Assembly: GCF_014280075.1 (NCBI RefSeq)
Contig: NZ_CP047950.1
Coordinates: 372,001 to 436,000, forward strand
Source: Synechococcus sp. A15-62
Lineage (GTDB): Bacteria > Cyanobacteriota > Cyanobacteriia > PCC-6307 > Cyanobiaceae
DNA length: 64,000 nucleotides
Reading direction: 5' to 3'
This document shows positions 1 through 64,000 of the stretch, piece by piece. Numbering within the stretch: the first letter of the stretch is position 1; every line of letters starts with the position of its first letter. Below the pieces are notes generated by a model, which worked only from the letters and a program-made list of their open reading frames with translations, did not search any database and had not been told where the DNA came from. The translations under genes were made by a program, and so were the position numbers.

Positions 1-1508
<1,508 letters not shown>

Positions 1509-1612
1509 GTCCGGAAGAAAGTGAAGTTGGGCGAAAAGCCAAGAAGCCGCCCGTGGATCGAAATCCAGCGGACGGCTCAGACCCTAGGGCTGACTTGGGG
1601 GCGAGCCCTTTA

Positions 1613-2068
1613 TTAGTCGAGGATGTCGCAGGTGCCGCCTGCGGCTTCGATCTTGGTGCGGGCGGAGGCTGTGAACGCCGCGGCTTGAACGGTCAGCTTT
1701 TTGGCTGTCAGTTCACCGTTGCCGAGCATCTTCAGCGGATGCTTCGGGCTGGTCACGATGCCGTCCTTGACCAGGGAATCCAAATTGACGGTGCTGCCGT
1801 CCTTCAGGTCGTTCAACGCCGAGACGTTGAGCACGGTGAAGTGCTTTGGATTCACCAGAGGGAAGTGCTTCAGCTTCGGCACCCGGCGGTACAGAGGCAT
1901 TTGGCCACCCTCGAAGCCAGGGCGCGTGGGGCGACCCGAGCGGGATTTCTGGCCGCGCATACCGAAGCCGCAGCTGGCGCCCTGACCGGCGGCGATGCCG
2001 CGGCCCTTGCGCAGTTTGCGGCGACGAGCGCCCTTGTTGGATTTGAGGGAATCGAGTCGGAGAGTCAT
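1613..2068 (-). CDS. rplO: 50S ribosomal protein L15
   Basis: A component of the large ribosomal subunit. The 151-aa product begins [20 protein letters not shown] and has the basic, glycine-rich N-terminal third ([19 protein letters not shown]) that marks L15, then the globular C-terminal domain. It starts 6 bp after rpsE stops. In many bacteria rpmD (L30) sits between S5 and L15. Here there is no room for it, as is usual in cyanobacteria. Confidence 0.98.
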
Positions 2069-2074
2069 CGCGAA

Positions 2075-2719
2075 TCAGGAGTAGATCTGTTCGAGGGAGA
2101 TTCCCCGTTCCTTGGCCGTCTCCTTGTGGGTGCGGAGAAGCGACAGAGCCACCATGGCAGCCCGTGCATTGTTCAGGGGGGTCTTGCTGCCCAGGCGCTT
2201 GGCCAGGACATTCTTGATGCCAGCGAGTTCGAGCACTGTGCGGATGGAACCGCCAGCGATCACGCCGGTACCAGGGGCTGCAGGGCGGATGAGCACGCTG
2301 GCAGCACCATCACGACCGTTGGAGAGGGTCGGGATGGAGTTGTGGCGGGTCAACGGAACCTTGACCAGGTGCTTCTTGCCATCGGCAACACCCTTGCGGA
2401 CGGCACCGATCACATCACCGGCTTTGCCGACACCAACGCCGACCTGACCTTTCTCGTTGCCGACGACAACGATGGCCCGGAAGCTCATCTTCTTACCGCC
2501 TTTGACGGTCTTGGAGACGCGGCGGATCTGAACCACGCGCTCCTGCCATTCGGAGTCGCGCTCCTGGCCGCGACGGCCACCACGCCGGTCGCCACGACGA
2601 CCGTCACGGTCGCCACGGCCGCGGCGCTGTTCTTGTTGCTGCTGCCCTTCGGCTGCCGCTGGTACGTCGGCCGCGCCCGGCACGGCGTTGGTATTGGATT
2701 GGGGGGAGGAATCTGTCAT
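2075..2719 (-). CDS. rpsE: 30S ribosomal protein S5 with low-complexity N-terminal extension
   Basis: S5 acts in the small subunit in translational accuracy. The 214-aa product has the conserved body from about residue 55 ([36 protein letters not shown]). In front of it is an extension of about 55 residues, first Ala/Gln-rich and then a run of Arg/Gly/Asp ([16 protein letters not shown]). The extension is longer than in most bacteria. The first ATG is 14 bp downstream of rplR, so the extension lies within the spacing expected for the operon and is probably translated. Confidence 0.97.
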
Positions 2720-2733
2720 GGGTTGAGCAGGAA

Positions 2734-3102
2734 TCAGAACTGAAGGCCCGCTTCCCGGGCGGCATCGGCGAGGGCTTTAATCCGGCCGTGGTACAGATTT
2801 CCGCCGCGGTCGAACACCACCTGCTGGATGCCTTTGGCGATGGCGCGCTTGGCGACCAGTTCGCCAACGGCGACAGAGGCGTCGCAGCTGCCAGCCGGAG
2901 CCTTGAGGCCGGTACGCAGCTCCTTATCAACAGTGGAGGCTGAGCAGAGTGTGCTCTGAGCCGCGTCGTCGATGACCTGGGCGTAGATGTGGTTGTTGGA
3001 GCGGAACACGGCCAGCCGCGGACGGTCTGAGGTTCCGGTGATGTGACGACGCAGTCGCCGGTGGCGTTTCTGCGTCTGCTGTTTGCGGGAAATTTGGGAC
3101 AT
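2734..3102 (-). CDS. rplR: 50S ribosomal protein L18
   Basis: L18 binds 5S rRNA together with L5 and L25 in the central protuberance. The 122-aa product starts [20 protein letters not shown] and shows the typical [20 protein letters not shown] core and the C-terminal [26 protein letters not shown]. It is a standard member of the operon between rplF and rpsE, of normal length, with no oddities. Confidence 0.98.
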
Positions 3103-3135
3103 GGTGGGTGAAGGGAAGGAACGTCAGGACAAGGC

Positions 3136-3675
3136 TTATTTCTTGCCGGACTTGCCTGCCTTGCGCAGGATGCGCTCGCCCTCGTACTTGATGCCCTTGC
3201 CCTTGTAGGGCTCGGGGGGACGGATGGCGCGGACCTTGGCGGCTTCGTTGCCCACCAGCTCCTTGTCGATGCCGGAGACGATCACCCTGGTGTTGTTCTC
3301 CACCTTGAAGGTGATGCCCTCGGGGGCTTCCATCTCGACGGGGTGGCTGTAGCCAGCACTCACCACGAGAGTTTTGCCTTTGACCTGGGCACGGGAGCCC
3401 ACACCGACGATTTCCAGGGCCTTGCTGTAACCGTTGCTGACGCCCTCGATCATGTTGGCGACGAGGGTGCGGCTCAAGCCGTGGCGCTCACGGGAGATGC
3501 GCTTGGTGCTCGTGGGGGAGACCACGATGGTGTTGTTGTCCTGGCTGACGCTGACGCCTTCAGGAAGGGTGCGCTCCAGTTCGCCTTTGGGTCCTTTCAC
3601 CTTGACGGTGAGGCCGTCGAGGGAAACCGTGACCTTCTCAGGGACGGGAACAGGGTTTTTGCCGATTCGTGACAT
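3136..3675 (-). CDS. rplF: 50S ribosomal protein L6
   Basis: L6 lies near the sarcin-ricin loop and the factor-binding site of the large subunit. The 179-aa product begins [15 protein letters not shown] and ends with the diagnostic C-terminal block [21 protein letters not shown]. Length and order (rpsH-rplF-rplR) are canonical. It starts 14 bp after rpsH stops. Confidence 0.98.
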
Positions 3676-3689
3676 GGTTCAGCTCCGGA

Positions 3690-4091
3690 TCAGTAGACGT
3701 AACAGAGCACTTCGCCACCGACGCCCTCACGACGGGCGTCGCGGTCGCTCATCACACCCTTGGAGGTGGAAATGATCGCCACACCCAGTCCGCCGAGGAC
3801 TTTGGGCAGGCCGCGAGTGTTCTTGTAGATGCGGAGACCGGGCTTGCTGACCCGCTGCATGGAGCGGATGGTGGGCAGCCTGTGCTTGCCGCTGTACTTG
3901 AGGGCGAGCACCAGTTCGGTGCGAACGCCTTCACCCTGCTCGCTGATCTCGGAGATGAAGCCCTCCTGCTGCAGCACCTTGGCGATGCTGCGGGTCATCC
4001 GCGAAGCGGGGATCTTGGTGGTTTCGTGACGTTTCTCACTCGCATTGCGAATGCGGGTGAGCATGTCGGAAATGGGGTCGTGGTTGGCCAT
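3690..4091 (-). CDS. rpsH: 30S ribosomal protein S8
   Basis: S8 is a primary binder of 16S rRNA, and in some bacteria it represses its own operon. The 133-aa product starts [17 protein letters not shown] and ends with the conserved [26 protein letters not shown]. It follows rplE directly: rpsN (S14), which lies between L5 and S8 in many bacteria, is missing here, as is usual in cyanobacteria. Confidence 0.98.
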
Positions 4092-4110
4092 AGGTGTCGA
4101 CGGGGAGGGC

Positions 4111-4650
4111 TCAGTTGCTCTGGAACGGCATTCCCATCTCGCGGAGGAGGGCCCGGCCCTCTTCGTCCGAACGGGCAGTGGTCACGATGGTGATGTCCAT
4201 GCCCCGGATCGCATCGATCTTGTCGAAGGAGATCTCAGGGAAAATGATCTGTTCGCGCACCCCAAGGGTGTAGTTGCCGCGGCCATCGAAACTCTTGGGG
4301 CTGACCCCGCGGAAGTCGCGGATGCGGGGCAGCGCCAGGTTGATCAGGCGCTCGAGGAAGGCATACATCCGATCACCACGGAGGGTGACGGCACAGCCGA
4401 TCGGCATGCCCTGCCGAATCTTGAAGCCGGCGATGGCTTTTTTGGCACGGGTCACAACGACCTTCTGGCCGGTGATCTGCGCCAGCTCATTCACCGAAGC
4501 CTCGAGGGACTTGGCATTGGCGGCGGCTTCGCCGAGACCCCGGTTGACGGTGACTTTCACCACCTTGGGGACTTCATGGATGTTGGTGAGGGAGAGATCC
4601 TTCTGCAGCTTGGGCTGGATGGTCTCCCGATAGCGCTTCTTGAGTGACAT
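4111..4650 (-). CDS. rplE: 50S ribosomal protein L5
   Basis: L5 binds 5S rRNA and contacts P-site tRNA. The 179-aa product begins [19 protein letters not shown] and contains the signature [13 protein letters not shown], the segment [19 protein letters not shown] and the C-terminal [21 protein letters not shown]. It is of normal length, and its position between rplX and rpsH is canonical apart from the missing rpsN. Confidence 0.98.
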
Positions 4651-4690
4651 AACGGGTTGGGGTGCTTCTGGGCGTGGTCAGAAGTCGGGA

Positions 4691-5047
4691 TCAGTCGAGG
4701 ACTTCACCGGTTTTCTTCAGCCGGCGCTTCTTGGTGCCGTCCTTCTCGACGACGATTTCAACGCGGCTGGCCACCTTTTTGTCGGTGGAATACAGCATCA
4801 CGTTGGAGGCATGCAGGGACGCTTCCTCAGTCACGATGCGGCCGGTCTCGCCCTCCTGGGTGGGCTTTTCGTGGCGGGTGCGCATGTTCACGCCCTCCAC
4901 GACGACACGGTTCTCGTTGGGCAGGGTGCGCAGAACGGCGCCGGTCTTGCCCTTGTCCTTGCCGGCGATCACCTGAACGGTGTCGCCCTTGCGGATGCGC
5001 ATCTTGATGCGCTCGGTGGCCTTGGCCTTGGTGGTTGCAGTCGCCAT
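4691..5047 (-). CDS. rplX: 50S ribosomal protein L24
   Basis: L24 is an early assembly initiator of the large subunit, near the exit-tunnel opening. The 118-aa product has the KOW motif [20 protein letters not shown] at about residues 20-40, preceded by a short Lys/Thr-rich N-terminus. It starts 2 bp after rplN stops. Confidence 0.98.
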
Positions 5048-5049
5048 GG

Positions 5050-5415
5050 TCAGATCACCTCCGGAGCGAGGGACACGATTTTGGTGAAGCTGCGCTCACG
5101 CAGCTCACGGGCCACCGGTCCGAAGACGCGGGTGCCTTTCGGGTTTTTGTCGTCGTTGATGATGACGGCGGCGTTGTCGTCAAAACGGATCGAGTTTCCG
5201 GTTTCACGACGCATGGTGGCTTTGGTGCGCACCACAACGGCCTTCACCACGTCGGACTTTTTGACGCCCATGTTGGGGGCGGCATCTTTCACGGCGGCAA
5301 CGATCACGTCGCCCACGTGGGCATAGCGACGGTTGGTGCCGAGGACGCGGATGCACTGGATGCGCTTGGCGCCGCTGTTGTCGGCAACGGTGAGATAGGA
5401 CTCCTGCTGGATCAC
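5050..5415 (-). CDS. rplN: 50S ribosomal protein L14 (GTG start)
   Basis: L14 lies at the subunit interface of the large subunit. The 121-aa product begins with the universal [17 protein letters not shown] sequence, encoded here from GTG. The start is supported by the Shine-Dalgarno GGAGG about 8 nt upstream and by a GTGA overlap, in which the GTG start shares bases with the TGA stop of rpsQ. This indicates translational coupling. The signature [20 protein letters not shown] lies in the middle of the protein. Confidence 0.98.
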
Positions 5416-5708
5416 TGCTTCACCTCCTGAGCTTCAGCCTTGTTGGCTTCCTCAGCTGCAGCTTTCGGGCTGTGGCTGAGAACCTCGGCGATGGCCCACC
5501 GCTTTTGGCGGCTCATCGGACGGGTTTCAGTGATGCGAACGCGGTCACCGACGCGACAGGTGTTGTCTTCGTCGTGGGCCTTGTAACGGGTGGTACGGCT
5601 GACCGTCTTTTGATAGATGGGGTGTGGGAAGCGGCTTTCCACCGCGACCACCACCGTTTTTTCCATCTTGTCGCTGACGACGGTGCCGATCCTTTCCTTG
5701 ACTGCCAT
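5412..5708 (-). CDS. rpsQ: 30S ribosomal protein S17
   Basis: S17 is a primary 16S rRNA-binding protein. The 98-aa product starts [21 protein letters not shown] and has the OB-fold core ([20 protein letters not shown]) that defines the family. A short Ala/Glu/Lys-rich tail of about 15 residues follows. Its stop overlaps the rplN start. Confidence 0.97.
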
Positions 5709-5725
5709 GGTTACGGAGTGGGGGA

Positions 5726-5935
5726 TCAGGAGGCGGTGGAGCGCTGGCGCTCCGACTGCACCGTCAGCAGCTGGGCCAGCTTGATGCGGACCTCTTTGAA
5801 ACGGTGCGTGTTAGCGAGCTGGCGCGTGGCCTGCTGGAAACGGAGTTGGAACAGCTCGCGGCGCAGGCCGTCGATCTGTTCGTTGATGTCCGAATCGGAC
5901 AGGCTGCGCACATCGGCGGCGTTGGGACGGGCCAT
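5726..5935 (-). CDS. rpmC: 50S ribosomal protein L29
   Basis: L29 is a small helical protein beside the tunnel exit. The 69-aa product has two predicted helices with the family core [20 protein letters not shown] followed by [17 protein letters not shown]. It starts 2 bp after rplP stops, as usual for the rplP-rpmC-rpsQ run. Confidence 0.96.
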
Positions 5936-5937
5936 GG

Positions 5938-6414
5938 TCAGGACTCCACGGTGACGGCTTCAGAAGCTGCCGGAGCCTTGGCACCAGCTGACTTTTCCTG
6001 CTCATCCAGTTGGATGAACTTGGTCTTCACGGGAAGCTTGTACTGCGCGAGGCGCATGGCTTCCTTGGCGATTTCGGGGGTGATTTCATCACCGCCCATC
6101 TCGAACAGGATCCTGCCGGGCTTGATCACCGCCACCCAGAATTCTGGGTTGCCCTTACCGGAACCCATCCGGGTTTCGGCAGCACGCATGGTGACCGGCT
6201 TGTCGGGGAAGATCCGGATCCAGATTTTTCCGCCACGCTTGACGTAGCGGGTCATGGCACGACGGCTGGCCTCGATCTGGCGCGAGGTGATCCAGCCACA
6301 TTCCTGTGCCTGCAGCGCGAATTGTCCGAAGGCAATGGTGTTGCCCCGGGTGGCGACGCCGCGCATGCGGCCTCGCTGCTGCTTACGGAATTTGACGCGT
6401 TTTGGACTCAGCAT
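5938..6414 (-). CDS. rplP: 50S ribosomal protein L16
   Basis: L16 sits near the A-site tRNA elbow of the large subunit. The 158-aa product begins [19 protein letters not shown] and has the conserved [19 protein letters not shown] and the [17 protein letters not shown] block. The C-terminus continues about 20 residues beyond the bacterial core ([14 protein letters not shown]). Its position after rpsC is canonical. Confidence 0.98.
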
Positions 6415-6430
6415 GGTTCAGGCCTCCTGT

Positions 6431-7159
6431 TCAACCCTCGTTTGAGCGGTCTTCGAACTGTTGGGGCCGACGGCTGGCCCGGCGCCGGGGGGCGGCACCC
6501 ACCGGCATGGGCTGAGCTTGTTCGCTCAGCACTTCGCCCTTGAACACCCAAACCTTGATGCCGAGCACGCCGTAGGTCGTGCTGGCCACCTTGGTGGCGT
6601 AGTCGATGTCGGCACGCAGGGTGTGCAGGGGCACCCGACCCTCGCGGGTCCATTCCGTCCGGGCGATCTCAGCACCGTTCAGGCGACCGGACACCTGGAT
6701 CTTCAGACCCAGAACGCCGGCACGCTGAGCGCGCTGCACAGCCATGCGAATGGTGCGGCGGAAGGCCACACGCTTCTCCAGCTGCTGGGCGATGTACTCG
6801 GCAAGGAGGAAGGCATCACCGTCGACGCGTTCGACCTCGACAACATTGATCCGCACCTGACGACTGGAGTCGCCGATGGTCTTCTGAATGCCGGAGCGAA
6901 GCTCTTCGATGCCGCTGCCTTGACGGCCGACCAGCACGCCGGGGCGTGCGGTCTTGAGTTCAACTTCCAGTTGATCGGCCTTACGGGCGATCAGCACATC
7001 GCTGATGCCGGCGGAGCCGTACTTCTTGTGGATGAACTTGCGAATCCGGTCGTCCTCCTGGAGGAGGGCCGGATAGTTCTTGCTGGAGGCGTACCAGCGT
7101 GACCGGTGTTCCTGGGTGATCCCCAGGCGCAGACCGGTTGGGTTGATTTTGTGTCCCAT
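6431..7159 (-). CDS. rpsC: 30S ribosomal protein S3
   Basis: S3 helps form the mRNA entry channel of the small subunit. The 242-aa product begins [20 protein letters not shown] and has the KH domain in its first half ([18 protein letters not shown]). The C-terminal S3 domain ([20 protein letters not shown]) follows. A basic tail of about 30 residues ([18 protein letters not shown]) extends past the domain. The gene is 20 bp downstream of rplV. Confidence 0.98.
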
Positions 7160-7179
7160 TGGGTCAGAGTCCTCGGGGG

Positions 7180-7545
7180 TCAGGAATCGGTCTGAGCCGC
7201 CACAGCAATGCTGATGTGGCAGGTCTGTTTCTTGATCTGGTACGCCCGGCCCTGGGCGCGGGGGCGATAGCGCTTCATGGAGGGGCCCATGTCAGCGGTC
7301 GCACTCGAGATCACCAGAGATGAGGGGTCGAGACCGAGGTTGTGCTCAGCGTTGGCCACCGCAGACCGGAGCACCTTGGTGATCGGGCCGGTGGAGCGGT
7401 AGGGCATGAACTCGAGCATGATCAGCGCGTCGCGATAGGTGCGGCCACGGATCTGGTCGAGCACACGGCGCACCTTCGACACGGAGCCTCGGATGAAGCG
7501 ACCGTGAGCCTGGGCGGTGGGTGCCGTTGGTGTTGACGATGTCAT
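7180..7545 (-). CDS. rplV: 50S ribosomal protein L22
   Basis: L22 contributes a loop to the peptide exit tunnel. The 121-aa product has a short Thr/Ala/Pro-rich N-terminus and then the family core ([19 protein letters not shown]). The loop and C-terminal strand ([20 protein letters not shown]) follow. It starts 3 bp after rpsS stops. Confidence 0.98.
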
Positions 7546-7548
7546 GGA

Positions 7549-7824
7549 TTAGCGGCCTCCTTTCTTGTCTCTGATGTGGCCCTTGAAGGTGCGGGTAGGA
7601 GCGAACTCTCCCAGCTTGTGGCCCACCATCTGCTCGGTGATGAACACCGGCACATGGGTGCGGCCGTTGTGAACCGCGATCGTGTGGCCGATCATCATCG
7701 GCAGGATCGTGGAGGCCCGTGACCAGGTCTTGATCACAGACTTGTCGTCGTTGTCGTTCTGCTTTTCAACCTTGCGAAGCAGGCTGTCGGCAATAAACGG
7801 ACCTTTTTTGAGTGAACGTCCCAT
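7549..7824 (-). CDS. rpsS: 30S ribosomal protein S19
   Basis: S19 lies in the head of the small subunit near S13. The 91-aa product begins [20 protein letters not shown] and contains the invariant [19 protein letters not shown] and the [16 protein letters not shown]-terminus. It is 35 bp downstream of rplB, of standard length and position. Confidence 0.98.
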
Positions 7825-7859
7825 AACGGTTTAAGCAAGCGGATAAGTGATGGTTTGCA

Positions 7860-8723
7860 TCAGGAATCGCGTCCGCCACGGCTCCGCTTGGAGGTCTTGC
7901 GACGCTTCCGGAGCACGTATTGGTTGCTGGGTTTGTTCCGCTTGCGGGTCTTGAGACCGAGGGCGGGTTTGCCCCAGGGGGTCACCGGGCCGGAACGGCC
8001 GATCGGTGCACGACCCTCACCACCACCGTGGGGGTGATCGCAGGGGTTCATCACACTGCCTCGGACTTGAGGACGACGTCCGAGCCAGCGGCGACGACCG
8101 GCCTTACCCAGGCTGGTGTTGCGCATCTCGGAGTTGCCGACCTCGCCGAGGGTGGCGTAGCACTCGCGGCGAACCAGGCGAACCTCGGTGGAGGGCAGCT
8201 TCAGAGCGACGTAGTCGCCTTCCTTCGCCATCACCTGGGCGCTTGCACCGGCGGTACGGACCATCTGGCCACCACGACCGGCGTAGAGCTCAACGCAGTG
8301 AACCGCCGAACCGAGGGGCACCGAGGACAACGGCATGGCGTTGCCGTTCTCGATCGGGGCATCAGGGCCGGAGACCACGGTCTGACCCACCTGAACTCCT
8401 GCGGGAGCGAGGATGTAGCGCTTCTCGCCATCGGCGTAGAAGAGCAGTGCCAGACGCGCGTTGCGGTGCGGGTCGTAGTGGATTGCGGCCACCTTGGCGG
8501 GGACACCGTGCTTGTTGCGACGGAAATCCACCACGCGATAGAGGCGCTTGTGGCCACCACCGCGGTGGCGGCAGGTGATCACACCGCGGTTGTTGCGGCC
8601 CTTGCGGCGGTGTTTGGCCACCACCAGGCTCCGCTCCGGTTTGCGGCTGGTGATCTCACTGAAATCAGTGACCACCCGGGTGCGGGTACCGGGGGTGTAG
8701 GGGCGGAAATTACGGATTGCCAT
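7860..8723 (-). CDS. rplB: 50S ribosomal protein L2
   Basis: L2 is needed for subunit association and peptidyl-transferase function. The 287-aa product starts [18 protein letters not shown], has the core [19 protein letters not shown], and carries the highly conserved [18 protein letters not shown] segment near residue 230, which includes the conserved His (HPHGGG). It is of normal length. Confidence 0.98.
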
Positions 8724-8738
8724 GACGATTCAGACCCC

Positions 8739-9041
8739 TCAGGACTCAGGGAAGAGTTGGATCGAGTTGCCCTCCGCCAGGCGCACCACGGCTTTCTTCA
8801 CCTGGGCACGTTTGCCGGCGAAGCGACCCATGCGACGGGAGCGTCGCGGGGGATTCATGGTGCTGATGCCGGTGACCTTCACATCGAAGAGCTGCTCAAT
8901 GGCGGCCTTGATGTCGGGCTTTGCGGCGCGGTGGTCCACCTCGAAGGTGTATTGGTTGATTTCGAGGGCGCGGGTGGCCTTCTCGGTGATCAGGGGACGA
9001 CGGATCACATCCGCCAGGCGTCCTTGGAAACGTTCAGTCAT
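8739..9041 (-). CDS. rplW: 50S ribosomal protein L23
   Basis: L23 sits at the tunnel exit and docks trigger factor and SRP. I start the 100-aa product at the ATG giving [20 protein letters not shown]. This matches the family and has GGAGG about 10 nt upstream; the longer frame upstream is not L23-like. The L23 signature [19 protein letters not shown] is present. The start overlaps the rplD stop by 8 bp, implying coupling. Confidence 0.97.
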
Positions 9042-9669
9042 CGCCGTAGACCTCCTGGATGGTTGCGAGAGCTTCCTCGCCCAGCACCAGAGCATTGGCG
9101 TGGAGCAGGTCGAAGACGTTCAGCTGATCTGCGGAGATCAACTTGACTTTCTCCAGGTTGCGCACGGAACGGCGAACAACATCGGAGGGGTTCGTCAGAA
9201 CGATGAGCACCTTGGAGCCGGCAGCAACACCCAGGCGTCCCAGAGCATCAGTGATCTCACGGGTCTTGGGGGCCTCCAGCGAAGCACCGAAGTCCTGCAC
9301 GACGGTGACGTCGTCGATGCGGGCCATCAACGCAGTGCGCAGGGCCAGACGACGCTCCTTGCGGTTCATCGCAAGGTTGTACGTGCGGGGCTTGGGTCCG
9401 AAAATGATGCCGCCGCCGGGCTTCAGGGGAGTCCGGATGGATCCCTGACGGGCCCGACCCGTTCCTTTTTGCTTGTAGGGCTTGCGACCACCACCGCGCA
9501 CTTCCGAGCGGGTGAGGGTGCTGGCGGTTCCTTGGCGTGCATGGGCCTGCTGACGCAGAACAGCCCGATGCATGAGGTCAACGGCGGTGGTCTCTTTGGC
9601 CACCTTCAGGTCCAGGGTTGCCTTGCCGGCTTCCTTGCCCTGCCAATCACGAACGACACAACTGGCCAT
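9034..9669 (-). CDS. rplD: 50S ribosomal protein L4
   Basis: L4 lines the exit tunnel, and in some bacteria it also represses the S10-type operon. The 211-aa product begins [15 protein letters not shown]. It has the tunnel-loop region typical of L4 ([20 protein letters not shown]) and the C-terminal Rossmann-like domain. The ATG at 9669 has GGAGG about 6 nt upstream, which is better spacing than the GTG one codon before. The start shares one base with the rplC stop (TGATG). Confidence 0.97.
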
Positions 9670-10325
9670 CACTTACCTCCTTTGGCGGGCTTGGCGCCCA
9701 CGCGCAAGGCCGGGCGGATGTTGAGCAGCGCACCAGGCTTGCCGGGCACGGATCCCTTCACCACCAGCAGGTTGTGCTCGCTGTCCACCTTGAGGATGGT
9801 CAGGCCGCGTGTGGTGATTTTCTTGCCGCCGTAGCGACCGGCCATCCGCTTTCCGGGATAGATGCGGCCCGGGGTCGTACCGGCACCGGTCGAACCGGGC
9901 TCGCGGTGGTTCTTCGAACCGTGGGTCATTGGACCCCGGCTGAAGCCGTGGCGCTTCTGGTAGCCGGCGAAGCCGCGGCCGACGGTGTCACCGCTGACGT
10001 CCACCTTCTGGCCGGCTTCGAAATCGCCGACGGTGATGGCGCCACCGAGTTCAAGACCTTCAACGCTGTCGACGCGGTATTCGCGCAGATGACGCAGAAG
10101 GCCCTCACCGGATTTGTTCAGGTGACCCTGGGCGGGCTTGTTGATCAGCTTCTCGCGTGATTCGCCAAAGCCGATCTGCACTGCGGAATAACCGTCAGTG
10201 TCGTCGTTTTTGAGTTGGGTGATGCGGCAGGGGCCGGCTTCGATCAAGGTGACCGGAACAGCTCTGCCCTGCTCGTCGAAGAACTGGGACATACCCAGCT
10301 TCTTCCCGAGGATGCCGATGGACAT
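9669..10325 (-). CDS. rplC: 50S ribosomal protein L3
   Basis: L3 nucleates assembly of the large subunit near the peptidyl-transferase centre. The start is placed at the ATG giving [20 protein letters not shown], the universal L3 N-terminus; an in-frame upstream start adds 11 residues that look unrelated. The signature region [20 protein letters not shown] is present. The product is 218 aa. It is the first gene of this operon here: rpsJ (S10) is not upstream. Confidence 0.97.
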
Positions 10326-10706
10326 GGATGGGGAGGAAGCGCCAGCGTGGACAACCACCAGGCGGAAAACCGCATGGGGTCAAGTGCTGATCGATTGGAC
10401 GCAGACGTGGTTCGAAGCGGAACTCCCGAAGGAGTGGAATCGAATGGGCTAGCGAACGATGCAGCGAGGCTGGGACTTGCATCTGCACGATGTGCTGTTG
10501 CAGTTTCCCGACGGAGATTTCCGAAGAAAGCTTCCGTACTGGCCTGGGGATTCGACGCAATCGTCGAATCTGTTCTGCCGACTGGAGGCCCGGCTAGCGG
10601 ACGGGCACAGAAACACAGAACAAACAACGAACCTACAACACCGACCTCCTCACTCCCCTGATCCCTCTGCCTGCTGCCAGAATCCCCTCCAATCCCTGTA
10701 GCTGCC
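10326..10706. promoter_or_regulatory. Divergent intergenic region with structured leader of the ribosomal operon
   Basis: About 380 bp lie between rplC (minus) and ndhN (plus), with no convincing gene. Read on the rplC strand, two clean inverted repeats stand out. One is at 10422-10435, five base pairs closed by a UUCG tetraloop in a C(UUCG)G context. The other is at 10549-10570, a perfect 9-bp stem (GATTCGACG) with a 4-nt loop. Promoters for both directions must lie here, but I cannot assign -35/-10 boxes securely. The leader length and hairpins would suit autogenous control of the r-protein operon, which is inference. Confidence 0.5.
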
Positions 10707-11168
10707 ATGCCTCTGCTTCTCACCGGTCAGGCATTTCGCCGTGATCTCGAAGCCAATGGCTGCCTGGCGGTTCAGGCTCCTCTCGAAGGCGGTGCAGAAA
10801 CCCGTCTATTAAGACGTCTGCGCGGTGCCGGTTACAGCACCCGCATGACGTCAGCCCGTGGCCTTGGTGATCCGGAGGTGTTCCTCACCCAGAAGCACGG
10901 CATTCGTCCGCCCCATCTCGGCCACCAAAGCGTTGGACGTGGTGCTGCTGTTGGAGAAGTGCAGGAGGTGGCTCCCCAGCTCGGCGACCTGTTTGAAGGT
11001 GATGCTCCCGTGGCCCTTTGGCTGCTGGAAGGCCAGGTGCTCTCGCGCTCCGAACTTCTTTCGCTCTGCGATTTATGCAAGCGCGAACCGCGTTTACGCA
11101 TCATCGTGGAGATGGGTGGTGCTCGCAGCCTGAAGTGGGAACCGATGACCACATATCTGAAGGCCTGA
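10707..11168 (+). CDS. ndhN: NAD(P)H-quinone oxidoreductase subunit N (NDH-1)
   Basis: NdhN is a peripheral-arm subunit specific to the cyanobacterial and plastid photosynthetic NDH-1 complex, which works in cyclic electron flow and respiration on thylakoids. The 153-aa product begins [20 protein letters not shown] and ends [23 protein letters not shown], both typical, and its length is normal. It is divergent from the ribosomal operon, and its 3' end meets or overlaps the start of ldpA. Confidence 0.95.
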
Positions 11169-12166
11169 CGCCTGACGACGCCCTTGGTCAGGGCCGCTGG
11201 GTCAAGCTCATTTGTGGCGCAAGCAACCAGGATTTGCCTGCTATCGCCGATCTGGCTGCTGTTTTTGCGGCGGCAGGTGTGCATTGCGTTGATGTGGCTG
11301 CCGATCCAGCGGTCGCTCTTGCAGCCCGTCGCGGCCTGGACTGGGCTGAGGCGCAAACGGGGCGTCGCCCCTGGCTGATGGTGAGCCTCAGCGATGGCAC
11401 CGATGCTCACTTCCGCAAGGCCTGGTTCGATCCTGGCCGCTGCCCTGCGGACTGCCCGCGGCCCTGCGAAAGGATCTGTCCGGCAGCTGCGATTCCGCCC
11501 GGTGATGGCATCGACCAGCAGCGTTGCTATGGCTGCGGACGCTGCCTGCCGGCGTGCCCCCATGGCTTGATCGAGGAGCGCGACCACCGCTTGGCACCCG
11601 AGCAAGTGATCTCCCTGCTGCAATCGATTCAGCCCGATGCTCTGGAGATTCACACCGCATCTGGGCATGACGGGGGCTTCTCGACGCTGATCCAAAGCCT
11701 TCAACAGCACAAGGTTCCCCTGCGGCGTTTGGCCGTGAGCTCCGGCTTGGAGGGCCACGGCGTGAAGGCTGATCAGTTGGCTGGTTTGCTCTGGCGTCGT
11801 TACTCCCGCCTTCGGCAAGCCGGTTACAGACCCCTCTGGCAGTTGGATGGACGTCCGATGAGCGGCGATGTGGGTGCTGGCACCGCGCGGGCTGCAGTAC
11901 AGCTCTGGCGTGCCATGCGGGGTCTGGCCCCGCCGGGCCCGTTGCAGCTGGCCGGGGGCACCAATGCCGCAACGCTGGAGTTCTTGCGTCCGACGGAGCG
12001 GCCGGCTGGCATCGCCTTTGGTGGTGTCGCCCGTCGCTTGCTGATGCCTGTGCTGGATGAGGCGCAAACCCGTGGGCTCGCCCTGTGGCAATGGCCCGAG
12101 GGTTGGGAGCGTGCCCTCTCCCTCGCGCATCCATTGGTGGCGCCATGGCTGCAGCGCTCTTGCTAG
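11135..12166 (+). CDS. ldpA: LdpA, iron-sulfur protein of the circadian input pathway
   Basis: In Synechococcus elongatus, LdpA is an Fe-S protein that senses redox state and adjusts the circadian period to light. The sequence shows the family opening [18 protein letters not shown]. At about residues 100-145 lies a cysteine-rich region with two clusters, [14 protein letters not shown] and [12 protein letters not shown], matching two 4Fe-4S sites. A long C-terminal domain follows. The start is unresolved: GTG at 11135, inside ndhN, is the only standard start near the expected N-terminus, and a CTG at 11165 preceded by GAAGG is an alternative. It overlaps or follows ndhN directly. Confidence 0.85.
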
Positions 12167-12188
12167 AAGGCTGAAACGCGCAGATCCC

Positions 12189-13829
12189 ATGGGCACGCAA
12201 CGGGTCACCGACGATCTGGATCGCCTCCTCGAGCTCCTGCCGAAGGCTGTGCGGGAGCAGTTGCAGCCGGTGGAGGCTCGGCAGCAGTTGCTTGAGGTGG
12301 TGCTCGATCTCGGTCGGGTTCCGGAAGCGCGTTATCCAGGCCGTGCCCTGGCGCTGGGTTCCACGCCCTTGTCCCGCGAGGATCTCGCGGCCGTGGTGGC
12401 CAGGCTTGGGCAGTTCGGTGGCGATAACCGTGCGGGAATTGAACGAACGCTTCACCGGATCAGCGCGATACGCAATCGTCAGGGCGACGTGGTCGGTCTG
12501 ACCTGCCGGGTAGGCCGAGCCGTGTTCGGCACCGTTGCCATGGTGCGGGACCTTCTGGATGGAGGGCAGTCCCTGCTGTTGATGGGGCGCCCGGGTGTGG
12601 GCAAGACAACAGCGTTGCGCGAGATCGCTCGAGTGCTTGCCGATGAGCTGGAGCGGCGCGTTGTTGTGATCGACACGAGCAATGAGATCGCCGGTGATGG
12701 CGACATTCCGCACCCCGCGATCGGTCGGGCCCGTCGCATGCAGGTGGCCAGGCCTGAGCTGCAGCACCAAACCATGATCGAGGCGGTGGAAAACCACATG
12801 CCCGAAGTCATCGTGATCGATGAGATCGGCACGGAGCTGGAGGCGCAGGCTGCACGCACCATCGCTGAACGTGGCGTGGTGCTGGTCGCCACAGCTCACG
12901 GCAATGCTTTGGCCAACCTGATCAAGAACCCAACCCTCAGCGATCTGGTGGGGGGAATACAGGCGGTCACCCTCGGGGATGAGGAGGCCCGGAGGCGTCG
13001 TAGTCAGAAAACGGTGTTGGAGCGCGCCGCCGAACCGACGTTTCCGGTGGCGGTTGAAATGCACAGCCGGCAGCGCTGGGCCGTCCACACCGATGTTGCC
13101 GCCACCGTGGATCAATTGCTCCGGGGCCTGAAGCCCAGGGTTCAGGAGCGCGAGCTGACGCCTGAAGGGGGCGTTCAGTTGGTGGACCCGCCGCAATCTT
13201 TGGGTCTGCTGCGCCCTCCGTCCCAACGGTCGTTCGCGGATCAGCCGGTCTCCGCTCCCGTGCCCATGCCTGCGGCCAGTGACCGAGAGGTCAGTGCAGC
13301 AGAGAAACCAGCTTCGCCGGAGACCAGCGCCGAGCCTCTGCAGGTTCTCTGTTGCGGGGTTCCTCCCCGTGTGGTGGAGGAGGCCATCCGGTCCCACGGC
13401 TGGAAGGCTCGGGTTGTGGAGGACTTGAGTGAGGCCGATGTGGTATTGAGCGTTCGGCTGGGCCTCAGTCGTCAACCATCACTGCGCCGTCAGGTCAGGG
13501 ATCTGGGGATCCCGATCCTGGTGATCAAGTCCGACACTCTGCCCCAGGTGACCCGTGCCATGGCCCGTCTTCTGCGCCGTCAGGCCACCGAAACAGCCGC
13601 AGAGGTCACTCCGCCGGATCGGGTGTCCCAGGACGATGAATTGGCTGCTCTCGAAGAATGCCGTCTTGCGGTGGAACAGGTGGTGATGCCGCAAGGCCGG
13701 CCTGTGGAGTTGCTGCCTCGCAGCGAGCGTGTTCTCCGGATGCAGGCCGATCTCGTGCGCCGTTACCGACTGCGCAGCGATGTTTTCGGTGAGGCTGAAA
13801 TGTCACGGCTGAGGGTTTTCCCCCGCTGA
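12189..13829 (+). CDS. Ycf45-like AAA ATPase with C-terminal R3H domain
   Basis: This is a member of the Ycf45 family (related to the sporulation ATPase SpoIIIAA), with a predicted single-stranded nucleic-acid-binding role; the precise function is unknown. The 546-aa product has a P-loop GRPGVGKTT at about residue 132 and a Walker [11 protein letters not shown] at about 206. A variable Pro/Ser-rich linker follows at about 360-410, then a second alpha/beta domain. The last 50 residues are R3H-like ([19 protein letters not shown]). ATG 12189 is chosen because upstream in-frame residues overlap ldpA. It lies 22 bp after ldpA. Confidence 0.88.
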
Positions 13830-13931
13830 TCGGCCGTCGCTTGATTCGCCCGGTGGATTGACGAAGGGTTGGCTGCTGTGGGTAACTATGTGTACTCCGG
13901 TGATCCGCAGGTTGCGGTTCAAACGGATCAA

Positions 13932-14003
13932 TGGGCCGTCGCCAAGTGGTAAGGCAGCGGGTTTTGGTCCCGCCATTCCTAGGTTCGAATCCTAGCGGCC
14001 CAG
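13932..14003 (+). tRNA. tRNA-Gln (anticodon TTG)
   Basis: A 72-nt cloverleaf can be drawn. The acceptor TGGGCCG pairs with CGGCCCA, and the discriminator is G. The D-arm contains AAGTGGTAAGGC. The anticodon stem GCGGG/CCCGC encloses the loop TTTTGGT (anticodon TTG), and the T-arm contains GGTTCGAATCC. The CCA end is not encoded. It lies between the Ycf45-like gene and the HAD gene, ending 9 bp before the latter. Confidence 0.97.
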
Positions 14004-14012
14004 TTTTTGTCC

Positions 14013-14762
14013 ATGAATGATCGACCCCTGCTGGTCTTCGATTTCGACGGGGTCATCGTCGATGGCATGGCGGAGTACTGGTGGAGTGCTTGGCATGCCT
14101 CCCTTCGTCTTGAGGCTGCCCCCGAGGGCTTGACGCCCGATCGGGTGCCAGACGCCTTCCGTCAGCTGCGGCCGTTGGTGCATCACGGTTGGGAGATGGT
14201 GCTGCTGGCCGCTGAGCTGCCAGTGCTGAACCTTCAGGTTTGGCTGCAGTCTTATGGGGAGGCGCAGGCCTCGGCACTGCAACGGCGTGGATGGCAGCCG
14301 GAGCAGCTGCAGACAGCACTCGATGCCTCCAGAGATCAAGCCGTTCGGCAGAACCGTTCCGCCTGGTTGGCCCTTCACCGACCTTTCCCCGGCCTGGTGG
14401 AGCGGCTGCAGCAGTTGGAGGCTGAGGGGGTGGACTGGTCTGTTCTGACCACCAAAACCCAGGCCTTCACCGCTGAGCTGCTGAACAGCCTTGGCCTGCA
14501 TCCTTGGCGTCTCGATGGTCGTGAGGCTGGCGCCAAGCCTCAGGTTCTGCTCCAGCTTCAGCAGCAGCGAGGCCTGTGTGGCTTCGTGGAAGACCGCCGG
14601 GCGACGCTGGAGGCGGTGCGCTCAACACCAGGTTTGGAACAACTGCCCTGTTTTCTGGTGAGTTGGGGCTATCTTCGCCCGCAGGATCAGAGCGGTCTTC
14701 CGCCCGGAATTGCGTTGCTCCATCCGGATCGCTTTCGGGCCCCCCTGGCGCAATGGCCCTGA
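14013..14762 (+). CDS. HAD-superfamily hydrolase
   Basis: A probable phosphatase of the haloacid dehalogenase superfamily, substrate unknown. The 249-aa product has motif I VFDFDGVIVDG at about residues 8-18 with both catalytic Asp residues, a helical cap domain, motif II in VDWSVLTTKT near residue 150, and motif IV near FVEDRRATLEAV (about residue 193). The ATG at 14013 is preferred; an in-frame TTG two codons earlier abuts the tRNA. It sits between tRNA-Gln and recA, and the recA LexA box starts 8 bp after its stop. Confidence 0.85.
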   Translation: MNDRPLLVFDFDGVIVDGMAEYWWSAWHASLRLEAAPEGLTPDRVPDAFRQLRPLVHHGWEMVLLAAELPVLNLQVWLQSYGEAQASALQRRGWQPEQLQTALDASRDQAVRQNRSAWLALHRPFPGLVERLQQLEAEGVDWSVLTTKTQAFTAELLNSLGLHPWRLDGREAGAKPQVLLQLQQQRGLCGFVEDRRATLEAVRSTPGLEQLPCFLVSWGYLRPQDQSGLPPGIALLHPDRFRAPLAQWP

Positions 14763-14770
14763 TTCGTTAC

Positions 14771-14784
14771 GGTACGCTTGTACT
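14771..14784 (+). promoter_or_regulatory. LexA (SOS) box upstream of recA
   Basis: The 14-mer GGTACGCTTGTACT fits every position of the published cyanobacterial SOS-box consensus RGTACNNNDGTWCB. It lies 65 bp upstream of the recA ATG, directly after the HAD gene. LexA binding here would repress recA until DNA damage. The match is read directly from the sequence; function is inferred from position. Confidence 0.85.
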
Positions 14785-14848
14785 ACCTGAGACGATTCGG
14801 CGCTTCTGTGGCATTGGATCTCTCGTTCCTTAGTTTCAGGTCCTTCTC

Positions 14849-15973
14849 ATGCCTGCAGATATGAAATCCGGCGCTTCCGATCCCCGTCCCTCCGGCGAGA
14901 GGGACAAGGCGCTGAATCTGGTTTTGGGTCAGATCGAACGCAACTTTGGCAAGGGATCGATCATGCGGCTGGGCGATGCCTCCCGCATGCGGGTGGAGAC
15001 AATTTCCACCGGTGCGCTGACCCTTGACCTCGCGTTGGGTGGTGGTTATCCGAAGGGTCGCGTGGTGGAGATCTACGGCCCAGAAAGTTCCGGTAAAACC
15101 ACGCTCACCCTGCACGCGATTGCTGAAGTGCAGAAGCGCGGTGGTGTGGCGGCCTTTGTGGATGCGGAGCATGCCCTGGATCCCGTGTATGCCGCTTCTC
15201 TGGGCGTTGATGTCGAGAACCTGCTGGTCTCCCAGCCCGACACCGGTGAGATGGCGCTGGAGATTGTTGATCAACTGGTGCGATCCGCGGCGGTTGACCT
15301 CGTCGTTGTCGACTCGGTGGCGGCTCTCACCCCTCGTGCTGAGATCGAAGGTGAGATGGGAGACCTGGCGGTTGGTGCTCAAGCGCGTCTGATGAGTCAG
15401 GCGATGCGGAAGATCACCGGCAACATCGGCAAGTCGGGTTGCACCGTCATCTTCCTCAACCAGCTGCGTCTCAAGATTGGTGTGACCTACGGCAATCCAG
15501 AGACCACCACTGGCGGCAACGCGCTCAAGTTCTATGCCTCAGTTCGCCTCGACATCCGTCGGATTCAGACCCTCAAGAAGGGAACCGAGGAATTTGGTAT
15601 TCGGGCCAAGGTGAAAGTGGCGAAGAACAAGGTGGCGCCGCCCTTCCGCATCGCTGAATTCGACATTCTCTTCGGCCGCGGTATCAGCACCCTGGGCTGT
15701 CTGCTTGATCTGGCTGAAGAAACGGGCGTTGTTGTCCGCAAGGGCGCCTGGTACAGCTACGAGGGAGACAACATCGGTCAGGGTCGTGATAACACCATCT
15801 CCTGGATGGAGGAGAACCCGGAGGCAACGGCCACCATCGAAACGTTGGTGCGTCAGAAGTTGACGGAGGGTTCTGAGGTGAAGGCGAATTCGATGCGCCC
15901 CCTTGCCGCTGCTGTGAAGACGGCTGCTGCTGATAAGTCGGCCCCGGCCAAGACCTCAGAGGCGGCGGCCTGA
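14849..15973 (+). CDS. recA: Recombinase RecA
   Basis: RecA forms filaments on ssDNA, catalyses strand exchange and triggers LexA cleavage. The 374-aa product has the P-loop GPESSGKTT at about residues 75-83, the Walker B segment [12 protein letters not shown] at about 150, the L1/L2 region through [20 protein letters not shown] at about 205-225, and an Ala/Lys-rich C-terminus. The start [16 protein letters not shown] is the first ATG after the SOS-box promoter. It is convergent with the DUF1815 gene. A short palindrome (15968-15981) spans both stop codons. Confidence 0.99.
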
Positions 15974-15975
15974 TT

Positions 15976-16320
15976 TCAGGCGGCCTGGGCCAGGGGCTGC
16001 ATGGCGCGAACCTGGCCCTCCTGGGCTAAATCGGCCATCCGTTGCAATTCCTGGATGGCTTCGGCTCCCTCCAGCTTCACCAGTTCTCGGCCGTTGCGGG
16101 ATTCCACCCAGCTGATGCCGAAGTCGGAGACAAGAAATCGCACCATGTGGCCATCGCCGATGTCAGCCACAAACGAAGCTCCATGGCCATCACGGCCGTC
16201 GCCACAGGAGTAACAGGTGGCTGTGAAGCCTGCGCTTTGAAGACTGCTGGCGAGGGCCTGCAGGCTCATCACCAGGTCTTCGACGACGGATCGGTAGTGC
16301 TCGGCGAGGCGCGGAAACAT
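15976..16320 (-). CDS. DUF1815 family protein
   Basis: A conserved cyanobacterial protein of unknown function. The 114-aa product starts MFPRLAEHYRSVVEDLVMSL, which I chose over the longer open frame because it matches the family opening and the upstream residues are low-quality. It has ATCYSCGDGRDGHGASFVAD in the centre and no membrane segment. It converges with recA with a 2-bp gap between stops. Confidence 0.82.
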   Translation of the reverse strand: MFPRLAEHYRSVVEDLVMSLQALASSLQSAGFTATCYSCGDGRDGHGASFVADIGDGHMVRFLVSDFGISWVESRNGRELVKLEGAEAIQELQRMADLAQEGQVRAMQPLAQAA

Positions 16321-16390
16321 AACTGAGTCTCCATTGAGACCTAGTCTAAAGGTTTTCTTTTGTTTTCGTTTGTTCGGTTGAGCCGGTTGC

Positions 16391-16639
16391 TCAGGGGGTA
16401 TCTGCAAGCGTCCACCAGCCGGCCGCTGGGCCGATGAAGCGCACCGTGATCCAGAGCACCACCATTCCTCCGATCCCGATCCAGGCACCGCGGGTGGTCA
16501 CCGCCATGAACTGCTGCGTCTGGTTGCGGGTCAGCGGAAGCCAGGACACGACACGTGGGGAGGTGTCCACAGTTTTGGTGCTGGCCTTGGGCTGGCGAGG
16601 GGGTAAGCCCTGGGCAGCCCGGCGGCGTGCTTCTCCCAT
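16391..16639 (-). CDS. DUF2839 family small membrane protein
   Basis: An 82-aa conserved cyanobacterial protein of unknown role. It opens with the family motif MGEARRRAAQGLPPRQPK, a positively charged N-terminus. A central hydrophobic stretch, IGIGGMVVLWITVRFIG (about residues 54-70), is predicted to be a single transmembrane helix. It is transcribed with the helicase-like gene upstream, 35 bp apart. No catalytic motif is visible. Confidence 0.8.
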   Translation of the reverse strand: MGEARRRAAQGLPPRQPKASTKTVDTSPRVVSWLPLTRNQTQQFMAVTTRGAWIGIGGMVVLWITVRFIGPAAGWWTLADTP

Positions 16640-16674
16640 GCACTTCTGAGCGTTGAAGGGAGGTTAGGCGTTGT

Positions 16675-18126
16675 TCAATCCGGAAGCAGTCGCTGCAATG
16701 GAATCCAAGGTTCCAGTCGGTGCAGCACCTGATCACCCCAGCTGCGCCCTCGGAGGCGGCCATCGAGGATGGCCAGGCGACCACCACTGCGGCGCAGCGG
16801 CGCAATGGCGGTAGGAATCAGGCTCAGGGCTTCCGGCAGCAGCAGGGTGCGGAACCAGTCCTCTCCCTGCTGTTTCAACCGCTCCACCCGAGCTGAAGTG
16901 AGCGGGTTGTCCAGGCTGGCGATGGGGAGCATGGCGACAATTAGCTGTGCCGGGGCCGGCAGTTGCTCCTGATGCTCCAGCCACCAGTCCCAGTTGCAGG
17001 TCACCACGCCGTTGCTTTCGGGTGCTGTCGACTCATGCACCACACGGCGTCCGAATTCCGCAGCCAGGGAGCTGGTCAGTTGCCGACGCAGCTGGTCGTC
17101 ATTGATCAGAACAAGGGTGAGCCCCGCTTGGCCAAGGATGAGCCTTCTGCTCTCCTCCAGGAGATGTTGGGCGTAAATCCGGGTGTTCGGCAGCGGTTGG
17201 CGACGCGGGGCATAGAGGGGGAGGGGTTCATTCAGCTCCCGTTCCCGCAGTGTTGCTCGCACGTCGGGGACAACGCCGGCCTGTTCAAATTCCAGATCAA
17301 GCCTGGCGTTGTCTCCATTGCTGCTGAACATCAGGCAGGGGTGATCCAGCAGCACCCCCCGCAGCAGTTGGAGTGGTTCGAGGGGGGCTAGCTTCCAGCG
17401 CCACTGCAGCAGTCGGTGATCCAGTTCAGCCCATTGACTCCACTCCGCTGGGTTGATGCTGCTGAGGGTGTTCCACGGCTCCGGGCTGGCTGGCATCAGC
17501 TGGAGCAGGTCACGCAGGGCTTGCCCGGCTGAGCCTTCGAGTCGCACCGCGCCACCGGGCCTTGTGGCATCAGCGAACAGCTGGCGGCTCATGCGGTCAT
17601 GCAGCTCCAGCAATCCAATCCCCGCCTGGGGGCTGGCCTGGCGGAGCTCATCCCAGTGCTGATGCTCGATCTCAAAGGTGAGAGCGTTGCGCATTCGCCG
17701 ACTCAACTGATCCATCTCCGGGATCAGCAGTTGGCGTATGCCCAAGTGCCCGTCGCGATGGGCCTGAATCAGCTCGCCGACATCCATCAGCCAGAGCTGT
17801 GGCCCCTCGGGAGGGGTCGATCCCTGCCAGCAGGGAAGCCGAAGCCCCTGGTTGCGTAGACGGGGCAACTCCAACTGGAGTAGGCGCCTGCGCTGGGGGG
17901 CCGTCAGCACCAGCGCCCCCGCTTCGGGAGCCAGGCACAGCGGCACCAGCAGACCGAGCCACCAGCGTTCGCTGCTGCTGGGGGGGAGCTGGACGAGTGT
18001 TGTGTCGCGACGCCTCAGGCTTCGTGCCACCAGCCGGCTCAGGGTCAGGTGGTGGGGCCAGTCAGATTCCTCCTGACGGAGCAGGGTTTTGATCTGGTGG
18101 TGGGCCTGGGCTTCCAACATCTTCAA
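16675..18126 (-). CDS. DinG-like helicase-fold protein with degenerate motifs
   Basis: The 483-aa protein resembles proteins annotated 'possible helicase' in marine Synechococcus. The Walker A position reads LVQLPPSSSERWW (about residue 41), without GK[ST]. The Walker B position reads LLIPEMDQL (about 133) rather than DE[AC]H. The C-terminal part (PTAIAPLRRSGGRLAILDGRL) resembles the XPD/DinG motif V-VI region. This suggests a helicase scaffold that has lost ATPase activity, perhaps now structural or nucleic-acid binding. The gene is monocistronic or paired with the DUF2839 gene, and divergent from tyrA. Confidence 0.6.
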   Translation of the reverse strand: MKMLEAQAHHQIKTLLRQEESDWPHHLTLSRLVARSLRRRDTTLVQLPPSSSERWWLGLLVPLCLAPEAGALVLTAPQRRRLLQLELPRLRNQGLRLPCWQGSTPPEGPQLWLMDVGELIQAHRDGHLGIRQLLIPEMDQLSRRMRNALTFEIEHQHWDELRQASPQAGIGLLELHDRMSRQLFADATRPGGAVRLEGSAGQALRDLLQLMPASPEPWNTLSSINPAEWSQWAELDHRLLQWRWKLAPLEPLQLLRGVLLDHPCLMFSSNGDNARLDLEFEQAGVVPDVRATLRERELNEPLPLYAPRRQPLPNTRIYAQHLLEESRRLILGQAGLTLVLINDDQLRRQLTSSLAAEFGRRVVHESTAPESNGVVTCNWDWWLEHQEQLPAPAQLIVAMLPIASLDNPLTSARVERLKQQGEDWFRTLLLPEALSLIPTAIAPLRRSGGRLAILDGRLRGRSWGDQVLHRLEPWIPLQRLLPD

Positions 18127-18203
18127 ACCCTAAGCAGGGTTCCCCTGCCGATTGGTTCATGGCAATCCATCCATCAACATGGCTTCACGACCCTGCGGGA
18201 GGG

Positions 18204-19085
18204 ATGGCGGTGCAACCGGGACGTGTGGGGATCGTCGGCCTTGGCTTGATTGGGGGATCCCTTGGTCTGGATCTTCAGGCGCGGGGCTGGACGGTGCAGG
18301 GCCTCGTGCATCGCCAGGCCACGGCGGATCGCGCCATGGCAAGAGGGCTGGTGGGTGCGGTGTCGACCGATCCCAGCTGCCTCTCGGATTGCGACGTGGT
18401 GATCCTGGCGTTGCCCATTCCCTTGCTGCTGTATCCACCGGATGAGCTCATTGCTGCCCTGCCTGAGGCAGCGGTGGTTACCGATGTCGGTTCGGTCAAA
18501 CAGCCTGTGTTGGAGGCTTGGCGCCAGCGGCATCCACGCTTTGTGGCCAGTCACCCCATGGCAGGCACAGCTCAGGCGGGCGTTGAGGCCGGGGTGGTGG
18601 ATCTGTTCCGTGGTCGCCCTTGGATCGCGACTCCCGATGCGGCGACAGACCCCGCTGCCCTGGCCCAGGTTCGAGATCTGGCCCTCAGTGTGGGTGGCCA
18701 CTGGCTGACGTCCACCGCGTCTCAGCACGACCAGGCTGTGGCGCTGATTTCCCACATGCCGGTGCTGGTGAGTGCTGCACTGCTGCGGGCCGTGGGTGAT
18801 GAACGGGATCCGGAGATCCGGCAGCTGGCCATGGTGCTGGCGTCCAGCGGCTTTGCCGACACCAGTCGTGTGGGCGGAGGGAATCCCGAGCTAGGGGTGG
18901 CGATGGCCTCCACCAACAGGGATGCGGTGTTGCGCGGCTTGGCGGCCTACCGCTGGAGCCTGGAGCAGCTCGAAGATGCTGTGCTTCAGCAAAACTGGCC
19001 CCAGCTGGAGTTGGAACTGCGCCGAACCCAGACCCTTCGCCCGGATTTTTTGAGGGCACCGGGGGAGGTCAGCTCCGAAAGCTGA
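18204..19085 (+). CDS. tyrA: Prephenate/arogenate dehydrogenase (tyrosine biosynthesis)
   Basis: TyrA catalyses NAD(P)-dependent oxidative decarboxylation to make tyrosine; cyanobacterial enzymes usually prefer arogenate and NADP. The 293-aa product opens with the Rossmann motif VGIVGLGLIGGSLGLDL and has SHPMAGTAQAGVEAG at about residue 118 (conserved His) and the QHDQAVALISHMPVLVS helix at about 178. A start at 18159 would add 15 residues; 18204 gives the usual length, though no clear Shine-Dalgarno supports either. Its 3' end overlaps crtD (opposite strand) by 17 bp. Confidence 0.92.
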   Translation: MAVQPGRVGIVGLGLIGGSLGLDLQARGWTVQGLVHRQATADRAMARGLVGAVSTDPSCLSDCDVVILALPIPLLLYPPDELIAALPEAAVVTDVGSVKQPVLEAWRQRHPRFVASHPMAGTAQAGVEAGVVDLFRGRPWIATPDAATDPAALAQVRDLALSVGGHWLTSTASQHDQAVALISHMPVLVSAALLRAVGDERDPEIRQLAMVLASSGFADTSRVGGGNPELGVAMASTNRDAVLRGLAAYRWSLEQLEDAVLQQNWPQLELELRRTQTLRPDFLRAPGEVSSES

Positions 19086-20571
19086 GCGGTTGTCCCCGCT
19101 CGGCCCTGAGCTGACGGCAGGCGTTGAGGGCCGACAGGCTCACCCCCGCTGTGCCCTCGCCCGGATGGAGGCTGTCGCCGCAGAGCCAAAGACCCGGCAT
19201 GGGCGTTCGTCCTGCCAGGCCGAAGGGGCCGAACCGGCTTGGATGCTGTCCAAGGCCTCCGACCATGCCGTTGGGACGGCCCGTCCAGCCGGCGAAGCCC
19301 CTTGGTGTTGCCAGTTCAGCGTGCAACCAGGCGTCGTCTTCGAGCGACAGCCAGCGGTTCAGCTCGGCTTGGATCAGCTTCAGCATCTCTGTTTTGCGCT
19401 GTTGGTACTCAGGCTCCGGCAAGCGGCACCAGTCGCCCGTTGGGGTAAACACGCTGGCAATCAAGGTGGCCTGCCTCTGGGGCGCACGCCCATCGCCCTC
19501 ACGACTGATGGAGACGAACAGAGGCCCCGGAGATGCGCAGCCCCGCTGGAGATGGCCTGGGCAGGGATGTGGGAGTGCATCACGCCGCACCGCTCCGTAG
19601 AGCACCAGCGCACCACTCGGTTCATGCAGGTTGTCCAGTCGCTTGCGGTACCCCTTGGGCAGCTGATCCGGCTCGATCAGCTCCAGCAGGCACTGAGGGG
19701 GGAGGCTGCAGACCACATCCCGGCTGCTGCGTTGGTGTTCCGCGCCCTTGCCGGTGCTGATCGTCACCTGCCAACCGGATGAGCTGGCCTGCAGTTTGGT
19801 GACCCGATGCTTCATCAGCACCGTCCCGCCGTCGCGCTCAATGGCGGCCACCAGCTGATTGCTCAACACCTGCATCGATCCCTCCAGATGCCAGAGCCCA
19901 AGCGGTGCTTGGGCCATGTGCAGGACGGTTGCGCCGTACAGCGCCGCCGTGCGATCGGCCGGTTCCTGGGAGTACAGCTTCAGCTGGAGGTCGAGAAAGC
20001 GCCGCAGCCGTTGATCGTCACCGCACCCACACAGCTGCAGCAGATCGGCAATGGTCAGACCTGTGAACAGTCCCGATGCCAGCGTTGCGGGCCGCAGGGC
20101 CCGCAGCAATGTGCCGAGATCCCAAAGGGAACGCGGTGTCACAACGGGATCTTCGCTGGCGAACTGCCAGTTGCTGGAATGCAACTGGTGGCAAAGGCTC
20201 CAGAAGCGGTGGCTGCCTGGAAATTGACGCTCACGTTCAGCGGCCCAGGCTTCCGGGTCATGCCAGAGCGAAATGGGAGGGGAGCCATCGCCGAGGTCGA
20301 CCACACAACCTGGGTCCAGAAGCTCTGCGCTGGGCAGAGGCATGTTCAGATGCTTCAGCAGTCGCGCATGACTTCCTCCGGGCTCCAACCCAGCCACCTG
20401 GGTCGCCCCAACATCGAACACCCATGGACCCCGCCGGAACGTTCCGGCACATCCCCCCGGTTGTTGATGCGCTTCCAGCAGCGTGACGTCGACGCCGTCG
20501 TGGGCCAGCAGTGCCGCTGCTGTTAAGCCAGCGATCCCGCCGCCCACCACGATCACGCTGGAATCGCTCAC
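19069..20571 (-). CDS. crtD: CrtD-type carotenoid desaturase/oxidoreductase
   Basis: A FAD-dependent enzyme of the phytoene desaturase family, annotated CrtD (C-3',4' desaturase) in related cyanobacteria. The 500-aa product begins with the FAD-binding VIVVGGGIAGLTAAALLAHD and the second dinucleotide-fold motif LLEAHQQPGGCAGTF. It ends with the family C-terminal block LWLCGDSLHPGEGTAGVSLS. The exact carotenoid substrate is not readable from sequence; CrtH-type isomerases are the nearest alternative. It converges with tyrA. Confidence 0.85.
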   Translation of the reverse strand: MSDSSVIVVGGGIAGLTAAALLAHDGVDVTLLEAHQQPGGCAGTFRRGPWVFDVGATQVAGLEPGGSHARLLKHLNMPLPSAELLDPGCVVDLGDGSPPISLWHDPEAWAAERERQFPGSHRFWSLCHQLHSSNWQFASEDPVVTPRSLWDLGTLLRALRPATLASGLFTGLTIADLLQLCGCGDDQRLRRFLDLQLKLYSQEPADRTAALYGATVLHMAQAPLGLWHLEGSMQVLSNQLVAAIERDGGTVLMKHRVTKLQASSSGWQVTISTGKGAEHQRSSRDVVCSLPPQCLLELIEPDQLPKGYRKRLDNLHEPSGALVLYGAVRRDALPHPCPGHLQRGCASPGPLFVSISREGDGRAPQRQATLIASVFTPTGDWCRLPEPEYQQRKTEMLKLIQAELNRWLSLEDDAWLHAELATPRGFAGWTGRPNGMVGGLGQHPSRFGPFGLAGRTPMPGLWLCGDSLHPGEGTAGVSLSALNACRQLRAERGQPLSFRS

Positions 20572-20621
20572 GACGCCCTGAAGAATCGGGCCATGCTGGC
20601 AAGACAGGGAGCTTGCTGAGG

Positions 20622-21509
20622 ATGAACAGCGAACTGCGCCGGGATCTCACCGCGGAGGACGGGCCGTTGGCGGGGGCTGTGATCACGGATATCTCCCCCG
20701 TGGGTGGTGGCTGCATTCATCAGGCCTGGAAGCTTTGCCTCGGTGATGGCCAGCTGTTGTTTGCCAAAAGCGGTGGCGCCAGCGCGCTGCCCCTGTTTGA
20801 GGTGGAGGCGGAGGGCCTTGAGGCCCTGCATGCCCAAGCCGATGCCTCGTTCCTGGTTGTGCCGCAGCCCATCGCCCTGGCGGCACTGCCCCATGGTGCG
20901 GTGCTGTTGTTGCCCTGGTTGGATTGCGGTGGCAACGACCAAACAGCCCTCGGCCGGGGTTTGGCACTGCTGCATCAGTCGTCGATGGCCTCCAGCCCAG
21001 CTCGTTTCGGCTGGCACCGTGACGGCTTCATTGGCGCTGGACCTCAATTGGGGGGGTGGCGCGATGACTGGGGATCGGCCTTCGTGGAGCTCAGGCTGCG
21101 CCCGCAACTGGAAGCCCTTGATGGTTTGCAGCAGGATTCAACGGACCTCAATCCGTTGTTGCTTCGCCTCGCCGAGCATCTGAACGAGCATCAACCACAC
21201 CCTGCCTTGGTGCACGGTGATCTCTGGGGAGGGAATGCCGCCAGCCTGAGCGATGGACGAGGGAGCATTTTTGATCCCGCCAGCTGGTGGGCTGATCGGG
21301 AAGTTGATCTGGCCATGACCAGGCTCTTTGGCGGCTTTAGCGAAGCCTTCAGGTCTGGCTATCGGGACGTGCTGCCCGATGCTCCTGGCGCTGACGGTCG
21401 GGTGGAGATCTACAACCTCTACCACCTGCTCAACCACGCCAATTTGTTTGGGGGGAGTTATTTGAGCCAATGCCGAGCCAGTCTCAGAGAACTGGCTCGG
21501 CGGTTTTGA
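20622..21509 (+). CDS. Fructosamine kinase-like (FN3K family) protein
   Basis: A probable ketosamine-3-kinase that phosphorylates glycated amines for protein repair. The 295-aa product has the family opening (VGGGCIHQAWKLCLGDGQLL), a catalytic-loop-like ALVHGDLWGGNAAS at about residue 198, and the Mg-binding-like IFDPASWWADREVDLAM at about 219. ATG 20622 is chosen since upstream in-frame residues overlap the divergent crtD start. RBS-like GCTGAGG is just upstream. Confidence 0.85.
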   Translation: MNSELRRDLTAEDGPLAGAVITDISPVGGGCIHQAWKLCLGDGQLLFAKSGGASALPLFEVEAEGLEALHAQADASFLVVPQPIALAALPHGAVLLLPWLDCGGNDQTALGRGLALLHQSSMASSPARFGWHRDGFIGAGPQLGGWRDDWGSAFVELRLRPQLEALDGLQQDSTDLNPLLLRLAEHLNEHQPHPALVHGDLWGGNAASLSDGRGSIFDPASWWADREVDLAMTRLFGGFSEAFRSGYRDVLPDAPGADGRVEIYNLYHLLNHANLFGGSYLSQCRASLRELARRF

Positions 21510-21512
21510 GCA

Positions 21513-21899
21513 TCAGCCCAGGTATTCCTTGCGGAGGGTTTGAACACGCTGCACCAGGGCATTGCGCTTGTCGCTGGTGGTGAGGTTCTTCCAGCTCCAC
21601 TGACCCACCACAACCACGCCGAGCAGCTCAAGCAGCCCCGGGACGATCGGCAGCAGATTGATCGTGTCGAGGATTCCCTTGATCAGGATCTGAGCAATGA
21701 TCACGGCCGCAAAGATGCCAACGATCTTGCCGATCCGTCCCATCTGACTCCAATCGACCTGGTCGAGGGTGTCGTTCACCTTGCCGAGAACGTCGCTGTA
21801 GCGCTCAGCAAAGGAGGTGGTGTCCTCCTGAGCGGGAGCGTCGACGGGTGTCGTCACGGTTGTGGCGGCATCCTTTACTTCAGTGGTGGCGTCACTCAT
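21513..21899 (-). CDS. CAAD/CURT1-type thylakoid membrane protein
   Basis: The 128-aa product has an acidic Thr/Ala/Pro-rich N-terminus, an amphipathic helix (ERYSDVLGKVNDTLDQVDW) and two adjacent hydrophobic segments (about 60-80 and 83-100). A basic amphipathic C-terminus (DKRNALVQRVQTLRKEYLG) follows. This is the CAAD architecture shared with CURT1 proteins, which bend thylakoid membranes, and with appended domains of some cyanobacterial aminoacyl-tRNA synthetases. Start MSDATTEV is preferred over an upstream in-frame start. It converges with the FN3K-like gene. Confidence 0.8.
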   Translation of the reverse strand: MSDATTEVKDAATTVTTPVDAPAQEDTTSFAERYSDVLGKVNDTLDQVDWSQMGRIGKIVGIFAAVIIAQILIKGILDTINLLPIVPGLLELLGVVVVGQWSWKNLTTSDKRNALVQRVQTLRKEYLG

Positions 21900-21963
21900 G
21901 AGAACGACTAAATCCTTCACAATTTCAGCTGAGCGTATCGGTGCGACGCGGTCTACGCCATCC

Positions 21964-22416
21964 GTGCTGCAAATTGATCACCGATGCCACACGGATATGC
22001 GCCGCATTTTGTTGGCGCCCCATCCCGAAGAAGGCTGTGCCTTGCTGCTGGGACAGCGAACGAATTCAGGGTGTTTGAGGGTGACCACGACCTGGCCCTG
22101 TTGCAACGTCTGGGGACGGGGGCCATCAGGCCAGCGGCCCGTTCACGACCGTTGCAGACGGTTTCTGGTGGATCCGAGGGAGCAGTTGGCCGCCCAGCGA
22201 TGGGCCCGGGATCGCCATCAACATTGTCTCGGCGTGGCTCACTCCCATCCGGCATCCGAGCCCGTGCCCTCGCCCCATGATCGGCAGTGGGGGGAGGCGG
22301 AGAGTGTGATGCTGATCCTGTCTGCCTCGCTTGGCCTGCGGGCCTGGTGGCTGCATGGTGACCGCAGCGTGGATGAAATCCCGATTCAGCTCTGGGACAC
22401 TCACAACGATGCATGA
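21964..22416 (+). CDS. JAMM/MPN+ (Mov34) family metalloprotease
   Basis: A zinc protease fold related to proteasomal deubiquitinases and bacterial Mec-type enzymes that trim ubiquitin-like sulfur carriers. The JAMM signature is complete: Glu in HPEEGCALLLG (about residue 21), then HSHP, Ser and Asp in AHSHPASEPVPSPHD (about 95-109). GTG 21964 gives a full N-terminal strand (LQIDHRCHTDMRRILLAPHP) and is preferred over the ATG at 21997. It overlaps the following MoeB-rhodanese gene by 8 bp, so the two are probably coupled. Confidence 0.82.
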   Translation: MLQIDHRCHTDMRRILLAPHPEEGCALLLGQRTNSGCLRVTTTWPCCNVWGRGPSGQRPVHDRCRRFLVDPREQLAAQRWARDRHQHCLGVAHSHPASEPVPSPHDRQWGEAESVMLILSASLGLRAWWLHGDRSVDEIPIQLWDTHNDA

Positions 22417-23545
22417 CCAACCGATGCTGAGTGCTGATGAGCGGGGGCGTTACGCCCGCCATCTGATTCTTCCTGAGGTTGGTCCGGCCGGTCAACTCCG
22501 GTTGAAGGATGCTTCTGTGCTGTGTGTTGGCAGTGGAGGGCTGGGATCTCCCCTGCTGCTGTACCTGGCCGCGGCAGGCGTGGGCCGCATTGGAATCGTG
22601 GATGGAGATGTGGTGGAGCTCTCCAATCTCCAGCGCCAGGTGATCCACAGCTCCAGCGGGGTTGGCGGCTCCAAGGCCCGCTCAGCCGCAGCACGGATCC
22701 ACGACCTCAACCCCCACTGCCAGGTGGAGGTGCATGAACACATGCTGGATGTGGGCAATGCCCTGGACCTCATCGCTGACTACGACCTGGTCTGTGACGG
22801 CACCGATAACTTCCCCAGCCGGTATCTGATCAACGACGCCTGTGTGTTGCTTGGCAAGCCCCTCGTCTATGGCTCCGTGCAGCGCTTCGACGGCCAGGTG
22901 AGCGTGTTCAACCGCACGCCGACGAGCCCGAATTACCGTGATCTGCTGCCGGAACCACCTCCACCGGACGCTGTTCCGTCCTGCTCGGAGGCTGGGGTAA
23001 TGGGTGTGATGCCGGGACTGATCGGTCTGCTTCAGGCCACCGAAGCGATCAAGCTGATCACCGGCATTGGCGAATGTCTGGATGGTCGGCTGCTGGTGGT
23101 TGATGCCCTGGCGATGCGATTTCGCGAACTCACCCTCCGCGTTGATCCCGATCGAGCGAAGGTCGAGAGCCTGATTGACTACCGCCAGTTCTGCCGTCCG
23201 GCGTCATCGGAGATGGAAGCCATCACTGTCACCGAGCTGAAGGCTCTGCTCGACTCCGCTCCAGACGAGATTGCGCTGGTTGATGTGCGCAATCCTGCTG
23301 AAGCAGAGGTGGCTTCGATTGAAGGAAGCCAATTGGTTCCGTTGGCCTCGCTGGAGAGTGGAGAGGCGATCGATCGCGTTCGTGCATTGGCAGAGGGACG
23401 ACGCCTCTTGGTGCACTGCAAGCTTGGGGGGCGCTCTGCGCGTGCTGTTGAGCTGTTGGCTCAGCAGGGCATCGCGGCAACGAATGTGACAGGTGGAATT
23501 GATGCCTGGTCACAGCAGGTGGATCCTGCAATCCCTCGCTACTGA
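22409..23545 (+). CDS. moeB: MoeB/ThiF-type adenylyltransferase with C-terminal rhodanese domain
   Basis: An E1-like enzyme that adenylates the C-terminus of a MoaD/ThiS-type sulfur carrier. The 378-aa product has the ATP-binding GSGGLGSPLLLYLAAAGVG at about residues 39-57 and DGDVVELSNLQRQ at about 63-75. The rhodanese domain from about residue 270 has the active-site loop VHCKLGGRSAR. The usual CxxC zinc ligand pair is missing: the site reads SPNYRDLLPEPPPP, so it resembles MOCS3-type fusions without that zinc motif. It overlaps the upstream JAMM gene. Confidence 0.88.
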   Translation: MHDQPMLSADERGRYARHLILPEVGPAGQLRLKDASVLCVGSGGLGSPLLLYLAAAGVGRIGIVDGDVVELSNLQRQVIHSSSGVGGSKARSAAARIHDLNPHCQVEVHEHMLDVGNALDLIADYDLVCDGTDNFPSRYLINDACVLLGKPLVYGSVQRFDGQVSVFNRTPTSPNYRDLLPEPPPPDAVPSCSEAGVMGVMPGLIGLLQATEAIKLITGIGECLDGRLLVVDALAMRFRELTLRVDPDRAKVESLIDYRQFCRPASSEMEAITVTELKALLDSAPDEIALVDVRNPAEAEVASIEGSQLVPLASLESGEAIDRVRALAEGRRLLVHCKLGGRSARAVELLAQQGIAATNVTGGIDAWSQQVDPAIPRY

Positions 23546-23554
23546 ATCCAGGGG

Positions 23555-24703
23555 TTAATAATCCACCCCTCGCTTCAGGTCGACGCCCTGTTCGGCGTAG
23601 TGCTTATGGCACACCATCTCTGAATGGATGCTGGCCAGATCGAAATAGGCCGGAGGGTTTTTGCAGCGCCCCGTGATGATCACCTCGGTTTCCGCCGGTT
23701 TGCGCAGCAGGGTCTGCAGGATCGGTTCGACGGGTAGTAGCTCCAGGTCGACTGTGGGGTTCAACTCATCGAGGATCACGGTCTTGTAGAGGCCGCTTGA
23801 GATGGCTGCCCGTGCGATCTCCCAGGCCCGCTCGGCTTCCACGTAATCAATCGGCTCCTGCTGGCCACGCCAGACGATGGCATCGCGGCCTGAGCGGAGG
23901 TGGTCCACCAAATGCGGATAGCTCTCGCGCAGGGCGGCGATGGCTGCATCTTCGGTGTAGCCGCTGCCGCCTTTGAGCCACTGCAGGATCAAGACCCGAT
24001 GGCTCTTGTCCTGGCTGATGCCCCGCCCGATGGCCTGCAGCGCTTTCCCGAGTGCACTGGTTGATTTCCCTTTGCCTTCACCGGTGTAGATCTCAATGCC
24101 GCTGCTCACATTGAGAGGCACCACCCGGTTGTCGTTCATGCCCGGACGGCGATGGGCCCGCATCTCGGAGTGGAGGTCGGCCTCACGCACCAAGGGGGCC
24201 GGTGCGGCCCGACCGGTGACGATGATCTCCATCCCCTCCGGCCGGTTGCTCAGGGTGCGGACCACGTCCTCAAGGTCCAGCAGGCCAAGATCGAGCACAG
24301 GATTCAGCTCGTCCAGAACCACCACCGAATAAAGGGCGCTGGCGATGGCACCCTTCGCAATCACCCAGCCCCGCTGGGCTTCGTCCCGGTCGAATCGCGT
24401 GGCTTCCTCGGCGGTGAAGTGATCGGCCCTCCCTGTGCGCAGGTGGTCGATCAGATGGGGGAAACCCTGTTGCAAGGCCTCGATGGCTGCATCCTCGTCG
24501 TAGGCCCTGCCTGGTCCTTTGAGGAAGCGCAACAGCAGCACCCGGGTCTGCCGCTGCTCGCAGATGCCGAGTCCAATGGTGCGCAGCACAACCCCAAGGG
24601 CTGCCTGGCTTTTGCCCTTGCCCTCGCCGTCATAGATGTGCAGCTGTCCATGGCTGCGCTCGCGGCTGTCCGCTGCGGTGACAATGCCGATGCTTCGAGG
24701 CAT
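23555..24703 (-). CDS. cobO: Tandem double-domain CobO-type corrinoid adenosyltransferase
   Basis: CobO adenosylates the Co(I) corrinoid in B12 synthesis. This 382-aa protein is two CobO domains in one chain. Domain 1 has the P-loop DGEGKGKSQAALG at about residue 25 and the segment VVVLDELNPVLDLGL. Domain 2 has TGEGKGKSTSALG at about 205 and TVILDELNPTVDLEL. Each copy ends with a VTGR/ITGR strand and a SEM motif. Both P-loops are intact; normal CobO is about 200 aa. It is divergent from larE with 53 bp between them. Confidence 0.88.
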   Translation of the reverse strand: MPRSIGIVTAADSRERSHGQLHIYDGEGKGKSQAALGVVLRTIGLGICEQRQTRVLLLRFLKGPGRAYDEDAAIEALQQGFPHLIDHLRTGRADHFTAEEATRFDRDEAQRGWVIAKGAIASALYSVVVLDELNPVLDLGLLDLEDVVRTLSNRPEGMEIIVTGRAAPAPLVREADLHSEMRAHRRPGMNDNRVVPLNVSSGIEIYTGEGKGKSTSALGKALQAIGRGISQDKSHRVLILQWLKGGSGYTEDAAIAALRESYPHLVDHLRSGRDAIVWRGQQEPIDYVEAERAWEIARAAISSGLYKTVILDELNPTVDLELLPVEPILQTLLRKPAETEVIITGRCKNPPAYFDLASIHSEMVCHKHYAEQGVDLKRGVDY

Positions 24704-24756
24704 GAGGACGGCTCTTACCGTTGGAGCCTACCTAGCTCAACTGGTTTTCCCCGCTG

Positions 24757-25584
24757 ATGTTTCGGTTGCAGGAGCCTTTGGCGGATCGAGAGCGGCAGCT
24801 GCTGGCAGACCTGCGGCACTGGATGGCGGCGCAGTCAGCCTTGTGTGTGGCGTACTCCGGTGGGGTCGACAGCACCCTGGTGGCGGCGATGGCCTACGAA
24901 GCCAAGGGCGATGCAGCCCTTGCGGTCACGGGGGTTTCTCCGGCCCTGGCGCCGCATCTGTTGCGGGAAGCCCGTAATCAGGCCTCCTGGATCGGCATTG
25001 TGCATCGGGAGTGTGCAACGGCTGAGTTGAACGACCCCGACTACAGCAGCAACCCGGTGGATCGCTGCTTTGCCTGCAAGCGTGAACTGCACCACCACCT
25101 TCAGCCTATTGCCGCGGCTGCGGGTGGTGCCTTGGTGATTGATGGGGTCAATCTCGATGACCTCGGTGATCACCGGCCCGGCATTGACGCGGCACTAGAG
25201 GCAGGGGTTCGCTCTCCCCTGGCTGAATTGTCGATCGACAAAGTAGCGATCCGTGCCTTGTCCCGGGCTCTCGGCTTTCCCTGGTGGGACAAGCCGGCAC
25301 AGCCCTGCCTGGCCTCTCGCTTCCCCTACGGCGAAAGCATCAGCGCCGAGCGGTTGAAGCGGGTGGGCCAGGCGGAAGCTTGGTTGATCGCCAGGGGATT
25401 CAGCACCGTCCGTGTGAGATCCCATGGTCTCGCCGCACGGATTGAGGTGCCCAGCGAGCAGATTCGCGCTGTGATCGCTCTCTCTGAGAGCGAACCTCTG
25501 GTCGAGGCCTTTCGCTCCCTTGGCTTCACTTCCGTCAATCTGGATCTTGAAGGCCTGATCAGCGGCAAGTTGAACCGCCGCTGA
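24757..25584 (+). CDS. larE: LarE-type ATP-dependent sacrificial sulfur transferase
   Basis: LarE adenylates and sulfurates the pyridinium precursor of the nickel-pincer nucleotide cofactor of lactate racemase-type enzymes. The 275-aa product has the PP-loop AYSGGVDSTLVA at about residue 30, NPVDRCFACKRELH at about 102-115, and the conserved AQPCLASRFPYG at about 181-192, whose Cys is the likely sulfur donor. No larA, larB or larC is in the window, so its target here is unknown. Confidence 0.85.
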   Translation: MFRLQEPLADRERQLLADLRHWMAAQSALCVAYSGGVDSTLVAAMAYEAKGDAALAVTGVSPALAPHLLREARNQASWIGIVHRECATAELNDPDYSSNPVDRCFACKRELHHHLQPIAAAAGGALVIDGVNLDDLGDHRPGIDAALEAGVRSPLAELSIDKVAIRALSRALGFPWWDKPAQPCLASRFPYGESISAERLKRVGQAEAWLIARGFSTVRVRSHGLAARIEVPSEQIRAVIALSESEPLVEAFRSLGFTSVNLDLEGLISGKLNRR

Positions 25585-25600
25585 TCGCGCCTGGGCCGGT

Positions 25601-26068
25601 TTAGCTTGGGAACTGGCTCGGCGTTTCCACGGGTTCTCTCACCCCTGTGGCGATGGCTGCCGGCGTTTCTCGCAGAAAGCTCTTCAGCGCATGGCGTTTC
25701 GCTTGAAGCTCACTGCAGAGAATGGCGCAGGCCTGTTCCGGCATGGTGTGGTCACCACAGGTGAACACATCAACAGCGGCGTAGCCGGATTCCGGCCAGG
25801 TGTGGATGGAAATGTGGGATTCCGCCAGCAGGGCCAGGCCCGTGACGCCCTGGGGTTGAAATTGATGGGTGATCAGGTTCAGCAGCGTCGCACCAGCGCC
25901 TTTGGCTGCTGAGGTGATTGTTGTGCGGATGAATGCTTCATCGTCGAGCCGGCTCGGGTCGCAGTCGTAGAGCTCGAGAATGCAGTGTTTGCCGACCATG
26001 TCGGTGGCATGAATCTCAGGTGCCCCCCATCCCGGGTTGGGATGCAGTTCAGAGAGGGTCTGCTCCAT
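25601..26068 (-). CDS. speD: S-adenosylmethionine decarboxylase proenzyme
   Basis: SpeD supplies decarboxylated SAM for spermidine synthesis. The enzyme self-cleaves to form a pyruvoyl group. The 155-aa product has the cleavage site in [13 protein letters not shown] (Glu-Ser bond, about residues 69-71), the [20 protein letters not shown] opening and the [14 protein letters not shown] segment. ATG 26068 fits other cyanobacterial SpeD proteins; a GTG ten codons upstream is possible. It begins about 30 bp after recF stops, on the same strand. Confidence 0.95.
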
Positions 26069-26099
26069 CAGGCGATGAGAGAAAAATAAGTCCGCCACC

Positions 26100-27233
26100 C
26101 TATCCGATCTTCAGGTCGGGTCTCAGCTCTCTTGCTCCGAGAATTTGGGCCTGCTGCTGCCACCCGCCGCCAAAGCCTTCAAGGTGCGTGGCGCTCACCA
26201 GGCATTGATGCGATTCACCCACAGCTTCGAGCAGGAGCTGCTGGCGGGTGGGATCCAGTTCGGCAAGCACGTCATCGAGAAGCAGCAGTGGAGGCTCCCC
26301 ACACAGCTGGGTCACCAGCTCCAGTTCGGCGAGCTTCAGGCCCAGCACCAGCGACCGCTGCTGGCCGGCTGAACCAAACCGTCGTGCCGGGCTGCCTCCC
26401 AGCAGCAGGGCGATCTCATCCCTGTGCGGGCCCACACGGCAGCTGCCAAGACGTTCCTCCTCCTCCCGCTGCTGGCGCAGTTGCTCTTCGATGGCCAGTC
26501 GCCAGGGTTCTTCTGCATCCTCCCCATCGAGCCGGCTGCCGGGTTTGTAGTGCAGTTCCAAGGCTTCTGTTCCCCCGCTGAGGTGGGTCTGCCAGCGCTG
26601 GGCGATCGGTTCCAGCCGATGCAGGGCCCGTTGCCGACGCCGGTGAATCCGGGTGCTCACCAGCGCCATCTGAACGTCAAACGCGTCGAGCAGTGCGTGG
26701 CGTTCGCCACTGGAGATCTGCCTCTGGCGCCAGAGCTGGCTGCGCTGTCGCAACAACCGGTTCAGCCGTGCCATCAGATCGGCATACACCGGCTCAAGCT
26801 GCAGCACCACCCGGTCCAGCCACTGGCGGCGTAGGGCGGGTTCACCTCGCACCAGATCAAGATCGAGGGCGCTGAAGCCGATGCAGCGCAGCGGCCCAAT
26901 CAGGTCGAGCTGCCGATCCAGCAGCTTTCCGTTTCGTCTGGCCTGACGGCCTCCCTGGCGCCGCAGTTCCAGTTCCAGGCGATCCCCATCCCCCACGTCG
27001 GCTCGGATCAGAGCCTGGGGTGTGTCCCACTGAATCAGATCCCGATCATTGCTGCAGCGATGGGAGCGCAGGCTGCCCAGCAGTTCAACCGCCTCGAGCA
27101 GGTTGGACTTGCCAATGCCATTGGGCCCGATCACCAGCAGGCGTGGGTGCGTCAGTTCCAGCTGCAGAACGGTGTGGTTCCGGAAGCCCTGCAATTGGAG
27201 CCTGTGGAGCCGGATGGATGCTGGGGCGACCAG
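26100..27233 (-). CDS. recF: DNA replication and repair protein RecF (start codon uncertain)
   Basis: RecF is an SMC-like ATPase that helps load RecA at gaps. Walker [11 protein letters not shown], the signature region [20 protein letters not shown] and Walker [13 protein letters not shown] are all present. Canonical RecF starts with a strand such as RLxRLxLxxFRN. Here that strand ([14 protein letters not shown]) is encoded, but the only standard start, TTG at 27194, falls inside it. A CTG at 27233 would restore the whole N-terminus (377 aa). I use that position, flagged as inference. It is divergent from tRNA-Arg. Confidence 0.88.
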
Positions 27234-27297
27234 TGAGTAAGGTACTTGTATCGGGACGGTTGCCGCTCGATATCACTGCGGCTTAATGCCGATCAGT

Positions 27298-27371
27298 GGG
27301 CATGTAGCTCAGTTGGATAGAGCATCAGATTCCGGTTCTGAGGGTCGGGGGTTCGAGTCCCTCCATGCTCG
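27298..27371 (+). tRNA. tRNA-Arg (anticodon CCG)
   Basis: A 74-nt cloverleaf. The acceptor GGGCATG pairs with CATGCTC (one G-T pair), and the discriminator is G. The D-arm is AGCTCAGTTGGATAGAGC, the anticodon stem TCAGA/TCTGA encloses the loop TTCCGGT (anticodon CCG), and the T-arm is GGGGGTTCGAGTCCCTC. CCA is not encoded. It lies between divergent recF and the GNAT-like gene. Confidence 0.97.
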
Positions 27372-27387
27372 TGTTGATGCTTACGTC

Positions 27388-27843
27388 TCAGTTCAGGCTG
27401 AGGCCCATGGCCCTGATGCCATTGGGATCAATCAGGAAACCTTGCTGTTTGAGTGCCTCCAAGGCAGCTGCAGGGGCCGAGATCGAGAGGCTGCAGCCGG
27501 GCAGATCCCGGCGCAGAATCTGCAGGGCACGGTGCACCAGAACGGCAAAAAGAGCCCCCTGGTTTGGTCCGGGTTTGGCGGCCAGGTTCCAAAGATTGGC
27601 ATTGAGGGCCAGATCACTGGTGGCCCGCACAAATCCGATCAGTTCCCCTGTTGATTCCTCCAGGATGCTGATCTGCCACAGGCTGCGCTGAAGGGCGAGC
27701 TCCCAGCGTTCCTCCGGGTGGGTTGATTCCCCGCAGGACATCAGCAGGGTGTTGAGCTGCTGGGAAGTGGGAGGGGTCGATGTTTCGAGTCGCGTTCCCT
27801 CAGGCAAGGGTGGAATCGAGGGTTGTTGAAGGAACGACAGCAC
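27388..27843 (-). CDS. GNAT-like acyltransferase, unknown substrate
   Basis: The 151-aa product looks like a single GNAT fold. A variable N-terminus is followed by strands around WQISILEESTGELIGFVRA (beta 3-4). Helix and strand elements then lead to LVHRALQILRRDLPGCSLSIS and the C-terminal LEALKQQGFLIDPNGIRAMGL. The acetyl-CoA loop is not the clear R/Q-xx-G-x-G/A type, so the assignment is tentative. It follows ppc by 6 bp on the same strand and is probably cotranscribed. Confidence 0.6.
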   Translation of the reverse strand: MLSFLQQPSIPPLPEGTRLETSTPPTSQQLNTLLMSCGESTHPEERWELALQRSLWQISILEESTGELIGFVRATSDLALNANLWNLAAKPGPNQGALFAVLVHRALQILRRDLPGCSLSISAPAAALEALKQQGFLIDPNGIRAMGLSLN

Positions 27844-27849
27844 TGTGGA

Positions 27850-30837
27850 TCAACCGGTGTTGCGCATGCCGGCGGCAATGCCGTTGAGGGTGAGCAAGGC
27901 CCCCCGCAGCAGTTCGCTGCGGCTGTAGGTGCGGGTGTCCTCGGGGGCGCCGGGTGTCTCACTCATGGGGGGTTGCCGGTTCTGATCCCGCAGTCGCTTC
28001 AGCAGTGCAACCTGAAGGAAGCCCAGGGGAACGATGGTGCGGTTGCGCAGATCAACAGACAGCTGCAGCCCTTGATCAGCGCCTAGCAGTCGGTTTTGGC
28101 CTGTGATTTCCAGAACCAGTTTGCGGGTGAGTTCGTATTCCTTGGCGATCACCTGGAAGATCGCTTCAAAGGCTTCCCGCTGTTCGGGGTGCCCCAGGCT
28201 GTTCATGTAGTGATGGGCCAGGTCGAGATCCACCTTGGAGAGGGTCATTTCCACCTTGGAAATGAGCATCCGGAAGAACGGCCAACGTTGATGGAGGCGC
28301 CGCAGCAGGTCGAGCTGTTCGGAGTCGCCGCCCACTTCTTCCGAGAGCGCCGTGCCGAAGCCAAACCAGCTCGGCAAAAGGAATCGACTCTGGGTCCAGC
28401 CGAAGACCCAGGGAATCGCCCGCAGGCTGGAGAGGTCCTTGGCACCGGTTTTGCGGCGGGCCGGTCGGCTGGAGATCTGCAGTTTGCTGATTTCCTCGAT
28501 CGGTGTCACCTGCTGGAAAAACGCCACCAGATCGGGGTTGTCGTGAACCAGAGCCCGGTAATGCTCGCGTGAGCGGGTGGCAAGACGACTCATCAGCTGA
28601 TTCCAGCTGGGTGTCGCATCAAGCTGGTTGGTCACCAGGCTGTTCTGCACCACGGCCGTTGTGACGGTCTCCAGGTTGTAGAGCGCCAACTCAGGCAGGC
28701 TGTATTTGGAGGCCAGCACTTCACCCTGTTCGGTGATTTTGATCCGGCCCTGCAGCGTGCCGCTGGGTTGGGCCAGGATCGCCTGATAGGCCGGCCCGCC
28801 GCCACGACTGACGGATCCACCACGGCCGTGGAAGAGGCGAAGTGCCACATCCTGGCGGCTGGCGAGTTCCTGAAGGGCGATCTGAGCCTGATGAATCTCC
28901 CAGTTGCTGGAGAGGAAGCCGGAATCCTTGTTGCTGTCCGAGTAGCCCAGCATGAGCTCCTGCAGCGGCTGTTTCTGCTGCCCAACAACGGGGAGGAGTT
29001 CGCGGTACAGCGGCGTCTTGAAAAGTCCCTCCATCACCTCAGGGGCCCGTTGGAGATCCTCCACGGTTTCGAACAGCGGCACCACCAACAGGGAGGCTCG
29101 TTTGTTGGGGGGATCCACCAGGCCTGCCTCCTTGGCCAGCAGCAGAACCTCCAGGAGATCCGATGCCGTGTGGCTCATGGAGATCACGTAGGAGTTGCAG
29201 ATCCGCGGACCGAACTCCTCCTGGAGACGTTGAAGCATGCGGAACACCGCCAGCGTCTCGGCTGTCGCCGCCGACCAGCTGGCGGCAGGCGGAATCAGGG
29301 GGCGACGGGTCTGCAGTTCCTGCAGAAGCCATGCCATCCGCTCCGTTTCATCCATGTCCCCATAGGCCTGGGGAAGGTCCAGGTTGCGGGTGAGTTCATC
29401 GATGGCATCGCTGTGGCGGGTGCTCTCTTGACGGATGTCGAGGCTGGCCAGCGAGAACCCGAAGATGTGCACCTGGTGCAGCAGCGTGTCGAGCTGTTCG
29501 CAGCTCAGTTCGGTGCTGACAAGGCTGTTGCGCACCAATTCCAAATCACTACGGAACTGGTCCACCGAGGTGTAGTGGAGAACCTCAGCGCCGCTCAGCC
29601 CGGCCTGGGGATCAGCCAGAGCTTCACAGGGCATCTGCCAGCCCGCCTCCGACAGCTGGTTGTTGCGGGCGAGGGTGCGCTCCAGTTTTTCAAGCACATA
29701 GCAGAGCTTCAGCCGGTATGGCTCCAGCCGGTATCGCGCTGCTCTGCGCTCGTAAATCTCCGGGAACCGGAGCCGATCCATCTCCAGCGACTCCAGCAGG
29801 GACGGAGCTACCTGACTCCACTGCATGGAGATGCTCAGCTGCTGGCGGAGCGACTGCACAGAGCTGATATACAGCTCGAGCATCAGCTGACGCTGATAGC
29901 AGGCCGTGCGCCAGGTGATCTCGGGTGTGACCGAGGGATTGCCGTCCCGATCGGAACCCACCCAGGAGCCGAAGGTGCAGAACGACGCCTGGGGGACCTG
30001 GACATCGGGGTAGTGGCGATGCAGGGCAGTAATCAGCCTTCTGCGCAGTGTCGGCATCGCGTCAAACAACACCTGCTGGAAGTAGTGCAGGGTTGAATCC
30101 ACCTCATCGATCACGGTGGGCTTGAACTGGTGGAGTTCATCGGTTCGCCACCACAGGCGGATTTCCTCTTCCAGTTGGCCGCGGCATTCCTCACGCATCT
30201 GATGCGCCAGAGGAGCATCGGATTGAAGTTGCTGGAGCAAATTGGCCACGCGGCGGATTTTGTGCCGCACCGTGTGCCGCACGATTTCGGTGGGGTGTGC
30301 GGTGAAGACCAGTCGGATGTCCAGTTCCCGCAGCAGGTGTTCCACCTGCGCAGGGGGAACGTTCATCCGTCGCAGCCGCTCGAACACCTCTCCAAAGGTG
30401 GCTGGATCGGTTTGATTGGCGAGGGGCGGAGCGAAGGGATCAAAGGCATCCCGTTGCGCGGCGTCAGCACTGGGCTTGAGGCTGTCGAGATAGCTGTCTT
30501 CCTCGATCCGCTGCTCAAGAATGTTGATGAGCTGGAAGTACAGCGAAAAGGCACGGGCCGCTGAGATGGCCTCTGAAAGATCCATGGCCTTGATCAGCTC
30601 GACGATCGCCTCGCTCGTGCTGTTGCCGTCCCGTCCTTCTAGAGAGACTGGGTCACTGAGTTGTTTGAGCCTCAGCAGGCGTTCGCTCTGCTCCGGGGGA
30701 CACTCACTGCGCAGCACCGACTTCCAGAGGTCTTCAATTAGATCAAGACGGTGCTGAAGAAGCTGCCCTGCGCCGGATCCACCACCGCTCATGCGTGCAG
30801 TCTCTTGCTCGGAGACAGGGGTGGTGGACTCGGGCAT
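27850..30837 (-). CDS. ppc: Phosphoenolpyruvate carboxylase
   Basis: PEP carboxylase makes oxaloacetate from PEP and bicarbonate, the anaplerotic and C4-acid entry in cyanobacteria. The product is about 995 aa, with the catalytic His in [17 protein letters not shown], the active-site [17 protein letters not shown] and the [14 protein letters not shown] loop. It ends in the conserved [11 protein letters not shown] 30837 is chosen because GGAG lies 5 nt upstream; ATG 30873 would add 12 residues and overlap the gshA stop (ATGA). It is third in a trpE-gshA-ppc run. Confidence 0.98.
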
Positions 30838-30869
30838 GAAGTCTCCACGCTGCGACGAACTCAACACGA

Positions 30870-32012
30870 TCATCCCAAACAGGCTTCCCCAGTGGAGATC
30901 CGTTCCTCCTCCTCCATCCGCTGAATACCTTTCAGAAGCAGGTCTTCGATGGCTTGGCCCTGGCCATGGGCCGTTTCCCAGCGCATGGCCTGATTGCCAT
31001 GAACAAGCAGAGAATCCAAGGGCTTCAAGCAGTCGTTGAGTTGGAGCGATTCGGCCAGGGGGGCCAGCTGATCAAGCAGCTCCATCAGCCAGTCCCTGCA
31101 AGTGATTGCACGGCCGTCCTGCCAATGCCTGAGTTCAGCATTCAGGCTGGATCGGGCCACAGCGGCGTCGTTGCTATCGGCCAGTTGGACCAGTTCATCG
31201 GCGGAAAGGGAGCTGCCACGAAGCGGATCGAGGCTTTCGATGTTGCTTTTGAGGGCCAGCAGCCTCAGCTCCAGCAGACAGGTGATCGCCAGCAGTTCAT
31301 CGGGATTGGTGACCAGATCACAGATTCGTAACTCCAACCGGTTGAGGTCGTAGGGACGCCGCGGACCATTGGGCCGAACGGACGTCCACAGGTGACGCTC
31401 GTTGCGCATGGCACCCGTGGCCAGTTGCTCCTCCACCCATTGGATGTAGTGCTCATGATCCCGGAACAGGGGAACCGCGGGGGGCGTGAGCGGGAATTGA
31501 TGCCATCGCTGGGAGTGGTGGCTGGTGCTCCGCCCATCCAGGAAGGGAGAACTGGCACTCAGGGCGAGCAGCAAAGCCGCTTCGCAGCGCACGAGCCGAA
31601 CTGCTGCAAACAACCAGTTGAGATCGGTGATCCCGAGGTTGATGTGGATGCTGGCTGTCACGACCCTGGTGCCATACAGCTGTTCAATCAGCGCGTGATA
31701 GGCGTTGTCTGGGTCGGAGCGTTCGAATCGGCTGCTGTCGCCCAGGCTCATGGTGCTGCCGGGAAGAAGCGTCAGATCACGCTTCTGCAGCCACTGCCGC
31801 AGCGTCCGCCGGGGAGCGAGCAGCGCCTCGGGCAGTGCGGCGTAATCCCGGATCGGGTCGGTGACGTATTCGAGGTTGCGACAGTCCGGCTCTGTCACAA
31901 AGCCAGGCAGGTCCCTGGCCACGTCGGAGGCGACGCCCACGTTTGCTCCGTTGGTGCGACCGGTGAACAGTTCAACTTCGAAGCCTTTCAGCAGAAGGGG
32001 TTGCGCTGTCAT
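30870..32012 (-). CDS. gshA: Glutamate-cysteine ligase, cyanobacterial type
   Basis: This enzyme catalyses the first step of glutathione synthesis. The 380-aa product belongs to the cyanobacterial GshA family. It opens [17 protein letters not shown], has the catalytic core [34 protein letters not shown] (shown in parts at about residues 130-165), and [17 protein letters not shown] at about 225. ATG 32012 is supported by the ATGA overlap with the trpE stop; six further upstream residues are possible. Translational coupling to trpE is likely. Confidence 0.93.
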
Positions 32013-33526
32013 TCCGGCGGATTCAGGCATGCCAGTGCGGTCAGCATTCCCCGGGCTTTGTTGAGGGTCTCCTCAAACTCTGCCGTCGGCTGTGAATCGG
32101 CCACAACACCGGCCCCGGCCTGCACTTTGACCCGGCAACCTCCGCCGTCACGGGGTTGCACCACCATGGTGCGGATGGTGATCGCCGTGTTGAGGGCCCC
32201 GGCCAGATCAACGGATCCGTACACCCCGGAATAGGGGCCACGCGCATCGGGTTCAAGCTCGTGGATGAGTTGCATCGCCCGGATTTTTGGTGCACCGCTG
32301 ACGGTGCCGGCGGGGAACGCCGCCATCAGCAGATCCCACACATCGTGTGCCGGGCCTAGACGTCCTTCGACTTGGCTGACGATGTGCATCACGTGGGAGT
32401 AGCGCTCGATCACCATCAGGTCCTGCACCGCCACGCTTCCGGGCTGACAGACCCTGCCGAGGTCATTGCGGCCCAGATCCACCAGCATCACGTGCTCAGC
32501 CCGTTCCTTGGGATCGGCCAGCAGGTCAGCTTCCAGCTCGCGGTCCTCCAGGGGAGTGGCGCCGCGAGGGCGTGTTCCGGCGATGGGCCGCAGGCTGGCG
32601 TGGATGCCATCAGCAGCCGGTTCGGCTTGAACCATCACTTCGGGACTGGAGCCAATCAGTTGCCAGTCCCCGAAATCGAAGAACGCCATGTATGGCGATG
32701 GATTCACCATCCGCAGACTGCGGTACAGCTCTAGGGGTGATTGAGGGACCTCCGTCTCCAGGCGCTGACTGATCACCAGTTGGAACACATCGCCGGCTGC
32801 GATGTGTTCCTTGGCGGTGTCGACGGCGGCTTCGAATTCATCGCGGCTGCGGTTGGAGCGCACAGCGGGAAGCTCTTTGCTTCTCGCGTCCCAGGTCAGT
32901 GGTTTGACGGCGGGCAGAGGTGCGTTCATCCGTTGGCGCAGGGCCTCGATTCGTCCGATGGCGGTCTGCCAGGCCTGCTCCTCATCCGCCCCGTTGGAGA
33001 GGTCGCCGAAGGCGACGGCGGTGATCTGTCGTTTCACCTGATCAAAGATCAGGATCGCGTCCATCAACATCCAGATCCCATCCGGGGGATCGGCCGCAGC
33101 ACGGGGGTGGACTGCGACGGTGGGTTCGATCCACTGGATCAGTTCGTAGCCCCAAACTCCGTACAGCTGTCCCAGGGGAGGGAGGCCCGGCAGGTTGACG
33201 CAGGAGTACGGCGCGAGGCAGTCGCGCAGGGATTCGAACGGGTTACCGCTGAACTGCTCTTCACGACCGTCACGCCAGGTGCGCGTCAGACGATCGTTCC
33301 GCGCCGACGCCGTCCAGAGAGGATCGCAGGCAATCACACTCCAACGCCCGAGGGTTTCACCACCTTCGACAGATTCCAGCAGCACGCCTGGAGGCCTTCC
33401 GTCGCCCACCTTGATCCAGGTGGTGAGGGGTGTTTCAAGATCTGCGGGCCAACTCTGAGCCAGAGGAATCAGGTTGGCACCACTGCAAACAGCCTGATGA
33501 AAGGCGTCGCGATCGGGACTGAACAT
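32009..33526 (-). CDS. trpE: Anthranilate synthase component I
   Basis: TrpE converts chorismate to anthranilate using ammonia supplied by a TrpG subunit, starting tryptophan synthesis. The 505-aa product shows the chorismate-binding signatures IAGTRPRGATPLEDRELEAD, MLVDLGRNDLGRV and AAFPAGTVSGAPKIRAMQ. The N-terminal LLESVEGGETLGRWSVIA carries the LLES motif of the tryptophan feedback site. It is the first gene of the run with gshA and ppc, and follows psaD with a hairpin between. Confidence 0.96.
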   Translation of the reverse strand: MFSPDRDAFHQAVCSGANLIPLAQSWPADLETPLTTWIKVGDGRPPGVLLESVEGGETLGRWSVIACDPLWTASARNDRLTRTWRDGREEQFSGNPFESLRDCLAPYSCVNLPGLPPLGQLYGVWGYELIQWIEPTVAVHPRAAADPPDGIWMLMDAILIFDQVKRQITAVAFGDLSNGADEEQAWQTAIGRIEALRQRMNAPLPAVKPLTWDARSKELPAVRSNRSRDEFEAAVDTAKEHIAAGDVFQLVISQRLETEVPQSPLELYRSLRMVNPSPYMAFFDFGDWQLIGSSPEVMVQAEPAADGIHASLRPIAGTRPRGATPLEDRELEADLLADPKERAEHVMLVDLGRNDLGRVCQPGSVAVQDLMVIERYSHVMHIVSQVEGRLGPAHDVWDLLMAAFPAGTVSGAPKIRAMQLIHELEPDARGPYSGVYGSVDLAGALNTAITIRTMVVQPRDGGGCRVKVQAGAGVVADSQPTAEFEETLNKARGMLTALACLNPPE

Positions 33527-33548
33527 GACCTGATCATCGCAGCCGAGA

Positions 33549-33570
33549 CCCGGAGATCATGACCTCCGGG
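33549..33570 (-). terminator. Hairpin between psaD and trpE, possible weak terminator
   Basis: A perfect 7-bp inverted repeat (CCCGGAG / CTCCGGG) with an 8-nt loop lies about 20 bp after the psaD stop. There is no T-tract, so it may act as a processing or 3'-stabilising hairpin rather than an intrinsic terminator. It also overlaps the region where a trpE promoter would be expected. Confidence 0.4.
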
Positions 33571-33590
33571 CGACCGACCGCTTTGAGAGA

Positions 33591-34022
33591 TCAGGCGTCG
33601 AAGGTGTTGCGGCCGCTGAACTTGATGTTGGCCGGGTTGACGTTCTGGCCAATGCGACGGGGGTTGTGGCCCACCATGGGACGACCTTCGTTCACCTTCT
33701 CGGAGAACACGCCATCCTTGGGATGCAGGAATTCGGTGTCACCACCGGGGTAGATCCGGTAGATCTTGTAGTCCTCGATCCGGGGCTTGAATTTAGTGCG
33801 CAGCTGAGTGCCGAGGGCGAGGCACTGTTCTTTGCGAGCGAAGTACATCAGGTTTTCACCTGAATTCATCAGAGCGGCACCACCGGTGGGCAGCTCAAAG
33901 GCCTGCTCTGTCTTGCTGGTCCAGGTGATTGCGTATTTCTCTTCAGTCTCCGCTGAATTCAGAAGGCCGCCAGTGCTGGCGATGTGCTGGGGAAGTTGAC
34001 CGTTTAACGCCGTTGCTGCCAT
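33591..34022 (-). CDS. psaD: Photosystem I reaction center subunit II (PsaD)
   Basis: PsaD is a stromal-side photosystem I subunit that forms the ferredoxin docking site. The 143-aa product starts [19 protein letters not shown] and contains the diagnostic [37 protein letters not shown] and the basic [18 protein letters not shown]. It ends with [23 protein letters not shown] 34022 fits the family; a few upstream in-frame residues do not. A 100-bp promoter region separates it from the kinase-like gene. Confidence 0.98.
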
Positions 34023-34124
34023 GGCTGAAAGAATCCACAAGAGCCGTTATGGCTGGAAAGTAGCACCATCATTGGGGCCTGTTTTGACCTCCGAAAGCAA
34101 GCTTCACACCCGTCAACAAACCCA

Positions 34125-35474
34125 TCACTCTCCAGGGGTATGCACCGGAAAAAAAACAGTGATGTCGCGGTCACGCCTGGGCTGATAGCGGCCCCCCAGG
34201 CTCGCCATCATCTGGCGGGTCGCATCCTGGCTTAACTGCAGGCTCCCAGTGCTGGGATCCCAGCTGAGGACGGTTCCCACGTTCTCGCGCTGGGGCGCCG
34301 AGCCGGCCTCTGTGGCCTGGCTCCTGTCGGGATGCTCCACGTGCAGCTGAAGCTTCACCCGCGGACCCGCTGCCTGGAGGTGAAGCGTGAGCTGACTGCC
34401 GGAGGGGAGCCCCCTGGTGCTGCGGTCGATCAGACCCCCCAGCATCGGTTCCAGTCGCCGGGAATCACTGAGGATCGCCGGCAGATCAGCGCTGAGATCC
34501 AGCTCAAGGGCGATCCCGCGACGGTCCAGCTGCTCCGTCCAGCTGGGCGCAAGGGCGCTCAGCATGGCTTGCAAATCCGTGCGGGCCAGATTGGCCTCGT
34601 TGGGCTCCCGTTGCAGTTCAGCGGCATGGAAGATCAGGCCAAAGCGATCAATCTGCTCGCTGCATTCCACATCGATCTGCCGCAAGCGATTCACAACGAC
34701 ATCAGCCAGATCCTTCCGCCGCAGCAGAGAGCGGATCAGTGTTCGGATCGTGGCCAGAGGGGTTCGCACCTCATGGGTGATCGCTTCCAGCAAATTCAGA
34801 TCTCCATGGCTGGGAGCTTCCGGTGGGCGCTCAGCCTGGATGGGTTGCAGCATCAGCCCAGGGGCTGTGCCGGTGAGCCGCTCGGTGAGACGGGGCCAGA
34901 ACTGTTCTGACCAGGCTGCATTGCTCTGCAGGGAGCCGATCGATTCGAGCGCTTTGCGCAGCTGCTCAGCCTGTGCTGGTGACTGGTGCTCCAGCCGACC
35001 CCCCAGCTGCACCAGAACATCACTGAGCGTTGCCGGGTCGCAACGCATCAGCAGCTGACGCTTCTGGGCCGGCCCATGCAGCGCAAGGGCCACCTGGACC
35101 TCGGGCGTGATCACCAGCAGCAGTGGGTCATCCCCGTCGTCGGGGCGCAGGGACAAGCGTTGGAATCCCCGCAGGGAACCGGGCTCATCGCTGCTGGACT
35201 GTCCCGGCAGTGCCGTTGGATGTGGACTCAGTTGATCCAGTTGATCTGGAGCCCACACCCATCCCTGCAGATGTTGGAGCAACTCCGGTTCGTAGAGAGC
35301 CGGCAGGGGTGCAGCCAGCCAGATGCCGCGTTCCAGGCCGCGCTCAAGCAGGTCCTGTTGCAGGGTTTCCAGGGCAGCCCACCAAAGCCGCCGGACACCA
35401 ATCTCATCGCAGCGGCCCTGGGGCACGTCCTGCGCCAGCCGTTGCCGCAGGTCGGTGAAGGAGGGACCGGTCAA
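34125..35474 (-). CDS. Sensor histidine kinase-like protein with degenerate ATP-binding domain
   Basis: The 449-aa soluble protein has an N-terminal sensory region of about 200 residues with no transmembrane segment. An H-box, LLEAITHEVRTPLATIRTLI (about 230-250), includes the phospho-acceptor His. The catalytic region is unusual: the N-box position reads MLGGLIDRSTRG without the Asn, and no DxGxG motif is visible before the terminal GTVLSWDPSTGSLQLSQDA stretch. It may be an altered kinase or a phosphatase/scaffold. Its start overlaps the rodA stop (ATGA). Confidence 0.7.
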   Translation of the reverse strand: MTGPSFTDLRQRLAQDVPQGRCDEIGVRRLWWAALETLQQDLLERGLERGIWLAAPLPALYEPELLQHLQGWVWAPDQLDQLSPHPTALPGQSSSDEPGSLRGFQRLSLRPDDGDDPLLLVITPEVQVALALHGPAQKRQLLMRCDPATLSDVLVQLGGRLEHQSPAQAEQLRKALESIGSLQSNAAWSEQFWPRLTERLTGTAPGLMLQPIQAERPPEAPSHGDLNLLEAITHEVRTPLATIRTLIRSLLRRKDLADVVVNRLRQIDVECSEQIDRFGLIFHAAELQREPNEANLARTDLQAMLSALAPSWTEQLDRRGIALELDLSADLPAILSDSRRLEPMLGGLIDRSTRGLPSGSQLTLHLQAAGPRVKLQLHVEHPDRSQATEAGSAPQRENVGTVLSWDPSTGSLQLSQDATRQMMASLGGRYQPRRDRDITVFFPVHTPGE

Positions 35475-36709
35475 CGGAGTTGTGCCAAGGAGCGACGGCT
35501 TTGCCGGACCACCGACAGGCAGAGGCCGAGCGCGATGAAGTTCACCACCATGGCTGAGCGCCCATAACTGAGGAAGGGCAGGGGGATCCCCGTGACGGGG
35601 CCGAGGCCGATGGTCATGAAGATGTTGACCACCACCTGGAACATCAGCATCGTGCCGATCCCGATCACCACCAGTGATTCGAAGTCGGTGCGGGCATTGC
35701 GCGCGATCTGGAGCAACCGCGCCATCAACGCTGCAAAGCCAAGAACCACCAGAAGACAGCCAACAAAACCGGTTTCCTCGCCCAGGGCGCTGAAGATGAA
35801 ATCGGTGTGCTGTTCAGGAATGAAACGCAGCTTGGTCAGTTGGCCTTGAAGAAGACCTGTGCCTAAGACGCCGCCTGAACCGATGCCCACGGTGCTCTGG
35901 AGCAGGTGATAGCCCCCGCCCAATGGATCCTGACTGGGGTCGAGAAACAGCACCAAACGGTCCCGTTGATAGTCCTTCAATCCATACATCCAGAGCCATG
36001 GCGTCACAGCAGCCATGGCGCCATGGACGGCCAGGGTTGCTGTCGCCGCCAGCCGTTTCCAGGGCAGGGAGCGGTACGCGAGAACTCCCATCAGCGGGAT
36101 CCAGATCCCCATGGCCCAGGGGAGAAGGCCTGAGAGCAGGGCCGTTACCAGCGGTGACAGCAACAGAATCACCCACTCGATCGGCATCCCCGACCAATAG
36201 AGCATCGTGAGCATTAGGGCTCCGAACACTAGGGATGTGCCGAGATCAGGCTGGATGAACACCAGCAGCCAAGGCACCGCAATCACCCCCAGCGGGCGCA
36301 TCAGATCAATCGGTCGCTCCACCGGGTGTCGCGACAACACCGCTGCCACGAGCAGGATCGCCGCGATCTTGGCGAATTCCGATGGCTGAACATGAACCCC
36401 GCCAATGCTGATCCAGCGTTGGGCACCCAGCGCTGTGGTTCCAATCACGCGCACCGCTATGAGGCTGATCACCGTGAGGGCGTAGACGGGAACCAACAGA
36501 GGCCGGAGACGCTGCAGCGGCAGCCGTTCCAACCCCAGCGCCAGCAGCACTCCGAAGGCCGCGGTGATCCAGTGGTGATACCAGTCGGCATAGTCCGCCT
36601 GGCGTTGGGTGCTGGCGATCAGCACCCCGGCGATGGCGATCATTCCGAGCGGAACACCCCAGAGCACCCACTCCCGGTGCGATCTGCGGCGGTCACGTCG
36701 GCTGAACAT
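35471..36709 (-). CDS. rodA: Rod-shape determining protein RodA (SEDS glycosyltransferase)
   Basis: RodA polymerises peptidoglycan during elongation together with a class B PBP. The 412-aa product has about ten hydrophobic segments and the SEDS signatures IGGVHVQPSEFAKIAAILL, VFIQPDLGTSLVFGALM and the C-terminal GLGPVTGIPLPFLSYGRSAM. FtsW is the alternative; the gene context (mrp-rodA) and short N-terminus favour RodA. It begins 2 bp after mrp stops. Confidence 0.93.
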   Translation of the reverse strand: MFSRRDRRRSHREWVLWGVPLGMIAIAGVLIASTQRQADYADWYHHWITAAFGVLLALGLERLPLQRLRPLLVPVYALTVISLIAVRVIGTTALGAQRWISIGGVHVQPSEFAKIAAILLVAAVLSRHPVERPIDLMRPLGVIAVPWLLVFIQPDLGTSLVFGALMLTMLYWSGMPIEWVILLLSPLVTALLSGLLPWAMGIWIPLMGVLAYRSLPWKRLAATATLAVHGAMAAVTPWLWMYGLKDYQRDRLVLFLDPSQDPLGGGYHLLQSTVGIGSGGVLGTGLLQGQLTKLRFIPEQHTDFIFSALGEETGFVGCLLVVLGFAALMARLLQIARNARTDFESLVVIGIGTMLMFQVVVNIFMTIGLGPVTGIPLPFLSYGRSAMVVNFIALGLCLSVVRQSRRSLAQLR

Positions 36710-36711
36710 CG

Positions 36712-37797
36712 TCAGACGGGCTGGGTGACGGCCTTGAGCACGGCTTCAGCAAGGCCCTTGAACTCCACGGCGCTGGCGGAGTCGCTGCGGTTGATCACGA
36801 TCGGTCGTCCCGTGTCACCGCCTTCCTGCACTGGCATCTCCATGGGGATCTGAGCCAGCAGGGGAACGTCATAGTCCGCGCCGAGTTGGGCACCGCCGCC
36901 ACTGCCGAAGAGGGCATAGCGGCAGTCGGGACGGTCTGGGGGAATGAAGGCACTCATGTTCTCCACCACGCCGAGGACGGGAATGCCCATCTGTCGGAAC
37001 ATTGCAAGACCCCGTCGCGCATCCTGCAGCGATACCTGCTGGGGGGTGGTCACGATCACAACGCCGGCCATCGGCACCGCCTGGGCCAGAGAGAGCTGTG
37101 CATCACCGGTGCCCGGCGGCAGGTCAACGATGAGGACGTCCCGCTCACCCCATTCGGCCTGGTAGAGGAACTGCCGAATGATGCCGTTGAGCATCGGGCC
37201 GCGCCAGATCACAGGCTGGTGATCGTCGATCAGCAGACCCATCGACACCATGGCGATGCCGCAGGTTTCGATCGGGACGATCCGCTGTTGATCGCCGCTG
37301 CCCTGCACCTCCGGTGTTTGGTCGGCGACCCCCAGCATGGTTGGTGCGTTCGGCCCGTAAATATCGGCGTCCAGAAGTCCGACCCGCAGCCCGGTCTGGG
37401 CGAGGGCGCAGGCCAGATTGACGGCGACGGTGCTCTTGCCGACGCCGCCTTTGCCGCTGCTCACCGCAATCACCTGGCGAACGCCGGGGATCGACTGGCG
37501 TTCTGCCGGCTGACCATGGCCGGCTTGGCCGATACCACCCTGGCTTGGCGGTTGGCCGATCTCGATCTGAACGTCTTCAATGCCGTCGAGCGCCATCAGA
37601 GCGCCCCGTGCTTCGGACACGATGCGGTCACGCTGGCTCTGGGCGAAGCCTGGAAGGCTGAGGCGAAACACAGCCCGCGGTGGGGTGATGCGGACCTGTT
37701 CGATCCAGCCGAGCTCCAGGGCCGTTTTGCCACTGCCGGCATCTTTGACTTGCTGGAGGGCTTGGTTGGCCTGCTCGACCGGGGTCATCCGTTTCAT
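36712..37797 (-). CDS. mrp: Mrp/NBP35 (ApbC) family Fe-S cluster carrier ATPase
   Basis: A P-loop NTPase that carries and inserts Fe-S clusters. The 361-aa product has an N-terminal MIP18-like domain (LGWIEQVRITPPRAVFRLSL), the deviant Walker A SSGKGGVGKSTVAVNLA at about residue 113, and the switch-like DVLIVDLPPGTGD. The C-terminal CxxC of classical NBP35 is replaced by ENMSAFIPPDRPDCRYALFG, with a single Cys. Start ATG at 37797 or 37788 (MTPVEQ); neither has a strong RBS. It is divergent from hemF. Confidence 0.92.
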   Translation of the reverse strand: MKRMTPVEQANQALQQVKDAGSGKTALELGWIEQVRITPPRAVFRLSLPGFAQSQRDRIVSEARGALMALDGIEDVQIEIGQPPSQGGIGQAGHGQPAERQSIPGVRQVIAVSSGKGGVGKSTVAVNLACALAQTGLRVGLLDADIYGPNAPTMLGVADQTPEVQGSGDQQRIVPIETCGIAMVSMGLLIDDHQPVIWRGPMLNGIIRQFLYQAEWGERDVLIVDLPPGTGDAQLSLAQAVPMAGVVIVTTPQQVSLQDARRGLAMFRQMGIPVLGVVENMSAFIPPDRPDCRYALFGSGGGAQLGADYDVPLLAQIPMEMPVQEGGDTGRPIVINRSDSASAVEFKGLAEAVLKAVTQPV

Positions 37798-37903
37798 CAA
37801 GGCAAGCCGGATCCTAGGGGCGCCGCCCGTGACAGTCCCTGACGGATTCTTGTCCAGGCCTGGGGTGACCTGGTTAGGTTTCGATGTCTTCAGTCTCTGA
37901 CAC

Positions 37904-38992
37904 ATGGTCCGCTCCCTGATTCGCCGCGTCCTCGGACGCCAGGACGTGGGTGTCAGCAACGCTCCCCTTGAGCTGCCCCCCAGCGATTCCAGAGAGCGGG
38001 CGCGGGCGATGGTGATGGGGCTGCAGGATGAAATCTGTGCCGGCCTGGAAGCCCTCGATGGTGAAGGTCGCTTCGTTGAGGAGAGTTGGGTGCGGCCTGA
38101 AGGGGGTGGGGGGCGCTCCCGGGTGATGCGTGAGGGTCGCGTCTTTGAACAGGGCGGCGTGAATTTCTCCGAGGTTCAAGGCGAAGAACTGCCCCCGTCG
38201 ATCCTCAAGCAGCGTCCAGAGGCGAAGGGGCATCCCTGGTTCGCCACCGGAACCTCGATGGTTTTGCATCCGCGCAACCCCTATATCCCGACGGTTCATC
38301 TCAACTACCGCTACTTCGAGGCTGGCCCGGTGTGGTGGTTCGGCGGCGGTGCCGACCTGACGCCTTACTACCCGTTTCTCGACGACGCTCGTCATTTCCA
38401 TCGCACCCATCAGGCGTCCTGTGATTCGGTTCATCCGGATCTGCACAAGGTGTTCAAGCCCTGGTGCGATGAATATTTCTATTTGAAGCACCGCGGTGAA
38501 ACCCGCGGCGTCGGCGGCATCTTTTACGACTACCAAGACGCCAACGGCACTCTTTACAAGGGTCAGGATCCCTCCGGTCCTGCGGCTCAGGTGTCAGCCC
38601 GCTTGGGAGCTCGGCCGCTGAGTTGGGAGCAGCTGTTCTCCTTGGGGCAGGCCAATGGCAGAGCCTTCCTTCCCGCCTACGCCCCCATCGTGGAGAAGCG
38701 TCATCCGATGGCCTATGGCGATCGCGAGAGGGATTTTCAGCTCTATCGCCGGGGCCGTTATGTGGAGTTCAACCTGGTCTGGGACCGCGGCACGATCTTC
38801 GGTCTGCAGACCAATGGACGCACGGAATCGATCCTGATGTCTCTGCCCCCGCTGGTGCGTTGGGAGTACGGCTACACCGCAGAGGTCGGATCACGGGAGG
38901 CCCTGCTGACCGACCTCTTCACCAAGCCTCAGGACTGGCTGGGTGATGCCTCGCTGGATGAGCGCTGCCGACCCCATGGAGCGATCAATTAA
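37904..38992 (+). CDS. hemF: Oxygen-dependent coproporphyrinogen III oxidase
   Basis: HemF oxidatively decarboxylates coproporphyrinogen III to protoporphyrinogen IX for heme and chlorophyll. The 362-aa product has the family blocks [37 protein letters not shown] and [20 protein letters not shown], with normal length and the first ATG used. Its TAA stop shares the TTAA tetranucleotide with the convergent amidase-like gene, so the two coding regions overlap by 4 bp. Confidence 0.98.
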
Positions 38993-39834
38993 CTGACGCC
39001 TTGAACGAGCGCGTTCACCACGCGCTCGGCCAGGCAGTTCACCGTGTGCTCCCTTGAGCTCGGATCCCTCAGTTTCGTTTCGAGAGGGGGTTCAAGCATG
39101 GCGATTTCGAGAATTCCGATGCCGCGACGCGGACCGCCAAGGCCTCCGCGGAACAGGCGCGGGTATCGCCCAAATGCCTGGGCCAGGCTTTCATCGACAA
39201 CATTCAGTTCACGCACATTGGCGAGTACTGGAATCAGGCCGGAGCCGAAGCCATGGGGCCGGTAGGCATCGAAATGGATCTCCAACACATATTCACCACG
39301 CTCCGAAAAGACTTTGGCCTTCGACCAGTTGGTGGCAGGGTCGTCGTCGTTCGCGATGCTGATTGACGGCGGGGTGTAGGCGCGGATGTTCAAGGCACGG
39401 GCTTGGCCTTGGCTCACCACTGCGGCCTGAACCTGGCGGTTCCAGAACAGCTCATCGCGAATGCCCGGTTGCATCGGCGCTCGCTTCTGCTGATCCACGG
39501 CATATCCAGGGGTTCCTGGACTGGCGGTGCCCTGGGAGTCGGCATGTCCTGCCATGACGACGATTGGCAGGTTGCTCTGCACAGGGCTTTGCCCGACCCA
39601 GCTCCCGGGTTTCTTTGTGCGTGGGCCTAGCAGGGGATCTGGTGTGGCGGGCTCAGGACAGGGCTCCGGCGGTTCCGGTGCAGGTTGCTCTTCTGGTTCG
39701 TTGCTGGGCTCAGCTGTGCCAAGCCAGTTGTTCTGTTCCGCAGCTTTGGTCATCGCCAGGGTTGCCAGTGACAGGCCTGTGATGGCAAGCCCTGAGGCAA
39801 CGCGACGCCGTCGCATCCAGGCCGGCAGACGCAT
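38989..39834 (-). CDS. Secreted N-acetylmuramoyl-L-alanine amidase-like protein
   Basis: The 281-aa product has a basic N-terminus and a hydrophobic signal or anchor (about 12-32). A Pro/Glu-rich linker follows (about 42-70), then a domain resembling Amidase_3: [11 protein letters not shown] (possible zinc His, about residue 96), LEIHFDAYR (second His) and [11 protein letters not shown] (Glu). The spacing fits a cell-wall amidase, but the motifs are diverged and it may not be catalytic. It is convergent with hemF and 3 bp downstream of the CCB-family gene. Confidence 0.65.
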
Positions 39835-39837
39835 GGT

Positions 39838-40392
39838 TCAAATGGGGGAGGAGAGCAGGGATCCATCACTGGCGAGTTGCAGGGTCTCAGCCAGTTCCAG
39901 TTCGATGGCGATCAATTCGTCCCGATGAGCCCGCAGACGAATGGCGCTGCCCTCTCCCTCGGGAGCAGGAAGGAGTTGCAGTTCAAGGGCTTCTGTGCGA
40001 GCGGCCCGCCGGGTGTAAACAGCTCCCGCCAGAGGACCGAGGCCGATCAGCAGCAGAGGCCACCAGTGCAGTTGGGGTGCCAGCTGACGCAGGACCAGAC
40101 CGAAGCAGGCGGAGCCAAAGGCCGCTAGCACTGACAGCAACACGGCAAGGGGTTGGCTGGAGGCCACTTTCCCCTTGAAGCGGAGCACCTGGCGCTCAGC
40201 ATCTCCGCCATCTCGGCTCCAGCCGCGGTCTTCCAGCCAAGTGCTGAGCCCGTCAAGAACGGTGATGGGGGGTTGGGGGGACATCACGTCCACCACTGTG
40301 GTTCGGTCCTTGCTGGCTGCACGCAGAAAGAAGACCAGACCAATCGCCAGCAGAACAGTCAGCAGGAGGGTGGATTGGAATCCTGCAGGCAT
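39838..40392 (-). CDS. Cofactor assembly of complex C subunit B (CCB) family protein
   Basis: CCB proteins attach heme ci to cytochrome b6 on the stromal side of the thylakoid membrane. The 184-aa product has an N-terminal hydrophobic helix (about 8-25), the family segment VLDGLSTWLEDRGW, a helical hairpin (LAVLLSVLAAFGSACFGLVL; WWPLLLIGLGPLAGAVY), and a soluble C-terminal domain. It matches cyanobacterial proteins so named. It lies upstream of the amidase-like gene, 3 bp apart. Confidence 0.75.
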   Translation of the reverse strand: MPAGFQSTLLLTVLLAIGLVFFLRAASKDRTTVVDVMSPQPPITVLDGLSTWLEDRGWSRDGGDAERQVLRFKGKVASSQPLAVLLSVLAAFGSACFGLVLRQLAPQLHWWPLLLIGLGPLAGAVYTRRAARTEALELQLLPAPEGEGSAIRLRAHRDELIAIELELAETLQLASDGSLLSSPI

Positions 40393-40442
40393 GGCATCCC
40401 GGTGGTGTTCAACCTTTTTAAGCCTTGCGGCGGCTGAATCGC

Positions 40443-40826
40443 TTAGTTCAAGGCGAACCGGTGGGAGTCCAGCCAGCTGCGCCAGGGCTGCATCAGTCGC
40501 TCGGCTTCGCCGCGTGCATCGGATTCAAGGTGCAGCATGCGCCGTGGCCGTCCGCGACTCGGACAGCGTTGGGTGTAACTGCTGATCGAGCCCTGTTGCT
40601 CAAGGAACTCCAGGGCCTGTTGCAGCACAGTTTCAGAAAGCCGCAGTTGTGGCTCCTCCCGGATCAGTTTCTGCAGGAGTCCGGAGGGGTAGTTGTCGTC
40701 TTTAAGCAAGCACTCGAGGATCCAGCAGACAGCCAGCTCGAGATCGAGGAATTGCGGCGGCGGCTGATGGAAGTACTGCTCGATGTCTGCCAGACAGGTG
40801 CGCGAAGGCTTTCTGCGAGAGAACAC
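40443..40826 (-). CDS. Conserved cyanobacterial protein, winged-helix-like
   Basis: A 127-aa basic protein I do not recognise with certainty. The middle (LELAVCWILECLLKDDNYPS) and the helix-wing region (LSETVLQQALEFLEQQGSI followed by basic SRGRPRRMLHL) resemble PadR-type winged-helix regulators. There is no membrane segment. It is divergent from rnd and upstream of the CCB gene on the same strand, about 50 bp apart. A DNA-binding role is inference. Confidence 0.6.
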   Translation of the reverse strand: MFSRRKPSRTCLADIEQYFHQPPPQFLDLELAVCWILECLLKDDNYPSGLLQKLIREEPQLRLSETVLQQALEFLEQQGSISSYTQRCPSRGRPRRMLHLESDARGEAERLMQPWRSWLDSHRFALN

Positions 40827-40941
40827 AGGCGCGGGACAACTGCTTCAATCAAAAGCGATCTCATTTCGAGATTCAAGGGGAGAGTCTTGAGACTTGCTGT
40901 GGAGGTGATTGGCCACACTGGCCCTATCCCTTCCTGAAGCC

Positions 40942-41586
40942 ATGGCTGAGAAGTCGTCATCCCCAGCGGAATTCGCGGTTTTTGATCGCGATCTTGATGC
41001 AGCTTGGACGGAGCGCTACCTGCAGTCCCCGCGGCTTGCCGTTGATACCGAAGCGATGGGACTGATTCATGGGCGTGATCGGCTTTGCCTGGTTCAGATC
41101 GCCGACGCTGAGGACCGTGTGGCCTGTGTCCGCATTGGCCTGGGCCAGACCGAGGCACCGAATCTCAAGCGCCTGTTTGAGGCGCCCACGGTGGAGAAGG
41201 TGTTTCACTTTGCCCGTTTCGATGTGGCTGCGCTTGCTGCCGGTTTGAGCATCGAAGTGAACCCCGTGTTCTGCACCAAGGTCGGCAGTCGGCTCGGCCG
41301 CACGTACACCCCCCGCCATGGCCTCAAAGATTTGGTGATGGAATTGGTTGGCGTTGAGCTGGACAAGGGCGCCCAGAGCAGTGACTGGGGCCGGGTGGAC
41401 GAACTCACGGATGCCCAGTTGGCCTACGCCGCCAACGATGTGCGCTATCTGCTGCCAGCCCGCGAGCGCCTGGAGCAAATGTTGCGGCGGGAAGGGCGTT
41501 GGGATTTGGCGCAACGCTGCTTTCAATGCGTTCCGGTGGTTGCCGAGCTGGATCGGCTGCGTTTTCACCAGATCTTTGAGCACTGA
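40942..41586 (+). CDS. rnd: Ribonuclease D-like 3'-5' exonuclease
   Basis: A DEDDy-family exonuclease acting on RNA 3' ends. The 214-aa product has the catalytic residues in LAVDTEAMG (Asp, Glu), VFHFARFDVAAL (Asp) and QLAYAANDVRYLLP (Tyr and Asp). It lacks the HRDC domains of E. coli RNase D, as is common in cyanobacteria. ATG 40942 (MAEKSSSP) is preferred over an in-frame start 11 codons upstream. Confidence 0.88.
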   Translation: MAEKSSSPAEFAVFDRDLDAAWTERYLQSPRLAVDTEAMGLIHGRDRLCLVQIADAEDRVACVRIGLGQTEAPNLKRLFEAPTVEKVFHFARFDVAALAAGLSIEVNPVFCTKVGSRLGRTYTPRHGLKDLVMELVGVELDKGAQSSDWGRVDELTDAQLAYAANDVRYLLPARERLEQMLRREGRWDLAQRCFQCVPVVAELDRLRFHQIFEH

Positions 41587-41595
41587 GGCTGGAGC

Positions 41596-41853
41596 TCAGT
41601 CTTCCAGCATGAAGTTGCCGTCGCCTTCGCTGTTCTCGAGCAACGCGTCCAGCTGACGGGCGTGGTCACCGTTGTCCTTGTCGAGGGCGGCCAGCATGGA
41701 TTCAGCCATTGCTCGCCGTCCTTCCACATCGCGATGGCCTTCTCGGGCCGCTGCCTGTTCCACCTGGCGCCGGGCACTGGCAAGGCTGATGCTCAGTCGA
41801 CTCGCCAACTGGGCACAAAGTTTGACGAGGGTGGGGTCTTGAATCGCGGCCAT
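41596..41853 (-). CDS. Conserved hypothetical protein (85 aa)
   Basis: A small soluble, mostly helical, acidic protein. The first half (LVKLCAQLASRLSISLASARRQVE) predicts a long helix; the second half is rich in Asp/Glu and ends NSEGDGNFMLED. No known domain is recognised. ATG 41853 is taken as the start. It lies between the convergent rnd gene and the LpxB-like gene upstream on the same strand (about 19 bp). Confidence 0.65.
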   Translation of the reverse strand: MAAIQDPTLVKLCAQLASRLSISLASARRQVEQAAAREGHRDVEGRRAMAESMLAALDKDNGDHARQLDALLENSEGDGNFMLED

Positions 41854-41872
41854 CGCAACCAACCGGGGATCT

Positions 41873-43135
41873 TCAGTATCCGTTGAAGCGATCCAGGATT
41901 AGGCGTGCCAGCTGATCGCTCCCCCCTGCTGGCCCCATCCGCTGCGACCCGATCCGTCCCAGATGGGAGCGGAGTGCCGGGTCAGCCAGGAGGACTTCGA
42001 GCCGTCTAGTGAGCTCGGATTCATCAGAGCAGGGACGAACCGCTCCCCCCAAGAGGCGGCTTTGACGGCGGGCGAAGCCCGGCTTGAACTGCGGTCCCGG
42101 TCCCGGGAGGGACAGGGCCGGAATGCCCAGCCCCACCAGTTGTTCCGTCGCTGTTCCGGCGGTGGCGATGCCGGCTTCTGCCCAGCCGGCCCATCGGTCA
42201 AAGCAACCTCGCCCGATCAGCACCAGGCAGGCTCCTTTCACCCAGCAGGCTTCGGCACCCAGTTGGTCCGAAGGCGGAAGGCTGCGTCGAAACCCCAGTT
42301 GTTCAAGACTGTCGCTCAGGGCCTCTGCATCGGGTTGGGCGCCCACGGCCACGAGCAGTGCCATCGGCACACGGCCGGGCAGCGCCATGGCACTGCGAAC
42401 CAACCGCTGCAGGTTGCGCTGGGCCTCCGGCATGCGACTCCCGCAGAGCAAGAGCACTCGGCGGCAGCGTTCCAGGGCTGATGGCAGCGGTTGGATTTGA
42501 AGGCCATCCATCATCGGATTGCCCGGCGCAAGGGCGCCCACGCCTTTGCGTTGCAAGCCACGGGCTGTGAGCCGATCACGCATGGCCACCAGTTGACAGC
42601 GGCGGGAGCGCATCAGGCGCCATTCCCAGGGATCCCACTCACTGCCCTTGAGCCGGTGGTAGCAGTCGCTTTTGGCCCCTCCAGGACCACTGAGCCAGGT
42701 GTAGTCGCTTTTGGGAGTGCCGATGAAGCCGAAGGGAGCGCCACTGCTCCAGGCCATCAGCAGTGGCAGCAAATCGCCAATGGCAACGATGGGTTGGCGC
42801 TCATGGCCCAGGCGGCGCACCAACCGCCATTGACTCCAACTCAAACTGGGGAGACCAGCCCTGACGTCTGCCAGCAGACCTCTCAGGCTTTGGTTGCTGA
42901 AGCCACCGCTGGGCAGGGCCGCTTTCGGCCCTAGGCGTGTCAACCATCCCTGCTGAACCGCAGCATCAAAGACCCGGCCGGCGCCCACCAGAGGGAGCAC
43001 GGTCAGGGGCCGTCGCGGTGCGCGCCGATGCACGGCCTGGATGATCCGCAGGGTGATCAGGTCTTCCCCGTGACCGTTGCAGAGAAACAGCAGAGAGCCA
43101 GGTGCATGGCTGATAAGATCCTCTGATGGGGACAG
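41873..43135 (-). CDS. Lipid-A-disaccharide synthase-related glycosyltransferase-like protein
   Basis: A cyanobacterial family distantly related to LpxB, function unknown. The sequence has the typical opening LLFLCNGHGEDLITLRI, PIVAIGDLLPLLMAWSSGAP, ALAPGNPMMDGL and a C-terminal nucleotide-sugar-like segment TATEQLVGLGIPALSLPGPGP. The only standard start (TTG 43183) lies inside the tRNA-Cys gene on the other strand. CTG 43135 is the first codon outside the tRNA that could initiate, so I place the start there with low certainty. The product would be 420 aa. Confidence 0.75.
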   Translation of the reverse strand: MSPSEDLISHAPGSLLFLCNGHGEDLITLRIIQAVHRRAPRRPLTVLPLVGAGRVFDAAVQQGWLTRLGPKAALPSGGFSNQSLRGLLADVRAGLPSLSWSQWRLVRRLGHERQPIVAIGDLLPLLMAWSSGAPFGFIGTPKSDYTWLSGPGGAKSDCYHRLKGSEWDPWEWRLMRSRRCQLVAMRDRLTARGLQRKGVGALAPGNPMMDGLQIQPLPSALERCRRVLLLCGSRMPEAQRNLQRLVRSAMALPGRVPMALLVAVGAQPDAEALSDSLEQLGFRRSLPPSDQLGAEACWVKGACLVLIGRGCFDRWAGWAEAGIATAGTATEQLVGLGIPALSLPGPGPQFKPGFARRQSRLLGGAVRPCSDESELTRRLEVLLADPALRSHLGRIGSQRMGPAGGSDQLARLILDRFNGY

Positions 43136-43147
43136 CTGTTCCCGGGC

Positions 43148-43218
43148 GGCGGCATGGCCAAGTGGTAAGGCAGAGGATTGCAAATCCTTTATCCCCAGTT
43201 CGAATCTGGGTGCCGCCT
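43148..43218 (+). tRNA. tRNA-Cys (anticodon GCA)
   Basis: A 71-nt cloverleaf: acceptor GGCGGCA with TGCCGCC, discriminator T, D-arm GGCCAAGTGGTAAGGC, anticodon stem GAGGA/TCCTT-side with loop TTGCAAA (anticodon GCA), and T-arm CCCAGTTCGAATCTGGG. CCA is not encoded. It lies between two minus-strand genes. The longest reading frame of the LpxB-like gene would extend into it. Confidence 0.96.
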
Positions 43219-43229
43219 TTGAATCCTCA

Positions 43230-43703
43230 TCACAGTTGAGCCTCCGCGCTCATTTCGGCAACGTTGCGTGTGTGACTCTCGCAGCTGACGGTGTCTGCAT
43301 CAATCCAGCAACGCCCCTGGGCCATGCGGGTTGCAGGAAGGCCCGTGGGGAGACCTCTGGCATCAAACCGGACCCAGGAGGTGCTGAGCAGGCTTCCATT
43401 CCAGCGGCGTGAATCCACACGGCAGCCGGAGTTGTCGCAGCTGAGCGGATTGCCTTGGTCTCCATCAAGGCTGACGAAGCTCAACTGGTAGCTGCCGCCT
43501 GTTGTTTGATCGTCTCCGATGAAACGAAGCCGCAGGCCGCGGCTTCCGTTCGTGCTGATCTGCAGACGTTCGCAGGTCAGAGAACGCCCCCCAACGACGA
43601 TGCGGCAATGCGCAGGGCTGTGCTCCAGACGGCCAAAGCTCAGCTTTGGTTCTGCCGCTGCTGGCACGGCGAGCAGCAGTGGCGCCATCCACAGTTGGAT
43701 CAT
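43230..43703 (-). CDS. Secreted hypothetical protein, cysteine-containing
   Basis: The 157-aa product begins with a short signal-peptide-like sequence MIQLWMAPLLLAVPAAAEPK (cleavage likely after AAA or AEP). The mature part has six Cys residues (CRIVV, LTCERL, LSCDNSGC, GRCWID, VSCES), suggesting disulfides in the periplasm. No known domain. Its ATG shares one base with the TGA of the upstream 52-aa gene (TGATG), so they are coupled. The much longer in-frame frame through the aldo/keto reductase gene is antisense and discarded. Confidence 0.65.
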   Translation of the reverse strand: MIQLWMAPLLLAVPAAAEPKLSFGRLEHSPAHCRIVVGGRSLTCERLQISTNGSRGLRLRFIGDDQTTGGSYQLSFVSLDGDQGNPLSCDNSGCRVDSRRWNGSLLSTSWVRFDARGLPTGLPATRMAQGRCWIDADTVSCESHTRNVAEMSAEAQL

Positions 43704-43861
43704 CAGTAATCGCTGTCGGCGACGCACATGCCCAGGCAGTGAATGCCGTTGCTGGCGGTTCTGCGGCAGTGGTTGCAGAGAATGCGTTCTTCCTTGAGGT
43801 TCGATCCCTCTACGGCCTGATCGGTCGATCTCGCAGGTTCCTGTGCGGGGGATGCGGTCAT
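43703..43861 (-). CDS. Small cysteine-motif protein (52 aa), putative zinc ribbon-like
   Basis: A short ORF beginning MTASPAQEPARSTDQAVEGS and ending with CNHCRRTASNGIHCLGMCV, a C-x2-C-x10-C-x3-C arrangement that could bind one metal ion. It is coupled to the downstream secreted protein (TGATG). Its ATG overlaps the possible ATG of the divergent aldo/keto reductase on the other strand (CATG at 43859-43862), so one of these starts may be wrong. Function unknown. Confidence 0.6.
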   Translation of the reverse strand: MTASPAQEPARSTDQAVEGSNLKEERILCNHCRRTASNGIHCLGMCVADSDY

Positions 43862-44876
43862 GACGCAGCGAGACGGGTTGATGGCGATCATGGCTGGCAG
43901 CAGCATCGCCCCGTTGAACGGCATCGGTTTTGGCACCTGGGCCTGGGGCAACAAGGCGGTTTGGGGGTACGACGCCCAGCGGGACGACAATCGACTTCGC
44001 GCCACGTTCCGTCAGGCCCTCAGCTCTGGGCTCAACTTGATCGATACCGCGGATTCCTATGGAACGGGGAGCCTGAGTGGACGCAGTGAAGCGTTGCTTG
44101 GCGACTTCATCGCCGAGTTGCCAGCCCTGCGGCGATCCCAGTTGACGGTGGCCACGAAGCTGGCCCCATTTCCCTGGCGCTGGGGGCGTCGGGGCTTTGA
44201 TGCCGCCTTTGAATCCAGTCGAACACGGCTCAAAGGGCAGCTGCGACGGGTGCAGTTGCACTGGAGCACGGCCCGCTACGCGCCCTGGCAGGAGACAGGC
44301 CTTCTTGATGGCTTGGCTGAGCTCGTTCTGGCTGGCCGGGTGGACGAGTTGGGGGTGTCCAACCTGGGCCCCCAACGCCTGGTGTTGCTCCATCGCCGTC
44401 TGTTGGAGCGCGGCGTTTCCTTGCGCAGCATTCAGGTGCAGTGTTCGCTGTTGGCACCTGCGGATGATCAGCTGCGCGAGTTGATCGCCATCAGCAGAGA
44501 CCTTGGCGTGGAGGTGTTGGCCTACAGCCCTCTGGCTTTCGGCGTGCTGGGTTGTGCTCCTGGGGCTGAGGAGAAACGTTCTGCCACTTGGTTGAGACGA
44601 CGCCTGTTCCAGCGCCTGCTTCCGGCCAGCCTTGAGTTGCGCAGTGCGATGCAGGCGATAGCGAACGAGCGCGGGGCATCGATGGTTCAAGTTGCTTTGA
44701 ACTGGTGCAGAGCTCTTGGCACAACGCCGATTCCGGGGCTGCGAACTCCAGAACAGGCCAGGGATGTCGCTGCCGCACTGGAGTGGTCAATGTCGCAGCA
44801 CGAGCGTCAGACCTTGAATGCGGCCCGACTCCGATGCAGTGAGCGGATGCCTGCCAATCCCTTCCAGAGCCGCTGA
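43860..44876 (+). CDS. Aldo/keto reductase
   Basis: An NADPH-dependent oxidoreductase with a TIM-barrel fold, substrate unknown. The product of about 338 aa shows the AKR tetrad: Asp and Tyr in LIDTADSYGTG (about residue 60-70), Lys in TVATKLAPFP, and His in VQLHWSTARY. It ends with the cofactor region ALGTTPIPGLRTPEQ. Starts at 43860, 43881 or 43890 are possible; the first has a G-rich RBS-like stretch. It diverges from the 52-aa gene and converges with the 210-aa hypothetical gene. Confidence 0.9.
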   Translation: MTQRDGLMAIMAGSSIAPLNGIGFGTWAWGNKAVWGYDAQRDDNRLRATFRQALSSGLNLIDTADSYGTGSLSGRSEALLGDFIAELPALRRSQLTVATKLAPFPWRWGRRGFDAAFESSRTRLKGQLRRVQLHWSTARYAPWQETGLLDGLAELVLAGRVDELGVSNLGPQRLVLLHRRLLERGVSLRSIQVQCSLLAPADDQLRELIAISRDLGVEVLAYSPLAFGVLGCAPGAEEKRSATWLRRRLFQRLLPASLELRSAMQAIANERGASMVQVALNWCRALGTTPIPGLRTPEQARDVAAALEWSMSQHERQTLNAARLRCSERMPANPFQSR

Positions 44877-44885
44877 GCGTTGTGC

Positions 44886-45518
44886 TCAGGCTTCCGAGGC
44901 GGATTCAGGAGCCGGGCTCACCACCACCGGGAGGCTGTCGCCGTCATTGCGAATCGGAATGACTTTGTCCTGGGAGGGTTCCAGGCGAGTGGGTGCAGGG
45001 GGAGTGTCTTGTTGCTGGGCGCAGGCGGCGAGGGCTTCCTGCAGCAAGGAATCAAAGGTGGCCCCAGGCAGACGATGCCGGGCGACCTCGAGAAAGGTGC
45101 GCGGAAGCGATTCGCCTGCAGCGCTCCTCAGAGCAGGATTGTTCTGGCGATGCTCCTGTTCGTCCTGAATGGCGCGAATGAACCGACGTGTGACGTCGCG
45201 TTTGGTGGACGCCTTGATCAGGGTGTCGCGCTCTTGAGGACCATGGCTGAGCTCCTGCTCCATGTCTTGAATCCGCCGTTCGAGGCTCTCCAAAACCTCC
45301 TGGGCTTCCTTGCCGATGTGCGCGAGCTGCCCATCCGAAAGGTGGGGCATGTCGGCCACGAACACCTTGCCGTGATCACGGAGCGTGAGAAAGGTTGGTC
45401 GTGCGCCCTGTCTGTAGCCCTGTTGCCTGTCCTGGCCTGAAGGCAAAGGACGTCTTGGCGGAACCGGACCGGCAGACGACCGACGGCGCGTGATGCGCTG
45501 GGGCTTATCAAAAGGCAT
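44886..45518 (-). CDS. Conserved hypothetical protein, coiled-coil (210 aa)
   Basis: Not recognised. The N-terminus is basic and Pro/Arg-rich (RRRSSAGPVPPRRPLPSGQD). A central helical part (GKEAQEVLESLERRIQDMEQ) predicts coiled coil, followed by KRDVTRRFIRAIQDEQEHRQ and an acidic-Pro C-terminus. No signal peptide or membrane segment. It is downstream of purM on the same strand, with 118 bp between that contain a small inverted repeat (CGGAA/TTCCG near 45546-45558). Confidence 0.65.
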   Translation of the reverse strand: MPFDKPQRITRRRSSAGPVPPRRPLPSGQDRQQGYRQGARPTFLTLRDHGKVFVADMPHLSDGQLAHIGKEAQEVLESLERRIQDMEQELSHGPQERDTLIKASTKRDVTRRFIRAIQDEQEHRQNNPALRSAAGESLPRTFLEVARHRLPGATFDSLLQEALAACAQQQDTPPAPTRLEPSQDKVIPIRNDGDSLPVVVSPAPESASEA

Positions 45519-45636
45519 TGAAAAAAGATGTATTGACGCCGCTATCGGAAAAATTCCGATTGTGCATATTCATAGTTTATTCGATCCCTTCTGGGCCGGT
45601 GGTCTGCGTTATCAAACCCGTCTGAAACTGACGCAA

Positions 45637-46674
45637 TCAGGCGGGCACACCTTCCAGAACAGCAGCGCTGCCAGGGGTGTTGGAGGTCACGTTGCCAATC
45701 ACCCAAGCCTGATGGTTCTTGCCGCGGCAATGCTCGATCACAGCGGCCTCGCTCCCCGCTGGCACCACCAGGCAGAAGCCGATGCCGAGGTTGAACGTGT
45801 GCCAAAGGTCCCGTTCGGGAATGTTTCCGGCCTCCTGCAGCCATCGGAACAGGGGTGGCCTTGTCCAGCTGGAGGCATCGATGCGCGCAGAGCAGCCTCC
45901 CGGCAGGCAGCGCGGCAGGTTTTCGGGGAGTCCTCCTCCGGTGATGTGGGCCATGCCGTGGAGCTCGCATCCCCTCTGCATCAGGTGCTGCACCATGTCG
46001 GCATACAGGGTTGTTGGCGCCAGTAGGTCGCCGATCAGAGGGCGCTGGTCGTCGCCATACACGGTGTTCGCATCTGCATTGGCTTTCTCCAGCACCTTGC
46101 GCACCAGGCTGAAGCCGTTGCTGTGCACGCCGCTGCTGGCCACGCCGATCACGCTGTCGCCAGGCTGGATGCGCTGGCCATCGATGAGCTCCTCTTCTTC
46201 GACAACAGCCACACAAAAGCCGGCGAGGTCATAGCGCCCCTGGGGGTAGAACCCCGGCATCTCGGCCGTTTCGCCGCCGAGCAGGGCGCAGCCGCTCTGT
46301 CTGCAGCCATCGGCGATGCCTTCAACAACCTCGGCCATTGCCGATGGCGCTAAGGCCCCGGTAGCCATGTAATCCAGGAAAAACAGTGGCGCGGCTCCTG
46401 AGGTGATCACGTCGTTGACGCACATCGCCACCAGGTCGATGCCCACGCCGTGATGGCTGCCATGCTCCTGGGCCAGTTCCAGTTTGGTTCCGACGCCATC
46501 GGTGCCTGACACCAGCAGGGGCTTGCGCATTCCGGCTGGAAGACGCATCAGACCGCCAAAACCACCAAGGCCGCCGATGACCTCCGGTCGGTGGGTGGCT
46601 TCCACAGACGCCTTGATGCGCTGCACGAACGCACGCCCGGCTTCGACGTCAACTCCAGCGCTCTTGTAATCCAT
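45637..46674 (-). CDS. purM: Phosphoribosylformylglycinamidine cyclo-ligase (AIR synthetase)
   Basis: PurM catalyses the fifth step of purine synthesis, closing the imidazole ring with ATP. The 345-aa product has the family blocks [51 protein letters not shown] and [16 protein letters not shown] 46674 ([13 protein letters not shown]) matches other PurM starts; the open frame upstream is not PurM-like. Confidence 0.98.
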
Positions 46675-46994
46675 GGAACGAATCCGATGCATTGATCCTG
46701 CAATGCCGCGGAGCTTGTGCTGATTGTTCTGTCGGCACAGCATTTGATTGCCCGCACTTATCAGTAGTTAGCTCTCGGCTTATGGACAGGGGCTTGCGCT
46801 CTGTCGTTGATCTGTCAGTCAGCACGCGGATTGGCAGTGGAGGCAGGGCTGATTGGTTGTGCCGATCGTTGTGATGGCGCCCAGTTTCTTTCCAGGAGCA
46901 CTTTTTTTAGGTTCGTAGCAATCTTTTTCGGTGAGGCACGCCAACGGCAGAGAACTGTGCGTTCAGTTCCAAGGCCTTGGCTAAGCCGCTCTGC
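46675..46994. promoter_or_regulatory. Divergent intergenic region between purM and rlpA
   Basis: About 320 bp with no supported gene; the frames present are short and without a plausible start. It must hold promoters for purM (minus) and rlpA (plus). T-rich tracts (CACTTTTTTTAGG; AATCTTTTTCGG) lie near 46900-46930, about 65-95 bp before rlpA. I cannot assign boxes or operators. Confidence 0.4.
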
Positions 46995-47534
46995 ATGCGA
47001 GTCCTTCTGACGCTGGCCACGCTCTCCGGAGCGATTTCAGGCAGTGCAGCCCTCCTGCCAGTCGTGGCCAGTGATTTCCTCTCGCTCAACGGTGCAGAGC
47101 CGCTTGACCCTCTGGATCTGGTGGTCGAGCCCCAAGCCCCTGAGCTGCAAGCAACCCTTTCTTCTGCGGAGGTCAAACCGGTTCTTGCACCTCCTTCCTC
47201 TGAGCTCCCCAAGCCGAAGCTGAAGGTTGTACCGGAGGTGGTGAAGGTCATCACTGGTGAAGCCAGTTGGTATGGCCCCGGTTTTTATGGCAACCGCACC
47301 GCCAATGGTGAGGTTTACAGACGCGGCACGATGACGGCAGCCCACCGCACGCTTCCTTTTGGAACAAAAGTGCGCGTCACCAACCTCTGGAACGGGCGCA
47401 CGGCCGTGATCCGCATCAATGATCGCGGACCTTTCATCGATCACCGGGTGATCGACCTTGGCCACGGTGCCGCCTCTGATCTGGGGTTGACCGCCTCTGG
47501 AATCGCTCAAGTCAAGCTTGAGGTGTTGCGCTGA
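46995..47534 (+). CDS. rlpA: RlpA-like double-psi beta-barrel protein
   Basis: A septal-ring or cell-wall protein family; some members are lytic transglycosylases acting on naked glycan. The 179-aa product begins with a signal peptide (MRVLLTLATLSGAISGSAAL). A Pro/Glu/Leu-rich linker follows, then the RlpA barrel from about residue 86: GEASWYGPGFYGNRTANGE, TMTAAHRTLPFGTKVRVTN and IRINDRGPFIDHRVIDL. The conserved Glu and Asp expected for catalysis are present. ATG 46995 is the natural signal-peptide start. It is translationally overlapped by panC-cmk. Confidence 0.88.
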   Translation: MRVLLTLATLSGAISGSAALLPVVASDFLSLNGAEPLDPLDLVVEPQAPELQATLSSAEVKPVLAPPSSELPKPKLKVVPEVVKVITGEASWYGPGFYGNRTANGEVYRRGTMTAAHRTLPFGTKVRVTNLWNGRTAVIRINDRGPFIDHRVIDLGHGAASDLGLTASGIAQVKLEVLR

Positions 47535-49048
47535 GCTGCGCCGTTCTCTCCACCCAGGCCGAGCTGGAACGCTTCCGGGCCAACCTCAGTGGGCCGCTGC
47601 AATTCGTGCCCACCATGGGGGGGCTGCACCAAGGCCACGGTGAATTGATTCGCCGGGCCTCGGAACAGGGGCCTGTGCTGGTGAGTGTGTTCGTCAACCC
47701 ACTCCAATTCGGGCCAGCTGAAGACTTTGATCGCTACCCGCGAACGCTTGAAGCGGATCGGGGTTTAGCCGAATGTTGTGGTGCTCACGCCCTTTGGGCT
47801 CCGAGTGTTGATGCCATCTATCCAAGTGGGCTCCCGTCAGCGGTGTCGCGTTCAGCACCGGCAGACCTGCAGACCCATCTTTGTGGAGCTTCCCGTCCTG
47901 GTCACTTTGATGGTGTGGTCACGGTCGTGGCCCGGCTGCTGCAGCTGGTGGAGCCGTCTTGCCTTTGGCTGGGTGAGAAGGATTGGCAGCAGCTGGTGAT
48001 CCTGCGCCGGCTCGTGGTCGATCTTGATCTGGGCGTGGTGGTGAAGGGCGTTCCCACCGTTCGTGAATCAGATGGTCTGGCCTTGAGTTCCCGCAACCAA
48101 TACCTTTTCTCCGCTGATCGGGCTCGAGCCGCTGCTCTGCCGGCGGCACTACGTCATGCCGATCCCAGTGATCCGGAGAGTTCAGTGCGTCAGAGCCTCG
48201 CTAAAGCAGGGCTCGAAGTGGAGTATGTAGAGAGGGTCGATCCCCGCACCCTTCAGCCCTGTGGCTCTGAAACGGCCATCTCACTGTTGGCCGCGTCGGT
48301 GCGTTGCGGGACGACCCGTTTGATTGATCACGTCTTCCTGATGACCCGCCAGCCACTTGTTGCCATCGATGGCCCTGCCGGTGCGGGCAAAAGCACCGTG
48401 ACTCGGGCCTTTGCTGAGCGGATGGGGCTGGTTTACCTCGACACCGGTGCGATGTATCGGTCGGTGACCTGGTTGGTGCAACAGAACGGTGTGGAACCCA
48501 AGGATGCGGCGTCGATTGCACCGCTGTTGAACGACCTCGACCTTCAGCTGCGGTCGCTGCCCGGTGGCGGCCAGCAGGTCTTGGTGTATGGGCAGGACGT
48601 AAGTGACGCGATTCGCTCGCCGGAGGTCACCGCGTCGGTTTCGGCAGTGGCCGCTCACCGTTGCGTCAGGCAAGCACTGACCGCTCAACAGAAAGCGATG
48701 GGTGCCAAGGGTGGCTTGGTGGCAGAAGGCCGCGACATCGGCACCGCTGTTTTCCCGGATGCGGATCTGAAGGTGTTCCTCACGGCCACGGTGGGCGAAC
48801 GGGCCCGGCGCCGGGCTCTGGATCTGGAGCAGCGGGGCTTCCCGGTGCCTGAGCGATCTGAGCTTGAGGCACAGATCGCCGAACGGGATCACCTCGACAG
48901 CACCCGTGAGGAGGCTCCTCTGGTGCAGGCGGACGATGCCGTTGAGCTCGTGACCGATGGCATGAGCATCGAGGCTGTGATCGATGCCCTGGTGGGGCAG
49001 TTCCGGTCTCGGGTGGCTGAAGAAGCCTGGCCTACGCCGGCAGGCTGA
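47531..49048 (+). CDS. panC/cmk: Bifunctional pantoate-beta-alanine ligase / cytidylate kinase
   Basis: A fusion of pantothenate synthetase and CMP/dCMP kinase, characteristic of cyanobacteria. The PanC part (about 1-270) has the HIGH-like VPTMGGLHQGHGELI and KMSKS-like LSSRNQYLF. The Cmk part (about 275-505) has IDGPAGAGKSTVTRAFAERM, LDTGAMYRSV and GLVAEGRDIGTAVFPDA. The expected N-terminus (LSCAVLSTQAELERF before VPTMGG) is open back to 47522 but holds no ATG/GTG/TTG. CTG at 47531, with GAGGTG 5 nt upstream and a base overlap with the rlpA TGA, is the best start. GTG 47606 would cut off the first strand. Confidence 0.93.
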   Translation: MSCAVLSTQAELERFRANLSGPLQFVPTMGGLHQGHGELIRRASEQGPVLVSVFVNPLQFGPAEDFDRYPRTLEADRGLAECCGAHALWAPSVDAIYPSGLPSAVSRSAPADLQTHLCGASRPGHFDGVVTVVARLLQLVEPSCLWLGEKDWQQLVILRRLVVDLDLGVVVKGVPTVRESDGLALSSRNQYLFSADRARAAALPAALRHADPSDPESSVRQSLAKAGLEVEYVERVDPRTLQPCGSETAISLLAASVRCGTTRLIDHVFLMTRQPLVAIDGPAGAGKSTVTRAFAERMGLVYLDTGAMYRSVTWLVQQNGVEPKDAASIAPLLNDLDLQLRSLPGGGQQVLVYGQDVSDAIRSPEVTASVSAVAAHRCVRQALTAQQKAMGAKGGLVAEGRDIGTAVFPDADLKVFLTATVGERARRRALDLEQRGFPVPERSELEAQIAERDHLDSTREEAPLVQADDAVELVTDGMSIEAVIDALVGQFRSRVAEEAWPTPAG

Positions 49049-49511
49049 GCTCGTCGAGCAGGTTGGCGCAGGCATCCTCGAGCAGGTCGAGCACATGCTC
49101 GAAGCCCGCCTCGCCCCCGTAATAGGGATCCGGTACTTCCGTTTCAGAGAACCGGCCGGCGTAGCTGAGCATGGGCTTGATGCTGGCCGTTGCTCTGGGC
49201 CCGGCTTCGCGAGCCAGTCCCTGGACTGCCGCGAGATTGTCGTCGTCCATGGCCAGCACCAGATCGAAACTCGAGAAATCGTCGAGGCTGATCTGTCTTG
49301 CGCGGCTGGGGAGGTTGATGCCGCGACGGTTGGCTGCAGCCTGCATGCGTCGGTCTGCCGGGTTGCCCACATGCCATCCGCCCGTCCCGGCGGAATCCAC
49401 CACGAACTGATCACTGAGGCCACGCTCTTCAAGCAGATGCAGGAAGACGCCTTCGGCTGCTGGTGAGCGGCAGATGTTGCCGAGGCAGACGAACAACAGT
49501 TTCTGGGTCAT
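49032..49511 (-). CDS. Low-molecular-weight protein tyrosine phosphatase
   Basis: The 159-aa product has the P-loop FVCLGNICRSPAAEGVF (C-x5-R-S, about residues 7-23) and the general-acid loop VPDPYYGG at about 126-133. Both are intact, so it should be active on phosphotyrosine or arginine. It overlaps rpcF by ATGA and is last in the rpcT-rpcE-rpcF run, suggesting a regulatory link to phycobilisome genes. Its 3' end overlaps panC-cmk (convergent) by 17 bp. Confidence 0.93.
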   Translation of the reverse strand: MTQKLLFVCLGNICRSPAAEGVFLHLLEERGLSDQFVVDSAGTGGWHVGNPADRRMQAAANRRGINLPSRARQISLDDFSSFDLVLAMDDDNLAAVQGLAREAGPRATASIKPMLSYAGRFSETEVPDPYYGGEAGFEHVLDLLEDACANLLDELSLPA

Positions 49512-50140
49512 CCGGCGTTGAGGCGTTGGAGGGCTTTCAGGGCCCGCAGCTGCACCACCCTGACACCCTCCGCATCGGATGCGAGCTGGTTCAGTGCGCC
49601 CCGGCCCTGTTCGGCCAGGTGCGCTGAAACAGCTGTGCTGTTCAAGCGTTGCTCGAGTCCGTAGGCCGCTGCGTAACGCACCACCCACTCGTCGTCTCGC
49701 ACGGCTTTGAGCAGTCCCTTGAAACAGCGCTCAAGCTGATCGTGCGCTGCGCCTTCACTGAGTTCCAAGTCCGCCAGGCCACGGGTTGCGGAGCGCCGCA
49801 CGCTTGGTGCAATGTCGGCCTGAAGGGCATGCTCCAGGAGGTCAAGACCCCGTGGATCCCGCAGGGCGGCAATCACCTTCACCACCCAGGCCCGTGCGCC
49901 GTAATTGCGGGCATCCAGGCTCACCAGAAGGATGGGAACGATGTCCCGTCCCAGTTGAATCAGCCCCTGTGTTGCCACGGCTGCCACCGCTGGATTGTTG
50001 AACCCCAGCACCTTCACGAGCGGTTTGGTGGCCTCAAGGTCGTTCAGTGCACAAAGGGCTTGCGTTGCTTTAACCAGCTCAGGAGTGCTGGTGGCTAGCT
50101 CGAGCGTCTGAAGCGCCTGGTCCAATGCTGTGCTGGTCAT
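49508..50140 (-). CDS. rpcF: Phycocyanin bilin lyase subunit F (CpcF/RpcF type)
   Basis: Forms a heterodimer with the E subunit and ligates a bilin to Cys84 of the R-phycocyanin alpha subunit. The 210-aa product is an array of HEAT-like helical repeats (CALNDLEATKPLVKVLGF; AVAAVATQGLIQLGRDIVP; VRRSATRGLADLELSEGA). The E and F functions are separate genes here, not the fused RpcG lyase-isomerase, which argues for phycoerythrobilin or phycocyanobilin rather than urobilin at this site. Start and stop overlap both neighbours. Confidence 0.88.
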   Translation of the reverse strand: MTSTALDQALQTLELATSTPELVKATQALCALNDLEATKPLVKVLGFNNPAVAAVATQGLIQLGRDIVPILLVSLDARNYGARAWVVKVIAALRDPRGLDLLEHALQADIAPSVRRSATRGLADLELSEGAAHDQLERCFKGLLKAVRDDEWVVRYAAAYGLEQRLNSTAVSAHLAEQGRGALNQLASDAEGVRVVQLRALKALQRLNAG

Positions 50141-50916
50141 CAGAGCAGTCCGTCCATTGCGTCGAGGACGTCATTGGGGTCGACGTTGCGTTCCGCTACC
50201 TCTCGGAGTGCAACCAGCTTGAGGCTGGGTTCCACCGCAGCCGAGCGGATCGAGGGCACGGCGGCGAGCCAGCCGGTGGCGCCGAGGTCGAGCAGCGCGC
50301 CACGGCGCACCAGGGGTTCTGGATGGTTCAGCAGCTTTTTCAGTTCCATCCCCCACTGATCAAGACCGGTCAGCTGCAGCAAGGCTCGGCAGGCCGCTGA
50401 ACGGATCAATGGCCGCGGGTGCTCCGTGAACGGATGAATCACAGCGAGATTGCTGCTGCTGCTATCACCAATGTCACCGAGGGCTTCCAGCAACGCTTCA
50501 CAGGGTTCGTTGAGCAAGGGGGATGAGGGTTGCTCAGCTCCTGCTTCCTCCAATCCACTGGCCAGCAAGGCGCGGATGCCCACAACAGCCCCACAGCTGC
50601 CCATGGCACCAAGCGTGCGGACCACCTCCTCCCGCACGGTGTAATCGTTGGAGTGCAGCAGCGCCAGAAGAGGTTGTTCTGCTCTCATGTCCCTGAGCAG
50701 ACCGAGGGCACGGATCGCGTTGAGAGCGACACCGCGCTGCTCTGGATCAATCGGCGTGGCATCCAGTGCTTCAAGAGCTCTGAGCAGAAGAGGGATGGCA
50801 TCAGGATGCTGGCTGCGCATTTTTCCGAGCCACCAGGCGGCGTAGTACCGCGCCGAAGGGTCCTCCGTCTGGCGGAGGTTTTGGATCACCTGCGTTTCAT
50901 TCAGCGGTTCCATCAC
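50140..50916 (-). CDS. rpcE: Phycocyanin bilin lyase subunit E (CpcE/RpcE type)
   Basis: The partner of the F subunit above. The 258-aa product has the CpcE opening (IQNLRQTEDPSARYYAAWWLGKMR) and four or more HEAT-like repeats (EEVVRTLGAMGSCGAVVGIR; IRSAACRALLQLTGLDQ; VRRGALLDLGATGWLAAVP). The TGATG overlap with rpcF and ATGA overlap with rpcT point to tight coupling and equimolar E/F synthesis. Confidence 0.9.
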   Translation of the reverse strand: MMEPLNETQVIQNLRQTEDPSARYYAAWWLGKMRSQHPDAIPLLLRALEALDATPIDPEQRGVALNAIRALGLLRDMRAEQPLLALLHSNDYTVREEVVRTLGAMGSCGAVVGIRALLASGLEEAGAEQPSSPLLNEPCEALLEALGDIGDSSSSNLAVIHPFTEHPRPLIRSAACRALLQLTGLDQWGMELKKLLNHPEPLVRRGALLDLGATGWLAAVPSIRSAAVEPSLKLVALREVAERNVDPNDVLDAMDGLL

Positions 50917-51506
50917 ACCCAGGCCGATGCCATGTCGGCTGTCCAGCTTTCAGTTCGTTTGAACCGGAACGGCCCTGCCACCGAGCCCCAGCAACGCTCA
51001 TTTGTGTCCGGGTCATGACCGCGATCGAGGGTCGCAAGGGAGTCGCCCTGCAAATGAAAGCTGCTCACCAGCACGGTGTCTTTGCCATTCCGTTGCACGA
51101 TGCATTTGCAGCCTGGTTCCATGGCGCCGTGGTAGCCGTCTGGTTGTTCGAGCACTTGGTAGTGGCACTGATCCAGGCTGATCAGGTCGCTGTCCTGAAT
51201 GGCAAGGCGCAGTTGAGGATCAAACGTGGCTCCGGCGAAGCGTTTCGGATCGCGGAAGATGTGATTCCAGAGCTTGATGGCGCCGGAGGTCTGCTCTTCA
51301 GCGCGGATCATGCGCAACCGATAGGGATGCTTGGGATCAACGGCATAGGTCTGTTCGAGCAGGATCGACCCTGGATGGAGCTGTATAAGTGGGCGATACC
51401 TCAGAAAGATGTGGGCATAGAGGGGTGGGTTGTCGAAGGCTTGCTGCTGGTTGCTGTATTCGCCGCAGAGCAGGTTGAGAAAACGCCGAATGTTGGGGGT
51501 GATCAC
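50913..51506 (-). CDS. rpcT: CpcT/RpcT-type bilin lyase
   Basis: A T-type lyase that attaches a bilin to Cys153 of the phycocyanin beta subunit. The 197-aa product has the family features: FLNLLCGEYSNQQQAFDNPP at about residues 9-28, YRLRMIRAE, GCKCIVQRNG and the C-terminal WGSVAGPFRFKRT. The start is a GTG 31 bp beyond the rpcBA terminator, so expression probably relies on read-through from rpcBA. Confidence 0.9.
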   Translation of the reverse strand: MITPNIRRFLNLLCGEYSNQQQAFDNPPLYAHIFLRYRPLIQLHPGSILLEQTYAVDPKHPYRLRMIRAEEQTSGAIKLWNHIFRDPKRFAGATFDPQLRLAIQDSDLISLDQCHYQVLEQPDGYHGAMEPGCKCIVQRNGKDTVLVSSFHLQGDSLATLDRGHDPDTNERCWGSVAGPFRFKRTESWTADMASAWV

Positions 51507-51536
51507 AGCGCTCTGATGGGGCCGAAAAAGAACAAT

Positions 51537-51560
51537 AAAAAAAGCCCCCCGAGGGGGGCT
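51537..51560 (-). terminator. Intrinsic terminator after rpcBA
   Basis: On the minus strand a GC-rich hairpin (AGCCCCCC / GGGGGGCT, loop TC-centred) is followed by a run of seven T, about 20 bp after the rpcA stop. It sits between the abundant structural genes and the lyase genes, so partial termination would set their ratio. Confidence 0.9.
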
Positions 51561-51580
51561 TGGAACGCAACGTCAGCTGA

Positions 51581-52069
51581 TCAGATCAGGGCGTTGATGG
51601 CGTAATCGATGTAGCTGTTGGCTTCGGTGGCAGCGTCGCCGCTGAGACCGTGGTTGGCCTTGATGTGCTTCAGAGCTTCCACGTACCAGGAGGGGGAGAG
51701 CTCGAAAGTGCGGTTGATCTCGTCCAGACCGGCGATCAGGTAGTCGTCCATGGGGCCGGTACCACCAGCGACCAGGCAATAGGTGATCATGCGCAGGTAG
51801 TAGCCCACGTCACGGGAGCACTTGGCTTTGCCTTCGGGGGTGGCTGAATAGTTCGGCCCAGCCATCTGGGTGGTGTAGGGGAACTTGGTGTACACGGCCT
51901 GGGCAGCGCCGTTCACCAGGGAATCAGCCTTGCTGGTAAGAGCCTTAGCAGCTTCGAGGCTGGCCTTGGCGCGATTGAAACGACCGGAGGCAGCTTGAAC
52001 TTCGGTGTTGCTCAGGAAACGTCCCTGAGAATCAGCTGCTGCAACAGCTTCGGTGAGAGGGGTTTTCAT
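51581..52069 (-). CDS. rpcA: R-phycocyanin alpha subunit
   Basis: A rod antenna protein of the phycobilisome. The 162-aa product has the alpha-PC length and the single chromophore cysteine Cys84 in [14 protein letters not shown], and ends [14 protein letters not shown]. The rpc name follows from the phycoerythrin-rich context (pebAB, cpeBA); from sequence alone it could be called cpcA. The 37 bp after rpcB are pyrimidine-rich (TTCTCCTAACCA) with no Shine-Dalgarno. Confidence 0.95.
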
Positions 52070-52106
52070 TGGTTAGGAGAAGTAAGACGTCGAATCAACG
52101 CGTCGA

Positions 52107-52625
52107 TCAGGCGACGGAAGCTGCGGCTTTGTCGAAGTAGGTGCCGATTTCGCTGCTCAGGGAGGCGCAGTCACCAGCTGAGATGCCAGCTTTGTCGTTG
52201 ACGAGTGCCAGAGCGGCTTCCTTCATCATGTTGACTCCAGCTGCAACCGAAGCACCGGGAGTGCCGAGGGCCAGGTAGGTCTCGCGAAGGCCGTTCAGGC
52301 AGCGGTCTTCCATCACGGAAGAATCACCGGTGAAAGCGGAGTAGGTGACGTAACGCAGGATGATCTCCATGTCGCGAAGGCAAGCAGCCATACGACGGGA
52401 GGTGTAGGCGTTACCACCGGGGGAAATCAAAGAAGGCTGTTGGGCAAACAGCTGACGAGCGGCCGAAGCAACGATGCTGGAGGCGTTGCTGGAGATGCGG
52501 TTAACGGCATCCAGACGCTTGTTGCTGTCGGAAACCATGGCAGCGAGGGCGTCGATCTCGCTGGTGCTGATGAATTGTCCCCGGGCATCGGCCTGGGCGA
52601 CAACCTTGGTGAAGGCGTCGAACAT
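52107..52625 (-). CDS. rpcB: R-phycocyanin beta subunit
   Basis: The 172-aa product has both chromophore cysteines: Cys82 in [15 protein letters not shown] and Cys153 in [17 protein letters not shown], and the methyl-asparagine region near residue 72 ([10 protein letters not shown]). It starts [19 protein letters not shown] weak AGGA lies 9 nt before the ATG. It is the first structural gene of rpcBA, downstream of pebB and a 30-aa ORF. Confidence 0.96.
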
Positions 52626-52663
52626 GGTTGTTGTTCCTGTGAACTACGTCTGGAGCGGGAATC

Positions 52664-52756
52664 TCAGACTTGAAAGGGATGTTTGAAGGCTATTGCCTCC
52701 ATCCCGTCGCCCGCGATTCTGGCCAACAGCTCGGGAGCGTCCCGAAAGCTGTTCAT
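52664..52756 (-). CDS. Candidate 30-aa small ORF between pebB and rpcB
   Basis: An open frame encoding MNSFRDAPELLARIAGDGME plus ten more residues ending HPFQV. It starts 5 bp after the pebB stop with GGGAG 9 nt upstream of its ATG, and ends 38 bp before rpcB. Predicted as one amphipathic helix with a short tail. It could be a small phycobilisome-related peptide or a leader influencing rpcB. Chance occurrence cannot be excluded at this length. Confidence 0.45.
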   Translation of the reverse strand: MNSFRDAPELLARIAGDGMEAIAFKHPFQV

Positions 52757-52761
52757 AATGC

Positions 52762-54898
<2,137 letters not shown>

Positions 54899-54957
54899 TG
54901 GTTTGTGCTTTCAAGAAAATTAATTAATACAGGCGAACCGGTAAAATTTTTTGCAAT

Positions 54958-55191
54958 TCAAGACTTGCTCTGTTGCGTATTCCTCTGCGCAACCAGCTGT
55001 GACATCACCTCGTCGAGTCTTTGGAGCTCTGGGTGTGCTGCAACAGTGGCGTCAATCTTTTTCTGTGATAGTCGCAGTTTTTTACCCAAGCCAACTACAT
55101 CTTGAAAAAGTCTTTCCCTGTAGGCAGCTAATTCATCGATGGACTCTTGCAACTCTTCAAGGGTAGGTAAATCGGACGCTGCGTTGTCCAT
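54958..55191 (-). CDS. Small coiled-coil protein of the phycobilisome locus (77 aa)
   Basis: Not recognised beyond being one of the small uncharacterised ORFs found in marine Synechococcus rod loci. The start MDNAASDLPTLEELQESIDE is chosen over an open frame 28 codons longer. Almost all of it predicts as coiled coil (LAAYRERLFQDVVGLGKKLR; KIDATVAAHPELQRLDEVMS) with a Gln/Ser tail. It is upstream of cpeS on the same strand (59 bp) and divergent from cpeB. Confidence 0.6.
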   Translation of the reverse strand: MDNAASDLPTLEELQESIDELAAYRERLFQDVVGLGKKLRLSQKKIDATVAAHPELQRLDEVMSQLVAQRNTQQSKS

Positions 55192-56053
<862 letters not shown>

Positions 56054-56105
56054 TCTCCTGACGATCAAGTCTTCTCTCCTTACCTTCTCAGCACCTTTTA
56101 CCTAA

Positions 56106-56609
<504 letters not shown>

Positions 56610-56631
56610 TCAACTCGAGATTTTAGGGAAA

Positions 56632-56660
56632 GGGGGGAGCAGTTGCTCCCCCCTTTTTTT
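56632..56660 (+). terminator. Intrinsic terminator after cpeBA
   Basis: A perfect 9-bp stem (GGGGGGAGC / GCTCCCCCC) with a 4-nt loop (AGTT), followed by seven T, begins 22 bp after the cpeA stop. It separates the abundant cpeBA transcript from the following small ORF. Confidence 0.95.
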
Positions 56661-56743
56661 GTGTCAGCCAGATGGAAGACCACTGATCATCCATCACAGA
56701 CAAGCTGAAATTCCATTAGATTTATCACAGGTGTATTTTTTTG

Positions 56744-57178
56744 ATGACGACGTTTGTTCTATCTCATAACTTACAGGTTCAATCAGATCTCGTACCTGCA
56801 TTGAATTTTGAACTACTTGCTCAAAAACTTAAATCTCTTTCGAAAAATATTTCTTCAACGGTAGTTTTAAATCACCCTCATTGGAAACTCTCTATATCAT
56901 CTGATTTGTCTCCCCAAGATATGGCTGTTGATTTGGTGCAAACTTGGTCTGAACACCGTCGTCAACTCGGACACGACATGAACCACGTTGTCCTGGCACT
57001 TGGTGGAAGGAAAGATTCCCAAGCTTCTCCTGGAGCTCCACTCCAGGAGGGATATTGGGGTGTTGATATGGTTGAAACGCCTGATGAAAGCACTTTTCTT
57101 CAAGCGATCAACTGGGAAGCTCTTAAGGCTGGACGACCCGAAGATGCGATTTTTGAAGTTTCTTCGAGAGCCTCATAG
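56744..57178 (+). CDS. Uncharacterised phycobilisome-locus protein (144 aa)
   Basis: Not recognised. The start MTTFVLSHNLQVQSDLVPAL is used; a TTG one codon upstream is less likely. The product has an N-terminal alpha/beta-looking part, LSPQDMAVDLVQTWSEHRRQ, and a C-terminal region EGYWGVDMVETPDESTFLQA. There is no signal peptide, Cys cluster or HEAT pattern. It follows the cpeBA terminator and converges with the next small gene (7 bp between). It is AT-rich like the island to the right. Confidence 0.6.
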   Translation: MTTFVLSHNLQVQSDLVPALNFELLAQKLKSLSKNISSTVVLNHPHWKLSISSDLSPQDMAVDLVQTWSEHRRQLGHDMNHVVLALGGRKDSQASPGAPLQEGYWGVDMVETPDESTFLQAINWEALKAGRPEDAIFEVSSRAS

Positions 57179-57185
57179 ATCTTGA

Positions 57186-57542
57186 TCAGGCTTGTTTCCG
57201 ACGATTCCTACGACGGCTAGAGGTACTTTTACGTTTGTTGGCCTCTGGCTTGTCTGAGTCTGCTTTTTCTTTCTTATTAGAACTGGTTTCTTTTTGGGGT
57301 GTTAATTTCTCTACTAGTTTCCGAACCTTGGATGTAGACGTTTGCTTTTTAGGTGCTGGTATTAAAGGCTGGTCCGCTGCGCTCCAGCCAACGGATGTTA
57401 TCGGTGTATTGCAACTTCTAAAGGATTTCATCCATTGCGCCATGAACCGGGTGTCCACGCAAACTGTGTGGGAAGTTGAGGGCCTGCAGCCGTCCATCAC
57501 ACCAGTGGAAACATGGATCAATCGTCCGGGGAAAGGTCCCAT
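57186..57542 (-). CDS. Hypothetical protein with highly basic tail (118 aa)
   Basis: The N-terminal half (MGPFPGRLIHVSTGVMDGCR; TRFMAQWMKSFRSCNTPITS) looks globular. The C-terminal half is a Lys/Ser/Glu-rich region ending in RKSTSSRRRNRRKQA, which could bind nucleic acid or the acidic phycobilisome surface. An overlapping plus-strand frame of similar size looks less protein-like. It is divergent from cpeY by 134 bp. Function unknown. Confidence 0.5.
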   Translation of the reverse strand: MGPFPGRLIHVSTGVMDGCRPSTSHTVCVDTRFMAQWMKSFRSCNTPITSVGWSAADQPLIPAPKKQTSTSKVRKLVEKLTPQKETSSNKKEKADSDKPEANKRKSTSSRRRNRRKQA

Positions 57543-57676
57543 ATTTTTTGTAGTGGCTCAGAAGAATTTTGCCTCCGGTATCGTCTGATGGCAAGCTTGC
57601 TATTACTTTCTTATTCCAACAGGCCCCATTGAATTACGCACCTCAAGTAGAATCATCCGAATGTTGACCGTTACTG

Positions 57677-59002
57677 ATGACTGGTCTTTTCGATAATATT
57701 CATGCTGGCTTGGATCAACAGGGAGCAATTGATATCTTGTCTAAAGAAGTTGGTATTCTGGAGAGTGAGAGTGATTATTATATGGCTATTTCTCATTTGA
57801 TTAATTTTCCTGGCCCAAAAACAAGCCAAGCTTTATTGGCATTTCTGGATAAGTGTTCTGCGGATGTGCCTGTAGGTCTTGCACAACGAAAGGCTGTAGA
57901 AGTTCTTGCGCGATTAGGGATTGTAGAGGCTACGTCCAAAATTGCAAGTTTTTTAAGTAGCTCTGATGTGTATATGGTTGAGAATGCTGCTTGGGCTTTG
58001 TCTCATTTGAACTGTCAAGATCCTGAAGTGCACCAACATATGATCGATTTGTTAGATGATGCTAGCCAGAATCAAAGAGTCCTAATTCAAAGTCTCTCAA
58101 AGCTTTCTGTTAAAGCAGCAATTTCGACTATTTCAGTACACACAGCCCATGAAAAGACTTCGGTCCGTGGTGCTGCCATCGCTGCCATGATTCATCTATC
58201 TGGTGATCAATCCCATCTGGCTGATCTTTCAGATCATTTGTATGGCGCCAATCAAATGGATCGTCAGTCGGCTGTGCAGGATGTGATCGATGCGAATGCT
58301 GTTGAGCTTTTGTCTGATTTGATGCAAGCACCAATCTCGCCTGCGTTCCGGATGCGAGCTGTGAGATCTCTCTTGAATAACCCGTCCAATAAACTCTCAG
58401 ACAATGATTCACTATCAGCGGTAGATCAAGTTTTGCTTGACGATCCTCGTTTGATCACTGTCCTTCATCATTACGGCGATCCTTTGCCTACAAAGCTACT
58501 GATTGACGGATTGTTCCACCCCGATTTTAGTCGTTGCTATCTTGCGATGCAGGCACTAATAAAACGTGATGCCCAAGAGATTTGGAGAGCTATTGAGAAT
58601 TGCTGGCAAGATAAAGCCCACAATGACTATGGTGCACACTATTTTTTGATGCGATTGTTTGGCCTTGTTGAAGGTTGGACAGAAGAAGCATTGCTTGATA
58701 TTCGCAAAATTCTCTCAGATGCTATTACAGATAAGCGTCCTCAATTTAGAAAATCACCTCCAGCTGCTTTGCTTTCTTACGCTCGGCTGTTTCCTGAGCA
58801 ATGCATGTGCTTCCTGGATCATTGTTTGTCTGGTGATAATAAGCTTAGTTGGGATATGCGTTATGCAGGCCTCCTCTTGATCCAATCTGATCAGAGCGAC
58901 CATCTCAAAAATCAATATCAATGTCAATTGCAAACGCTTGTCAATGCTGATGTTGATAATTTGGTGCAGCTCAAAGCGAAAAGCATTCTGGATTGTAGAT
59001 AA
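57677..59002 (+). CDS. cpeY: Phycoerythrin bilin lyase CpeY (E/F type)
   Basis: CpeY, aided by CpeZ, attaches phycoerythrobilin to Cys82 of CpeA. The 441-aa product is an all-helical HEAT-repeat protein with many A-x-L/I-x-x-L units (AQRKAVEVLARLGIVEATSK; ENAAWALSHLNCQDPEVHQH; RAVRSLLNNPSNKLSDNDSL) and the conserved HYGDPLPTKLLIDGLFHPDF and YGAHYFLMRLFGLVEG. MpeY/Q-type paralogs are the alternative; length and the cpeZ neighbour favour CpeY. AT-rich codon use. Confidence 0.85.
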   Translation: MTGLFDNIHAGLDQQGAIDILSKEVGILESESDYYMAISHLINFPGPKTSQALLAFLDKCSADVPVGLAQRKAVEVLARLGIVEATSKIASFLSSSDVYMVENAAWALSHLNCQDPEVHQHMIDLLDDASQNQRVLIQSLSKLSVKAAISTISVHTAHEKTSVRGAAIAAMIHLSGDQSHLADLSDHLYGANQMDRQSAVQDVIDANAVELLSDLMQAPISPAFRMRAVRSLLNNPSNKLSDNDSLSAVDQVLLDDPRLITVLHHYGDPLPTKLLIDGLFHPDFSRCYLAMQALIKRDAQEIWRAIENCWQDKAHNDYGAHYFLMRLFGLVEGWTEEALLDIRKILSDAITDKRPQFRKSPPAALLSYARLFPEQCMCFLDHCLSGDNKLSWDMRYAGLLLIQSDQSDHLKNQYQCQLQTLVNADVDNLVQLKAKSILDCR

Positions 59003-59056
59003 GAACTAAGTTTGAACCCAAATGGCCTTAGTCAACAATGCTAGTATTAAGTACAG

Positions 59057-59710
59057 GTGATTATTTCTGAAGTGAACGGCGATTCGACGATCCCTTCTGT
59101 TGATGCATTGTTTGAAGACCTGATGCATCCCAACCCAAGGATTCAAGAAGAAGCTTGTTTGATTCTTTCTGAGAACTATCGGGAAGAAGCATTGCCAAGA
59201 TTGTTAGATCTGTTTTGTCATCATGACCCTAAAGTTTATAGAGCAGCTGTTAAAGGCATTGGTTTCTTTGGAAGTGATGCATTCGATCCTTTGATCGACC
59301 TTTATGCAACAACAGCCAATCAAACTGCAAGGCGTTGTTGCCCCAAAGCATTCGTGCAAGTATTCAAGAATTTTCCCGATCAGCCGTTTCCTGATTCAGT
59401 CATGCAAATGTTGGAGCAAGGAATCGACGATTCAGATATGGTTGTCGTACAAGGTGCGTTGATGTGTCTTGGTCAGATCGGCAAGCAACAATTCAAGTCT
59501 GAAGAGGCAATCCAAATTTTGGCAAAGTCTCTCAGCAGCCAAAATGTTGCTTTAATCTTCAGTGCATCTCAGGCTCTTGCCGATATTCCCAATCCTTTGG
59601 CAGAAAACGCTTTACGTTCACTGCGGAAAAATAATGATGATCCCTTGATTCAGGAGGCTGCACAGTCTGCATTGGCACGACTTCAGAATCTACTCAACTC
59701 AAAGAGTTAG
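59057..59710 (+). CDS. cpeZ: Phycoerythrin lyase partner CpeZ (HEAT-repeat)
   Basis: CpeZ is a chaperone-like partner that stabilises phycoerythrin and boosts CpeY. The product of about 217 aa is made of HEAT repeats (PRIQEEACLILSENYREEAL; DPKVYRAAVKGIGFFGSDAF; MVVVQGALMCLGQIGKQQFK; VALIFSASQALADIPNPLAE). The start is GTG at 59057 or GTG at 59072 (VNGDSTIPS), with no ATG nearby. It lies 54 bp after cpeY, and its stop is 8 bp from the convergent Nif11 gene. Confidence 0.85.
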   Translation: MIISEVNGDSTIPSVDALFEDLMHPNPRIQEEACLILSENYREEALPRLLDLFCHHDPKVYRAAVKGIGFFGSDAFDPLIDLYATTANQTARRCCPKAFVQVFKNFPDQPFPDSVMQMLEQGIDDSDMVVVQGALMCLGQIGKQQFKSEEAIQILAKSLSSQNVALIFSASQALADIPNPLAENALRSLRKNNDDPLIQEAAQSALARLQNLLNSKS

Positions 59711-59718
59711 ATGTTCCT

Positions 59719-60063
59719 TCATCGAGGTATAGTTTCTACTCCATCGTAATAACCTCCAGCGCGGAAGTCAAAACGTTCTACTTTGTCCTCTTTAGCACAA
59801 GTCGTCTGCGAATAATGTAGCAGCGTGCTGAATCCTTCCGGCACCATCTTGGGGCATAGTCTTCCAACATCATTGGCAAATGGGCAGAAGTACACCCCTG
59901 CCCATCGATTAAGAAAACGCCCTTTTATTTCATCAGAAAAGATAAATCCATGTTGATCAGCGAGCTTGAGGATCTCCTCGGGCTCAGCTTCTTTGAACAG
60001 GGATCTGAACGACAGGTCTTCTTCTAGAACCTGAAGAAAGCGTATGAATTCAGCACGTGACAT
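59719..60063 (-). CDS. Nif11-domain protein with unusual C-terminal extension
   Basis: Residues 1-50 (MSRAEFIRFLQVLEEDLSFR; EPEEILKLADQHGFIFSDEI) match the Nif11 domain, best known as the leader of prochlorosin-type peptides and from nif loci. The following 65 residues contain two Cys in YFCPFANDVGRLCPKM, one in TTCAKE, and Arg/Gly/Tyr near the end (FRAGGYYDGVETIPR). No GG or GA cleavage motif separates leader and tail, and no modification enzyme is nearby. It is one of the small unknown genes of the rod locus and is divergent from the MpeZ-like gene. Confidence 0.7.
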   Translation of the reverse strand: MSRAEFIRFLQVLEEDLSFRSLFKEAEPEEILKLADQHGFIFSDEIKGRFLNRWAGVYFCPFANDVGRLCPKMVPEGFSTLLHYSQTTCAKEDKVERFDFRAGGYYDGVETIPR

Positions 60064-60416
60064 GATGAACCAGCGGCATATCCGTATTTTATCAGCAACT
60101 ATCCGCTTCTTATCAGCGTCTTTTTACTTTTTTATGTCTCAGTAGGCCACCAATAATTTTATATGGCAGCGTACTTTTCCTGTGCTGATCTTATATGGAT
60201 AAAGAATTGAGCCGGTCACAATTTGATGATTGGACAAATCGTCATTAGCTCGAATTTAATCAACGACTACTTGTTAATTCTTTATTAATTGTAGTGGTTT
60301 ATTGTTCTTAAAATAGATGTCCACTAATTATCAATCTCTTTGCCGTGCGGGTCACTTCTTATCAAATCAGATTTGCCGATCAATTTTTCTGTAAAAATTG
60401 AATATACGCATATTGC
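60064..60416. promoter_or_regulatory. AT-rich divergent region upstream of the MpeZ-like gene
   Basis: About 350 bp with no gene. It contains short direct repeats: TTATCAGC twice near 60088-60116 and TTATATGG twice near 60158-60198, and an AT-rich inverted element (TTAATTCTTTATTAATT near 60273-60290). It would hold promoters for the Nif11 gene (minus) and the MpeZ-like gene (plus). If this is a CA4 island, light-colour regulation by the downstream regulators is expected here; no operator is proven. Confidence 0.45.
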
Positions 60417-61610
60417 ATGGTGCCAAGTTCACAGCGATTTGATAATTTGTTTTCATGGATGGGTGAACAGCAAGCAATTGAGTTGCTTTCGCAAAATGTT
60501 AGTACTCTTGATAATCCTGGCATCAAATATATAGCTGCAACACGGTTGGGAGCTTGTTCTTCAAGAGACTCTCTAGATGCATTAGTTGTAGCGGCCACTG
60601 GGGATAGAGACAATATCTTCGATTCCATTACGCGTCGTAAGTCTATTGAAGCGCTAGGGCGTCGTCGCGACCTTAGTACTCTGCCAACCATTTATGAAGC
60701 TATGCATAGTAGTGATGAGCAGACGATTGTGAATTCAGTAGATACGCTAATTCATTTTGGCATACCTCTTGATGCTCAGTTTAAATCATCTCTTTTGAAG
60801 ATTATTCAAAATGGCTCCGATGTCCTCAAGCGTGTTGCCATTCAATGTTTCACGCGTTTGGAGATGCATGAGTTTAATGGCATCATTCGTGAGCAAGAGA
60901 GCAATCCAAATATATTGGTTAATGGCGCATCAATCGCTTATTCAATAAGGGTTGAAGATGACAAGCGTAAATTGCATATTCTTGAAAATCACCTCAACGA
61001 TTTGAATGTCATACATAGACGTTCATCCGTCATTGATATTGGTGACGCTGGAGACCCTTCTCTTTTGTCAAGTATTTCGAAAGCAGCGGTGTCAATGCCT
61101 TTGAGAGCTAAAAGTGCGTTCAAGATGACTTCTAAAATTAAAACTAAATCACAAAGAACATTAATCAATCAAATGTTGAAGGATGATTCTCGTCATTTAT
61201 ATTTTACACAGAAATTTGATGCACCAAATGATTTAGAAAAAGTTTGTGATTTCCTTAAGCATAGAGATGAGGAGCGCCAGTACTTTGGTGCTAAGGCCTT
61301 ATTCAGTTGGCCAGCTTCAACTGTAACTGACGCAATTAAGACTATTTGGGACAATCATGGCTCTGATTATGGTGTTCACTATCAAGTAAATTGTTTGGTG
61401 TCTCAACTCGGCTTAAAAGAATTGTCTTATATAATCAAGGAATCATTATTGGAGCCGGCTCCGCAGTATGCAAAATCAAAAATAGCTGCGACTTGGGGAT
61501 GTTTAACTTTAGGTTTAATGGAATGTCGTAGTGATATTGAAAATCTACTTTTAAAATCCACTTGGGAGCCCCTACGATGGACATGCGCGGAAGTCTTACG
61601 TGAACTATAG
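60417..61610 (+). CDS. mpeZ: MpeZ/MpeY-type phycoerythrin bilin lyase-isomerase
   Basis: MpeZ attaches phycoerythrobilin to Cys83 of the PE-II alpha subunit and isomerises it to phycourobilin; MpeY is the non-isomerising relative. The 397-aa product is a CpeY paralog made of HEAT repeats (ARTRRKSIEALGRR-like repeat in DSITRRKSIEALGRRRDLST; NSVDTLIHFGIPLDAQFKSS) with the shared YGVHYQVNCLVSQLGLKEL motif near residue 320. The MpeZ call rests on its position facing the regulator pair. AT-rich, no Shine-Dalgarno before the ATG. Confidence 0.75.
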   Translation: MVPSSQRFDNLFSWMGEQQAIELLSQNVSTLDNPGIKYIAATRLGACSSRDSLDALVVAATGDRDNIFDSITRRKSIEALGRRRDLSTLPTIYEAMHSSDEQTIVNSVDTLIHFGIPLDAQFKSSLLKIIQNGSDVLKRVAIQCFTRLEMHEFNGIIREQESNPNILVNGASIAYSIRVEDDKRKLHILENHLNDLNVIHRRSSVIDIGDAGDPSLLSSISKAAVSMPLRAKSAFKMTSKIKTKSQRTLINQMLKDDSRHLYFTQKFDAPNDLEKVCDFLKHRDEERQYFGAKALFSWPASTVTDAIKTIWDNHGSDYGVHYQVNCLVSQLGLKELSYIIKESLLEPAPQYAKSKIAATWGCLTLGLMECRSDIENLLLKSTWEPLRWTCAEVLREL

Positions 61611-61635
61611 AAAATTATTTCTAGATGCAATGCAC

Positions 61636-62601
61636 CTATATTGGCAATCTATATCTTCTCGACTTTTCGATGGTCTGACTTGGAAGTTCTCCGAATGCAG
61701 TGTAATAGCGCCGTGCATATCTCCCCTGATGTTTAAACCCATATTTAATTGCAATATCTCGAATTGAATATAGATTTAGTTTCCGACGAGCGTCTTGGTT
61801 AAGCATAATTCTTCTGGATTCTTCAAGTCTGATTTGTGTCATCAATTCAATAATTCCCATTCCAAAGTACTCCTGACATATGCGATATAATGATGCTTGA
61901 CTTGTATTTATATACTTGCATACTTCAAGCAATGACAGAGGGGATTCCATGCTCTTCTCACTATGTGCAAGATTAATGATTTCTCTTAATTGATCGATAT
62001 GTTTTGGATCTTGACTATTTTGAGCAGTCATTGGCTCTTCTAGACATGCGATTACAAGATCGAAATATTTTTCTGGGTTCTTAATTCCAGAAGATACTTC
62101 TTTGGCGGCTAAACTCTTAAGTTGGTTTAGAGCTTTATTGTTGCAATAAATCCCATGATCACCCGTGAGTCGTTCAAGTCCATCATAGGCATTGCAATTT
62201 TCGAGTAGTTCCAATAGGAGCTGCTTTTCAAGCATGCAACCAGTACTAGAGCATTCGTTGTTATATTTTCCCCATGCATTTCCTGGTACTGCATTAATCG
62301 TGCCAAATCCAGCTAGGCTATTTTTTGTCATCTTAAATCCATCACAATAGCCAAAGGCTCCTTGAGTATTCGCTTTTGGTGTAATCCAATTAAAATCAAT
62401 AGTTATACCATTGCCCCACCCCTCGTACAATAATGTTTTGTTGGCAGATATTTCTGCAAGTGTGACTTTATTAGTATTTGCTGTTTGCATAGTATAAAAA
62501 CCATTGCCACCTTCCAGTTGCGTTATTTTTGTAAGCTGACCGAGTTTTGCAAGCTCTTCAGAGAGCTCCAGTGGATCACGATATTCAATAGATGTTTTCA
62601 T
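61636..62601 (-). CDS. AraC-family regulator, second of tandem pair (FciA/FciB type)
   Basis: In CA4 islands two such regulators, FciA and FciB, control the switch between blue- and green-absorbing phycoerythrin; I cannot say which of the two this is. The 321-aa product has an N-terminal ligand/effector domain of about 200 residues (VTLAEISANKTLLYEGWG; DGFKMTKNSLAGFGTINAV). A complete AraC double HTH follows: TSQASLYRICQEYFGMGI (first) and IRDIAIKYGFKHQGRYARRY with FGELPSQTIEKS (second). It is 3 bp downstream of the other regulator, convergent with the MpeZ-like gene. Confidence 0.82.
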   Translation of the reverse strand: MKTSIEYRDPLELSEELAKLGQLTKITQLEGGNGFYTMQTANTNKVTLAEISANKTLLYEGWGNGITIDFNWITPKANTQGAFGYCDGFKMTKNSLAGFGTINAVPGNAWGKYNNECSSTGCMLEKQLLLELLENCNAYDGLERLTGDHGIYCNNKALNQLKSLAAKEVSSGIKNPEKYFDLVIACLEEPMTAQNSQDPKHIDQLREIINLAHSEKSMESPLSLLEVCKYINTSQASLYRICQEYFGMGIIELMTQIRLEESRRIMLNQDARRKLNLYSIRDIAIKYGFKHQGRYARRYYTAFGELPSQTIEKSRRYRLPI

Positions 62602-62604
62602 GTA

Positions 62605-63657
62605 TTACTCTCCCTTCCATGCACTAAATGAATATAATTTCTTATTAGATCGATCTATTGTTTGGCTGGGTGATTCTCCAAAATATGTGGAGTAGGAGGC
62701 TTCAAATTTTTTCCAGTTCTTAAAACCGTAGTAAAGTGCTGTTCTCTTTTTTGTAAACTCTTTGAGACCTGTTGAGGAATGTGGAGTTAAAAAAGCCTTG
62801 CGGGTCTGTTCAAGTCGTACTCTTCTTACTAGCTCAATTACATCCATATTAAAGATTTTTTGACAAATAGTATTGAGAGACTCTGTTTTTGAATTCAAGT
62901 ATTCAGTAATTTCGTCAAGTGTTATTGGCGGCATGCCAGCCCTATCTTCGTGAATTAGTTTAACCAAGTCTTCTATAAGATCCGTTGACTCGCATCGATG
63001 TGCATCATAGGTTGATTCATTATTTTCATTGTCTAGGAATATGATTGCTAGATCGTAAAATGAATTTGGTTTCGTTGATGGTTGGCTATTAAAATGTCGG
63101 CTAAATAATTTTTTGAGCTGAGCACTTGCATGATCATGCGAGTCAATTCCAATGCATTCCTCAAGCCTCGCATAGGCATTAAATGCATTCAATTTGTTGA
63201 TTCTTTCTTTTAATTTATTCCATTTCAGGCTCATGCAGCAAAGCTCTTCGTTTGCTCCCACAATGTCCCAGATATTTCCTCCTGTTTTGTTTATCCGATT
63301 GAAGCCAGCAATGCTATTTCTTGTCATTTGGTGGCCGCTTATGATTGTCTGTGCCTCCGCATCTTTTGCCGCTAATGTGTCTAGCCAGCAGAATGACACT
63401 GATTTTGTGTTGGCTTCTTCCTCGTAGAGCAGAGTTTGGTTCGATTTAAAAATTTCAAGATGCACGTCTTCAATTGGTGAGCAAGTGGTCTTCGTTTCGA
63501 GAAGGCCGGTGCTTAACTGAGTTACATTGCATCTGAAGCTGGATGTTGAGTGATATTCTTCAAAATGTGCCTTGCAAAACTCTTCCATCTCGAGCGTGTC
63601 GGAAAAAATATAATTGCGCGATCGTTTTTTTCGCAAACTTCTTCTGCGTATTTGCAT
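62605..63657 (-). CDS. AraC-family regulator, first of tandem pair (FciA/FciB type)
   Basis: A paralog of the downstream regulator: same layout, with matching N-terminal blocks (LEIFKSNQTLLYEEEANT; GHQMTRNSIAGFNRINKT). The C-terminal HTH region is more diverged: the second helix-turn-helix reads FTKKRTALYYGFKNWKKFEA with FGESPSQTIDRS. A basic N-terminal stretch (RRRSLRKKRSRN) is present if ATG 63657 is used; ATG 63588 (MEEFCKAH) is an alternative. The 350-aa gene is followed 3 bp later by its paralog, so both are probably on one transcript. Confidence 0.8.
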   Translation of the reverse strand: MQIRRRSLRKKRSRNYIFSDTLEMEEFCKAHFEEYHSTSSFRCNVTQLSTGLLETKTTCSPIEDVHLEIFKSNQTLLYEEEANTKSVSFCWLDTLAAKDAEAQTIISGHQMTRNSIAGFNRINKTGGNIWDIVGANEELCCMSLKWNKLKERINKLNAFNAYARLEECIGIDSHDHASAQLKKLFSRHFNSQPSTKPNSFYDLAIIFLDNENNESTYDAHRCESTDLIEDLVKLIHEDRAGMPPITLDEITEYLNSKTESLNTICQKIFNMDVIELVRRVRLEQTRKAFLTPHSSTGLKEFTKKRTALYYGFKNWKKFEASYSTYFGESPSQTIDRSNKKLYSFSAWKGE

Positions 63658-63666
63658 ATTCTATTG

Positions 63667-63807
63667 TTATTCCTTGATTGCGCGTAAGAAGCTTAACGTT
63701 TTTCTGAATGATTGCTTTTTGTCTTTTTGGTATCCACTTTCTATCAGATCGCCTGCCCTTTCTTGTCTTTGTGTTAATGCGGAGGCATGATCTCCTCGCC
63801 TGAGCAT
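63667..63807 (-). CDS. Candidate 46-aa small ORF upstream of the regulators
   Basis: An open frame encoding MLRRGDHASALTQRQERAGD and ending SFLRAIKE, helical and highly charged. AGAGG lies just 1-2 nt before the ATG, a suboptimal spacing. The stop is 9 bp before the regulator ATG. It lies in the same frame as the upstream partial gene, separated by two TAG stops, so it may be a remnant of a formerly longer gene rather than a functional peptide. Confidence 0.4.
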   Translation of the reverse strand: MLRRGDHASALTQRQERAGDLIESGYQKDKKQSFRKTLSFLRAIKE

Positions 63808-63834
63808 TCCTCTAAAGCTGTTTTTCTAAATGCT

Positions 63835-64000
63835 CTATTCGCTTTCCTGTTTCTCCTGCAAATCTCTACTTAGTATGTTAATAGCAACATTAAATACTGC
63901 TTGAACAGTCTCGTCCCTCTCTGTGGACTTTGCTGCTTCTATGCTTTCTATGGCATTAAATGCTTCGAGTTTCATTAGTGCCATTGCTGTATTTTTGCGT
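63835..64000 (-). CDS. C-terminal fragment of an unidentified helical protein (runs off right edge)
   Basis: The last 54 residues of a minus-strand gene, read from the window edge: RKNTAMALMKLEAFNAIESI, then AAKSTERDETVQAVFNVAIN, then a charged tail ending KQESE with a TAG stop. The helical, Ala-rich pattern would suit a HEAT- or TPR-repeat protein such as another bilin lyase, but 54 residues are too few to say. It is on the same strand as the two regulators. Confidence 0.6.
   Translation of the reverse strand, partial: RKNTAMALMKLEAFNAIESIEAAKSTERDETVQAVFNVAINILSRDLQEKQESE

Follow-up and report, generated by a model that had tools for sequence, protein, structure and literature searches.

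Unk10, a strongly constrained Nif11-domain protein at the edge of the CA4-B island of Synechococcus sp. A15-62, and a candidate FciA/FciB operator box in its promoter

The analysed window, a stretch of 64,000 nt from the genome of Synechococcus sp. A15-62, contains a CA4-B island with the gene order cpeY, cpeZ, unk10 on the reverse strand, a bilin lyase gene on the forward strand, fciB and fciA on the reverse strand, and mpeU. The presence of fciA and fciB and, on the other strand, of a lyase gene, all flanked by mpeU and cpeZ, matches the strand and gene order described for CA4-B islands (PMC3877281). The unk10 gene (59719..60063, minus strand, ATG end at 60063), at exactly the coordinates given by the earlier note, encodes 114 amino acids and lies at the edge of the island within the phycoerythrin-II region. 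Its left neighbour (59057..59710, plus strand) is named cpeZ by its position in CA4-B and island-free gene orders. On the other side follows, divergently transcribed as in the CA4-B arrangement, the bilin lyase gene of the E/F clan (60417..61610, plus strand), and then fciB (61636..62601, minus strand) and fciA (62605..63657, minus strand), which encode the AraC-family proteins of the island (PMC3877281).

The earlier note had placed the gene between cpeZ and an "MpeZ-like" gene. The place is right, but the island in this window is of type CA4-B (unk10, mpeW, fciB, fciA), and the lyase is therefore MpeW and not MpeZ. It shares 80–97% identity with its positional counterparts in seven further CA4-B islands (47% with that of the distant locus L068), about 40% with MpeY from its own genome and about 35–38% with MpeZ. 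Sequence and position both fit MpeW, a predicted PEB lyase.

The open reading frame itself is a known gene, and finding it here is a rediscovery. Unk10 was named in 2007 (PMC2246261), and its N-terminal Nif11 domain was noted in 2013 in a study that gave a length range of 107–118 amino acids, which includes the 114 found here, and rooted the Unk10 tree with a Crocosphaera sequence (PMC3877281).

The Nif11 N terminus previously read from the sequence alone was recovered by Pfam model PF07862, which matches residues 1–44 with an E-value of 3.9e-8 (33.9 bits, gathering cut-off 23.8); the domain spans residues 1–45. It is followed by the likewise predicted three-cysteine domain of ~60 residues, in which C60, C70 and C89 are invariant across 26 diverse orthologs, as is W54. 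Mean pairwise identity among the collected orthologs is 0.53 in residues 1–45, 0.72 in residues 46–106 and 0.88 in residues 39–61. Overall dN/dS was 0.035 and 0.112 in two groups of orthologs; it was 0.080 in the Nif11 half versus 0.010 in the C-terminal half in the group of CA4-B and island-free loci, and 0.155 versus 0.075 in the CA4-A group. These dN/dS values and the occurrence of the gene in 43 of the 399 genomes of the order establish unk10 as a real, strongly constrained gene.

Unk10 is the sole full-length copy in its genome (a single contig of 2,294,140 bases), and a profile of the C-terminal domain gave one significant match per genome. A Pfam search with this domain yielded no convincing family match, and among 386 sampled genomes of the phylum there were no convincing relatives outside Unk10 but weak partial matches only, the best of them (E-value of 0.0025) within a frame of 1213 amino acids. 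Searching solved structures returned just one weak match, the Nif11 protein 9zn4 (E-value of 0.023), and none with the single sequence. Two AlphaFold runs from eight sequences reached a mean pLDDT of 57 and 68 with conflicting C-terminal folds, and a fold search with these shallow, poor models gave no match. A phage or viral origin was rejected: there was no match to phage records, and the lone match to a viral contig (L125, 27 residues) was unconvincing once its DNA was read.

Nif11 matches occur 11 times in the genome, eight of them above the cut-off. Just to the right of the window lie three consecutive small unk7-9 genes of Nif11 type (L052:6803-7700), one of which exceeds the cut-off of model TIGR03798; together with Unk10, the phycoerythrin-II region thus holds up to four Nif11-related proteins. 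Two further proteins came to our attention. One, of 71 amino acids (L003:1501-1716), ends in GEYH and resembles the conserved -GEYH/N- Nif11 family, which is listed as being of unknown function (PMC10783134). The other, of 188 amino acids (L004:1456-2022), has an N-terminal Nif11 match and, judged by eye, resembles a cupin in its C-terminal part.

For the phyletic analysis, the unk7-9 cluster protein of 106 amino acids (here called Unk7; its number in the literature may differ) served as a marker for phycoerythrin II. It was detected in 60 of the 399 genomes, seven of these being weak matches in one other genus, and it is present in all 43 Unk10 genomes. FciA was found in 26 of the 55 marker-positive genomes tested, every one of which also has Unk10, while the remaining 17 Unk10 genomes lack FciA and often have unk10 adjoining bilin-lyase genes. 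Whether the orthologs track with cpeYZ or with the CA4 island, a question raised by the earlier note, therefore has a mixed answer, the marker being the constant element. That Unk10 is kept without FciA argues for a function distinct from the colour switch. Pigment types were deduced from gene content, and genome completeness is uneven, so that a few absences may reflect gaps.

The tree of MpeU-like lyases has two clades, MpeU and MpeV. Unk10 occurs in all 15 sampled MpeU-clade genomes; of 11 sampled genomes with MpeV-clade genes only, seven lack it and four have it, three of the latter carrying fciAB. The strict co-occurrence of Unk10 with MpeU that we had expected beforehand thus holds in part only.

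The neighbourhoods of the orthologs fall into several arrangements. In CA4-B loci unk10 is divergent from mpeW. In island-free loci the order is cpeZ, unk10, mpeU, with unk10 roughly 100–170 bp past mpeU on the same strand, and the constraint on it is equally strong there. In CA4-A islands fciA is the divergent neighbour of unk10 and mpeZ lies at the opposite end; in islands without fciAB (L070, L073, L074, L078) unk10 is divergent from mpeZ. A 469-aa CpcE-CpcF fusion lyase is encoded 47 bp downstream on the same strand in L091. At two loci (L075, L093) unk10 lies amid rod linkers, and at three others (L067, L089, L095) no recognised lyase was found near it. The commonest companion of Unk10 is thus a bilin lyase, though not the sole one. 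Two of these loci have unusual surroundings. On the other side of Unk10 in L091 (7066-9506, G360) lies a short ribbon-helix-helix-like frame, reminiscent of FciC by eye, so that this may be an unusual island. In L067 (G191) Unk10 is distant from recognised phycobilisome genes and near a gene that by eye resembles a resolvase-like recombinase, which may hint at mobility.

Aligning the regions upstream of unk10 revealed a tandem repeat directly before its ATG. The copy nearer to the gene (TGATAAAATACGGATA, 60079..60094, minus strand, 16 bp from the ATG) is an exact match to the pattern TGATAANNNNYGGAYA, and a second copy in the same orientation (TGATAAGAAGCGGATA, 60100..60115, minus strand) lies exactly 21 bp from it. 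A third box (TGATAATTAGTGGACA, 60318..60333, minus strand) precedes mpeW by 83 bp and points in the opposite direction to that gene, with a half-match of 11 bits (TTGATAAGAAGTGACCC, 60349..60365, minus strand) 31 bp away from it. Beyond the gap, a copy with one mismatch (TGATAGAAAGTGGATA, 63731..63746, minus strand, 21 bits) is located 74 bp before fciA in the direction of that gene; it recurs at the equal place in six CA4-B loci (L053, L055, L056, L058, L061, L063), three of these copies being exact.

The 2.29-Mb genome has just three exact matches to TGATAANNNNYGGAYA, all inside the 353-bp gap between unk10 and mpeW and with zero control matches, a count that measures rarity and is not an independent discovery, as the pattern was written after the sites had been seen. 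Four box sites with at most one mismatch were reached in none of 100 shuffles of the window. Among four diverse CA4-B strains, mean pairwise identity is 88% in the box closest to unk10, 94% in the second and 90% in the one before mpeW, versus 59% in the remainder of the gap. Ranked by conservation, the top 17-bp windows of the gap mostly coincide with or adjoin the boxes and the half-match, which is itself among the best of these windows. A simple scan for sigma-70 elements in the promoter region of unk10 did no better than shuffles.

The CA4-A islands played no part in defining the box pattern. Each of the 17 aligned CA4-A islands with fciAB has a box in the stretch from fciB to the fciC-mpeZ pair; a clear box was also expected between unk10 and fciA in these islands, and none was found there. 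Across the 55 genomes examined, a slightly looser pattern, TGRTAANNNNYGGAYA, is present in the island of all FciA-positive genomes but G241 (25 of 26) and adjoins unk10 in 3 of the 17 FciA-negative Unk10 genomes; the association with FciA has a Fisher's test value of 1.2e-7, which overstates the case because the genomes are related. The three FciA-negative genomes with the pattern are close relatives without fciAB (L059, L060, L062) and have a degenerate pair of boxes upstream of unk10 that still shows the 21-bp spacing, as if a CA4-B island had been lost and left relics behind. Two exact matches in one CA4-A genome lie outside the island (G076:C1:2183298-2183313 and 674665-674680), perhaps by chance or as extra targets.

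Direct repeats spaced by 21 bp are typical of the sites of AraC-family regulators, and the boxes at 60100 and 60079 form such a repeat on one strand, an arrangement seen before unk10 only. The box is therefore a candidate operator of FciA/FciB. Alternatively, it could be the site of another regulator, or a common promoter or RNA element. This we regard as rather unlikely, even though the degenerate pair persists in three FciA-negative relatives and shared ancestry inflates the count of 25 in 26: the box stands at four promoters in two kinds of island layout (unk10, mpeW, fciA, fciC-mpeZ), most FciA-negative loci lack it or have a degraded form, and its spacing is that of AraC-family sites. No description of such a box was found in the literature searched, which did not include the principal study of the FciA/FciB regulon. 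That study, by Sanfilippo et al. (PNAS, 2016), reportedly found just three genes to be co-regulated, each of them part of the island. Since the promoter of unk10 shares its rare box with that of mpeW, the two genes are probably switched together in colour-switching strains like A15-62. The box runs in the direction of unk10 and fciA and against that of mpeW and fciC-mpeZ, so that it may have opposite effects on the two sets.

As a tentative explanation, to which we would give somewhat less than an even chance, Unk10 would be an Fci-controlled accessory factor in the attachment of chromophores to phycoerythrin. In CA4-B strains, FciA/FciB would control the divergently transcribed unk10 and mpeW via a common AraC-type operator, TGATAA-N4-YGGAYA, to which they are predicted to bind. 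Unk10 would then assist bilin lyases in loading phycourobilin or phycoerythrobilin onto phycoerythrin, its Nif11 helices binding a partner and its three-cysteine domain providing a conserved activity, perhaps in bilin, metal or thiol handling, in which the cysteines may take part. Phyletic pattern, neighbourhoods and common promoter box support the involvement in assembling or regulating pigment proteins that the earlier note suggested. A lyase-accessory role in particular is favoured by the marker in 43 of 43 Unk10 genomes and Unk10 in 26 of 26 FciA genomes, by the frequent lyase neighbours (mpeW, mpeU, mpeZ and the CpcE-CpcF fusion), and by the distribution of Unk10 over the lyase clades (in 15 of 15 MpeU-clade genomes, absent from 7 of 11 with MpeV only). 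The extreme constraint on the C-terminal half and the box, with its three genome copies, its conservation within the gap and its presence in 25 of 26 FciA versus 3 of 17 FciA-negative genomes, point the same way. Against it count the CA4-A arrangement, in which the neighbour is fciA without a clear box in between, the three loci without a recognised lyase and the two amid rod linkers, the degenerate box pair in the FciA-negative relatives, and the poor structure predictions that conflict on the C-terminal domain. A bolder version, which we think improbable as a whole, holds that the Nif11 domain was recruited beyond RiPP and nif biology as a docking part, that the three-cysteine domain, unique to Unk10, acts in phycourobilin loading, and that one rare FciA/FciB operator switches unk10 and the lyase gene, closes the island as a regulatory unit and decays upon loss of fciAB.

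Two other roles appear about equally doubtful. Unk10 could regulate the colour switch itself, for instance as a partner of FciA/FciB that senses redox state or bilin through its cysteines. Its presence in all FciA genomes tested, the divergent position next to fciA in CA4-A islands, the invariant cysteines and the tandem box in its own promoter would suit such a function, but 17 Unk10 genomes lack FciA, and unk10 is retained beside mpeU in island-free loci under equally strong constraint. Unk10 could also serve the assembly or the structure of phycoerythrin-II rods, as a small chaperone or linker-like protein that has nothing to do with lyases. The invariable presence of the marker, the two loci amid rod linkers and the further Nif11-type proteins in the region are consistent with this. 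The seven sampled phycoerythrin-II genomes that have an MpeV-clade lyase only and no Unk10 argue against it, as they show that Unk10 is not required for phycoerythrin II as such.

That Unk10 is a RiPP precursor of Nif11 type whose core is unusual is very improbable: the Nif11 domain exceeds the Pfam cut-off, and Nif11 genes near photosynthesis genes have been counted among RiPP clusters (PMC10783134), but TIGR03798, the RiPP-leader subfamily model of Nif11, scored below its cut-off (24 versus 32.3 bits), and conservation is higher in the C-terminal half than in the Nif11 half. The HMM search proposed earlier was thus positive for PF07862 and negative for TIGR03798. Precursors of this type are described as having a Gly-Gly motif and a hypervariable core, with modification enzymes nearby (PMC2887384). 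A conserved Gly-Gly is absent behind the Nif11 domain of Unk10, where conservation increases instead, and the LanC-like domain PF05147 was not found anywhere in the genome, in a search that covered, among RiPP enzymes, the LanC-like family only. The claims of the earlier note that cleavage motif and lanthionine synthetase are lacking, and that this is not a RiPP leader, are therefore well founded, the last also strongly supported by dN/dS. In RiPP genome mining, unk10 should not be tallied as a precursor.

By type IV chromatic acclimation, marine Synechococcus fits its antenna to blue or green water. In the literature searched, neither the way in which FciA and FciB reach their targets nor the function of Unk10 is explained. 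The box supplies a short list of exact sites for mutation and footprinting, and the conservation pattern singles out residues of Unk10 for mutation.

Compared with known systems, the gene itself shows no difference from the published Unk10 of marine Synechococcus (Cyanorak CK_00002279; PMC2246261, PMC3877281), with which it shares the position in the CA4-B island, the length, the N-terminal Nif11 domain and the reverse strand; new are the C-terminal constraint, the RiPP tests and the promoter box. The proteins of the unk7-9 cluster (PMC2246261) resemble Unk10 in being small and Nif11-related (two clearly, the 106-aa one weakly) and in sharing its region and phyletic background, but the three-cysteine domain is seen in none of them. 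Nif11-type RiPP precursors (N11P, TIGR03798; PMC2887384), including the prochlorosins, share the N-terminal Nif11 domain and differ in their conserved Gly-Gly, their hypervariable C terminus and the LanC-like enzyme not found in this genome. The tandem box resembles the operator of AraC, with sites I1 and I2, in that two copies are repeated directly at a spacing of exactly 21 bp, and two AraC-family genes belong to the island; unlike in that arrangement, the other promoters here have a single copy, or a copy and a half-match 31 bp off.
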